The notes beneath the pieces are model-generated. The model was not told the DNA's origin, ran no database searches, and saw only the letters and a program-made list of their open reading frames with translations. Both the position numbers and the translations under genes were made by a program. A DNA stretch of 41,450 nt from Candidatus Zhuqueibacterota bacterium. GTDB lineage: Bacteria; Zhuqueibacterota; Zhuqueibacteria; Zhuqueibacterales; Zhuqueibacteraceae. This document shows positions 1 through 41,450 of the stretch, one piece after another; the stretch's first letter is position 1; each line of letters opens with the position of its first letter. The stretch covers positions 1 to 41,450 of the forward strand of contig QEVD01000006.1 of the NCBI GenBank assembly GCA_003576975.1. The letters are read 5' to 3'.

Positions 1-423
1 GATGTTCTCCTCCCCGCCGGCAACGTTGATCACCGCTTTGCCCAGAATGATCACACCGCCCCACAAGCCGCGCGCATCCAGCGGAAGATCATTGAGATCA
101 TTGACATCATCCGCTTCCGCGGTGAAGATGATCGGATTCGTCGCCGTGCCGTTGGCAAAAATCTTGGCACCGCGCGCAATGATCAACGCGCTGGAATTCT
201 CCCCCTGACCCGGCTTGCCTTTGATCACCGTGCCCGCCTCGATGGTGAGCGTGGCGCCGTCCTCGACAAACACAAAGCCGTTCAACAGATAAATGTTGTC
301 CGCCGTCCAGGTCACGCTCTGGCCCGGCCCGATATCTGCATCAAAAACATTGACGATCGGGCGATCCTGCGCCAGCGCTAAAATCGGTAACCACAAAAAC
401 AGTAGACTAAACTTGCGAAGCAT
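1..423 (-). CDS. Secreted protein, partner of TonB-dependent receptor (partial, 3' end off window)
   Basis: The frame is open from ATG at 423 to the window edge, giving 141 codons of an incomplete gene. The first ~18 residues (MLRKFSLLFLWLPILALAQ) form a typical signal peptide. The mature part has repetitive parallel-beta-like segments (VTWTADNIYLLNGFVFVE, LTIEAGTVIKG, ANGTATNPIIFTAEAD), the pattern of large secreted proteins encoded beside TonB-dependent receptors in Bacteroidetes and relatives. A strong Shine-Dalgarno (GGGAGG) lies 6 bases before the ATG. It follows the 460-975 gene by 36 nt, so it is probably the third gene of the receptor operon. Its substrate and function cannot be read from this fragment. 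Confidence 0.75.
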   Translation of the reverse strand, partial: MLRKFSLLFLWLPILALAQDRPIVNVFDADIGPGQSVTWTADNIYLLNGFVFVEDGATLTIEAGTVIKGKPGQGENSSALIIARGAKIFANGTATNPIIFTAEADDVNDLNDLPLDARGLWGGVIILGKAVINVAGGEENI

Positions 424-459
424 GTAACACCTCCCTAGCGAGTTGAGAAATGGGATGAA

Positions 460-975
460 TTATGAGCGAGTATCCGATTGAAACATTTGCCGGGCCGTGA
501 GCAACATCTCATGCACGGTTCGGGCGATGGTTTCGGACAATTCCATTTTGTCTTTCATGGCTTTGATCATCACGGGCACGTAAAGCAAATCCTGAGGCTG
601 GCGGGCTATTGCAAACTCGTCGCCGGCTTTTTTGCCTTCAAATTGCGCAAGAAACTCAGGCGCAATGTCTCGGGCGTTTTCGATCACGACACTGGTGATC
701 GCGCCGCCGGTTGCAATGCCAACCAGCACATTAAACTCATTGCTGTCAATTGTCAGCGACCGTTGAATAACGTGCCCCAAAAACTTTTCTTCACCGGGAG
801 CATAGCCCTGATCCCAGGCGTCGCCGAGAAGTTGGTCGCCGGAAACGCGCACGTTGGTGCAAGCGTCAGCGCCGGGAAAAACCAGGGCACATTTCTGTTT
901 GGTCAATGGTTGCTGCGCCTGCGTAACGGGGGCAGCCAATAAAGCTCCCATCAGGATGAGATTGAAGATTCTCAT
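460..975 (-). CDS. Small secreted protein of unknown function
   Basis: This 171-residue protein begins with a clear signal peptide (MRIFNLILMGALLAAPVTQAQ). Shine-Dalgarno AAGGAG precedes the ATG. The mature part has two cysteines (KCALVF, DACTNV) that could form a disulfide. The central segment (VLVGIATGGAITSVVIENARD, followed by EFLAQFEGK) faintly resembles the fold of FMN-binding (RnfG/NqrC-type) domains, but the GATxSS flavin-attachment motif is absent, so no flavin role is claimed. It lies between the receptor gene and the secreted partner gene and probably belongs to their operon. Its function is unknown. Confidence 0.7.
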   Translation of the reverse strand: MRIFNLILMGALLAAPVTQAQQPLTKQKCALVFPGADACTNVRVSGDQLLGDAWDQGYAPGEEKFLGHVIQRSLTIDSNEFNVLVGIATGGAITSVVIENARDIAPEFLAQFEGKKAGDEFAIARQPQDLLYVPVMIKAMKDKMELSETIARTVHEMLLTARQMFQSDTRS

Positions 976-1025
976 ATTGAAGCTCCTTTCTTCATGATGC
1001 CGGATTGCCGGCGATTATGAGGGCC

Positions 1026-1057
1026 GGGGTCTGGGTGCGAATTTCACACCAGACCCC
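1026..1057 (-). other. Strong intergenic hairpin within the receptor operon
   Basis: GGGGTCTGG (1026-1034) and CCAGACCCC (1049-1057) form nine perfect base pairs, extendable by GTG/CAC. It lies between the receptor stop and the 171-residue secreted protein gene. No T-run follows on the minus strand, so it is not a classical terminator. It could stabilise the upstream message end or partly uncouple expression of the downstream genes (inference). Confidence 0.55.
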
Positions 1058-1168
1058 AAACCCATCGCCTCTAGAAAGGAAGCCCGTGAAGATCAAGACA
1101 TGTTACAATCGTCGTGTCATCAACTCGCCAGGGAGGTGAATGACGGTGTGCGAAACGACACTCCCGTG

Positions 1169-4041
1169 CTACTCGATATTGTACGTCAAGCCGAGAGAGT
1201 ACGTCCGTCCCAACTTGTGTTCACGGGACACGTAATCCACTTCTTTGAAGTGATGCACCTTGCGAATGCTGGTATCGAGCAGATTCTTTCCAGAGGCTTT
1301 GATTGTCAAGCCGCTCCACACGCGTTGCGAAGCCGTCAAATCAAGCGTGCCGCGCGGCTGTTCGTAGATGTTCGGCGTGCCGCCCAAACTGATTTCAGAC
1401 AGGCGCTCGCCGAAGATGTTGTAATAAAGTCCCGCCGTGGTGCCGCTGGTGATGTTGTCATAAGACAAGTCAACATTCAGCAGATAAGGCGACTGACCTT
1501 GCAACTCACGAGTGCCGCTGGCCTGCGGGTCAAGCTCGCGCAGCGTCGCCAGCTCTTTGGCGGGAATATCGACTTGCGAATGCACCAGCGTGAGATTGCC
1601 GCCGATCTGAAAATTTCTCAGCGCCGGGGCAACGCGATCCAGGCGTTGGCGCACTTCGAACTCCGCGCCAAACACGACAGCCTCGGCAACGTTTTGGAAT
1701 TGGCCTTGATTGTTATTGGACACGATGGCGCGCTCGATGGGATTTTCAAAACGCTTGTAGAAGCCGCTGACGGCGTAAATCTCTCCGGGTCGCGCGAACC
1801 ATTCCCAGCGCATGTCATAATTGTCGACCAGCGTGCGCTTGAGATTCGGATTTCCGACAAAGATAAAATCGCCGACGAAATCAAACGAGGCGAAGGGCGC
1901 CAATTCGCGGAACGTGGGACGCGCCAGGGTTTTGCCGTAGGCGGCGCGCACGTTCATGTTGGATTGCAACTCATACACAAAATTGATCGACGGCAGAAAA
2001 TCTTCGGTTTCCAGCCCGCCCCTCGGCTTTTGCGGATCCTGGCTGGCAACGTTCATATCTGTGGTTTCGAAGCGCACGCCGCCAATGAAGCGCAGCTTGT
2101 TTAACAGCGGCAAGTCGAGCATGCCGAAGAAGGCCGTGATCGTTTGATCGCCGTCATAATTATTGGCCAATTGGCTGCCGTCAACGATATAGTTTCCGAA
2201 GCGATAGCGGCCGCCGGTGCTGTCCACAATGCCGACCATCGAAGTTGAAAAAAAGCCGAACGGATCGCCATTGTAGCGCGCCGAGGAAGATTGATGAAAT
2301 TCGAAGCGACGCTCGCGGAAAAGGCGATCCTTCGTGCTATGCAAGCCGCCAAATTTAAAATTGGCTTGCAGCCCGCGCCATTGCTTGAATGGAAGCGTCG
2401 CGGTGAGCTTCGATTCCCACTGTTCCTCATCCAGATTGCGGTAGTAATGCACCGGGCGGGAATAGTTGGAAGGCGAGATCGAATAGAACGTTTGCGCCGC
2501 GCCGTTGCGCTCGATTGGTGTGAAATCATTGCTGAAGAAACGCAAGTCCGGCTCGTCCTGCGCGGTGTTGGTTAACGAGCTGGTCCACTCGACGCGCATG
2601 CCGGCCAGGTTGGGCAGAAAATGCGAGCCGCTCAATTGCGCCGATCTTAATTTGCGCTCGGTGTATTGCAACACGCGCGTTTCATAAAACGTTCCGGCTG
2701 CAAGATCGCGCGGCATCGGCCCCATTTGATAGCGCGCCACCGACTCGCCGCTGCGGTTGTACATGAAATTGCTCGAGAGCTCATGATGCGTCGATAACTT
2801 GTAGGAAAGCGACAACAAGCCGCCCCACAACACTTCATCGGCGCTGCGATCGTCCGAAAGCAGATAGAGATTGTTCAGCTCGTTGACTTCGGCAACTTTG
2901 CCGGAGAGTTGATATTGTGCGGTGGTGCCGTCGCGATAAGAAGAAAGCGCGCGGCTGTAACTCAAACTGCCCAAAAAACCGAGCGGGCGATTGAACAGCG
3001 TTACTTGATCGCCGACCGAAAACGAATAGCTTTGATCGATGGGCGCGGATTTTCGATGGGCGCGGATTTCATCGTCGGCGCAAGCTGGGAAGAAAAGGCT
3101 TTCGAAGCGCGATCGAGCGCATAAGCCTGCTGCGCGTTGTTAAATGCCGAACCGATGTTGGGAATCACGGCCTGCGGGTCTGCAATCAACTCCGGCAGAT
3201 CGCGCGTACCGTCATCAAAGCCGAGCCAGTCTTTGTTGCCGCCGGAATACGTAAGGAAGTTGTCTTTTAAGCTTGTTTGCGTATTGAAAGAAGTCGAGGT
3301 CGAGACCGTCAGCGAGAACGATTCAGGATAAGAACGCGTGGCAATATCCACTGTGCCGCCGGTGAAGCTGCCGGGTTTGTCGGGCGTGAAGGTTTTGACG
3401 GTGACGATGTTGTCGAGCAATTTGCTGGGAAACAAATCGAGTGAAACCGTGTTGCGGTCCGGATTGGCGCTGGGCCGATCGCCCAGGCCGCGCACGTAGA
3501 CGTATTTTCCATCCACGATCGAAGCGCCGGTCACCTGCTCCATCGCGTCTGCGGCGCTGCCGCTGCCGGAGCGTGAAATCGCCTCCGCGCTGATGGCGTC
3601 GCTCACTGCTGCAGATTTTTGCCGATTCTTGAGCAACGAGGCTTCGGTATTCTTCAAAGCTTGCGCCTCCACCACCACTTCATCTTGCTGCAGCACTTCT
3701 GATTTCAATGAGAAATCAAGTGCGGCAACCCCGTTGTCAGATACCGTAACGTTGGTCACGCGCAGCCGCGCATACCCAATCATCGAGGCGACAACAGTGT
3801 GCGTGCCCGGCGGCACGGCATTGATCGTGTAAAGTCCATCAATGTCAGTCGCCGCTCCCAGCGTCGTGCCTTCGATCAAAACATTTACTCCCGGCAGAGC
3901 TTCACCGGTTTGGGCGTCGACCGCTTTGCCCTTGATTTTGCCGCCTGCCGGAACGCCTGCCGTCACGGCTGCGGCCATGCTCATGAAAACGGCAAGAATT
4001 GCCGCTTTGAGCATGTTTAACATCTTCGTACTTGTGGTCAT
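1169..4041 (-). pseudogene. TonB-dependent receptor with carboxypeptidase-regulatory-like N-terminus, frameshifted
   Basis: The gene starts at ATG 4041 with SD AAGGAG seven bases upstream and a signal peptide. Next come a CarboxypepD_reg-like beta domain (GKAVDAQTGEALPGVNVLIE), a plug domain (YVRGLGDR, LDLFPSKLLDNIVTVKTFT, PGSFTGG) and a long beta-barrel ending in YSLGLTYNIE. As written, the frame stops at 3001 and resumes in another frame to 1169. The break is an exact 17-bp tandem duplication (3036-3069). Removing one copy gives one continuous 951-residue protein, normal for this family. The plug also appears to lack about a dozen residues after VRGLGDR, where relatives carry a Y-S-x-T-x-L-N-G-type segment. 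It would import a ligand across the outer membrane using TonB energy. The ligand is unknown, and with both lesions this copy may be inactive or phase-off. An assembly error is the alternative. Confidence 0.9.
3036..3069. repeat. Perfect 17-bp tandem duplication causing frameshift
   Basis: TCGATGGGCGCGGATTT occurs twice head to tail at 3036-3052 and 3053-3069. Seventeen is not a multiple of three, so the second copy shifts the receptor frame. Deleting one copy restores a sensible protein: the reading runs from LAPTMKSAPI straight into DQSYSFSVGDQVTLFN and on to GSLSYSRALSS. Confidence 0.97.
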
Positions 4042-4133
4042 AGTGCTTCTCCTTTCGATATTAGAGGCGTGTGGGTAGCGCCGTCGCTTTACCCGGGAGA
4101 AGTATAACGTGTAAAGATTAATTCGGAATGAAT

Positions 4134-4160
4134 GACACATTAAAAGATTGTTAACGTGTC
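4134..4160. promoter_or_regulatory. Inverted repeat upstream of receptor gene, candidate operator
   Basis: GACACATTAA (4134-4143) and TTAACGTGTC (4151-4160) form arms of ten with one mismatch around a 7-nt centre. It lies 93-119 bp before the receptor start, in the 213-bp gap after the receiver-domain gene. The size and symmetry suit a dimeric repressor or activator site. The regulator is unknown, and a transcribed hairpin is the alternative. Confidence 0.4.
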
Positions 4161-4254
4161 AACCGAGAGAAGGGAATTGGGGGAAGGAGGAGAACAAATA
4201 GGGAATGGAATATCAAGAGATTGAGAGCTTCATATTAACTTAACATGAAGCTCA

Positions 4255-4713
4255 TCAGTTGAGGCTTTTGCCATTCTGCAAGAGCAGCGCAATTTCTTCT
4301 GTCTGAAAATAGCCCTCGCCAGGCGCATCTGCGACGACGGCATCCGCCGCCCAGTATCGAAAATTGCTGGCAAGATCCTGAGCCGGAGCGCGAAGAATGA
4401 TGGGCAAACGGGAATCGTGAGCGGAGATTTTACCGATGAGATCGAGGCCGTGCATGTCAGGCAAGACGGCATCGACAATCACGAGGTCAACCGGGGTATG
4501 GCGCAATGCTTTCAGCGCCTCATGCCCCAAAGACGTGCTCAGAACATGATAACCTTGCGACTCCATGTCCAATTTGCACATCTGGCGCTGCTGCGGGTCG
4601 CACATCACCAGCAATAAAGTCGCCAGGGGAAATTCGTCTGAAATCGCGATGGCGATTTCGTCACTGTGAAAGCTCTCTGCTTCGATAATAGACAAGATTA
4701 GGCTCCTTGACAT
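4255..4713 (-). CDS. Degenerate response-regulator receiver-domain protein
   Basis: The product is about 152 residues from ATG 4713, 10 nt after the STAS gene stop. A weak SD (GAGAA) supports this start; an in-frame start at 4752 would overlap the STAS gene. Residues ~31-148 fit a CheY-like receiver: an acidic-pocket Asp (VMCDP, D39) and a phosphoacceptor-like Asp (VDLVIVDAVLPDMHG, D81). The conserved Thr/Ser is replaced by Arg (PIILRAP) and the conserved Lys of the KP motif is absent (ADAVVADAPG). Phospho-switching is therefore doubtful, and it may be a phosphorylation-independent interaction domain. There is no output domain. Pairing with a STAS protein suggests a partner-switch type of signalling (inference). 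Confidence 0.75.
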   Translation of the reverse strand: MSRSLILSIIEAESFHSDEIAIAISDEFPLATLLLVMCDPQQRQMCKLDMESQGYHVLSTSLGHEALKALRHTPVDLVIVDAVLPDMHGLDLIGKISAHDSRLPIILRAPAQDLASNFRYWAADAVVADAPGEGYFQTEEIALLLQNGKSLN

Positions 4714-4723
4714 GTTGAATTTC

Positions 4724-5116
4724 TCAATCGGCCCAGGCAAAGAGGTACACAAGGTTGAGATTTTTCATCGTCATATAAACGTGACGGTGAATGCCGCATA
4801 CTTCCAACACCATGCCGCGGCTGTGCAATTTCTTAACGAATCTTGCCAAATGGTACAAACCGCCCAAGCTCAGCACTGGCAAGTTTTTCATGTCAATTGT
4901 CCAGTGCGTCGCGGGATAATGCAAAACCGTTTCCAAAAAGCGAGATAAGGCTGCCGCGCTTGGTCCGGCGATCACGCCTTGCAACACAATTTCCCCGCGC
5001 CGTTGCCCTTGGACAGCGGCATCTGCAAGTTCGAAACTGGCGAGAGGGGCTAGTTCGTTCCCGGCAAGCTCCTCATTCAAAACGGTTTGCACTCGCAGAG
5101 TTTTGTCTTGCGTCAT
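4724..5116 (-). CDS. STAS-domain protein (anti-sigma-factor-antagonist-like)
   Basis: The product is 130 residues from ATG 5116, chosen for its SD AAGGAG six bases upstream. After a ~35-residue N-terminal segment, the rest fits a STAS fold: a beta strand (GEIVLQGVIAG), a helix (AAALSRFLETVLHY), then WTIDMKNLPVLSLGGLYHL, where the Ser in LSLGG occupies the usual regulatory phosphoserine position of SpoIIAA/RsbV proteins. It is followed after 10 nt by the degenerate receiver gene. No anti-sigma kinase or sigma factor lies nearby, so its partner must be elsewhere. The family assignment is moderately secure, the biological role unknown. Confidence 0.7.
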   Translation of the reverse strand: MTQDKTLRVQTVLNEELAGNELAPLASFELADAAVQGQRRGEIVLQGVIAGPSAAALSRFLETVLHYPATHWTIDMKNLPVLSLGGLYHLARFVKKLHSRGMVLEVCGIHRHVYMTMKNLNLVYLFAWAD

Positions 5117-5624
5117 GATGATCTCCTTTAAGCCGTTGATTATATATTGCATTGACCGATGTTGAGAAACAGGAGGTAATCAACTGCAACGCGCACAATT
5201 TTACTAAAATTCGAGGAGCGTGTTGTCATGAGCAGGTAGCCATTTTGTAAAATCGTCGTTACAAAAAACAGTTTTTTTGTACGAATTGACAGCCCCAATC
5301 TAAACCAAAGACATCATGTAAAAATAAAAAACTGATGAAGAAAACGTTAAGAGCTGTTTCGTGATATTTTACAGAATCTTTACGGTTTATTAATCGTGAA
5401 TTAATCCACGAGTCATAAATCGTTGTCGAAATGTCGTTTTATGCGCAAACCGGCGCGGACGAAAACTCCGTGTGACAGGGTACCGAGAGAAGTCATCACG
5501 GACTTTTAGGCAGTCGCCTACTTCGGGGCTTCCATATGAAGGAAAAATTCACTAAACTTACGGCAAAGTACGCGCCAGCTAAACCGGTTCCGCATTCTTA
5601 AATTTTCAAAACCCAGGCCGTCTC
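5117..5624. other. Gene-free divergent intergenic region (508 bp)
   Basis: No plausible coding frame lies here. It separates the minus-strand STAS/receiver pair from the plus-strand phosphatase-two-component operon, so it must hold two divergent promoters. The left half is AT-rich. The right half (5445-5590) is GC-richer and foldable (see the leader RNA entry). Confidence 0.7.
5448..5589 (+). promoter_or_regulatory. Candidate structured leader RNA with alternative hairpins upstream of Ppx/GppA gene
   Basis: GCGCGGA (5453-5459) can pair with TCCGTGT (5467-5473). The same bases TCCGTGTGA (5467-5475) can instead pair with TCA-T-CACGGA (5493-5502) with one bulge, so the two stems are mutually exclusive. 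A third hairpin TAGGC/GCCTA (5507-5520) follows. GGCGCG (5452-5457) can also pair with CGCGCC (5571-5576) just before the gene. Alternative pairing of this type is expected in riboswitches or protein-binding leaders. It does not match the consensus of any riboswitch class I could recall (c-di-GMP, TPP, cobalamin, SAM, fluoride, glutamine, THF). Confidence 0.35.
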
Positions 5625-6515
5625 TTGAAATTCGCAGCCATCGATATCGGTTCCAACGCGGTTCGCCTGCTCTTCGCAAATGTTTTCGAGGAGAAACAGA
5701 AAACCAGTTTTCGCAAGGAATCGCTTATTCGCATGCCGTTGCGCCTCGGCACGGATGTTTTCACGCATGGCCGGCTTTCGCAAGAAAAGGCTGATGATCT
5801 CTTGAAAATGATGACGGCGTTCAAATATCTCATTGAAACGCAGCGGCCCTTGGCGTTTCGGGCGTGCGCCACTTCGGCGATGCGCGAGGCGGCCAACGGC
5901 GCAGAGGTGACGGCGCGAATTCTCGCGCAAACCGGTATTGCCATTGAAATCATCGACGGCAAAAAGGAAGCGGAGTTGATTTATTCGAATCACATCGCCG
6001 ATAATCTTGCGCCGGGAATGTCGTATCTGTACATCGATGTGGGCGGCGGCAGCACCGAGTTGACGTTGATTTCAAACAATCAGACGGTGGCTTCCGCGTC
6101 ATTCGATATCGGCACGGTGCGCATGCTCAATGATCTCGTCACCCTAAGCGCATGGACGGCGCTTAAAGTGTGGGTGAAGAAAACCACGGCAGATCATCGC
6201 CCGCTTGCCGCCATCGGCACCGGCGGCAACATCAACAAGTATTTCAGCTTGTCCGAACAGCGCGAGGGCAAGCCCTTGGCGTTCAAAAAACTGCGCAGCC
6301 TGTATGCGTTTTTGCAGGCACACTCATTGGCCGAGCGCATTGAACAGTTGGGCTTGAAACCCGACCGCGCGGACGTCATCATTCCCGCGGGGCGCATTTA
6401 TTTGTCAATTATGAAATGGGCGGATATTGCGCAGATTTACGTGCCGCAAGTCGGCTTGTCGGATGGCATGATACACACTTTGTATGAAGAGTATAAAAAA
6501 ACGCGCAAACCTTGA
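5625..6515 (+). CDS. Ppx/GppA family phosphatase (exopolyphosphatase / guanosine pentaphosphatase)
   Basis: This 296-residue protein has the ASKHA ATPase-like fold of Ppx/GppA. The phosphate-1 motif is at the N-terminus (IDIGSNAVRLL) and the second glycine-rich motif is YIDVGGGSTELTLIS; ACATSAMREA and AAIGTGGNINK are also family segments. It is about 300 residues, the short Ppx/GppA form without the C-terminal HD-like domain. Family members split polyphosphate or convert pppGpp to ppGpp; sequence alone does not decide which. The start is TTG at 5625 with only a weak ribosome site. It lies 33 nt upstream of a PhoB-like regulator and its kinase, consistent with a role in phosphate or polyphosphate balance. 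Confidence 0.88.
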   Translation: MKFAAIDIGSNAVRLLFANVFEEKQKTSFRKESLIRMPLRLGTDVFTHGRLSQEKADDLLKMMTAFKYLIETQRPLAFRACATSAMREAANGAEVTARILAQTGIAIEIIDGKKEAELIYSNHIADNLAPGMSYLYIDVGGGSTELTLISNNQTVASASFDIGTVRMLNDLVTLSAWTALKVWVKKTTADHRPLAAIGTGGNINKYFSLSEQREGKPLAFKKLRSLYAFLQAHSLAERIEQLGLKPDRADVIIPAGRIYLSIMKWADIAQIYVPQVGLSDGMIHTLYEEYKKTRKP

Positions 6516-6548
6516 GCTTGCGCGGGTTCAACCATTTTAGAGGCGGCC

Positions 6549-7241
6549 ATGTCAAAACAAATTTTGATCGTTGACGACGAACAGGATATTCTCGATCTAA
6601 TCAAGTACAATCTCGAGGCGGAGGGTTACCACACCCTGCTCGCGCGCGACGGCGTGCAGGCGCTGAAACTGGCGCAAACCGGTTCACCGGACTTGATCAT
6701 CCTCGATGTCATGCTGCCCGGCAAGGACGGCTGGCAGGTGATGCGCGAGCTGCGGCAAAACTCCGATACCAAAAACATTCCGGTGATTTTTCTCACGGCG
6801 CGCTCGAGTGAAATCGATGAAGTCGTCGGCATCGAGCTGGGAGCGGATGACTATATCATCAAACCGATCAGCATTCGCAAGTTGCTGGCGCGCGTCAAAA
6901 TGGTGCTGCGCAAGGCCGCACCGGTTGCCCCGGCGGTTGACGAATTCCTGAATTTCGGCGAGGTGCAGATCAACACGTTGAACTACTCGGTCAAAGTCGA
7001 GGGCAAAGAAATACCCTTCACCAAAAAAGAATTCGAAGTTCTGGTGTTTCTCGCGGAGCGGCCGGGCCGCGTCGTAACTCGCGAAACCTTGCTGAACGAG
7101 ATCTGGGGCGACAATGTCGTGGTGATCGACCGCACGATTGACGTTCATATTCGAAAAATTCGCGAAAAACTCGGCGAAAAAAACATGCATATGATCGAGA
7201 CGATCAAAGGCGTTGGCTATCGCATGAAAGCTGAAAATTAG
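6549..7241 (+). CDS. PhoB-like OmpR-family response regulator
   Basis: This 230-residue protein has a receiver domain (1-120) with acidic pocket D9/D10, phosphoacceptor D53 (LIILDVMLPGKDG), T83 and K105 (IIKP) all intact. A C-terminal OmpR/PhoB winged helix follows (FTKKEFEVLVFLAERPGRVVTR, then IDVHIRKIREKLG and IETIKGVGYRM). An SD-like AGAGG lies just before the ATG. The gene lies between the phosphatase and the sensor kinase and is very likely phosphorylated by that kinase. PhoB-type regulators control phosphate uptake. That target is supported here only by similarity and the Ppx/GppA neighbour, so the symbol is withheld. Confidence 0.93.
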   Translation: MSKQILIVDDEQDILDLIKYNLEAEGYHTLLARDGVQALKLAQTGSPDLIILDVMLPGKDGWQVMRELRQNSDTKNIPVIFLTARSSEIDEVVGIELGADDYIIKPISIRKLLARVKMVLRKAAPVAPAVDEFLNFGEVQINTLNYSVKVEGKEIPFTKKEFEVLVFLAERPGRVVTRETLLNEIWGDNVVVIDRTIDVHIRKIREKLGEKNMHMIETIKGVGYRMKAEN

Positions 7242-7287
7242 ACGCACGGGGAACGGTGTTGGCGACTTAAACTAACACAGATCATGT

Positions 7288-7319
7288 CGAGGCTCAAAAG
7301 TACCCATGCCATAGCCTCG
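7288..7319 (+). other. Hairpin between response regulator and kinase genes
   Basis: CGAGGCT (7288-7294) and AGCCTCG (7313-7319) form seven perfect pairs with an 18-nt loop, in the 139-nt gap of an otherwise compact operon. No T-run follows, so it is not a typical terminator. It may tune kinase expression relative to the regulator (inference). Confidence 0.4.
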
Positions 7320-7380
7320 GCTGTCGGCAGAACGTATTCATGCCACGCTCAGCCATTCTGCTTATTGAAACAACTCACCC

Positions 7381-8853
7381 ATGAGACTCTCTCTCCGAAA
7401 AAGGCTGTTTCTCACGCACATTGTTCTGCTCACGTTCGTGACGGTGGCCGCCGGGCTTATTACGAATTTTGAGCTGCAAGAGTATTACAAAGATCGTCTC
7501 TTTCAGCAGTTGAAAACGCAACTGGACGAAGTGGAATATCTGCTGGCGAGCGGCACATTTGCCGGCGATGATGCGGCGTGGCAATACGAGCAACTGGTGA
7601 ATTATGCCCTGGCCGGGGGCGTGCGGTTAACCTTAATGGATTCGGCCGGAACGGTTCTCTTTGATTCGGGAGTGCCGCGCGATTCTCTCGATTTTGTTGA
7701 AAATCATCTGCTCCGGCCCGAGGTGCAAATGGCCATCGCCGACAGTTTCGGACGATCCGAGCGCACCAGTGAAACGATACACCAGCGTCTGTTTTATGCT
7801 GCCAGGCCGGTGGCCGCACGTTTTGCTGGCCGGGAACAACTCGCCACGGTGCGCTATTTGCGCCTCGCCATGCCGCTCACCGAGGTCGAACGCGTCGTGC
7901 GCGATGTACGCTGGAAAATCATTGCAGGCGGCGGCTTGGCGCTGTTGCTCACGGCGCTGGCAAGTTACTGGGTATCGCGGCGCTTGACCCAGCCCATTCA
8001 CAAATTGGCGGAAAGCGCCGATTCGGTGAAGAAAGGAGATTGGGACGCCCATTTTGAACGCTCTTCGGACGACGAGATCGGCGAGCTGGCCGATTTACTC
8101 AACGAGATGCTGGCCAAGCTGCGCGACGATCTCAAGCAGATGCACAAACTGGAGAACATGCGCACGCAATTTCTCGGCAACGTTTCGCATGAGTTGCGCA
8201 CACCGATTTTCGCGCTGCAAGGCTATCTCGAAACGTTGCTCTACGGCAACGTGAGCGAAACGAATATGCAGAAGGTATTCATTGAAAAAGCCTATCGCCA
8301 GGCCGGACGGCTCAACAATCTGCTGACCGATCTGATTGACATTTCTCGCATTGAGTCCGGCGAGATGAAGATGAGCTTCCGCTATTTTGATGTGGCTGAT
8401 TGGCTGACCCGGCAAATTCCGGACTTGCAAAACCTCGCAAAACAATATGAGGTGTCTGTCACCTTCAAAAACGACGCGCGGGCCGCGACGGTGATCGCAT
8501 TGGGCGATCGCGAGCGTCTGACTCAGGTGATCACGAACCTGGCGAACAATGCGATTAAATACAACGTGCCGGGCGGCAAGGTCGAGCTTGGTTATCACGT
8601 CAACAAAAAGCAGGTGGAAATTTACGTGGCAGATACCGGGCGCGGCATTCCCGCGGAACACGTGCCGCGCATCTTCGAGCGTTTTTATCGGGTTGACAAA
8701 GAGCGCTCGCGCGACGTGGGCGGCACCGGGTTGGGATTGGCGATCGTCAAGCATATCGTGGAGGCGCATGACAGCAGCGTCAATGTGCAAAGCGAGGTGG
8801 GCAAAGGCTCGATGTTCAGCTTCACGCTCAAAAGAAATCTCAGCAAGGCGTGA
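7381..8853 (+). CDS. PhoR-like membrane sensor histidine kinase
   Basis: This 490-residue protein has transmembrane segment 1 (residues ~9-29) and a periplasmic sensor region (~30-178). Transmembrane segment 2 (~179-197) leads to HAMP (RRLTQPIHKLAESADSVKKG), HisKA with H270 in FLGNVSHELRTP, and HATPase_c. The HATPase has an N-box (ITNLANNAIKYN), G1 (VADTGRGIP), an F-box (IFERFYRVDKERS) and G2 (GGTGLGLAIVKHIV). All catalytic motifs are intact. There is no obvious SD in front of the ATG. It lies downstream of the PhoB-like regulator, its presumed partner. The periplasmic region has no recognisable ligand-binding domain, so the stimulus is unknown; phosphate limitation is a guess from the family. 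Confidence 0.92.
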   Translation: MRLSLRKRLFLTHIVLLTFVTVAAGLITNFELQEYYKDRLFQQLKTQLDEVEYLLASGTFAGDDAAWQYEQLVNYALAGGVRLTLMDSAGTVLFDSGVPRDSLDFVENHLLRPEVQMAIADSFGRSERTSETIHQRLFYAARPVAARFAGREQLATVRYLRLAMPLTEVERVVRDVRWKIIAGGGLALLLTALASYWVSRRLTQPIHKLAESADSVKKGDWDAHFERSSDDEIGELADLLNEMLAKLRDDLKQMHKLENMRTQFLGNVSHELRTPIFALQGYLETLLYGNVSETNMQKVFIEKAYRQAGRLNNLLTDLIDISRIESGEMKMSFRYFDVADWLTRQIPDLQNLAKQYEVSVTFKNDARAATVIALGDRERLTQVITNLANNAIKYNVPGGKVELGYHVNKKQVEIYVADTGRGIPAEHVPRIFERFYRVDKERSRDVGGTGLGLAIVKHIVEAHDSSVNVQSEVGKGSMFSFTLKRNLSKA

Positions 8854-8935
8854 AACTTTTCGGAGTAAGCCGGGGCAATATCGCCCAAAAGAGTTGTATC
8901 GTGTCCGATCAACGCCGGCCAATCGTATCTGCGGA

Positions 8936-8964
8936 TTGACCAGCAAAAAAAATGAAAATTTTAT
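8936..8964 (+). promoter_or_regulatory. Candidate sigma-70 promoter for the 450-residue orphan gene
   Basis: TTGACC (8936-8941), a 17-bp spacer that is mostly A, and TTTTAT (8959-8964). Predicted transcription starts near 8971 and gives a ~140-nt leader containing the nested stem at 8983-9038. The -10 is a weak match. Confidence 0.45.
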
Positions 8965-8982
8965 TGGAGTTTCAACCGCGTT

Positions 8983-9038
8983 CTGCATCTGTAGCAATGT
9001 GGGGCGGTGGCGCCCAAGCATGCCAACCGCCGATGCAG
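8983..9038 (+). other. Nested stem structure in 5' leader of orphan gene
   Basis: The outer arms are CTGCATC (8983-8989) and GATGCAG (9032-9038). The inner arms are GGCGGT (9003-9008) and ACCGCC (9026-9031), contiguous with the outer right arm, so the helices can stack with a 13-nt left bulge. It lies 71 nt before the start codon. It may be a leader control element or a message-stabilising fold. Confidence 0.45.
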
Positions 9039-9109
9039 CTCAGATAAAATTAACTTAGGATAACGTCTGATCTGCCACATTGAACCTCAATCTTCCCAAG
9101 GAGAGTACC

Positions 9110-10462
9110 ATGCCAGAACGCAAACACCTCGTTCCCGCCTCCCAAATTCCCTGTTGCCCTGAACTCGAAACCGATCCGGTGTGTGACGTTGTACGCTTGG
9201 CGTACCGTCTGACCCGGAATGTCGAAGTGGTGATCAACGATCGCCGCGTCGTCGTGCCGGTGGAAGTCGCGATACGCGCCAAGTTCGAGCGCTGCTCCGG
9301 CCCGCTGGCCCTGGGTGACCTGGTTTATTCCACCACCCTGCTGCCCGGCGAAAAAGTGAAGCTGTTTTCACAGGATCGCCGCACGCGCTTCAGTTTCGAC
9401 AGCGAGAACAAGCTGAGTTATCGCCATACGCAAATGTCTGAAGAGCGCGCTTACATGAGCATGTTCGCGCAATCGATGAGCGACGTTAGCGTGAATCAGA
9501 ACGCGATTGACACGCATCAGTCGCAAGGTTCCTTTTCAGGACATGCCGAAGCCGGCTTAGACTTTTTTGGTTTGGGCGTCGATTCAAGCGCGAGCGGTTC
9601 GTACAACGCCAGCTCGATCAACACGTTTGCCAATGAGTTGAAGAGCCATGCGCAAGCCTCACATTCGCGTTCCGAAGTCGCGACGCGTGCCGCCAGCTCG
9701 GTTTCCATCGGCGAAGTCGCAAGCCGCTCGCACAGCGAAGGCGAAACGCAGGATCATTTTGAATCGGCTTCACGCGAATTTGCCAATCCGAATCGTTGCA
9801 AAGCCGTCACGTTTCTGTTTTATCAGATCAACAAAATTCAAATGGTGAGATTCGAGGTCGAAGCCATCACCCGGCGTGTTATCGACCCGATCGACAACAG
9901 CCGCGTCAGCCCGAACCTGCCGATCCCGCGCACGGGTGTGGCGCCGCTGCCAGACAGCGTGCTCGCAACCAACGGCAAACGTTTGGAAGTTGAGAACACC
10001 GCGCGCGCCAGCGTGTTAGCCGAACGCAATTTTGCGCTTGAATTTCGCGGACAGCGCACGGCCGGCTTTGCCTCCCGCACGGCTTTCTTTCCAGCCGCCG
10101 TGGCCGCAGAAGAGCCTTTTTCTGCGGAAATCCGCAAACAAGCGTTGCTGCAAGTCGATGAAGAATTGGTGAAAGAAGGCCTGTTGGAGAGAGTTGGTGG
10201 AGATATTGCGCCGGAAGCGAAGACGCGCCTGTCGTTTGAATCGCGTTCCTCGTTGCCGACTCCGGGCGTTATCGTCAAAGGCTGCCTCGACGATTGCGAT
10301 ATCTGCGAACCGGCGGTTGACCGCGAAATCAATCTCAACCTTGAGCGCAAGCGCCTTGAAAATGAGCTGCTCAAGAAACAAATTGAGTTGCTGGAAAAGT
10401 CAAAAGAATATCGTTGCTGCCCGGCGGGCGAAGAGGAAGACGTCCCCGCTGACAACGAATGA
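9110..10462 (+). CDS. Conserved-looking 450-residue protein of unknown function, Cys-rich ends
   Basis: The start is ATG 9110 with SD AAGGAG six bases upstream. There is no signal peptide or membrane segment, so it is probably cytoplasmic. The N-terminal ~100 residues look like folded beta structure (VVINDRRVVVPVEVAIRAKF, STTLLPGEKVKLFSQDRRTR). Residues ~105-225 are rich in Ser, Ala and His, low in complexity and probably helical. A folded segment follows (CKAVTFLFYQINKIQMVRFEV). The C-terminus has a CLDDCDIC cluster (C392, C396, C399), a charged coiled coil (~405-432) and CC at 436-437, besides CC at 15-16, C25 and C62; metal binding is possible. It is a single-gene unit with its own promoter and terminator. 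I do not recognise the family; a structural or scaffold role is conceivable but unproven. Confidence 0.85.
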   Translation: MPERKHLVPASQIPCCPELETDPVCDVVRLAYRLTRNVEVVINDRRVVVPVEVAIRAKFERCSGPLALGDLVYSTTLLPGEKVKLFSQDRRTRFSFDSENKLSYRHTQMSEERAYMSMFAQSMSDVSVNQNAIDTHQSQGSFSGHAEAGLDFFGLGVDSSASGSYNASSINTFANELKSHAQASHSRSEVATRAASSVSIGEVASRSHSEGETQDHFESASREFANPNRCKAVTFLFYQINKIQMVRFEVEAITRRVIDPIDNSRVSPNLPIPRTGVAPLPDSVLATNGKRLEVENTARASVLAERNFALEFRGQRTAGFASRTAFFPAAVAAEEPFSAEIRKQALLQVDEELVKEGLLERVGGDIAPEAKTRLSFESRSSLPTPGVIVKGCLDDCDICEPAVDREINLNLERKRLENELLKKQIELLEKSKEYRCCPAGEEEDVPADNE

Positions 10463-10495
10463 TTTCTTGCTGCGTAAGCGCCTCTTTAGATAAAA

Positions 10496-10535
10496 CGGCC
10501 CCGGGTTGCACCATGAAACCCGGGGCCGTGTTGTT
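10496..10535 (+). terminator. Intrinsic terminator-like hairpin after orphan gene
   Basis: CGGCCCCGGGTT (10496-10507) pairs perfectly with AACCCGGGGCCG (10517-10528), 12 bp with a 9-nt loop. It is followed by T-rich tgttgtt. It lies 34 nt beyond the orphan gene stop. The T-tract is interrupted, but the stem is very strong. Confidence 0.75.
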
Positions 10536-10583
10536 GGTCTCTCTAAAGTTGAATCGTTGCAAAAAAAGCAAAAATTTTCTCAC

Positions 10584-10615
10584 CACCAAGGCGCGAAGAC
10601 ACCAAGAAAAAAACT
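10584..10615. repeat. CACCAAG-type short repeat element
   Basis: Two copies of CACCAAG (10584-10590, 10600-10606) lie 16 bp apart within a purine-rich stretch, preceded and followed by A-rich tracts. Similar strings occur as dispersed intergenic repeats in several environmental bacterial genomes (recalled, not checked). There is only one copy in this window. Confidence 0.35.
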
Positions 10616-10663
10616 TAGTGACTTCCTGACTTGGCGGCAAAATTTGGTTTCGGCTGGTTCGGG

Positions 10664-11539
10664 TTAGGGCAGATTGAATACGAAAATCATTTGGCCGTCG
10701 GGCGATTGCATGACGGCGTTGGTGGGATCCATTTCAAGAACAAACGTGAAGCCTTCTTCCTTGAGTTTGACAATTCGATCTTTCGAGTCCCTTGAAAAAA
10801 ACGACAGCGCCGTTTCCTTGAACTCCGTGGTTTGATGAAGGCCGAGCACGGTCACGCTGTCGGAATAAATGCCCCAGGGGTAGGGTATGTCGCTTTCGTG
10901 CATTTTCTGAAAGCCGAGTTTTTGCCAAAATGCCGCGGCCGTAGCACGTTCCTTTACCGCAATTGAAAATTCACCAAAGATGCCGATTCTCGAGTAATGT
11001 TTTTCTTTGCCGGTCGGGCCGGCGGGTGTCATCATTTCAAAACCGACGTCGGGGCGCGGAACCGGCGCTTCCGACTTGAGCACGACGCGCTGGCCGTTCC
11101 GGTCGGAAAATTCGATTTCCGTTGCCGCGCCGTTCTTCTTTTTTAAAATTGTCGCCGCGACACCGGTTTCTTGCAACAGGCTCATGCCAGCCGCTAAATT
11201 AGCGCCGTAGTACGTTATCGTTGGCGAGGCGAATTCTGCTTGGTGCAGCGCCAAAACGACGTTGCCATCGGTGACTGCGGCGACTGGATGATCTGCCTTT
11301 GCCGCGGCGACGGCTTTGAATCCCAGGCTTTCATAAAACGCTTGCGTAACTTGAACATCTTTGACGGCGAGATCGAATTCGACGAAGCTTCCCAGTTTCA
11401 CCGGATTCTTGGCATTGTTGAAGAGTTGAGGCTGTGCAACGACCGGCGTGAGTCGCAGCACGCTGCACATCAAACTCAAACAAAAAAGCGTTGCTTGATA
11501 CTGTATCGCCAATCCAGCGCAATTCCCTCTTTTCATCAC
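10664..11539 (-). CDS. Exported protein with two glyoxalase/VOC-fold domains
   Basis: This 291-residue protein has a hydrophobic N-terminus (YQATLFCLSLMCSVLRLTPVVAQ) that fits a signal peptide. Two vicinal-oxygen-chelate repeats follow: residues ~48-160 (FVEFDLAVKDVQVTQAFYESLG, ending DRNGQRVVLKSE) and ~185-290 (GEFSIAVKERATAAAFWQKLG, ending SPDGQMIFVFNLP). VOC proteins include glyoxalases, dioxygenases and resistance proteins; the pattern does not fix a substrate. The start is GTG 11539 with GGAG six bases upstream; the adjacent ATG at 11536 is equally possible. It is encoded downstream of a second VOC gene on the same strand. Confidence 0.8.
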   Translation of the reverse strand: MMKRGNCAGLAIQYQATLFCLSLMCSVLRLTPVVAQPQLFNNAKNPVKLGSFVEFDLAVKDVQVTQAFYESLGFKAVAAAKADHPVAAVTDGNVVLALHQAEFASPTITYYGANLAAGMSLLQETGVAATILKKKNGAATEIEFSDRNGQRVVLKSEAPVPRPDVGFEMMTPAGPTGKEKHYSRIGIFGEFSIAVKERATAAAFWQKLGFQKMHESDIPYPWGIYSDSVTVLGLHQTTEFKETALSFFSRDSKDRIVKLKEEGFTFVLEMDPTNAVMQSPDGQMIFVFNLP

Positions 11540-11644
11540 GAATCGCTCCGTTGGAATTTTTTGAAGAGAACATCTATGCGAATCCGCGTCATCCGTGGCT
11601 GGGTTGTCTGTTCAGCGCCGGCTCATTCGGAGGCTTGCTGCGAC

Positions 11645-12034
11645 TTATGCCGGCTCAAACAGCGCCGCCACCGCGCCGGCCGGATCTTGAATCACACACG
11701 TGCGACCATAACTGCCCATGCCTTTCGGGCCATCGATGATTTTGCCGCCCAATTCGACGCACGTGGCCGCGCTTTTGTCGATATCTTCGACCGTGATGTA
11801 AAGCAGCCACTGCGGCGGCAAATCTGCATTCACGCCGCGCGCGTGACAAATGCCGGCCACCGTTTTACCGTCGGCGGGCGAATTCATGTTGTAATCATTG
11901 TAACCGCCCATGTCCACCGGCGCAAACGTCCAGCCCACGACTTTGCTGTAAAAGTCTTTGACCGAGTCGGCATTTTTCACGGTCAAATCAAACCAGGTGA
12001 TGCTGCCAATCTCTTGTTTGTTGGTGTCGCTCAC
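11645..12034 (-). CDS. Single-domain VOC (glyoxalase/bleomycin-resistance-like) protein
   Basis: This 129-residue protein starts at GTG 12034 with SD GGGAG. A VOC fold fills the chain: WFDLTVKNADSVKDFYSKVVGW at the start, LLYITVEDIDKSAATCVELGG in the middle, CVIQDPAGAVAALFEP at the end. The length and ending match small VOC proteins related to actinobacterial Cfp30B-like hydroxylase/antigen proteins. It is cytoplasmic. The substrate is unknown. It lies between two other minus-strand genes of unrelated type; an operon with the two-domain VOC gene 106 nt downstream is possible. Confidence 0.82.
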   Translation of the reverse strand: MSDTNKQEIGSITWFDLTVKNADSVKDFYSKVVGWTFAPVDMGGYNDYNMNSPADGKTVAGICHARGVNADLPPQWLLYITVEDIDKSAATCVELGGKIIDGPKGMGSYGRTCVIQDPAGAVAALFEPA

Positions 12035-12095
12035 GGGTTCTCCCTTCGTTGATGAAAAGCGGACTTTCGATGAGAGTTATCTGATTGTATGCTGC

Positions 12096-12788
12096 CTACG
12101 ACAGGGGTATCACGATCGTCACATTCGCGCCGCGCTGTTTGTTGGCGCTGCCGATTTTGCATCCGTACATGCCTACGCCCTGCAAGCCATAAAACGCGGC
12201 GCAACAATTTTCTTTGTCGCCGGAATCGACCACCCACACCCAATAAAATTTTCCCAATTCTTTGGAGGAAAGAACAACGTTTTGTGCTGTTGCATGTTCG
12301 CGCCAAAAGCGCTGGGCGATCAAAAGCTCGGGCGAGGTAAAACCGTCCCAGTTTTCGTCTTTGAATAATTTCGCGATTTGATTGCCTTTTTTACCCACCG
12401 TCTGTTTGGGAAGTAATTGCAAATTATAAAAAAGCAAATACGGCCCTTGCTCGCGTGACACGAGTCCGTTGGAGGTTTGATAAACCCGGCCTGTTGGCTC
12501 TTTTGCCCAGTTGTCAGAAATGTACGTTTTGGCAAATCTCGGATCGACTGGAATGCCGGGCACGGGCGCCAGCGCCGTTTCGGCAATCACCGTTGTGATC
12601 GAAGTCATTTGCGTTCTAAAATCCGGGAAGACCAGTACCTGCGTCAAACCAAGTTTTTCGGCACGGCCCAGGGCCGCCTCTGCTTCTTTATTCAACTTGA
12701 TCGATTGGGGCAGAGCTTTTGCCCATGCTTCCAATTTGTGCGCACGATAAAAATCTTTGCTGGCAGCAAGAATGCCGTTAAGATTCAT
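12096..12788 (-). CDS. Conserved hypothetical protein
   Basis: The product is 230 residues from ATG 12788, which has GGAG six bases upstream; an in-frame ATG at 12806 lacks a ribosome site. There is no signal peptide or membrane helix. The chain is mixed alpha/beta. It holds an N-terminal helical part (ASKDFYRAHKLEAWAKALPQ), a strand-rich middle (TQVLVFPDFRTQMTSITTVI), a Trp/Tyr-rich part (FYWVWVVDSGDKENCCAAFYG) and a glycine-rich end (GLQGVGMYGCKIGSANKQRG). I do not recognise the family. It lies 48 nt downstream of tyrA on the same strand, possibly co-transcribed, though no metabolic link is evident. Confidence 0.65.
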   Translation of the reverse strand: MNLNGILAASKDFYRAHKLEAWAKALPQSIKLNKEAEAALGRAEKLGLTQVLVFPDFRTQMTSITTVIAETALAPVPGIPVDPRFAKTYISDNWAKEPTGRVYQTSNGLVSREQGPYLLFYNLQLLPKQTVGKKGNQIAKLFKDENWDGFTSPELLIAQRFWREHATAQNVVLSSKELGKFYWVWVVDSGDKENCCAAFYGLQGVGMYGCKIGSANKQRGANVTIVIPLS

Positions 12789-12836
12789 GCAAACTCCGTA
12801 GGGCATTGAAACCGGATAGTAAAGAATACTATTTTT

Positions 12837-13940
12837 TCATCCCAATTCGGCGGGCAAGGTTTCAGGGAAATAATCGCGCCCGGCAGTCATCAACGCCACG
12901 AAGGTTGCCGGGTCGTCGCTCAACACCGCGGCTTGCAGCTTGGCCAGGCTTCGGTTGAGAAGATCGAATAATTCTGCAGAATGGCGGTTGAGATGCTGAA
13001 TTTCGTAGTACAAATAGGGATTCTCGCGCGCGACTTCCGCTGCGGCGCGCGCTTGTTTATAGAAAGTCGTGCTTGCCGTGCGCACCAAATCGTTAAAGCC
13101 GCGGCCGCTTTCATGCAGCGTGGTAAAAAATAAAATCGAAGCGAGGTGAGAAAGCCCGAGCACATATTGCATATATTCATCATGCTCCGCCACCGGCAGC
13201 CGGGTGATGGCAAGCGCGGTTTCGCGGAACAACGCTTCAGCCTCCGCAGCCGCAGAGGCGTTGCCGCAATCGCAGACGACGATCACGCGCCCTGAAAGCG
13301 TCTGCACGTTGGGGCCAAACAGCGGATGCACACTCGCGACGCGCAAACCGTTGGCAGCCGACGTTTGCAACAACTCCAGTACATGACTTTTTAAGCTAAA
13401 GATGTCAACAACGAGAGCCGCGGGCTGTTGTGATAATATTTCGTGCAACACCAGTTTGCCTTCCACCAGCGGAGTAGCGATGAGCACAACGTCCGCTTGC
13501 TGCACCGCGGGCACAAGCGCATCCGCCGTTTCAAATTCATCAACAGCGCCTTTACGATCGAACGTCACCACCTGATGGCCCTGGTTCGCGAAGAAACGCG
13601 CAAGCCAGCGCCCCATTTTGCCGGCGCCGCCGACAATTAAAATGCGTTTCGCCAGCACCGTGCGTTCACTCAACTCGTCTTCTTGCAAGCGCACGGAAAC
13701 ACTGATCAATTGCAGCGCCAATTTCTCCGCGAAATGTTCATCGAGGCCATATTCGCCGGCGAGACGGCGAAAGCGCTCCAACACCTCCGCCTCTGCCGCA
13801 AAACTTCTGACCGCAACCCCCTCTTCGCGCTTCACCGCGCCCACCTGCTGCACGATCTTCAAACGATCAGCCGCTAACCGTAAAATCTCCGCATCAATGG
13901 CGGCAATAAGAGTGCGCAATTCCTGCAGACGCTGCGACAT
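12837..13940 (-). CDS. tyrA: Bifunctional chorismate mutase / prephenate dehydrogenase
   Basis: The product is 367 residues from ATG 13940 with SD AAGGAA. Residues 1-90 are an AroQ-type chorismate mutase (LRTLIAAIDAEILRLAADRLKIVQQVGAVK). From residue ~98 there is a Rossmann fold (RILIVGGAGKMGRWLARFFANQGHQVVTFD), then the prephenate dehydrogenase body (SLKSHVLELL, VASVHPLFGPNV, and a C-terminal helical part with LSHLASILFFTTL). The fusion order and length match enterobacterial TyrA. It converts chorismate via prephenate to 4-hydroxyphenylpyruvate in tyrosine synthesis. There is no C-terminal ACT domain, so feedback control by a separate domain is not evident. No other aromatic-amino-acid gene is nearby. 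Confidence 0.93.
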   Translation of the reverse strand: MSQRLQELRTLIAAIDAEILRLAADRLKIVQQVGAVKREEGVAVRSFAAEAEVLERFRRLAGEYGLDEHFAEKLALQLISVSVRLQEDELSERTVLAKRILIVGGAGKMGRWLARFFANQGHQVVTFDRKGAVDEFETADALVPAVQQADVVLIATPLVEGKLVLHEILSQQPAALVVDIFSLKSHVLELLQTSAANGLRVASVHPLFGPNVQTLSGRVIVVCDCGNASAAAEAEALFRETALAITRLPVAEHDEYMQYVLGLSHLASILFFTTLHESGRGFNDLVRTASTTFYKQARAAAEVARENPYLYYEIQHLNRHSAELFDLLNRSLAKLQAAVLSDDPATFVALMTAGRDYFPETLPAELG

Positions 13941-14195
13941 CTCATTCCTTAATTTGATTTTTGAGGAGCATTCTTTGCTTTTGCAAAATGGCCTTGCCAC
14001 ACGCGGATTTAAACGCATGCGAACAAAGCCCATCGTCTTTAAAGAGTCAAATCACCGCACAAAAAGCAAAGAATTTTTAACCGGCAGAAAAATTCAACCG
14101 GTGCCGCGGGTTCATTTGTTGTTTTTTCATCAGATCGAGTTCGTATGCCCGGCTCTCAAAAATCCATCATCACAGCGCGTTTGCGTGTGGAATGC

Positions 14196-14603
14196 TTACA
14201 CAACTTGCGGCGACCGTACCAGCCGCGCGCCGGCATAAGCCGCAGGCAAAAACACGAGAATTCCCGCAATCCAAAACCATAACGGTGACGGGATGGTCAG
14301 CATGTTCATGATGCCAAAAATCATCAAGACTCCACCGACGATCAGCGCGAGCTGAGTGTGCGATTGCCGTGCGACGAATGCCGCCAGCCAGCCGCCGGTC
14401 AAACTGCCCAGCGCCCAGGCAAGTATCACGAACAACTTTGCGCCCGTCGGGGCATTCGTCGCATAGGTTTTCAGGGATTCGGGGTTGCTTGTATCAATGC
14501 CGGCTGGCATCGGATAAATCATATGGCCAACATACTCGACGAGGCCGACGACAATACCCCCAAGAATGATGCCCAGAACGACTGCAACTATGCTGCGACC
14601 CAT
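14196..14603 (-). CDS. Small four-helix integral membrane protein
   Basis: The product is 135 residues from ATG 14603, with an excellent SD (GGAGGAGG) that overrules the longer frame from 14663. Four hydrophobic segments are evident: SIVAVVLGIILGGIVVGLVE, FVILAWALGSLTGGWLAAFV, LALIVGGVLMIFGIMNML and LWFWIAGILVFLPAAYAGA. The arrangement (GG in helices 1-2, short loops) is common in uncharacterised inner-membrane proteins. It has no enzymatic motif and its function is unknown. It is apparently monocistronic, with 255 bp of gene-free sequence before tyrA on the downstream side. Confidence 0.75.
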   Translation of the reverse strand: MGRSIVAVVLGIILGGIVVGLVEYVGHMIYPMPAGIDTSNPESLKTYATNAPTGAKLFVILAWALGSLTGGWLAAFVARQSHTQLALIVGGVLMIFGIMNMLTIPSPLWFWIAGILVFLPAAYAGARLVRSPQVV

Positions 14604-14816
14604 AACCTCCTCCTTCATGAATTGGTTGAGATATACGCTGTTAAAGGCTGCACCGATTTTCAATCACGGTGAAAATCAAAGCGCTTCAAGCAGCTTTGTT
14701 GACGTCACCCACAAAAGTTGAACCCATCCAAAAAGCAAAAGCCTTTTCAGTGGGATTTCATTTCCGTGGGCAAAAACTTCCAAAAATTTATTTTACATTT
14801 GAAAAGCTAATCGCAT

Positions 14817-15182
14817 TCACACCAATTTTTCTTTTTTGAATCTATCAAATCCCTTTTTTGCCAATTGTTTCAGCTCGCGAAAGAGTCCCTGATCAATCTC
14901 TTTGAAATTGAAACATGATTTGCCCTGCATTCTTTTTTTCAAAGCCGGGGAAATGTTCTGAAGCAAATCCGGGAACATGTAAACCGGAAAGAGATAGAAA
15001 CTGACATAGTTTTTGCGAATTTGCACACTGCCGAAGAAAAGCTCTCGTCCGTATTTTTCCGAGAACGGCGCCTCCAGATAATACGCGGCAGGCTTGTCTG
15101 TTTTTAAAATCAGCTTCGGTTCAAATACCTGCAAGATCGTTCTAAGCTGATTGAATACTTCTTTGAGTTTTTCGTCTGGCAT
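14817..15182 (-). CDS. DUF1801-like small protein
   Basis: This 121-residue cytoplasmic protein begins 10 nt after the BlaR1-like gene, so the two are almost certainly co-transcribed. The central part (YYLEAPFSEKYGRELFFGSVQI, YVSFYLFPVYMFPDLL) and the C-terminal MQGKSCFNFKEID motif resemble DUF1801 (YdhG-like) proteins, whose biochemical role is not firmly known. It begins with ATG followed by a proline codon. The context suggests it belongs to the regulon controlled by the adjacent BlaI repressor (inference). Confidence 0.7.
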   Translation of the reverse strand: MPDEKLKEVFNQLRTILQVFEPKLILKTDKPAAYYLEAPFSEKYGRELFFGSVQIRKNYVSFYLFPVYMFPDLLQNISPALKKRMQGKSCFNFKEIDQGLFRELKQLAKKGFDRFKKEKLV

Positions 15183-15192
15183 TTTTAAAACC

Positions 15193-17280
15193 TCAATCGT
15201 CGATTTTCAAATAAATTTCAAAAGCCACTTTGCCGTCTTCCATGGTGACGACTTGGTGTCCACCGGTGGAGCCGGCCTTGATTTTTTTTAACCCCATGTA
15301 GTTGAACAGCGCCATGTAGCCTGCCGGAATCACCTCGGCCGGCTCGCCGCTCACTTTGGTATAGAGATATTCATCGCCTTGCTTCATTCTGTAAATAAAA
15401 TATGGCGGGCTTACCTCCACCTCTTGCTCTACAACAACGCCTTGCAAGCTGCGGTGTCCGCCGGGCTTGGGGGTGTTGGGATCATCGAAATAAACGCCCA
15501 ACACGTGGTATTGGCGAAACGGAATTTTGTTCGCCTCGAGATGGGTTTGCACTTCGGTGATGTACTTTGGCGCTTCGGCATAGGAGCCGAAAAATTCCTT
15601 GCAAACTGCGGCCAAATCGCGGTCAAGCGTGAGGCGTTTGACTTCCGGCAAATGATTCATGTCGATTCCTTTCTGTTGGCGGGCGCCGGCATTGTGGGCG
15701 ACCCATTCAAAAAACAATTCCTGCAAACGTTCATTTGAAGACGCCTGGTGCAGCATGAACATCTCACGGGGAAAAACCTCGGCGTAAACCGCAGGTTTTT
15801 CCGTTTTCAGCCATTTTACAAAATCATCGAAGACTTCCATGCGCCGTTTTTTAAGCGAAGGCGCTTCCTGCCAAGTCGCCGTAACGATCTTGCCGTCATG
15901 CAGCACAAACGTGCCCTCCCCCTCCATTTCATACAAGCCGACGACTTCAAATTTATTGCTGCGAAAAGCGCCGTGAAAGCTGACGGTGTCTCCGGCGACT
16001 CTGACATTGTCATAATGAAACTTCGCGCTGTAGACAAAATTAGCGCGATAATACTGCGCCAGATTTTCTTTATAGATTGCCGAAAGCGGCGCGCCGGTGT
16101 GATCGACCTCGATCAGCGCGGCAGCGTCATCATACAAATCGAGTAAGCGCGTCAAATCCTGCTGTTCATAAGCCGTTTGAAAACGCCACAAGATGTCGCT
16201 GGTGGCCTCAGAATTCTTGGCGCTCGTGAGCAGCGTACAACTCGCCAACAACGCCAGCCCGGCGGCGAGAGGCGCAGCGAAACGTCCAGGCGATGCCTGG
16301 CTGAGGCGGCGGATACGGCGCTTCATGTAATTGCGATCTTCCAGAATGCCCACGGTTCCGGGAATCGGATCGAGCCTGGCGGCCAGCTCCAGCACTTTGA
16401 TAATCGTGAAGCCATAGGCTTTGCGCTCGCGCGGCGGCGAGGTTGAGAGCGCGAGATCGTCGCACGCAATTTCGAGATCGGAGCGCATGCGATTGAATGC
16501 CAGCCAGAGAACCGGATTGAACCAATAAATGATTTGCGTAAACGTGATCAACCAGCTCACAAATACATCTTTGCGTTTGATATGCGCCAATTCATGCAGA
16601 AAAACATGGCGCAGCTCATTCTCGTTCAGCGCGTCGAGCATGCGCTGCGGTAAAAGCAGGCGCGGCCGCAGATAGCCCAGCAGAGCCGGGCTTTGCGCAT
16701 TTTCGTCGGTAATGATATTGATGGGCAGATAGACCTGCAATTCGCTTTTACAATCTTCGAGCAAATTGAGCAGGCGCGGATCAACCAGGGGACGGAGTTT
16801 GCGCGCGCGGCGCCACAGGCGCACATTCAACAACAAGGCGCGCATGCAAAGCAGAAGGACACCAAGCAGCCAAAGGCCGCACAAAACCGCCGCGGCATGC
16901 CGCTGCAACAAGTTTAGCGGAGACAACGGCGGCGCGGCCATCGACACGGCGGTTTCTTGAAAATCCGTAATGCCATGGCCTGGCATTGCCGCACGAGGCA
17001 AGCCTTCCGCCGCTATTTCTTTCTCTCCAAAAATTCTCAGCCGTTCGAACGTGAGATAACTAAAAATGCTGAAACGGCTGTCGGGCGTGACCGGCAGCAG
17101 CAATTTGACCAGCAACAACAACCACAGCGCAGAGGCCCATTTCGGCGAGAGCTGATTGCGAAACAGCCGCTGGAGGGTGAAGATCATCGCCGCCAGCAGC
17201 GAGGCTTGCCAGGAGTTGTGCAGCAGCCACGCGCCCGCGGCTTCAACGTTTGCGAGAAGATTTACCATTGCCGGTGCCAC
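15193..17280 (-). CDS. BlaR1-type M56 membrane peptidase with NTF2-like and GyrI-like C-terminal domains
   Basis: This 695-residue protein has transmembrane segments at ~21-38, 48-64, 128-150 and 335-352. Between the third and fourth lies the M56 zinc-peptidase domain with intact HELAH (H229, E230, H233), then FNPVLWLAFNRMRSDLEIACDDLAL. In BlaR1/MecR1 the C-terminus is a penicillin-binding sensor. Here it is replaced by an NTF2/SnoaL-like segment (~357-480) and a GyrI/effector-binding-like domain (~541-693: VLGVYFDDPNTPKPGGHRS, IPAGYMALFNYMG). The start is GTG 17280 preceded by GAGGAAA, overlapping blaI by 38 nt. By analogy it senses a signal outside the membrane and cleaves BlaI to relieve repression. 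The ligand is unlikely to be a beta-lactam, because no SxxK/SxN/KTG set is present. Domain calls beyond M56 are by eye. Confidence 0.85.
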   Translation of the reverse strand: MAPAMVNLLANVEAAGAWLLHNSWQASLLAAMIFTLQRLFRNQLSPKWASALWLLLLVKLLLPVTPDSRFSIFSYLTFERLRIFGEKEIAAEGLPRAAMPGHGITDFQETAVSMAAPPLSPLNLLQRHAAAVLCGLWLLGVLLLCMRALLLNVRLWRRARKLRPLVDPRLLNLLEDCKSELQVYLPINIITDENAQSPALLGYLRPRLLLPQRMLDALNENELRHVFLHELAHIKRKDVFVSWLITFTQIIYWFNPVLWLAFNRMRSDLEIACDDLALSTSPPRERKAYGFTIIKVLELAARLDPIPGTVGILEDRNYMKRRIRRLSQASPGRFAAPLAAGLALLASCTLLTSAKNSEATSDILWRFQTAYEQQDLTRLLDLYDDAAALIEVDHTGAPLSAIYKENLAQYYRANFVYSAKFHYDNVRVAGDTVSFHGAFRSNKFEVVGLYEMEGEGTFVLHDGKIVTATWQEAPSLKKRRMEVFDDFVKWLKTEKPAVYAEVFPREMFMLHQASSNERLQELFFEWVAHNAGARQQKGIDMNHLPEVKRLTLDRDLAAVCKEFFGSYAEAPKYITEVQTHLEANKIPFRQYHVLGVYFDDPNTPKPGGHRSLQGVVVEQEVEVSPPYFIYRMKQGDEYLYTKVSGEPAEVIPAGYMALFNYMGLKKIKAGSTGGHQVVTMEDGKVAFEIYLKIDD

Positions 17281-17653
17281 CGGTTTTTTCCTCGAGAATT
17301 TGTTTCAACTCGTGAATCTCGTCTGACGAAAAATGCGCATGCTTGACGAAATGCGCCAGCATGGGAAGGGCGCCGCCGTCGAACACGCGATTGATGAAGG
17401 ATTGGCTCTCCTGCTTGATCAATTCTTCTTTGGGGATATTGGGCTCGTAAAGATAGCGGTTCGCTTCCGCGGTGTAGGTCAGCGCGCCTTTGTTCACCAA
17501 GCGCGCCAGCAGGGTTTTAATTGTGCGATTGCTCCATTTCTGCCGGGCAGCAAGTTTTTCAACAATCTGCGCCGCGGAAGCCGAGGGATTGTCCCACACC
17601 ACTTTCATAACCTGCCACTCCGCTTCCGAAATTTTGGGTGTCTTTTTTTTCAT
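17243..17653 (-). CDS. BlaI/MecI-family transcriptional repressor
   Basis: The product is 136 residues from ATG 17653, which has GGAG six bases upstream; longer frames extend into the operators. It has an N-terminal winged helix typical of BlaI (ISEAEWQVMKVVWDNPSASAAQIVEKL, then TIKTLLARLVNKGALTYTAE) and a C-terminal dimerisation part (EELIKQESQSFINRVFDGGALPML, SSDEIHELKQILEE). It should bind the tandem dyads in its own promoter and be inactivated by the co-encoded BlaR1-like peptidase. The 3' end overlaps the peptidase start by 38 nt, consistent with coupled translation. Confidence 0.92.
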   Translation of the reverse strand: MKKKTPKISEAEWQVMKVVWDNPSASAAQIVEKLAARQKWSNRTIKTLLARLVNKGALTYTAEANRYLYEPNIPKEELIKQESQSFINRVFDGGALPMLAHFVKHAHFSSDEIHELKQILEEKTGGTGNGKSSRKR

Positions 17654-17663
17654 GGCGAACTCC

Positions 17664-17687
17664 ATATGACTACAAGTGTAGTCATAT
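17664..17687. promoter_or_regulatory. BlaI operator 1 (perfect dyad)
   Basis: ATATGACTAC (17664-17673) and GTAGTCATAT (17678-17687) form ten-base perfect arms around AAGT. The centre TACAAGTGTA fits the TACA-nn-TGTA core of BlaI/MecI operators. It covers the region from just downstream of the blaI -10 to the -10 itself, where a bound dimer would block initiation. Confidence 0.85.
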
Positions 17688-17713
17688 ATACTACACACGT
17701 AGTCAAATGTCAA
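17685..17713 (-). promoter_or_regulatory. blaI promoter
   Basis: On the minus strand TTGACA (17713-17708) is a consensus -35, followed by 17 bp and TATATA (17690-17685) as -10. It is overlapped by both BlaI dyads, indicating autorepression of the whole blaI-blaR1-DUF1801 unit. Confidence 0.8.
17690..17703. promoter_or_regulatory. BlaI operator 2
   Basis: ACTAC (17690-17694) and GTAGT (17699-17703) flank ACAC. The core TACACACGTA has one mismatch to TACA-nn-TGTA. Its centre is 21 bp (two helical turns) from operator 1, and it occupies the spacer between the -35 and -10 of the blaI promoter. Confidence 0.75.
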
Positions 17714-17735
17714 GAACTTTTTGACGAGAAGGCAT

Positions 17736-17764
17736 TTGACAAACGAGGGTTGTTTTCGTATCTT
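17736..17764 (+). promoter_or_regulatory. Promoter for E2 acyltransferase gene
   Basis: TTGACA (17736-17741), a 17-bp spacer and TATCTT (17759-17764), 66 bp before the E2 start codon. It is divergent from the blaI promoter. The two -35 elements are 23 bp apart and lie upstream of the dyads, so BlaI need not control this gene. Confidence 0.7.
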
Positions 17765-17829
17765 CCCACCGGTTCTTTCGTTATTCAATCGCTTTCTCCA
17801 TATCTCATTCAATCGCAAAAGGGCTTCTC

Positions 17830-19149
17830 ATGGCACAGATCGACATGGTCATGCCGCAAATGGGCGAGAGCATCGCCGAAGGCACGATCCTTAAATGGCT
17901 CAAGAGCGTGGGCGACAAAATCGAACGCGACGAGACCATTCTCGAAATCAGCACGGATAAAGTAGACTCTGAAATTCCCGCGCCGGCCACGGGCGTCATC
18001 GCCAAAATTTTAGTAGAAGAGGGCAAGACCGTCGGCGTTGGAACACCAATCGCGGTGATTGAAACTGACGCTGCTGCGAGCGGCAATGGCAAGGCTGAAA
18101 AAACGGAAGCGCAGAAACCTGCGGAACAAGCTGTGGCACCGGCTCCGGCTGCACCGGAAGCAAAGCCGGCAGCGCCGGCTGAAAGTGGCGGCGAAGTGGC
18201 GCGCGAAGGCAAACGTTTTTACTCGCCATTGGTGCGCGAAATTGCCAAGCAAGAAAACATCTCCATGGCCGAATTAGAGGCTGTGCCCGGCACCGGCGAA
18301 AACGGCCGCGTGACGAAAAAAGATATTCTCGCCTACGTCGAACAACGCCAGGGCAAACCTGCGGCGCCAGCAAAGCCAACGCCAGCTCCAGCACCGGTAG
18401 CAGCGCCAACGTCGACAGCCCCTGCCGCTCCGCCTGCAGCCCCGGTCGTTTACGCGCAAGATCGCGTGGAAATCGTGCCCATGGACAACATGCGCCGCCG
18501 CATCGCGGAACACATGGTGATGAGCAAGCAAACCTCGCCGCATGTGTATTCGGTTTCCATGTGCGACATGACGAAGATCGTGAATTATCGCGAGCGCGCC
18601 AAAAATAAATTCGAGCAAAACGAGGGCACGAAGCTGACGTACACACCGTTCTTTATCGATGCCGTCGTGCGGGCGATCAAAGACTTTCCGCTAATCAACT
18701 CCAGCATCGAGGGCAGCAACGTTCTTGTTAAAAAATTCATCAACATTGGCATCGCCGTGGCATTGGAGAACGGCTTGATCGTTCCGGTCATCAAAAGCGC
18801 GGATGCCCTCAATCTCGTGGGCTTGGCGCGTGCCACGAACGATCTTGCCAATCGCGCGCGCAGCAAGCAACTCAAGCCGGACGAAGTGCAGGGCGGCACC
18901 TTCAGCATCACCAACATGGGCAGCTTCGGCAACTTGTTCGGCATCCCGGTGATCAACCAGCCGCAAGTCGCCATTCTCGGCATTGGCGCGATTCGCAAAA
19001 CGCCGGTGGTCATCGGCGAGGGCATCGCCATTCGCGACATGGTTTATCTCTCGCTCTCGTATGATCATCGCATCATCGACGGCGCCTACGGCGGGCAATT
19101 CTTGCAGCGGGTGGTGGAGAATTTGGAAGCGTTTGAATCGGGCAAGTAG
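17830..19149 (+). CDS. Dihydrolipoamide acyltransferase, E2 component of a 2-oxo acid dehydrogenase
   Basis: This 439-residue protein has an N-terminal lipoyl domain with lipoyl-lysine K44 (EISTDKVDSEIPA) and a flexible Ala/Pro linker. A peripheral-subunit-binding domain follows (~131-172, YSPLVREIAKQENISMAELEAV then GRVTKKDILAYV), then a second Ala/Pro linker. The catalytic acyltransferase domain (~208-439) has the active-site YDHRIIDG (H413, D417). It transfers acyl groups from the E1 thiamine intermediate to CoA. Pyruvate, 2-oxoglutarate and branched-chain versions cannot be told apart by eye, and no E1 or E3 gene is in the window. Lipoyl synthase, needed to make its cofactor, lies 0.5 kb downstream on the same strand. 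Weak SD (AAGGG). Confidence 0.93.
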   Translation: MAQIDMVMPQMGESIAEGTILKWLKSVGDKIERDETILEISTDKVDSEIPAPATGVIAKILVEEGKTVGVGTPIAVIETDAAASGNGKAEKTEAQKPAEQAVAPAPAAPEAKPAAPAESGGEVAREGKRFYSPLVREIAKQENISMAELEAVPGTGENGRVTKKDILAYVEQRQGKPAAPAKPTPAPAPVAAPTSTAPAAPPAAPVVYAQDRVEIVPMDNMRRRIAEHMVMSKQTSPHVYSVSMCDMTKIVNYRERAKNKFEQNEGTKLTYTPFFIDAVVRAIKDFPLINSSIEGSNVLVKKFINIGIAVALENGLIVPVIKSADALNLVGLARATNDLANRARSKQLKPDEVQGGTFSITNMGSFGNLFGIPVINQPQVAILGIGAIRKTPVVIGEGIAIRDMVYLSLSYDHRIIDGAYGGQFLQRVVENLEAFESGK

Positions 19150-19185
19150 TATTTGTCAAACAAAATCCTATCGGACAGGTTCAAT

Positions 19186-19377
19186 ATGATTACATCGAAT
19201 GCACAATTCGTGGTAGACGCGAAGGGAAAAAAGCGTGGCGTTCTTCTATCTGTGAAGCATTACCAAAAGTTGATGGAGGATTTGCACGACTTGGCGGTAA
19301 TAGCCGAGCGGCGTAACGAAAAACCGGTTTCGTTGCTGGAAATGAAACGCCGTTTGCAAAAAGATGGCATCTTATAA
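19186..19377 (+). CDS. Type II antitoxin, Phd/YefM/RelB-like
   Basis: The product is 63 residues from ATG 19186; a TTG start at 19153 would add 11 residues. The N-terminal half (ITSNAQFVVDAKGKKRGVLLSVKHYQKLMEDL) fits a Phd/YefM-like DNA-binding part. The C-terminal part ([21 protein letters not shown]) is the charged, probably disordered toxin-neutralising tail. It overlaps the toxin start by 14 nt, the usual coupling in such modules. It is expected to bind the toxin and repress its own operon. Confidence 0.8.
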   Translation: MITSNAQFVVDAKGKKRGVLLSVKHYQKLMEDLHDLAVIAERRNEKPVSLLEMKRRLQKDGIL

Positions 19378-19633
19378 AATTGTACTCAAGCCGTCGGTTG
19401 AGAAAGATTTGCGTTTTCTTCCCAGATCTTTAGTTAAGCGCGCCCTGGCCGAGGTTGAGGCCTTGCAAGATGATCCTTTGCCGCGCCAGGCCAGCAAGCT
19501 ACAAGGGGGAGAAAATTTATACCGGATTCGTGTTGGGGATTATCGCATCATCTACTGTGTTGATCACAGCATGAAGCAGATACTTGTGCATTATATTCGA
19601 CATCGCCGTGAAGCTTATCGCAAAAAACATTGA
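19364..19633 (+). CDS. RelE/ParE-family toxin
   Basis: This 89-residue basic protein has the RelE/ParE fold. An N-terminal strand leads to helices ([31 protein letters not shown]), then the core [15 protein letters not shown] and a C-terminal [19 protein letters not shown] and H residues positioned as in ribosome-dependent mRNA interferases ([16 protein letters not shown]) favour RelE-type activity over ParE gyrase poisoning (inference). The stop at 19633 is ~50 nt before lipA. The pair is inserted between two lipoate-related genes, as expected of a mobile module. Confidence 0.88.
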
Positions 19634-19683
19634 GCGCCAAAACGAATGATAGAATCCATAAACAGGAACTTGATTGCCGAATA

Positions 19684-20589
19684 ATGAGCCTCGCTCTTCC
19701 CGTACTCGAACAACAACCGTCTTCATCTTTGCGCGTCGTGCGCCGGCCGGAATGGCTCAAAGTCAAAATTCCCGGCGGCGAGGGCTACCACGAGATCAAG
19801 CGCCTGGTCGATCAATCGCGTTTACACACCGTGTGTGAAGAAGCGCGCTGTCCGAACATTGCGGAATGCTGGAGCCGGCGCAGCGCGACGTTCATGATTC
19901 TCGGCGACGTGTGCACGCGCAGTTGCGGCTTTTGCGCGGTGAAAACCGGCCGCCCGGTTTGGCTGGATGAAGACGAGCCGCGGCGCGTGGCCGATGCCGT
20001 GGCCACGCTCAATCTGCGCCATGCCGTGATCACCTCAGTGAATCGCGATGAGCTGCCGGACGGCGGCGCTGCCATTTTCGCGGCTACCATTCGCGCGATT
20101 CGCACGCAACTGCCGGCGTGCAGCATCGAAGTGTTGATCCCCGACTTCAAGGGCAATGAGGCGGCGCTGCGCACCGTGCTGGAAGCACAGCCGCAGATTC
20201 TCAATCACAACGTCGAAACCATCGCACGATTGTATCGTCGCGTGCGGCCGCAGGCAAATTATCGCCAGTCACTCGAGCTTTTGGAACGCGCAAAGAAGTT
20301 TGGGGCAGTGACGAAATCCGGCTTTATGCTCGGCCTGGGCGAGACGATCACGGAAGCCAAAGATTTGCTGAACGATTTGCAGATGACGGGACTCGACATT
20401 GCCACGATCGGGCAATACCTACAGCCGACGCCGGAACACTTGCCGGTCGAACGCTTTGTCACGCCCGCCGAGTTTCAAGAGCTGAAAGAACACGGTTTGG
20501 CGATCGGCATTCGCCACGTCGAATCCGGGCCATTGGTGCGCAGTTCGTATCATGCCGATGAACAAGCGGAGCCGTTGATGAAACGCTAA
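19684..20589 (+). CDS. lipA: Lipoyl synthase
   Basis: The product is about 301 residues from ATG 19684; a TTG at 19630 would overlap the toxin stop. The auxiliary-cluster motif [12 protein letters not shown] and the radical-SAM motif CTRSCGFC are both intact, followed by family segments [47 protein letters not shown] and [10 protein letters not shown]. The C-terminal Ser of the conserved RSSYHA provides the remaining auxiliary-cluster ligand. It inserts two sulfurs into protein-bound octanoate to make lipoate, the cofactor of the E2 encoded upstream. Confidence 0.96.
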
Positions 20590-20624
20590 ATCCATCGCAA
20601 CTTTAATCAGAGAGGGGTGCTGCC

Positions 20625-21209
20625 ATGTCTGAGCGAAAAGTGGAATTCAGCGGGACGATGCAAAACACGGTTAGCGAGACAACCCAAAGCAAGTTCTCCG
20701 GATCGGGGAAATTAAGTGGGCCGCCGTTTCGAGTGTCCGTAGGAACAATAGCAAAAACCGTCGTGATTGCAATTCCAATATCAATTACTTTCAGTCTGTT
20801 TACGCTCAAAATGCTTGATAGTCTGAATATTCATCTATTCGATGGTTTGTCATTAAATCCTCCGATTGAAAGCCCACCTTCAGATATACCACCTCAAGAT
20901 TTTAAGCCAGATGTTACGAAGCAAGAACGGGAACACGCGCCTCAAGATGATTTATTGGAAAGCCGGGCCCTGCCCATAAATGATGGCTACTCCGTGATCG
21001 TTAAAACTTTTGATAAACAAAAAGACGCGATGGGCTTTGCCTCCAAGGTTCGGCAAAAAAGAATTAATGCCAACTACTTCGCTCAAGAAGCGAAGTACCA
21101 TGTCTATGTGGGCCCGTTTTATGCGAAGCGCAGCGCCGTGTCTGCGCTAAACGCTGTGCATCAGGCGGGCTTTACTGAAGCCTATCTTCAACCTCCGTAT
21201 AGTCGATAA
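20625..21209 (+). CDS. Single-pass membrane protein with C-terminal SPOR-like domain
   Basis: The product is 194 residues; the ATG is preceded by GAGAGGGG. A polar N-terminus of ~40 residues is cytoplasmic. One transmembrane helix follows (IAKTVVIAIPISITFSLFTL, ~43-62), then a Pro/Asp-rich linker (~75-110). The C-terminal ~70-residue segment is SPOR-like (YSVIVKTFDKQKDAMGFASKVR, then YHVYVGPFYAKRSAVSALNAV). SPOR domains bind denuded peptidoglycan glycan at division septa, so an envelope role is likely. It lies alone after lipA, with no division genes adjacent. Confidence 0.75.
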   Translation: MSERKVEFSGTMQNTVSETTQSKFSGSGKLSGPPFRVSVGTIAKTVVIAIPISITFSLFTLKMLDSLNIHLFDGLSLNPPIESPPSDIPPQDFKPDVTKQEREHAPQDDLLESRALPINDGYSVIVKTFDKQKDAMGFASKVRQKRINANYFAQEAKYHVYVGPFYAKRSAVSALNAVHQAGFTEAYLQPPYSR

Positions 21210-21519
21210 CAACATCATTCCAAGTGGCGATGCGTTCACCATAAAATCACGTCAGGCTCATTCACCATATTCTTCCCACCTTCAAAATCCTGGAATGATT
21301 TGCTCTCAAATGCGGTTAAAACGCGCGCAGTAACAGTGGGGAACTGTTTCAAGAAAAACGTATTTTGGGCTTGAATGAAATCATAATTTTGACGATCTTT
21401 ACCGCCGTTTTGCGTTATGCTGGTGATGGATGGAAAGGAGCTCGTCACGCGCGGTTTTGCCCCGCTCCACACAATTCACTTCAACAAACGATTCAGAAAA
21501 TATTGGTAAGGAGGGTAAA
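21210..21519. other. Intergenic region (310 bp)
   Basis: No supported gene. A 78-codon minus-strand frame (21236-21472) has no ribosome site and no recognisable domain. The right end carries SD AAGGAGG for the fatty-acid hydroxylase gene. Its promoter must lie in this stretch, but no convincing -35/-10 pair stands out. Confidence 0.6.
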
Positions 21520-22185
21520 ATGGCCAAACGTTTTGTTTCAAACAAAGATGAAACAGCGCGTTTATTTGAGAACGACTTTCTCGAAAAGTTCACCCACGTT
21601 CACTTCACGGTGCCGCTGTTTATTTATGTTCCGGTTATTCTTTTCCTGCTTTATCATACCGCTGCCAAGCTTCCGATCACAATGGCGGCGGCGGCGGGCA
21701 TGTTTGTTTTTGGATTTTTTGCCTGGACCTTGACCGAATATGTGTTGCATCGTTTCGTTTTTCATTATGAGCCGAAAACCAAGCTCGGGCGCGACATTCA
21801 CTTTCTCTTTCACGGCATTCATCACGATTATCCCAATGATTCCACGCGCCTCGTCATGCCGCCGGTAGTGAGCATTCCGTTGGCGTTTTTATTTGGCAGC
21901 TTATTTTGGCTTGTATTCGGCCCGAATTATTTTCCGACCATGTTTGCCGGTTATCTGGTGGGCTACTTGTGCTATGACATGATTCATTATGCCACCCATC
22001 ACTTCTCGCTGAAAAGCCGCGCCGGTTTGTGGTTGCGGCAGCATCATATGCGGCACCATTTTCAAAATGAAGATCGCGGCTACGGCGTCAGCACGCCGCT
22101 GTGGGATTATGTCTTTGGCACGATGCCCGACGAGAAACAAAAAACGCCTGCCACAAAATCAGGTTTTTCGGAAAGCTTGAATTGA
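21520..22185 (+). CDS. Fatty acid hydroxylase superfamily membrane protein (fatty-acid 2-hydroxylase-like)
   Basis: The product is 221 residues from ATG 21520 (SD AAGGAGG). Hydrophobic helices alternate with histidine boxes: HRFVFH, HGIHHD, HYATHHF and HHMRHHF. This layout matches di-iron hydroxylases of the sterol desaturase / Scs7 fatty-acid 2-hydroxylase family. The likely reaction is alpha-hydroxylation of an acyl chain in a membrane lipid, possibly a sphingolipid or lipid A. The stop is one base before the mlaE start, so the gene is the first of a four-gene operon with an MCE lipid transporter. No serine palmitoyltransferase gene is in the window. Confidence 0.88.
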   Translation: MAKRFVSNKDETARLFENDFLEKFTHVHFTVPLFIYVPVILFLLYHTAAKLPITMAAAAGMFVFGFFAWTLTEYVLHRFVFHYEPKTKLGRDIHFLFHGIHHDYPNDSTRLVMPPVVSIPLAFLFGSLFWLVFGPNYFPTMFAGYLVGYLCYDMIHYATHHFSLKSRAGLWLRQHHMRHHFQNEDRGYGVSTPLWDYVFGTMPDEKQKTPATKSGFSESLN

Positions 22186-22186
22186 T

Positions 22187-22960
22187 ATGATTAATTTGTT
22201 CAGGAAAGTCGGCGCGCTGTTTTTGAATTTTTTGTTTCACGTCGGCAGCTTCGGAAAATTGATGTATCGTACCATTATTTCATTTGCCGACGCGCGCACT
22301 TGGGCCGGCCTGGTCGTCGAGCAAATGATGAAGATCGGCGTCCAGTCGCTGCCTGTGGTATTGTACATCTCCCTGTTTATGGGCATGGTCACCTCGCTGC
22401 AAGCCATTCACCAATTTACGCAAACGGTGCCGCTTTACATTGCCGGCACGGTGGTTCAGAAAGCCGTTCTGCAAGAGCTGGCTGCCGCGATGACAGCATT
22501 GGTTTTAGCCGGCCGCGTGGGCGCCTCGATTGCCGCTGAAATCGGCACCATGAAAGTGACGGAACAGATCGACGCGCTGGAAGCCATGGCCTTTAACCCG
22601 GTTTCTTATCTTGTCGTGCCGCGTTTAATCGCGGGTATGGTAATGTTGCCCGTCTTGGCGGCGTTTGCCGCATTCATCGCCATGGTCTCCGGTTGGCTCA
22701 CCGCGGTCTCGCTCGCCGACATTACGACGGTCGAGTTCTTTAAAGGCGCGAAGCAATACGTCAATTGGCGCGATTTTGCCCTTCCGCTTTCGAAATCCAT
22801 TTTGTTTGGCGCTTCAATAATTATGGTGGCTTGCTATCAGGGTTTTAATGCCAAGCAAGGCGCAGAAGGCGTCGGCGAAGCAGCCACCAAGGCCGCTGTC
22901 TCTGCCTGTTTGATGATTCTGACGCTGGATTTTGTAATGGCGACGGTCATTTTGACTTGA
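22187..22960 (+). CDS. mlaE: MlaE/YrbE-family ABC transporter permease
   Basis: This 257-residue inner-membrane protein has five or six helices and the MlaE signature region (VQKAVLQELAAAMTALVLAGRVGASIAAEIGTMKVTEQIDALEAMAFNP, given by its family pattern AGRVGASIAAEIG...TEQIDAL). ATG 22187 follows the hydroxylase stop by one base. With the ATPase and MCE protein downstream it forms an Mla-type complex that moves phospholipid or another lipid between the inner membrane and the periplasm. The direction of transport is not decided by sequence. Confidence 0.93.
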   Translation: MINLFRKVGALFLNFLFHVGSFGKLMYRTIISFADARTWAGLVVEQMMKIGVQSLPVVLYISLFMGMVTSLQAIHQFTQTVPLYIAGTVVQKAVLQELAAAMTALVLAGRVGASIAAEIGTMKVTEQIDALEAMAFNPVSYLVVPRLIAGMVMLPVLAAFAAFIAMVSGWLTAVSLADITTVEFFKGAKQYVNWRDFALPLSKSILFGASIIMVACYQGFNAKQGAEGVGEAATKAAVSACLMILTLDFVMATVILT

Positions 22961-23061
22961 AACATTTTACCTTCCCAAACCGCCGAGTTGCGGATGACGG
23001 CCAGCCTATCTGAAGCCCTGGCCTCTGTGAAAATCCGCGGTATTTGCGGTTAAGGCATAAG

Positions 23062-23814
23062 ATGATTGTCATTGAGGATCTAAAGAAGAAATTCGAAGAA
23101 TTGCCGGTGTTGCGCGGCGTCAACTTGACGATTGAAGACGGTTGCACCACAGCCATCATCGGCGGCAGCGGTTGCGGCAAATCCGTTTTGCTCAAACATA
23201 TTATTGGATTGTTGAAACCCGATAGCGGTTCGGTATTAGTCGATGGTGATAACATTCCACAACTGCCCTACCCGCGACTGGTGGAAGTGCGCAAGAAAAT
23301 CGGCATGGTCTTTCAAGGCTCAGCCTTATTCGACTCCATGACCATTGAAGAAAACATGGCCATGGGGCTGGCCCGCCACACCAAGCTCGCCAGCGCTGAT
23401 ATCAAAAAACGCATCAGCGAGTCGTTGACGATGGTTGGCCTGGCGGGCGTTGAGCCGAAGTTTCCGGCAGAACTGAGCGGGGGCATGAAAAAGCGCGCCG
23501 CGATTGCACGCGCGCTAGTGATGAAACCGCAATTTCTGCTGTATGACGAGCCCACCACCGGGCTTGATCCGCCGCGCGCGGATTCCATCAATCAAGTCAT
23601 TTTTGATTTGAATGAGCAACTCGGCGTCACCTCGGTGGTGGTGACGCATGACATGCACAGTGTTTACCGCGTCGCGCACAAAGTGGCGATGTTGCATGAA
23701 GGACGGATTCATTTCTACGGCACGCCGGCGGAACTGGCGCAATGCAACGAACCTGCGGTGCTTGAATTTCTCGAAAGCGCGCGCGGACATGAATGGTTAA
23801 AACGCGATAATTAG
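23062..23814 (+). CDS. mlaF: MlaF-family ABC transporter ATP-binding protein
   Basis: The product is 250 residues from ATG 23062 (AAGG upstream; a TTG at 23044 is less likely). Walker A is GGSGCGKS, the signature is LSGGMKKR, Walker B is FLLYDEPTTGLDP and the H-loop is VVVTHD. The MKK-type signature is typical of MlaF/Mkl rather than importer ATPases. It powers the lipid transporter formed with the adjacent permease and MCE protein. A 101-nt gap separates it from mlaE, containing a 6-bp stem GGCCAG/CTGGCC. Confidence 0.94.
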   Translation: MIVIEDLKKKFEELPVLRGVNLTIEDGCTTAIIGGSGCGKSVLLKHIIGLLKPDSGSVLVDGDNIPQLPYPRLVEVRKKIGMVFQGSALFDSMTIEENMAMGLARHTKLASADIKKRISESLTMVGLAGVEPKFPAELSGGMKKRAAIARALVMKPQFLLYDEPTTGLDPPRADSINQVIFDLNEQLGVTSVVVTHDMHSVYRVAHKVAMLHEGRIHFYGTPAELAQCNEPAVLEFLESARGHEWLKRDN

Positions 23815-23829
23815 TTCGGGAGTAACGCC

Positions 23830-24741
23830 ATGCGGCGATGGACCAATGAAGTAGTTGTCGGCGCAGTGATTCTGATCGCGATTGCGATCAGCATTTACGG
23901 GTATGTTTTTCTGCGTAACATTCCCGTGCGCCAACGAGGTTTCGATATCTACATTACGTTTAATAACGTCACCGGGCTGGAAAAAAATGATGCGATCACC
24001 GTGGCAGGATTCAAGGTCGGACGCATACTTGACATGAAGCTCGATCGCGATCAAGTCATCGTGCGCGCCTGGTTGAACGGGCAAACGCCGTTCAGCCGCG
24101 ACTCGCGCTGCGCCATTCGCAGCATTGGCATGATCGGTGAAAAATATATTGATCTTATTCCCGGCACGTCGAATGAATTTCTCAAAGAGGGTGACACCAT
24201 CGCCGGTGATTATATCAGCGATCTCGCAGATGCCGGCGGCGGCGTAAACGAAATCATGTCCGAAACCAGGGCTTTACTGCAACGCATCAACGCCGTGGTT
24301 GATACGGCGCTCGATCGCCCCGCGCAACGCGCCATTTCCGGCACATTGATGAACATGGAAAGCATCTCCAGCAAGATCAATCACAATCTCGACAAAGATC
24401 GCCGGCACTTGAGCAACACCATTGCCCGCTTTGACAGCATTTCACGCGAGTTGAAATTATTCTGGCAATTGCACAACACTTCGGTCGATAGCATCGTCAA
24501 TAACATGGCTGCCAGCACTGCCAGCCTGCCCGCGATGATGGCAAAGCTCGACAGCGCGGTCACCTCAGCACAAAAACTTCTGGCTATAGTGGAGAATCGT
24601 CAGGGCACGGTGGGCAAGGCGATGTATGATGAAGAGTTGTACAACAAGCTCAACAAAACGCTCGATGAAGCCAACCTCATGCTGGATGATGTAAAGAAGA
24701 ACCCCTCGAAATACTTACAGTTCAGCGTATTTCGCTTTTGA
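23830..24741 (+). CDS. mlaD: MCE/MlaD-family lipid-binding protein
   Basis: The product is 303 residues with SD GGGAG. One N-terminal transmembrane anchor (~8-26) is followed by a single MCE domain (~36-115: IYITFNNVTGLEKNDAITVAGFKVGRI, then GMIGEKYIDLIPG). A long helical C-terminal region (~130-300) resembles the coiled tails of MCE proteins such as PqiB and Chlamydia/Chlorobi MlaD, longer than E. coli MlaD (183 residues). It probably forms a hexameric ring on the periplasmic side, with the helical tail bridging part of the periplasm. It is the last gene of its operon, ending at a bidirectional terminator. Confidence 0.92.
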   Translation: MRRWTNEVVVGAVILIAIAISIYGYVFLRNIPVRQRGFDIYITFNNVTGLEKNDAITVAGFKVGRILDMKLDRDQVIVRAWLNGQTPFSRDSRCAIRSIGMIGEKYIDLIPGTSNEFLKEGDTIAGDYISDLADAGGGVNEIMSETRALLQRINAVVDTALDRPAQRAISGTLMNMESISSKINHNLDKDRRHLSNTIARFDSISRELKLFWQLHNTSVDSIVNNMAASTASLPAMMAKLDSAVTSAQKLLAIVENRQGTVGKAMYDEELYNKLNKTLDEANLMLDDVKKNPSKYLQFSVFRF

Positions 24742-24766
24742 GACGGTGTGATTTCAATTCGCCAAC

Positions 24767-24802
24767 AAAAAAGGCGCGAGCATATATGCCCGCGCCTTTT
24801 TT
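24767..24802. terminator. Bidirectional intrinsic terminator between mlaD and ahcY
   Basis: AAAAAAGGCGCG (24767-24778) and CGCGCCTTTTTT (24791-24802) are exact complements around a 12-nt loop. The A-run on one side and T-run on the other allow termination in both directions, which fits the convergent genes. Confidence 0.92.
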
Positions 24803-24820
24803 AATTGGGTGCTACCCCGA

Positions 24821-26188
24821 TCAATAACGATAATGCGCCGGCTTGAACGGCCCTTCCACCGGAATGTCCAAATACTCGGCTTGCGTCGGCGTCAATTTCG
24901 TGAGCTTCACGCCCAGCTTGTCCAGATGCAGCCGCGCGACTTTCTCATCGAGCTTCTTGGGCAGCATATAAACGCCCACTTCATATTTGTTGTTAAACAG
25001 CTCGATTTGCGCCAACACCTGATTGGTGAATGAATTCGACATGACAAACGAGGGGTGGCCGCTGGCGCAGCCCAAGTTAACCAACCGGCCTTCCGCAAGC
25101 AGCAGAATCTCATGGCCGTCGGGGAAAATGTATTTGTCAACCTGCGGCTTGATCTCGACTTTCTTGATGCCGGGAAACGCGTTGAGCTGCGCGACTTGAA
25201 TCTCGACATCAAAATGCCCGATGTTGCACACAATCGCGCCGTCTTTCATCTTCGTGAGATGCTCGATGGTGATGATGTCGCGGCAACCCGTTGCGGTAAC
25301 GAAAATGTCCGCGGTCGCAATGTAATCTTCGATGGTCGCCACTTCAAAGCCTTCCATGGCGGCTTGCAGCGCGCAGATGGGATCGATCTCAGTCACGATT
25401 ACGCGACTGCCGAAGCCCCGCAGCGATTGCGCCGAGCCTTTGCCGACATCACCAAAACCGGCCACCACGGCAATCTTGCCGGCCAGCATCACATCGGTTG
25501 CACGCTTGATGCCGTCAGCCAGCGATTCGCGGCAGCCATAGAGATTATCAAACTTGCTTTTCGTCACCGAATCGTTGACGTTGATGGCCGGGGCCTTGAG
25601 TTTGCCTTCCTTCAACATTTTATAAAGCGCGTGCACACCCGTGGTCGTCTCTTCGGTGATGCCTTTGAGACCTTTGAGAAACTGCGGCATTTTGTTATGC
25701 ACAAAGTATGTCAAGTCGCCGCCGTCATCGAGAATCATGTTCGGACCTTCGCCGTTCTCGAAGTACAGCGTTTGTTCGGTACACCACCAGTATTCGTCCT
25801 CGGTCTCACCTTTCCAGGCAAATACGGGAATGCCGGCAGCGGCGATCGCGGCGGCGGCATGATCTTGCGTCGAAAAGATGTTGCATGACGCCCAGCGCAC
25901 TTTTGCGCCAAGCGCGATCAGGGTTTCGATCAGCACCGCGGTTTCAATCGTCATGTGTAGCGAGCCGGAAATGCGCGCCCCTTTGAGCGGCTGCTGGCTG
26001 CGGAATTCCTCGCGTATCGCCATCAGGCCGGGCATTTCTTTTTCGGCCAATTCGATCTCCTTGCGTCCCCACTCGGCGAGAGACATATCAGCGACTTTAT
26101 AGTCGGGTTTGTGCGGGCTGGCAACGGCGGTTTTGCCGTTCGCGCCGGATTGCGCTGCTTTGGGAGTAATGACTTCGGTTTCGTGCAT
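24821..26188 (-). CDS. ahcY: Adenosylhomocysteinase
   Basis: This 455-residue protein has a substrate-domain start ([22 protein letters not shown]), DHAAAAIA, the NAD-binding motif [17 protein letters not shown] and a C-terminal PFKPAHYRY ending typical of SahH, including the Lys-Pro-x-x-Tyr-Arg-Tyr tail that contacts NAD. SD GAGGA precedes the ATG. It cleaves S-adenosylhomocysteine to adenosine and homocysteine, recycling the product of methylation. It is co-transcribed 9 nt after an ArsR-methyltransferase regulator that probably controls it. Confidence 0.97.
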
Positions 26189-26197
26189 GTTTGATCC

Positions 26198-27130
26198 TCA
26201 TGGTTTGGTTGCTTGAAAGATGAGAACTTTCATGGGTTCATGTTTAGTTAAAATTTCTGATTTGAGCGCAGTAAAACCCGCAGCTTGCAGCCACTTGTTC
26301 AAGTCGGCGCGCTTGAAGCCGAGCCACAAATCCGCGTATTTTTCGCGCATTTCAGCAATATCGTGCTGCAAGAGATCGGCGAGCACCAATACCCCGCCGC
26401 GTTTGAGTATCCGAAACACTTCCAAGAGCGCGGCCTGCGGCTGCGAAATGTGATGCAAAACCATACACGCCACTGCCGCGTCAACCGAAGCATCCGGAAT
26501 CGGCAAATGCTCAAGTTCGCCCAGACGAAAATCACAACGGTTAAGCGCCTCGGGCATTTCTTTGTTCATATAATCTGCAGCCACCTTGAGCATCGTGCGC
26601 GAGGAATCAATCGCAATCACATTTGTGAAACGCCGCGCTAAAGCCGGCAGCAACAACCCCGCGCCGGCGCCAAGATCTGCAGCCGCCTGCCGGCGTTCCG
26701 GCAAGTAATGCAGCACCTGCTCGCGATAGTTAGCGCTGTCCAACACTTCGTGCTGCAAACGTTCCCATTCCGGCCCAACACGATCAAAATATTTCCGACT
26801 GACGGCACGGCGATGCTGCACAATGGATTCGATCTGCTGCAAATCCATTGCATAGGAATTGAGCTTGCGGCCGCCCTTTAAGGCAAGATGAATTGCTTCG
26901 GACAAATCCAAGTTGCCGTTCGGCTGCGTCAGCGAATAAAATGTCCAATTCCCTTCCCTGCGACTGGAAACCAACCCGGAATCCGCCAGAATTTTGAGAT
27001 GCCGGGAGATGCGCGACTGTCCCATCCGCAGAATTTCAATCAATTCATTGACATTGAAATCACCCTGCGCTAGAATTGCCAAAAGCCGAAGCCGCGTTTC
27101 ATCTGCCAGCGCTTTAAAAATCTGCAGCAT
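26198..27130 (-). CDS. ArsR-family regulator fused to SAM-methyltransferase-like domain (SahR-like)
   Basis: This 310-residue protein has an N-terminal ArsR winged helix (~1-85: FKALADETRLRLLAILAQG, SRISRHLKILADSGLVSSRREG). The C-terminal class I methyltransferase fold (~140-305) has motif I ADLGAGAGLLLPALA, then DASVDAAVACMVLHHISQP and LKRGGVLVLADLLQHD. Proteobacterial SahR has the same two-domain plan, responds to S-adenosylhomocysteine and controls ahcY (established for that group). The adjacency to ahcY makes the same role likely here. No Shine-Dalgarno is visible before ATG 27130. The promoter region contains a near-ideal palindrome. Confidence 0.9.
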   Translation of the reverse strand: MLQIFKALADETRLRLLAILAQGDFNVNELIEILRMGQSRISRHLKILADSGLVSSRREGNWTFYSLTQPNGNLDLSEAIHLALKGGRKLNSYAMDLQQIESIVQHRRAVSRKYFDRVGPEWERLQHEVLDSANYREQVLHYLPERRQAAADLGAGAGLLLPALARRFTNVIAIDSSRTMLKVAADYMNKEMPEALNRCDFRLGELEHLPIPDASVDAAVACMVLHHISQPQAALLEVFRILKRGGVLVLADLLQHDIAEMREKYADLWLGFKRADLNKWLQAAGFTALKSEILTKHEPMKVLIFQATKP

Positions 27131-27150
27131 ACGATTAAATGCTATATAAC

Positions 27151-27172
27151 TATATCAAGATTTATTGATATA
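27151..27172. promoter_or_regulatory. Palindromic operator candidate for the SahR-like regulator
   Basis: TATATCAA (27151-27158) and TTGATATA (27165-27172) form perfect eight-base arms with a 6-bp centre, 21 bp upstream of the regulator start in an AT-rich promoter region. The length and symmetry are typical of ArsR-family dimer sites. It presumably controls the regulator-ahcY operon. Confidence 0.7.
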
Positions 27173-27631
27173 ATACAGAGTAAAAAATCAAAATGCAACT
27201 CATTTTTTGCCAAAACCTGTTTCTCCACGATTTTTTAACCCGCCCAGAGCTTCCCGTTTACAGCCACCTTGAGCCTGACAGCCTCGGAATTACCATTGTT
27301 GTAAGTCAAAAATGATTCAGATACAATCTTGTGCTTGTGTTCGGTCAAACATTTCGTTTTAGTTTGATCGCGGATTTTGGGTATTACATTTTCGGCGATT
27401 ACAATTATGTGGGGCAGGAGTCTTGCTGGATGAGGTAAGGCGTTGTTTTAAAAATTGATGGCTCATCCCAGAGTGAAACGAGGAGAGGTTCGTCCGAGCT
27501 TGTTGAAAATGATTATCAAAAAAATCAATCATTCCCCTCAAGTGGCCACCTTTTTGCATAAGCGCGGACACGTCAGCGAAATCCAAGCTACTCCACAGCA
27601 GGAGCACTTCACATCTTAAGGAAGGATAATC
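27173..27631. other. Intergenic region (459 bp) with no supported gene
   Basis: It lies between the divergent regulator and exported coiled-coil genes. An 82-codon minus-strand frame (27359-27607) lacks a ribosome site and known domains and has a composition unlike its neighbours. The right end carries the SD (AAGGAAGG) of the next gene. A decayed gene or dispersed repeat is possible but cannot be shown from one copy. Confidence 0.55.
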
Positions 27632-28198
27632 ATGATCACTCTAATCACGAAAGAGAGCTTGAGGATGGGTCAGATTTTGGCGGTTGCCGGTTTGGCATTG
27701 TTGATCACTACAAACAATTCCTCGGCGCAGGCCGTAGTGAAAGCGGCAACGAAAGAGCCGGCGCTGGCCATGGAAGCGAAAGAAGCCTCTCTCGCAGAAG
27801 CGAAAGCCTCTCTGCTTGCGCGATTAAAAGAACTCGACGAGCAATTTGAACTGAAACTCGAAGCGCCGGAACCGATTGCCAGCCCAACCGCGCAACTGGC
27901 GGTTGCTCCCGCACCTCCGGTCGATCTTTCTTCCGCGTTGATGCAATCCATCGAAGGGACCATGACTCCGGGAGCGACGCTGAAAGATCGCGAGAGCGCG
28001 ACGCTCGATACGAAGGCAATGGCAAAGAATATCGAAACCGGCAGTTTCCTGGTCAAAAAAATTGAAGCGTTGGAACGCATGCTGAAATTGTTGGAAATGA
28101 AGGAGGAGATTTTGAGCGAGCGCAAGGATTTCGACAAGCGCATGAAAAATGTGCAGGCCAAAATCGAAAAGAACGAAAAGAAATCGCAAGAGCAATAA
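27632..28198 (+). CDS. Exported coiled-coil protein of unknown function
   Basis: The product is 188 residues with SD AAGGAAGG. The signal peptide includes RMGQILAVAGLALLITTNNSSAQA. A helical, Glu/Lys/Ala-rich segment follows (~42-78, LAEAKASLLARLKELDEQFEL), then a Pro/Ala linker and a second long coiled coil (~135-188: FLVKKIEALERMLKLLEMKEEILSER... continuing lysine- and glutamate-rich to the end). It is probably a periplasmic helical spacer or adaptor. There is no enzymatic motif and I do not recognise a family. It is monocistronic, ending at a strong terminator shared with the convergent TPR gene. Confidence 0.75.
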   Translation: MITLITKESLRMGQILAVAGLALLITTNNSSAQAVVKAATKEPALAMEAKEASLAEAKASLLARLKELDEQFELKLEAPEPIASPTAQLAVAPAPPVDLSSALMQSIEGTMTPGATLKDRESATLDTKAMAKNIETGSFLVKKIEALERMLKLLEMKEEILSERKDFDKRMKNVQAKIEKNEKKSQEQ

Positions 28199-28227
28199 CG
28201 CGTATAACGGATGATGCGCGTTTAAAA

Positions 28228-28259
28228 CAAAAGACGGCCCAGGCCGTCTTTTGTTTTTT
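28228..28259 (+). terminator. Intrinsic terminator after exported coiled-coil gene
   Basis: CAAAAGACGGCC (28228-28239) and GGCCGTCTTTTG (28242-28253) pair, followed by TTTTTT (28254-28259). The A-rich left arm lets it also serve the convergent TPR gene, whose stop codon overlaps its right end. Confidence 0.93.
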
Positions 28260-29607
28260 AACCCACTTTGCGCCGCAATTCTTGCGCTTGTTCCTTCAGC
28301 GGCGTGTTGACTTTGGCGCCCATCACCGCTTCGAGGTGAGTAATGGCGCGCTCGACTTCATTCATTTTCATCAGCGCGGTTGCCAGATAATAATGCGCCA
28401 AGAGATTCGAGCGGTTCAGCTTCACGGCGCGCTCGAGCTGCGGGATCGCCTCGGTGAGACGATTCAACTTGATCAAATTTTTCCCCCACACCGCCAGCAT
28501 CACAGAATCCCCCTTGCCCAACTCACCGGCTTGTTCGAACGCTTTTAAGGCCTCCGCCGGGCGATCAACCAAATCGCAGGCAATTCCGAGTTGTTTGAAA
28601 TAAAGTCCCTTTGTCGGGTTGAGTTTGCCGGCTTGCGCAAAGGCTTTCAACGCGCGATCCGGCGCGCCGGCGCGCTGCAAGGCCACACCCAGCACTGCCC
28701 AAACCTGATCATCATCCGGTTTCTTTTCGAGATATTTTTGATACATCCGCGCGGCGCCCTTGAAATCAGAATACAAAAAGGCCTTGTAACCCTCCGAGTA
28801 CAAACTCTCCAGATCCGCGACTTCAACAGCAGGCCCCGTGGTGACGATGCCGCGCTTCGCGTGCGCCGCGAGTGTGCCTTGTTTATCAAGCTCGATGACT
28901 TTGCGATAATTGAGATTGGCGTTCTCGGTGTCGCCCAAAATCGCAAAAATTTTTGCCAGCCCGAAATATGCGCGCACCTCGTTGGGTGAAAGTTCGATCG
29001 CGCGCTGAAAACTGGCGATGCCCTCTTTGTATTTTTTGAGAATGCTGTAGACTGCGCCGAGATTGAGATGGGCGAGCGCGTTGCGCGGATCGAAATAAAT
29101 GCTCTCTTTCAGATGGCCTTCGGCATCGGCAAACTTTCGCATCTTCAACAGAATCGTACCCAAAATCAAGTGGGCGCGATGATAAATCGGGCAAAGCGCA
29201 ACCGCCTGTTGAAAATTCTCAACCGCCTCTTTGTAATTTTTATTCGCAAAACAGGCAATGCCGAGATTGAAATAATAATCCGGGTCGTGAGGGTTTTTTG
29301 CGAGCGCCTGCGTCCAACGTGTGATGGCCTTGCTGAAATCACGCTGCTTGGCATAGGCCATCGCCTCGCGATGCAGGTTCTCCGCCTCGGGATCGGAGGA
29401 AGGAATACTCCACTTCAACTCCGCTTGATTCTCAGCGATTTTCACCTGCAACTGGCTGCTGTTGCCAAATTTGCGCTTGAGATACTCCGCGATAAGCGCC
29501 GGGGATTTTTTGGAGACGATTAGCTCGTGAATTTCAGCATCATGATGGCGAATATCGGAGAGCGTTAAGGTGGCTGTAACGAATTTTTGCGCCGTTTGAG
29601 GGCTCAT
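28258..29607 (-). CDS. Tetratricopeptide-repeat protein
   Basis: The product is 449 residues from ATG 29607; a TTG at 29616 is also possible. No clear SD is seen. The first ~75 residues are a non-TPR domain with no signal peptide. From ~80 onward there are about nine TPR units of 34 residues (e.g. PDYYFNLGIACFANKNYKEAV, AHLNLGAVYSILKKYKEGIA, DDQVWAVLGVALQRAGAPDRAL). A break at ~245-275 splits them into two arrays. It is a cytoplasmic protein-protein interaction scaffold. Partners are unknown; neighbouring genes give no hint. Confidence 0.85.
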   Translation of the reverse strand: MSPQTAQKFVTATLTLSDIRHHDAEIHELIVSKKSPALIAEYLKRKFGNSSQLQVKIAENQAELKWSIPSSDPEAENLHREAMAYAKQRDFSKAITRWTQALAKNPHDPDYYFNLGIACFANKNYKEAVENFQQAVALCPIYHRAHLILGTILLKMRKFADAEGHLKESIYFDPRNALAHLNLGAVYSILKKYKEGIASFQRAIELSPNEVRAYFGLAKIFAILGDTENANLNYRKVIELDKQGTLAAHAKRGIVTTGPAVEVADLESLYSEGYKAFLYSDFKGAARMYQKYLEKKPDDDQVWAVLGVALQRAGAPDRALKAFAQAGKLNPTKGLYFKQLGIACDLVDRPAEALKAFEQAGELGKGDSVMLAVWGKNLIKLNRLTEAIPQLERAVKLNRSNLLAHYYLATALMKMNEVERAITHLEAVMGAKVNTPLKEQAQELRRKVG

Positions 29608-29886
29608 TTGAACCAAAACAAGGAAGGGGATTTATTGACAATTGACATTCGAAATCGACTCACTTCAAACAGTTTCAGGATTTCCCGCCGGCGATGCCGT
29701 TTTTCCTTTGCCTCAGGGGGCTTCCAACAGAAAATTGCAACTGGCTGCCGCCGAACTTGAAACCCGGTGAGTTGTGCCAGTCATGCTTGTTCGAAAAGGT
29801 TCAACTACGGCCAGGCGCGCTGAAAGGATAACAGACGCCTGATTCGAACAATACCGCTTTGACCGCCAAACTTCATCGAAAAGTAG

Positions 29887-29950
<64 letters not shown>

Positions 29951-29960
<10 letters not shown>

Positions 29961-30844
29961 ATTTGTGTTGCGAGACGCTCTGCTGCGCTTACCGTATTCT
30001 GCATCAACATTATGATGGTCATCGGGCCGACGCCGCCGGGAACCGGGGTGATCCCCGCCGCCTTGCTTTTGACGGCCTCGAAATCAACATCGCCAACCAG
30101 GCGATAACCTTTAGCCGCTGTAACATCTGTGACACGATTCATGCCGACATCAATTACCACGCCCCCTTCTTTCACCATGTCAGCCGTGACATACTTAGCC
30201 TGGCCGATTGCCGCGACTAATATATCCGCTTGCCGGGTGATTTGCGGCAAATTTGTGGTGGCCGAGTGGCAAATCGTGACCGTGGCGTTGGCTTGCGGCC
30301 TTTTCTGCGCCAGCAAAACCGCCAGCGGCATGCCGACGATTCCGCTGCGCCCCAAAATGACGACATATTTTCCCGACACCGAAAAACCGCTGCGCTGTAA
30401 CAATTCCGCAACACCGGCGGGCGTGCACGGAATGAAGGTCTCTTCGCCGTTTTGCAGTTTGCCGCGATTCACCGGATTAAACCCGTCAACATCTTTCTCC
30501 GGAGAAATCGCCGCCAGCACGCGTTGTGTATTGATGTGCTTCGGCAACGGCAGTTGCACGAGAATGCCATGAATCTTTGCGTCTTGATTCAACGTTGCAA
30601 TCAGATCGAGCAGCGCCGCCTCGGAAGTCTTGTGCTCCAATTTATGAACTGCCGAAAACAATCCCAGGCTTTCACACATCCTGGCTTTTGAGCCGACATA
30701 AACAGCGGAGGCGGGATCATCTCCTACCAAAACCGCCGCCAAGCCCGGCGTCACGCCTCTGTGCTGCAGTGCACGAACCCTTTCAATCAGCTCGGCTTTG
30801 ATCTGCTCGGCGATGCGTTTGCCGTCTATGATAACTGCTGACAT
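29951..30844 (-). CDS. folD: Methylenetetrahydrofolate dehydrogenase / methenyltetrahydrofolate cyclohydrolase
   Basis: The product is 297 residues from ATG 30844 (start MSAVIIDGKRIAEQIK). Catalytic-domain motifs are SAVYVGSKARMCESLGL (with the active-site Lys), GILVQLPLPKHI and DVDGFNPVN. NADP-binding motifs are VILGRSGIVGMPLAVLL, then TPVPGGVGPMTIIMLMQNT. It interconverts 5,10-methylene- and 10-formyl-tetrahydrofolate, feeding purine and formyl-methionine synthesis. No SD is obvious. The TAG stop (29951-29953) lies inside the following tRNA-Arg gene, so folD and the tRNA are likely on one transcript, processed by RNase P. Confidence 0.96.
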
Positions 30845-30922
30845 ATGGTAATGGAGAAACCGGATTTTGACGGCCACAGAACTGCAGCGGCGCAATGACT
30901 AAACCCGATTGCACGCTCTTGA

Positions 30923-31729
30923 TTATTCCAAAAACAACCGTTCGATAGTTACGGCCTTCATCGTCTCTTTGCTGATGCGCACGATCACCCCGCACAACCT
31001 GACTTCGCCGCTCGCCGGCTCGAAGCGCATCGGCACCGCGCGCATGAAACGTTTGATGGCGGTTTCTTTTTTCATGCCGATGACCGAGTCAAACGGCCCG
31101 GTCATGCCGACATCTGTGATGTAGGCCGTGCCGCCTGCTAGGATTTTTTCATCCGCTGTGGGCACATGCGTATGCGTCCCAATCACAGCGCTCACTCGGC
31201 CATCCAGATACCAGCCCAGCGCCATTTTTTCTGCGGTGGCCTCGGCATGAAAATCAACAATCACGACACTGGCCTGGCGTTCGATGCGCCGCAGAATGTC
31301 ATCGGCGATGCGAAATGGGCAATCAATTTGATAAAGATAGGTACGGCCTTGCAAATTGATGACGGCGGCTTTGACGCCCTCTTCCAGATCGACGAGCGCA
31401 TATCCTCGTCCGGGATTCGCGGGCGGATAATTCGCCGGGCGCAGCACACGCCCGCTCTCTGGCTCATCCTTTTGCCAAATTTTAAAAACGTCCGGATTTT
31501 CCCACGTGTGATTGCCGCCGGTGATAACGTCGATGCCCAATTCAAAATACTGCTTTGCCAGCGCGGCAGTAATGCCTTTTCCCTCCGCCGCATTTTCGCC
31601 GTTGGCGACAATCAAATCCGGCTGATAAGTCTGCTTTAACTCCGGCAGCAGCCGTGTGAGGATCTCCAAGCCAGGCTTGCCGATAATATCTGCGATAAAC
31701 AGCAGCGTCCACGCTTCCACTTCTTTCAT
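30923..31729 (-). CDS. ymdB: YmdB-family metallophosphoesterase
   Basis: This 268-residue protein has all metal-binding motifs of the YmdB/TIGR00282 family: ADIIGKPG, ANGENAAEGKG, TGGNHTW, VDFHAEATAEK, GTHTHV, and the C-terminal DVGMTGPFDSVIGM. In Bacillus, YmdB is a 2',3'-cyclic nucleotide phosphodiesterase affecting biofilm genes (established). It is encoded 78 nt downstream of rny, the widely conserved pairing. The RNA-processing context suggests a role in RNA turnover or cyclic-phosphate removal. Confidence 0.93.
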   Translation of the reverse strand: MKEVEAWTLLFIADIIGKPGLEILTRLLPELKQTYQPDLIVANGENAAEGKGITAALAKQYFELGIDVITGGNHTWENPDVFKIWQKDEPESGRVLRPANYPPANPGRGYALVDLEEGVKAAVINLQGRTYLYQIDCPFRIADDILRRIERQASVVIVDFHAEATAEKMALGWYLDGRVSAVIGTHTHVPTADEKILAGGTAYITDVGMTGPFDSVIGMKKETAIKRFMRAVPMRFEPASGEVRLCGVIVRISKETMKAVTIERLFLE

Positions 31730-31807
31730 CGTCCTATAAAGTTTGCCTGGCGAATTCTAAAACAACGCTGGAATATAGGCTAAAAAAGCAAATTTACAAG
31801 GAAAAAT

Positions 31808-33376
31808 TCACTTGGCGTAATCCACTGCGCGATACTCGCGCACGATGGTCACGCGAATCTGGCCCGGGTAATGAATACTCTGCTGAATCTTGCGCGCAAT
31901 ATCGACCGCCAATTGTTCGGCGCGCGCATCGTCCACTTGGGCATGCTCGACGATCACACGAATCTCGCGCCCGGCTTGCAAAGCATAGGTGCGGATCACG
32001 CCGGGAAAGGCGTTGGCTATGCTCTCGAGCGTCGACATGCGCTGGAAGTAATTCGCCAGCGTTTCTTTCTGCGCACCAGGGCGGGCAATAGAAATCTCGT
32101 TCGCGGTTGACACGATGATCGAGGCCGCCGTCAACACCTGGCCATTGCGGTTGAGATTGTTGGCGAACAAGATCGCATTCTCCACGGCCTCGTTCTCGCC
32201 ATAGCGCCGCGCCAGCGCCGCGCCCACTTCCGCGGCGCTCGAATCGCTTTCGCGCTCCACCGCGCTGCCGATCTCATGCAGCAAGGCGCCGCGCTTGATC
32301 AAATACGTCTCGATCCCAACCTCCGCCGCGATGACGCCAGCGATGAGCGCGGTCTCAATGCTGTGTTGCAAAAGATTTTGCCCCTGGCTGGAACGATATT
32401 TTAATTTGCCGAGCAACCGCACCAGTTCCAGATGCAGGCCGTGCAAACCGGCTTCGAGCATGGCTTGCTCGCCGGCTTCACGAATCAATTCCTCGACTTC
32501 GTTGCGCGTCTTCTCCACCACTTCTTCGATGCGGCCCGGATGAATGCGGCCATCGGTGATCAGCTTTTCCAGCGACAGTTTTGCAACTTCACGGCGCACC
32601 GGATCAAAACCGGAGAGCATCACCACTTCGGGGGTGTCATCAATCAGCACTTCAATGCCGGTCACCGCTTCAAACGAGCGAATGTTGCGGCCTTCGCGTC
32701 CGATGATGCGGCCTTTCATGTCGTCATTCGGCAGATGCACCACGGACACCGTCGATTCGACGACGTGGCCGATGTTGGTGCGCTGAATCGCCTGCACCAG
32801 AATATCCTTGGCGTCGCGATTCGCCACCATGCGGGCGCGATCTTTAATCTCTTTGACCGTCTGCGCCGCTTCCTGTTTGGCCATTTCGAGAAAATTATTG
32901 AGCTGGATGCGCTTGGCCTCTTCATTCGTCAGGCCGGAGATTTGTTCGAGTTTTTTATTTTCCTCGGCAATGAGGCGATCCAACTCCTGACTTTGCAGCT
33001 TCAGATTCGCCTCGCGGCTGCGCAAACTCTCCTCTAATTTCGTTACTTCCTGCTTTTTCTGATTCAACAAATCGACTTTGCGATCCAGGCTCGTTTCGCG
33101 TTGCGCAAGCTGGCTTTCCAGCTTTTGTATCTGCTGCCGGCGTGACTTGATCTCCTGCTCCAGATCCTGGCGTTTTTGAAAAAGCTCGTCACGCACCTCG
33201 AGCAATTTAGCCTGCTTGAGACTTTCTGCTTCCTGGGTGGCGTCTGCAGTGATTTTCTGCGCGGCGGCTTCGGCGTGGGCAATCTTCTCGAGGCCGAGCT
33301 TTTGCCGCATCAGCCAGCCGAGCAGAGCGCCAAGTCCGAGCGCGGCCACGATCAGTACGATCACAATGATCGTCAT
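31808..33376 (-). CDS. rny: RNase Y with degenerate HD domain
   Basis: The product is 522 residues with SD GGAGG. It has an N-terminal transmembrane anchor (3-21), a long coiled coil (~28-185) and a KH RNA-binding domain (~208-275, GRIIGREGRNIRSFEAVTGIE). The C-terminal HD region (~320-440) ends in the diagnostic REYRAVDYAK. The canonical HD residues are mostly gone. HDIGK reads HEIGS (H367, E368), the HHGD region reads ANNLN (405-409), and the AAD of the last motif reads TAN (N426). Only the first His (LLQHS, H338) and H367 remain. The protein may be catalytically dead or unusual while keeping RNA binding and membrane attachment. Confidence 0.94.
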   Translation of the reverse strand: MTIIVIVLIVAALGLGALLGWLMRQKLGLEKIAHAEAAAQKITADATQEAESLKQAKLLEVRDELFQKRQDLEQEIKSRRQQIQKLESQLAQRETSLDRKVDLLNQKKQEVTKLEESLRSREANLKLQSQELDRLIAEENKKLEQISGLTNEEAKRIQLNNFLEMAKQEAAQTVKEIKDRARMVANRDAKDILVQAIQRTNIGHVVESTVSVVHLPNDDMKGRIIGREGRNIRSFEAVTGIEVLIDDTPEVVMLSGFDPVRREVAKLSLEKLITDGRIHPGRIEEVVEKTRNEVEELIREAGEQAMLEAGLHGLHLELVRLLGKLKYRSSQGQNLLQHSIETALIAGVIAAEVGIETYLIKRGALLHEIGSAVERESDSSAAEVGAALARRYGENEAVENAILFANNLNRNGQVLTAASIIVSTANEISIARPGAQKETLANYFQRMSTLESIANAFPGVIRTYALQAGREIRVIVEHAQVDDARAEQLAVDIARKIQQSIHYPGQIRVTIVREYRAVDYAK

Positions 33377-33442
33377 TCTTCCTCCATAAATCCCGATTGC
33401 CTTCTAGAAGTATCGAATCGGGTTTTAATAATCTAGCGCATA

Positions 33443-33568
33443 ACAAAAAGCCCCGGTACCAAGTTCTTCAAACGCCGCAACGGAAATCGTTGCGCGCAGG
33501 TCGCGCCGCGTTTTTGAAGACCTTGCCACCAGGGCTGTTCGCCTCCCGCGCTGCGGGAGGTTGACACC
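33443..33568 (-). ncRNA. Structured RNA in the zapA-rny gap, 6S-like by position
   Basis: Read on the minus strand there is first a hairpin (CCTCCCGC/GCGGGAGG, 33560-33542). Then comes a rod: AGCCCTGGT (33536-33528) pairs with ACCGGGGCT (33457-33449), continuing inward through CTTCAAA/TTTGAAG and inner GCAACG/CGTTGC hairpins. It ends at TTTTTGTT. In several phyla the 6S RNA gene lies downstream of zapA (known synteny). The ~125 nt here is shorter than typical 6S (160-200 nt), and part of the 5' end could lie in zapA, so the name is tentative. An elaborate terminator is the alternative. Confidence 0.5.
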
Positions 33569-33571
33569 GGT

Positions 33572-33862
33572 CTATTCTTTCAAATTCTCATGCAAAAGTT
33601 TCGATAACTGCTCGGCCTTGGCCTCGAAACTCTTCAACAGACCCGCTTTCTCGTCACGCTCGCGGAACAGTTCGTCCGCAATGTTCAACGCCGCCAGGAT
33701 CGCCACCTTGAGCGAGGATTTGGCGGCCGTACTTTGGTCGACTTCACGCATTTTGCGATCGACATACTCGGCCACCCGGCGGATGTATTCCACATCAACC
33801 TCGCCGCGAATGGGATACTCGGTGCCGTAAATGTTGACTTTTAATACTGTGCCTTCAGGCAT
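33572..33862 (-). CDS. zapA: Cell division protein ZapA
   Basis: This 96-residue protein has an N-terminal ZapA globular part (VLKVNIYGTEYPIRGEVDVEYIRRVAEYVDRKM) and a C-terminal coiled coil (~55-95, ALNIADELFRERDEKAGLLK). Length and pattern fit ZapA, which cross-links FtsZ filaments at the division site. It lies 53 nt downstream of a ZapB-like coiled coil and upstream of the structured RNA and rny, the classical pheT-zapB-zapA order. Confidence 0.9.
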   Translation of the reverse strand: MPEGTVLKVNIYGTEYPIRGEVDVEYIRRVAEYVDRKMREVDQSTAAKSSLKVAILAALNIADELFRERDEKAGLLKSFEAKAEQLSKLLHENLKE

Positions 33863-33915
33863 AGAATATCGAGAAAAATGTCTGCTCTGAGAATACTCGA
33901 CGCGACGCCAGCTTG

Positions 33916-34197
33916 TCAGAACTGCAATTGCAGTTCCTCCAATTTGGCCAACATCTCTTCCACTTTACTGCGAATTTTTTCCTCACGTTCCTTCATTTGC
34001 TGCGACTCTTGCGCGCGATTCTGCACATTGCTCAATTCGCCGCGCAGCCTGTTGAGTTCTTCCTCTTGCGTGTGAAAACGGGCTTCCGCCGCCTCCACTT
34101 GCGCGCGCAGCTCCTCATTTTCATGCTTGAGCGTCTGTATCAACTTGATCGCTTTGGAGATTTTATCTTCCAGTATCTCGAAACGTTGGATATCCAT
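33916..34197 (-). CDS. ZapB-like coiled-coil protein
   Basis: The product is 93 residues from ATG 34197 (AAGGAT upstream). The whole chain is helical coiled coil (FEILEDKISKAIKLIQTLKHENEEL, then QEEELNRLRGELSNVQNRAQE). It resembles short ZapB-type division proteins in size, helix pattern and position beside zapA, but coiled coils converge, so the function rests mainly on context. Confidence 0.75.
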   Translation of the reverse strand: MDIQRFEILEDKISKAIKLIQTLKHENEELRAQVEAAEARFHTQEEELNRLRGELSNVQNRAQESQQMKEREEKIRSKVEEMLAKLEELQLQF

Positions 34198-34314
34198 CAA
34201 ATGATCCTTCAATCAGCGTGGTTAAAAATTACTTTAAAAGCATCCTCAAACATTCCATGCGTCATGCCCGGCGGCCTCGGCTCCACAAGAGAGCCGGCCC
34301 CCGGGTGTAGGCGC

Positions 34315-36699
34315 TTAAGTCCGCAACACCGCGCCGCATTCGCGGCCAAGCGCGTCCAAAATATTCTTTTGCCGCAGTTCCACCTCTTCGTCGCGCAATG
34401 TACGATCGTCGGCGCGAAAGGTCAGCGCAAAAGCCATGCTCTTTTTGCCCGCTGGAATGGGTTTACCGGTATAAAGATCGAACAGTTCGAGCCGTTCCAG
34501 CAAGTGATCGCTCGCGCTTTCAATGACGGCGTAAATTTTCTCCGCCGGCACGTCGTGGTCAACGATAATTGCCAGATCGCGCTCAACCGGCGGATACTTC
34601 GGAATACTCTGAAAGGTGCGCTGCCAATCAATGCTGGCAATCACCTCCTGGAGTTTTAATTCAAACAGAAAAACATCCGTTTCAACGTCATACTCTTTGA
34701 GAATCTCTGCCCGCAGTTTACCCGCAAAACCGAGGCGGTTTGCGCCGATAAAAATCTCCCAACCGTGTTCGAGATAGGCATGCGTTGTGAGCGGCTTGAA
34801 AACCAGCTTCGGCAATAACAAGACGCGTTCCAGCACTTCCAACACCCCCCGCAAATCGGGCAGGGCATAGCCGCGAGTTTTGCCCAGCCAATTCGGATTT
34901 TCTGCGGCGCCCACGGCAATGGCTGCCAGACGCTGTTCTTCGCAGATTTCTTTGCCGGGCTCCTTCCAAAACGCGGCGCCGGTTTCATACAACCACACAT
35001 CACGGTTTTTACGATTGAGATTGTACGCGAGCGAATGCAACAACGTCGCCGCCACTGCCGGCCGCAACACTGACAATTCTTCATTCAGTGGATTGATGAG
35101 CGGCAATACCGCGCCGCCCTCCGGCAAAAACAACCCGGCCAGTTTGGGTGAAATCAAATCTATGGTAATGGCTTCATCAAAGCCCAGGCCGGTCATCGCG
35201 CGGCGCAATTTTTCCAGCGCTTCTTCTTCGCGATTGCGCTCGCCGCCGACAAAAACCTGCGAATGCAATTTTTCAGAGAATTTATCATAGCCATAAATAC
35301 GCGCGATCTCTTCGATCAAATCGATCTCGCGCGTCAAATCCGGGCGAAACGTGGGCGCCGCCACCTGCCAGCTCGCGGCGGATTTTTTTGATACTTTGCA
35401 CTCCAGCCCGGTTAGAATTTTTTCCATGCGACCGGACGGCACTTTGCCGCCCAACACGTGCGTCACCCGCTTGGGGCGCAGCGTGATTTTGGCGGGCTTG
35501 ATCGGCGCGGGATACACCTCGGCGATGCCGCGCGCAATCTCCCCGCCGGCGGTATCCTGCATCAATTGTGCGGCGCGATTGACGGCGAACGGGATGCCGT
35601 TGGGATCCGTGCCACGCTCAAAACGCCGGCCTGCTTCTGATGTCATGCCCAATCGCTTTGCCGTGCGGCGCACCGCAAGCGGGTTGAAATGCGCGCACTC
35701 GATCAAGATATTTTTCGTCGCGTCGCTGACTTCGGAATTCAAGCCGCCCATCACGCCGGCCAGCGCGACATTGCGATGGCCGTCGCAAATCATCACGTCC
35801 TCGGCGAGCAATTCATGCTCCTGGCCATCAAGCGTTTGGAATTTTTCTCCGGCGCGCGCACGCTGCACAATGATTTTGTCTTTTTCGAGCAAATCGTAGT
35901 CGAAAGCGTGTTGCGGCTGGCCGGTTTCCATCATGACGTAATTCGTGACATCGACAATATTCGAAATCGCGCGCACGCCCACGGCGTTCAGGCGCTGGCG
36001 CATCCATTTCGGCGAGGGCTTAACGGCGATATTTTTCACAATACGCGCGGCATAGCGCGGGCAACCCTCGGCATCTTTTATTTGAATAGTGATCAATTGC
36101 TCGATAGGCGCGCCGGTTTCACGCAGCTTGATTTTGGGCAATTGCAGGGGCGCGCCGGTAATCAAACCGACTTCACGCGCGATGCCGATAATGCCCAGGG
36201 CATCCGGGCGATTGGGCGTAACCGCGATGTCAAAGAGCCAGTCTTGTTCGAGCGTATCCACAAAATGCTGCCCCACGCGCGCCTGCCCGTTCAGCACGAG
36301 GATGCCTTCATGCTCGTCCGACAGGCCCAATTCCATCTCGCTGCAAATCATGCCTTGTGATTGCACCCCGAAGATTTTGCGCGCTTCAATGGTCAAGCCG
36401 TTCGGCAGCCTCGTCCCGGAGGGCGCAACCGCAACGAGTTGATCGACCGCGACATTCGGCGCGCCGCAAACCACGTTGAGTGTTGTGCTGCCAATATTCA
36501 CCTCGCAGCGTTTGAGGTGATCGGAGGCCGGAATGTTCTCACAAACCAGCACTTTGCCGACGACGATCGCCTTCAGGTCAGGCAGCAATGATTGGCAACT
36601 TTCGACTTCGAAACCGATCATCGGCAGGCGTTCGGCGAGCGCTTCCGCGGTCAGCGGTGTGTCAACGAATTCGCGTAGCCAGTTATAAGTGAATTTCAT
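34315..36699 (-). CDS. pheT: Phenylalanyl-tRNA synthetase beta subunit
   Basis: The product is 794 residues from ATG 36699 (MKFTYNWLREFVDTPL). Domains in order are an EMAP/Trbp111-like tRNA-binding domain (~40-150), B3/B4 editing-site region (~215-390), B5 (~400-475), a catalytic-like core (~480-690) and a C-terminal ferredoxin-fold anticodon-binding domain (~700-794, FQSIPKYPPVERDLAIIVD). This is the full-length bacterial form. It acts with PheS as an alpha2-beta2 enzyme charging tRNA-Phe. It begins 51 nt after pheS. Confidence 0.97.
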   Translation of the reverse strand: MKFTYNWLREFVDTPLTAEALAERLPMIGFEVESCQSLLPDLKAIVVGKVLVCENIPASDHLKRCEVNIGSTTLNVVCGAPNVAVDQLVAVAPSGTRLPNGLTIEARKIFGVQSQGMICSEMELGLSDEHEGILVLNGQARVGQHFVDTLEQDWLFDIAVTPNRPDALGIIGIAREVGLITGAPLQLPKIKLRETGAPIEQLITIQIKDAEGCPRYAARIVKNIAVKPSPKWMRQRLNAVGVRAISNIVDVTNYVMMETGQPQHAFDYDLLEKDKIIVQRARAGEKFQTLDGQEHELLAEDVMICDGHRNVALAGVMGGLNSEVSDATKNILIECAHFNPLAVRRTAKRLGMTSEAGRRFERGTDPNGIPFAVNRAAQLMQDTAGGEIARGIAEVYPAPIKPAKITLRPKRVTHVLGGKVPSGRMEKILTGLECKVSKKSAASWQVAAPTFRPDLTREIDLIEEIARIYGYDKFSEKLHSQVFVGGERNREEEALEKLRRAMTGLGFDEAITIDLISPKLAGLFLPEGGAVLPLINPLNEELSVLRPAVAATLLHSLAYNLNRKNRDVWLYETGAAFWKEPGKEICEEQRLAAIAVGAAENPNWLGKTRGYALPDLRGVLEVLERVLLLPKLVFKPLTTHAYLEHGWEIFIGANRLGFAGKLRAEILKEYDVETDVFLFELKLQEVIASIDWQRTFQSIPKYPPVERDLAIIVDHDVPAEKIYAVIESASDHLLERLELFDLYTGKPIPAGKKSMAFALTFRADDRTLRDEEVELRQKNILDALGRECGAVLRT

Positions 36700-36749
36700 T
36701 TGCCCGGAGCATGCCACTCAACCGAATGACATGGAGAATTTTGTGAATG

Positions 36750-37766
36750 CTAAAATTGTCTTAACAAGCGCACGTCATTGTCATAAAACAAGCGCAGATC
36801 CGTCACGCCGTATTTTCGCATCGCCGGCCGCTCCACGCCCATGCCCCACGCAAAGCCGGTATACTTTTCCGAATCGATGCCTAGGCGTTCGAGCACGATG
36901 GGATTCACCATGCCGCAACCGAGCAGCTCGATCCAGGATTGCCGCGCTTCGAACCAGACATCAAGCTCGGCGCTCGGCTCGGTGAAGGGGAAATAACTCG
37001 GGCGAAAACGGGTTTTGACCTCATCATCAAAAAACTTGCGCGCAAACGCCGCCAGCACGCCCTTGAGATCGGCAAACGTTACGCCTTCATCGACCCACAA
37101 GCCTTCGACTTGATGGAACACCGGCGAATGCGTGGCATCCGGCGTGTCTTTGCGAAAACACCGGCCCGGCGCGATGATGCGAATCGGCAACGGCTTGTTT
37201 TCAAGCGTGTGAATTTGCACCGGCGAGGTGTGCGTACGCAGTAAATAGGTTGCGCCGTTGGCGCGGCGCGGATCGGACAGATAAAAGGTGTCGTGCAAAT
37301 CGCGGCTGGGATGATCCGGCGGCAAATTCAGCGCTTCGAAATTATAGTAATCGGTTTCCGCCAGCGGGCCCGAGGCAATCTCAAAGCCCATGCTCACGAA
37401 AATAGCCTTGATTTCATCGAGCGCTTGCAGCACGGGATGGCGCGAACCCAACCGCCGCGGGATGCCGGGCAGCGTCAAATCAACGGTTGCGCCCTGGGCC
37501 CGCGGCTTGCTGATTTCATTTTTCTTCGCGGCAAACGCCGTTTCACTCGCTTCGCGCAATTGATTCAAGCGCTGGCCCAGGCGCGGGCGCAATTCACCCT
37601 CCACCTGTCCCAATTTTTTGAAAGACTCGGTGATCTCACCTTTACGCGCGAGAAAGCGGATGCGCACCGTTTCCAAATCATTTTCATTGGAAGCCGCGCG
37701 CAGCGCTTCGGTGAAACGTGTTTCGAGTTGATCAAGCTCGGCGAATAAGTCTAACAAGGCGCCCAC
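36750..37766 (-). CDS. pheS: Phenylalanyl-tRNA synthetase alpha subunit
   Basis: This 338-residue protein has an N-terminal coiled coil (~5-85) then the class II core: GSRHPVLQALDEIKAIF, LLRTHTSPVQIHTL (motif 2 neighbourhood), APGRCFRKDTPDATHSPVFHQVEGL and GFAWGMGVERPAMRKYG (motif 3). The start is uncertain. GTG 37766 directly abuts the rplT stop; TTG 37757 would use the AGGTGG across the junction as its ribosome site. Either way it is translationally coupled to rplT. Confidence 0.96.
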   Translation of the reverse strand: MGALLDLFAELDQLETRFTEALRAASNENDLETVRIRFLARKGEITESFKKLGQVEGELRPRLGQRLNQLREASETAFAAKKNEISKPRAQGATVDLTLPGIPRRLGSRHPVLQALDEIKAIFVSMGFEIASGPLAETDYYNFEALNLPPDHPSRDLHDTFYLSDPRRANGATYLLRTHTSPVQIHTLENKPLPIRIIAPGRCFRKDTPDATHSPVFHQVEGLWVDEGVTFADLKGVLAAFARKFFDDEVKTRFRPSYFPFTEPSAELDVWFEARQSWIELLGCGMVNPIVLERLGIDSEKYTGFAWGMGVERPAMRKYGVTDLRLFYDNDVRLLRQF

Positions 37767-38114
37767 CTAGTTTTGCGCAAGCTGAACAAGATTTTGAAAC
37801 GCCTGCGGGTCGTTGACGGCAAGATCGGCCAGCATCTTGCGATCGATCTCGACTTGCTTTTTCTTCAAGCCGTTCATGAACGTGGAATAAGACATGCCGG
37901 CCAGACGCGCGGCAGCGTTGATGCGTGTGATCCACAGCCGGCGGAAATTGCGGCGGCGGACGCGGCGGTCACGGTAGGCGTAGGTCAAACCCTTCTCATA
38001 GGTCTCCGTCGCGCTGCGCAGCAAATTTTTCTTGCCGCCCCAACGGCCTTTGGTTTTTGTCATCAGCTTGCGACGACGACGGTGTGAAGGAACAGCGTAT
38101 TTTGAGCGGGGCAT
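37767..38114 (-). CDS. rplT: Ribosomal protein L20
   Basis: This 115-residue basic protein has the L20 pattern: [53 protein letters not shown], then [25 protein letters not shown]. It binds 23S rRNA early in 50S assembly and, in known cases, represses its own operon. It abuts pheS. The 143-nt gap to rpmI upstream is long for this pair and contains a folded element. Confidence 0.97.
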
Positions 38115-38160
38115 AGTTTTTCAACTTCCTTGGTTGAGGTTTATGTCGTTTTACTCACAG

Positions 38161-38210
38161 CCTGGCATTCCGATAAAAACTTCTAATCGAAGATTAGCTT
38201 CGCGGCCAGG
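38161..38210 (-). promoter_or_regulatory. Folded element between rpmI and rplT, possible L20 control site
   Basis: The outer stem is CCTGGC (38161-38166) with GCCAGG (38205-38210). The inner hairpin is CTAATC (38183-38188) with GATTAG (38192-38197). On the minus strand the inner hairpin is followed by AAGTTTTTA, giving it terminator-like features. It could be an attenuator or an L20-binding mimic acting on rplT and the downstream pheST genes (inference). Confidence 0.4.
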
Positions 38211-38257
38211 AGAATTCCATTAAATTTTCAAGCGCTGAACCGACTCATTGCCGCGGC

Positions 38258-38455
38258 TCACGCGCGTCCCAGCATTCTTTCCATACGCGGCGCGTCCGAG
38301 GGATGCACCAGCGTGCCCTGACGCAGGCGGCGTTTGCGCTTGCGGTCTTTTTTGGTCAAAATGTGGCTTTTGCCGGCGCGATTGCGCTTGATTTTGCCGC
38401 TGGCTGTGACGCGCAACCGCTTCGCGGCGGAACGATTGGTTTTCAATTTTGGCAT
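38258..38455 (-). CDS. rpmI: Ribosomal protein L35
   Basis: This 65-residue, highly basic protein has the L35 signature ([21 protein letters not shown], then [15 protein letters not shown]). It lies between infC and rplT as in most bacteria and is a structural protein of the large ribosomal subunit. Confidence 0.96.
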
Positions 38456-38468
38456 TGCTGTCTCTCTT

Positions 38469-38990
38469 TTATTTCTTCACGAAGTATACCACTAAATTTC
38501 TTCCTTCTTGTACTTGCCGCTCGACTTTGGCAATATCGGCGAGCGATTCCGTCAAGCGTTTCATCACCGCTTCGCCAAATTCCCGGTGCACCATTTCCCG
38601 GCCGCGGAAGGTGACGGTGGCTTTCACCTTGTCGCCCTTTTCCAAAAATTCGCGCGCATGCTTGGATTTGAAGTTAAAGTCGTGCTCTTCGATTTTCGGA
38701 CGGAAGCGCACTTCTTTAACATGAATCACCGCGGCTTTTTTGCGGCTGTCTTTTTCCTTTTTGCCCAGCTCGTACTTGTACTTGCCGAAGTCCATCACGC
38801 GGCACACCGGCGGTTCGGCTTGCGGCGCGATTTCGACGAGATCGAGTCCGGCGGCCTCGGCGGCGGCCTGCGCTTCTTGAATCGAAACGATCCCCACTTG
38901 ACTGCCATCAGCTCCGATCAGCCGCACTTTGGGCACGCGAATCTGATGGTTAATGCGGATAAACTTTCTCTGCTGTGACGTGGCTTGCAT
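38469..38990 (-). CDS. infC: Translation initiation factor IF-3
   Basis: This 173-residue protein has an N-domain ([25 protein letters not shown]), a linker with [19 protein letters not shown] and a C-domain ([25 protein letters not shown]). It keeps the 30S subunit dissociated and checks the initiator tRNA and start codon. ATG 38990 has AAGGAG only one base upstream, too close for normal initiation. A non-standard downstream start, as in autoregulated AUU-initiated infC genes, is possible. It lies 13 nt upstream of rpmI. Confidence 0.96.
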
Positions 38991-39054
38991 TCTCCTTTAA
39001 GAAGTTCAAGATTGAATGATTGTTTATGGCCATGCCCGAACGCATAAAGGCGAT

Positions 39055-40986
39055 CTAGAGCAGCGCCTTTTGTGCGATTTCATCCTGCAACTGCCGCACG
39101 AATGCGGCGATACTCATCGCGCCGAGATCGCCGGCTTTGCGCTTGCGCACGGCAATTTGCTGCGCCTCGGCTTCCTTGGCGCCGACGATCACCATGTACG
39201 GCGTTTTTTTTGTCTCCGCCTCGCGGATTTTGTAATTGATCTTTTCCTGCCGGTCATCAAGATGGCTGCGCAAGCCCTGCGCGCGCAATTGTTGATCGAC
39301 CTGCCGCGCATAATCGAGCTGGTTGTCGGTGATCGGCATGACCACCACCTGCAGCGGCGCCAGCCAGAGCGGAAATGCGCCGGCGAAATGCTCGATCAAA
39401 ATGCCGATGAAGCGTTCCATCGAGCCGAAAGGCGCGCGATGAATCACCACCGGCCGGTGCTTCTTGTTGTCGCTGCCGACGTATTCGAGCTGAAAACGCT
39501 CCGGCATCACATAGTCCACCTGCACCGTGCCGAGTTGCCAGGTGCGGCCCAGGGCGTCGCGAATCATGAAATCGATCTTGGGGCCATAGAACGAAGCTTC
39601 GCCTACGCCGATGAAGTAATCCAGCCCCATCTCGTCAGCGACGTCCTTGATCTCGGCCTGCGCCCGCTCCCAAAACTGCTCCTCACCGCCGTATTTCTCG
39701 ACATTCTCATCACGAAACGAAAGACGCACGCGCACCTTCATATCGAAAGTTTGAAACACGAACTGAGTCAATTCCACCGTGGCGCGGATTTCGTCGCGGA
39801 CTTGATCTTGCGTGCAATAGATATGCGCATCGTCCTGGGTGAAGCCCCGCACCCGGGTGAGGCCGTTCAACTCGCCCGACTGCTCGTAGCGGTAAACCGT
39901 ACCGAATTCCGCCAGCCGCAGGGGCAACTCACGATAGCTGCGCGGCCGGGCCATATAAATCAGATGGTGATGCGGGCAGTTCATCGGCTTCAGCAGGAAT
40001 TCCTCGTCGTCCAGCTTGAGCGGAGGAAACTGGCTGTCCTTGTAGTAAGGGTAATGCCCGCTGGTGCGATACAAGTTCAAGTTCGCGATGTGCGGCGTGA
40101 TCACCGGCAGATAGCCGCGAGCGCGCTGCTCCTGGCGCAGAAAGGCTTCCAGGGACTCGCGGATGATGGTGCCGTTCGGCAACCACAGCGGCAGGCCGCC
40201 GCCGACGCTGGGCGTAATGTGGAAAATTTCCAGGTCGTGGCCCAGCTTGCGATGATCGCGCTTCTTGGCTTCTTCGAGCAGTTGCAAATGCTGCTGCAGC
40301 ATTTCTTTTTTCGGAAACGAGATACCGTAAATGCGCTGCAGCATCTTGTTTTTCTCGTTGCCGCGCCAATATGCGCCCGCAATGCTGAGCAGCTTGACAT
40401 GCTTCACCACGCCGGTGGCCGGCACATGCGGGCCGCGGCAGAGATCGACGAAATCGCCTTCGTGATACACGCTGGGACGATCGTCTTCCAAATCGCGCAG
40501 TAATTCCAGCTTGTATTTGTCGCTGCGCTGCTCGAACAGCGAAACCGCGCCTTCTTTCGAGAGATCTTCGCGCTGAAACGGTTGATTGGCCGCAATCACC
40601 TCCTGCATTTTGGCTTCGATGCGGCCAAGATCATCGCCGGATAATTTGGTATCGACATCAACGTCGTAATAAAAACCGTTTTCAATCGGCGGCCCAACCC
40701 CGAATTGCGCCTCCGGAAACAGCGCCTTGATGGCATGCGCCATGATATGCGAGGTGGAATGCCAATAAACCTGCTGGCCTTCGGGATCATCCCACGTCAA
40801 AAACTGCAGCGTGCCGTCCTCGCGCAACGGCCGATTGAGATCGATCACCTTGCCGTTGAATTTGGCCACCAGCGCCTTTTCCGCCAGCGAGCGGCTCAGT
40901 TCTTTGACGATGTCTTTGGGAAGAACCCCGGCCGGATATTGCTTGGCCTTACCGTCGGGAAATGCTATGCGAATGCTTTCGTTCAC
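39055..40986 (-). CDS. thrS: Threonyl-tRNA synthetase
   Basis: The product is 643 residues, full length. Domains are an N-terminal TGS (~1-62), an editing/SAD domain (~70-225, HSTSHIMAHAIKALFPEA), a class II catalytic core (~245-535) with zinc-site residues in MNCPHHHLIY and IHRAPFGSMERFIG, and a C-terminal anticodon-binding domain (~540-643). It charges tRNA-Thr and edits mischarged Ser-tRNA-Thr. The start is GTG 40986 with no visible SD. It is the head of the thrS-infC-rpmI-rplT-pheST cluster, 38 nt after tRNA-Val. Confidence 0.97.
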   Translation of the reverse strand: MNESIRIAFPDGKAKQYPAGVLPKDIVKELSRSLAEKALVAKFNGKVIDLNRPLREDGTLQFLTWDDPEGQQVYWHSTSHIMAHAIKALFPEAQFGVGPPIENGFYYDVDVDTKLSGDDLGRIEAKMQEVIAANQPFQREDLSKEGAVSLFEQRSDKYKLELLRDLEDDRPSVYHEGDFVDLCRGPHVPATGVVKHVKLLSIAGAYWRGNEKNKMLQRIYGISFPKKEMLQQHLQLLEEAKKRDHRKLGHDLEIFHITPSVGGGLPLWLPNGTIIRESLEAFLRQEQRARGYLPVITPHIANLNLYRTSGHYPYYKDSQFPPLKLDDEEFLLKPMNCPHHHLIYMARPRSYRELPLRLAEFGTVYRYEQSGELNGLTRVRGFTQDDAHIYCTQDQVRDEIRATVELTQFVFQTFDMKVRVRLSFRDENVEKYGGEEQFWERAQAEIKDVADEMGLDYFIGVGEASFYGPKIDFMIRDALGRTWQLGTVQVDYVMPERFQLEYVGSDNKKHRPVVIHRAPFGSMERFIGILIEHFAGAFPLWLAPLQVVVMPITDNQLDYARQVDQQLRAQGLRSHLDDRQEKINYKIREAETKKTPYMVIVGAKEAEAQQIAVRKRKAGDLGAMSIAAFVRQLQDEIAQKALL

Positions 40987-41024
40987 TGCGCAACCACGAA
41001 AAAGTTAAATGAGAAAATAAAAAG

Positions 41025-41099
<75 letters not shown>

Positions 41100-41450
41100 G
41101 GAGGACAAAATTGATTCATCTGTGAAAAAATTTGCGGGTCAAGATTGGAGAAAATCTTGCGGTGAGAAAGGAGTTGTTGCTAGCGTCAAGCTTCTGATAG
41201 CGTCTTCGTCTTGTAATCCGGATAATGAAAATGTATACCAGCGTCCAGCTTGCCAATGTATCTTGATCATTTTCATGATGATTGGAGACCGTCGCGCCTG
41301 CAATTGTCCGGCGCGACTGACGTACTTTATCAGCGGGTCAAAGCCCGAAACCCAACTCACCACACGTCTCAAATCCTGAGCACGGTCAAAGTGTTGCGAA
41401 AATAAGCGTCAAATGCCAAAAAGTCAATGGTTTTTTCTGAGATTAAAGCC
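41100..41450. other. Right-edge region without supported gene (351 bp)
   Basis: Short frames exist on both strands (plus 41122-41379; minus 41139-41372). They overlap each other and lack ribosome sites and recognisable domains. Apart from the tRNA-Val promoter candidate nothing functional is visible. Confidence 0.55.
41114..41142 (-). promoter_or_regulatory. Candidate promoter for tRNA-Val (and possibly thrS)
   Basis: On the minus strand TTGACC (41142-41137), 17 bp, then ATGAAT (41119-41114), placing the start a few bases before the tRNA 5' end. The -10 is imperfect. Confidence 0.4.

Follow-up and report, generated by a model that had tools for sequence, protein, structure and literature searches.

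A ymdB-linked RNase Y-family protein with an eroded HD site in Zhuqueibacterota, and its canonical second copy elsewhere in the genome

The rny1 locus and its HD site

The window, the whole 41,450-nucleotide stretch of a Candidatus Zhuqueibacterota contig analysed here, carries on its minus strand the genes pheS (36750–37766), pheT (34315–36717), a zapB-like gene (33916–34212), zapA (33572–33862), rny (31808–33376), ymdB (30923–31729; a TIGR00282 metallophosphoesterase) and folD (29951–30895), in that order. The zapA-rny-ymdB position of this rny, hereafter rny1 (product, Y1), is common to relatives with one rny copy. Among loci with long flanks, zapA lies beside rny1 in 43/43 from the window's phylum and 27/27 from a second phylum (below), and ymdB in 43/43 and 22/27, respectively. 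The first-pass annotation of the window had described the adjacent ymdB as keeping its metal motifs, and the gene is indeed full length, with NGEN, GGNHTWEN, DFHAE and GTHTH, which we take to be those motifs, all present. Elsewhere in the window (15193–17280, minus strand), a BlaR1-type M56 peptidase domain precedes a long C-terminal part whose SnoaL and GyrI-like matches fall below the Pfam cut-offs.

The rny1 gene is a single open frame of 522 amino acids with no internal stop, and its product scores 622.5 bits against the RNase Y model TIGR03319, above the equivalog cut-off of 454.35. The domain order (RNase_Y_N, KH_1, HD) assigns Y1 to the RNase Y family by homology, with a Pfam HD score of 34.3 bits compared to 66.5 bits for a second copy in the same genome (rny2; product, Y2). 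An N-terminal hydrophobic segment (residues 1–23; 33308–33376, minus strand, as are all features of the gene), with the RNase_Y_N match starting at residue 5, is a putative membrane anchor, and leads into a long helical, presumably coiled-coil region (residues 24–205; 32762–33307), where the AlphaFold2 model has helices at residues 2–146 and 151–199. The KH domain (residues 206–285; 32522–32761) has an intact GRIIGREGR loop and 57 of 80 columns invariant among 12 proteins of the window's order. In the HD domain region (residues 331–440; 32057–32386) the helices are kept in the model and the catalytic signature is lost.

Polynuclear HD phosphodiesterases are reported to carry the signature H..HD..H..HH..D, and mononuclear HD enzymes H..HD..D (PMC8177086). 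Aligned to canonical RNase Y, the seven positions of the longer signature read H338, H367, E368, A381, A405, N406 and N426 in Y1 (H..HE..A..AN..N), all within 32087–32374. Five of the seven have changed: the HD couplet (H367-E368; 32273–32278) reads HE, A381 (32234–32236) replaces the His of GTH, A405-N406 (32159–32164) replace the HH pair and N426 (32099–32101) replaces the last Asp (AAD to TAN). The Lys of HDIGK is also replaced (S371; 32264–32266), and the two residues kept are the first His (H338; 32363–32365) and H367. The mononuclear motif is likewise absent from Y1 (H..HE..N) and occurs in some other eroded copies, for example in family f15 and in 28/46 from the second phylum. The loop of the former HH site is lengthened (32144–32170), with 45 residues separating the third His and last Asp positions as opposed to 42. 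A spacing of 42 was found in 256/277 aligned family members (including 78/78 outgroups and all rny2 measured), 44–46 only in 20 clade A proteins (families f1, f2 and f7) and 43 in a single clade B protein (G075).

The first-pass claim that most of the HD metal ligands are gone is thus borne out, as is its view that the protein probably does not act as a normal nuclease; a normal RNase Y is very unlikely. Its canonical reference motif, given as HHGD, was imprecise (HHED in 25/26 one-copy relatives from the class and HHDD in the other), and the loss itself stands. In H. pylori, mutating the HD His of RNase Y alone (H374A) is reported to resemble the knock-out or deletion (PMC11821409). For Y1, we infer from the residues at these positions that catalysis would have been lost.

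The substitutions are lineage-wide. All 13 rny1 with a readable HD domain in the window's order (families f1 and f2) have HE..A/V..N, and E368 and N426 each occur in 12/12 of the long proteins and A405 in 11/12; no rny match was found in G013, from the same order. In G068, a second assembly of the species, the site is eroded in the same way and the protein differs from that of the window only by T47A. A close relative with the canonical site, which would have pointed to an error, is not among the 13 readable genomes, and chance and sequencing error were rejected as causes of the loss since the eroded state is common to the order and to the second assembly.

A second RNase Y and its distribution in two phyla

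The first-pass annotation had supposed that another nuclease might do the cutting, and a search of the genome for a second rny provided one. The rny2 gene (G000:C480:7105–8652) is 42% identical to rny1, scores 660.7 bits against TIGR03319 and has a canonical site (HDIGK, GTH, SHHED and AAD), so that a canonical paralogue accompanies the eroded copy, as in an unequal pair of the RNase J1/J2 type. Of the other nucleases for which a search had been proposed, RNase E/G is present as a single gene in the window's genome and RNase J was not found above the family cut-off there or in any of the 60 genomes searched (9/14 control genomes were above it). Genes of the RNase E/G family occur in 56/60 genomes whatever the rny copy number; neither nuclease tracks rny1 erosion, and RNase E/G as a compensating nuclease does not explain the pattern.

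AlphaFold2 single-chain models of Y1 and Y2 (mean pLDDT, 84.3 and 82.8) have corresponding helices through the HD region. Sequence searches of solved structures returned only KH-type matches for the window protein, and the best matches for Y2 were also KH proteins. In Foldseek searches with the whole models the E-values were weak; high-ranking matches included YiiP/ZnT transporters, GlyRS and KH proteins, and both models matched the HD structure of PgpH (PDB 4s1b; E, 8.3e-3 and 1.5e-3).

The two genes share no gene neighbourhood, and none of six rny1 neighbour genes was found at 72 rny2 loci, some of which are short. In clade A, ccmE and ccmF occur at 19/19 rny2 loci compared and an adenosine deaminase at 11 of the 19, the latter also at two f15 loci. 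In the window's genome (L038, on G000:C480), a block at ~3.3–12.4 kb holds a presumably acyl-CoA dehydrogenase-like gene, small conserved genes, rny2, ccmE, ccmF and adenosine deaminase. A ~140-aa gene directly precedes rny2 at 18/24 loci compared and has no NCBIfam match. A ~75-bp element on the same contig (L038:349–424) is repeated at many sites and on many contigs of the related genome G068, on both strands and mostly at 74–86% identity, and is possibly a dispersed palindromic repeat.

In a genome of 776 contigs, the eroded rny1 might be suspected as a sequencing or assembly artefact and rny2 as a contaminant, particularly as rny2 was not found in G068, an assembly rated 100% complete. However, sequence flanking rny2 is present in G068 at 91–94% identity with the rny2 interval missing and one match reaching a contig edge, and the absence is therefore likely an assembly gap. 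Further, rny2 is found with shared neighbours in two congeners (G001 and G002; 90% and 88% identity), and the same eroded rny1 occurs in the congeners and the order, which makes artefact or contamination exceedingly improbable.

Within the window's phylum, 82 genomes were searched and 75 had an rny match. Two-copy genomes belong to families f1, f2, f7, f15, f16 and f17, and in all 25 that are readable the rny1 at the ymdB locus is eroded; excluding a fragment (G012), the count is 24/24, each having lost three to five of the seven residues. Among one-copy genomes with a full-length protein, 42/43 are intact, the exception being G069, a 72%-complete, 1.4-Mb assembly with an eroded copy and no rny2 found. 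The second copy is canonical in 26/26 readable cases. Left out of these counts were G039 and G042 (rny1 HD domain outside the assembly), G025, G051 and G086 (partial), G043 (a fragment, intact) and G068. The association between copy number and erosion rests on few independent events, since a test on independent pairs had only four of them, for which significance is unreachable.

An outgroup locus (L079) with the record label Candidatus Latescibacterota was itself unusual in having two rny copies. In this second phylum, distinct from that of the window in that all genomes except G060 were new, 60 of 64 genomes searched had a match and 46 had two copies. At least one of the seven residues is missing from rny1 in 45/46 two-copy genomes (one residue in 19, two in 13, three in 12, four in one and none in one), and erosion is milder than in the window's phylum. 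Without counting the first His of HH, which is variable, 44/46 are eroded (G125 drops out). Fully intact proteins are found in 10/14 one-copy genomes, or 13/14 ignoring the same His (9 of 13 intact when restricted to >430 aa); in G094–G096 (L232, L231 and L237) only this His is changed, to Leu, and G131 is eroded with no second copy found. The reverse case occurs in G110 (L206 and L278), where rny1 is intact and rny2 has Gln for the first His of HH. Fully canonical rny2 were identified in 38/43 readable genomes and the other five differ only at the first His of HH, a weak marker, since it is also Ser in the rny2 of G147–G150, and a residue that, from these sequences, may be dispensable. Second-phylum rny2 (L189 and others) are often longer, ~530–600 aa where complete, compared to 516 aa in the window's genome.

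Order of residue loss and selection

Across the 70 two-copy rny1 counted in both phyla, neither the first His nor the His of HD is ever changed. The GTH His is changed in 68/70 (24/24 in the window's phylum, 44/46 in the second), the last Asp in 35/70 and the Asp of HD in 12/70, all 12 from the window's order, which has the furthest erosion (up to five residues). By these counts, the residues added in polynuclear phosphodiesterases were lost first, and the residue set of a predicted one-metal site is either retained or altered by conservative substitution (D to E, D to N).

In a tree on a subset of rows, rny2 from the two phyla group as a single clade (support, 99/96), which makes rny2 an old gene, either a paralogue or a transfer. 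The simplest history that we infer is one in which duplicates were resolved in two ways, either rny2 being lost or rny1 eroding. Erosion inside the window's phylum may have had one origin or two, with clades A and B joined weakly (84) in the rny1 tree and lying apart in a neighbour-gene tree that does not reject their joining (AU p = 0.275). The second phylum is a separate case of erosion because intact one-copy members are also present there, and rny1 has probably eroded more than once.

The first-pass annotation had held that the full-length gene is under selection, and this agrees with pairwise dN/dS (NG86). Values for rny1 are 0.058 (window–G001), 0.063 (window–G002), 0.061 (G001–G002) and 0.121 (window–G004), and for its HD region 0.058, 0.045, 0.042 and 0.075 in the same order of pairs; HD values for rny2 are 0.011 (window–G001), 0.020 (window–G002) and 0.043 (G001–G002). 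For both copies, the values from window pairs are rough because dS there is 1.3–1.5. In the unsaturated pair, G001–G002 (dS ~0.5), HD dN/dS is equal for the two copies (0.042 for rny1 and 0.043 for rny2). The rny1 gene is under purifying selection.

Constraint is distributed differently over the two copies. In the window's order, the 12 rny1 have 57/80 invariant columns in KH, as above, and 28/110 in HD, and the 11 rny2 have 53/80 and 71/107, respectively; f7 rny1 have 57/110 in HD. The median ratio of HD to KH divergence, (1 − HD identity)/(1 − KH identity), is 2.79 (f1/f2) and 2.32 (f7) in eroded rny1 and 1.87 in clade B rny1, equal to canonical groups (1.79–1.92 in three one-copy groups), with 0.70–1.33 for rny2 of the window's phylum (1.07 in the window's order). 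The second phylum gives 1.64 for two-copy rny1, 1.89 for one-copy genomes and 1.07 for rny2. Clade A therefore combines a conserved KH domain with an HD domain under looser constraint, and clade B and the second phylum have no such split by this measure. In each of four groups compared, Y1 at least matches Y2 in mean KH identity; for HD identity, Y2 exceeds Y1 in all three groups from the window's phylum and equals it (0.65) in the second phylum.

Y1 could be a redundant copy drifting to a pseudogene after takeover by Y2, as stepwise ligand loss and the faster HD divergence in the window's order might suggest, but this is very unlikely given that no stop lies inside any of the rny matches listed, that dN/dS is 0.058–0.121 in four pairs, that zapA is beside rny1 at every long-flank locus (43/43 and 27/27) and that KH is strongly conserved. 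A more serious alternative, though one that we still consider unlikely, is that Y1 is an enzyme with changed chemistry, its multi-metal site having turned into a one-metal site that would act on another substrate or cleave RNA by a different mechanism. Residual or different chemistry is conceivable because H338, H367 with E368, and N426 could bind one metal. Families f7 and f14–f17 and the second phylum keep H..HD with Asp or Asn at the last position and have mainly lost H..HH, the mononuclear HD phosphohydrolases are described as using H..HD..D (PMC8177086), S. epidermidis RNase J2 is reported to be active with one metal and an Asp-to-Glu ligand (PMC7864078), and HD dN/dS remains low. Against this, the window's order replaces both Asp (by Glu and Asn) and loses the Lys of HDIGK, its HD domain drifts faster relative to KH, and the HD-GYP protein Bd1817, whose last signature residue is Asn, is reported as inactive on c-di-GMP, its GYP motif being also degraded (PMC8177086).

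Roles of the two proteins and related systems

Retention of the N-terminal segment, coiled coil, KH domain and C-terminal end, together with the drift of HD, suggests that Y1 is probably a membrane-anchored RNA-binding subunit or a scaffold, the role put forward in the first-pass annotation. The reading we favour, and regard as somewhat probable, is that Y1 is a retained pseudonuclease paralogue that would act as a non-cleaving, RNA-holding or partner-recruiting subunit, with Y2 doing the cutting. Under such a mechanism, Y1 would be anchored at the membrane, would bind RNA via its KH domain without cleaving it and may feed or regulate Y2, the protein that would cut. It would dimerise, alone or with Y2, through the coiled coil and the C-terminal region, following model and NMR work on dimerisation of the B. 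subtilis enzyme (PMC9775385).

A closer partnership, in which Y1 and Y2 are obligate hetero-oligomers with Y1 as the structural or RNA-presenting half, has a precedent in the RNase J1/J2 heteromer, where J2 is reported to be a poor exonuclease (PMC4419217), and would fit the identities given above (KH at least as high in Y1 in four groups, HD higher in Y2 within the window's phylum). We think this rather unlikely. The two proteins differ at their C-terminal ends (REYRAVDYAK in Y1 compared to RETKATAYA in Y2), which belong to the proposed dimer interface, and this could equally insulate two homodimers. The genes are not co-located; as rny1 and rny2 share no neighbourhood, operon structure gives no hint of a physical partnership.

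Extending the favoured reading of Y1 as a pseudonuclease subunit beyond one genome, we tentatively propose, at rather less than even odds, that RNase Y works as two components in at least two phyla. Cleavage would have passed to an old second RNase Y, and the RNase Y of the ymdB locus would repeatedly have become a dedicated non-cleaving RNA-binding subunit. The second-metal H..HH residues would have been lost first and the His pair of the first metal retained, which would divide RNA capture and cutting between two membrane proteins.

In many bacteria RNase Y is described as having a key part in starting mRNA decay, and since a single protein both cuts and scaffolds, the two roles are difficult to study apart. 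In the present case they have apparently been separated by evolution, probably more than once, and the Y1/Y2 pair offers natural alleles for testing which functions need cutting. Within the open-access literature, as represented by titles and abstract openings and with subscription papers mostly outside it, no naturally eroded RNase Y that coexists with a canonical copy was found, and such a pair appears to be undescribed. For annotation, the pair is a warning that the TIGR03319 model, at 622.5 bits and above its cut-off, would give the name ribonuclease Y to a protein that is probably inactive.

Among known systems, PgpH is a Foldseek neighbour of both models, but is an active c-di-AMP phosphodiesterase tabled as dinuclear (PMC8177086). 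Bd1817 is a natural HD protein with the same Asp-to-Asn change at the last signature position and is reported as inactive on its expected substrate; it differs in being an HD-GYP protein rather than an RNase Y and in having a di-iron site in the crystal (PMC8177086). RNase J1/J2 of Firmicutes, the nearest functional precedent, are likewise RNA-decay paralogues of which one has a canonical two-metal site and one a reduced site, including an Asp-to-Glu change, a likeness in how the pair may work only (PMC7864078, PMC4419217). Their fold and mechanism are different, J2 keeps some activity (retained with one metal and the Asp-to-Glu ligand in S. epidermidis, PMC7864078) although mutation of its active site is reported to have no effect on growth rate (PMC4419217), and heteromers, putative for Y1 and Y2, are reported there. 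With RNase Y itself (Rny/YmdA, TIGR03319), for example that of B. subtilis, Y1 shares the domain order (N-terminal segment, helical rod, KH, HD, C-terminal region), the ymdB neighbour and a score above the equivalog cut-off, and from which it differs in five of seven HD residues, in a longer loop and in having a canonical second RNase Y alongside.
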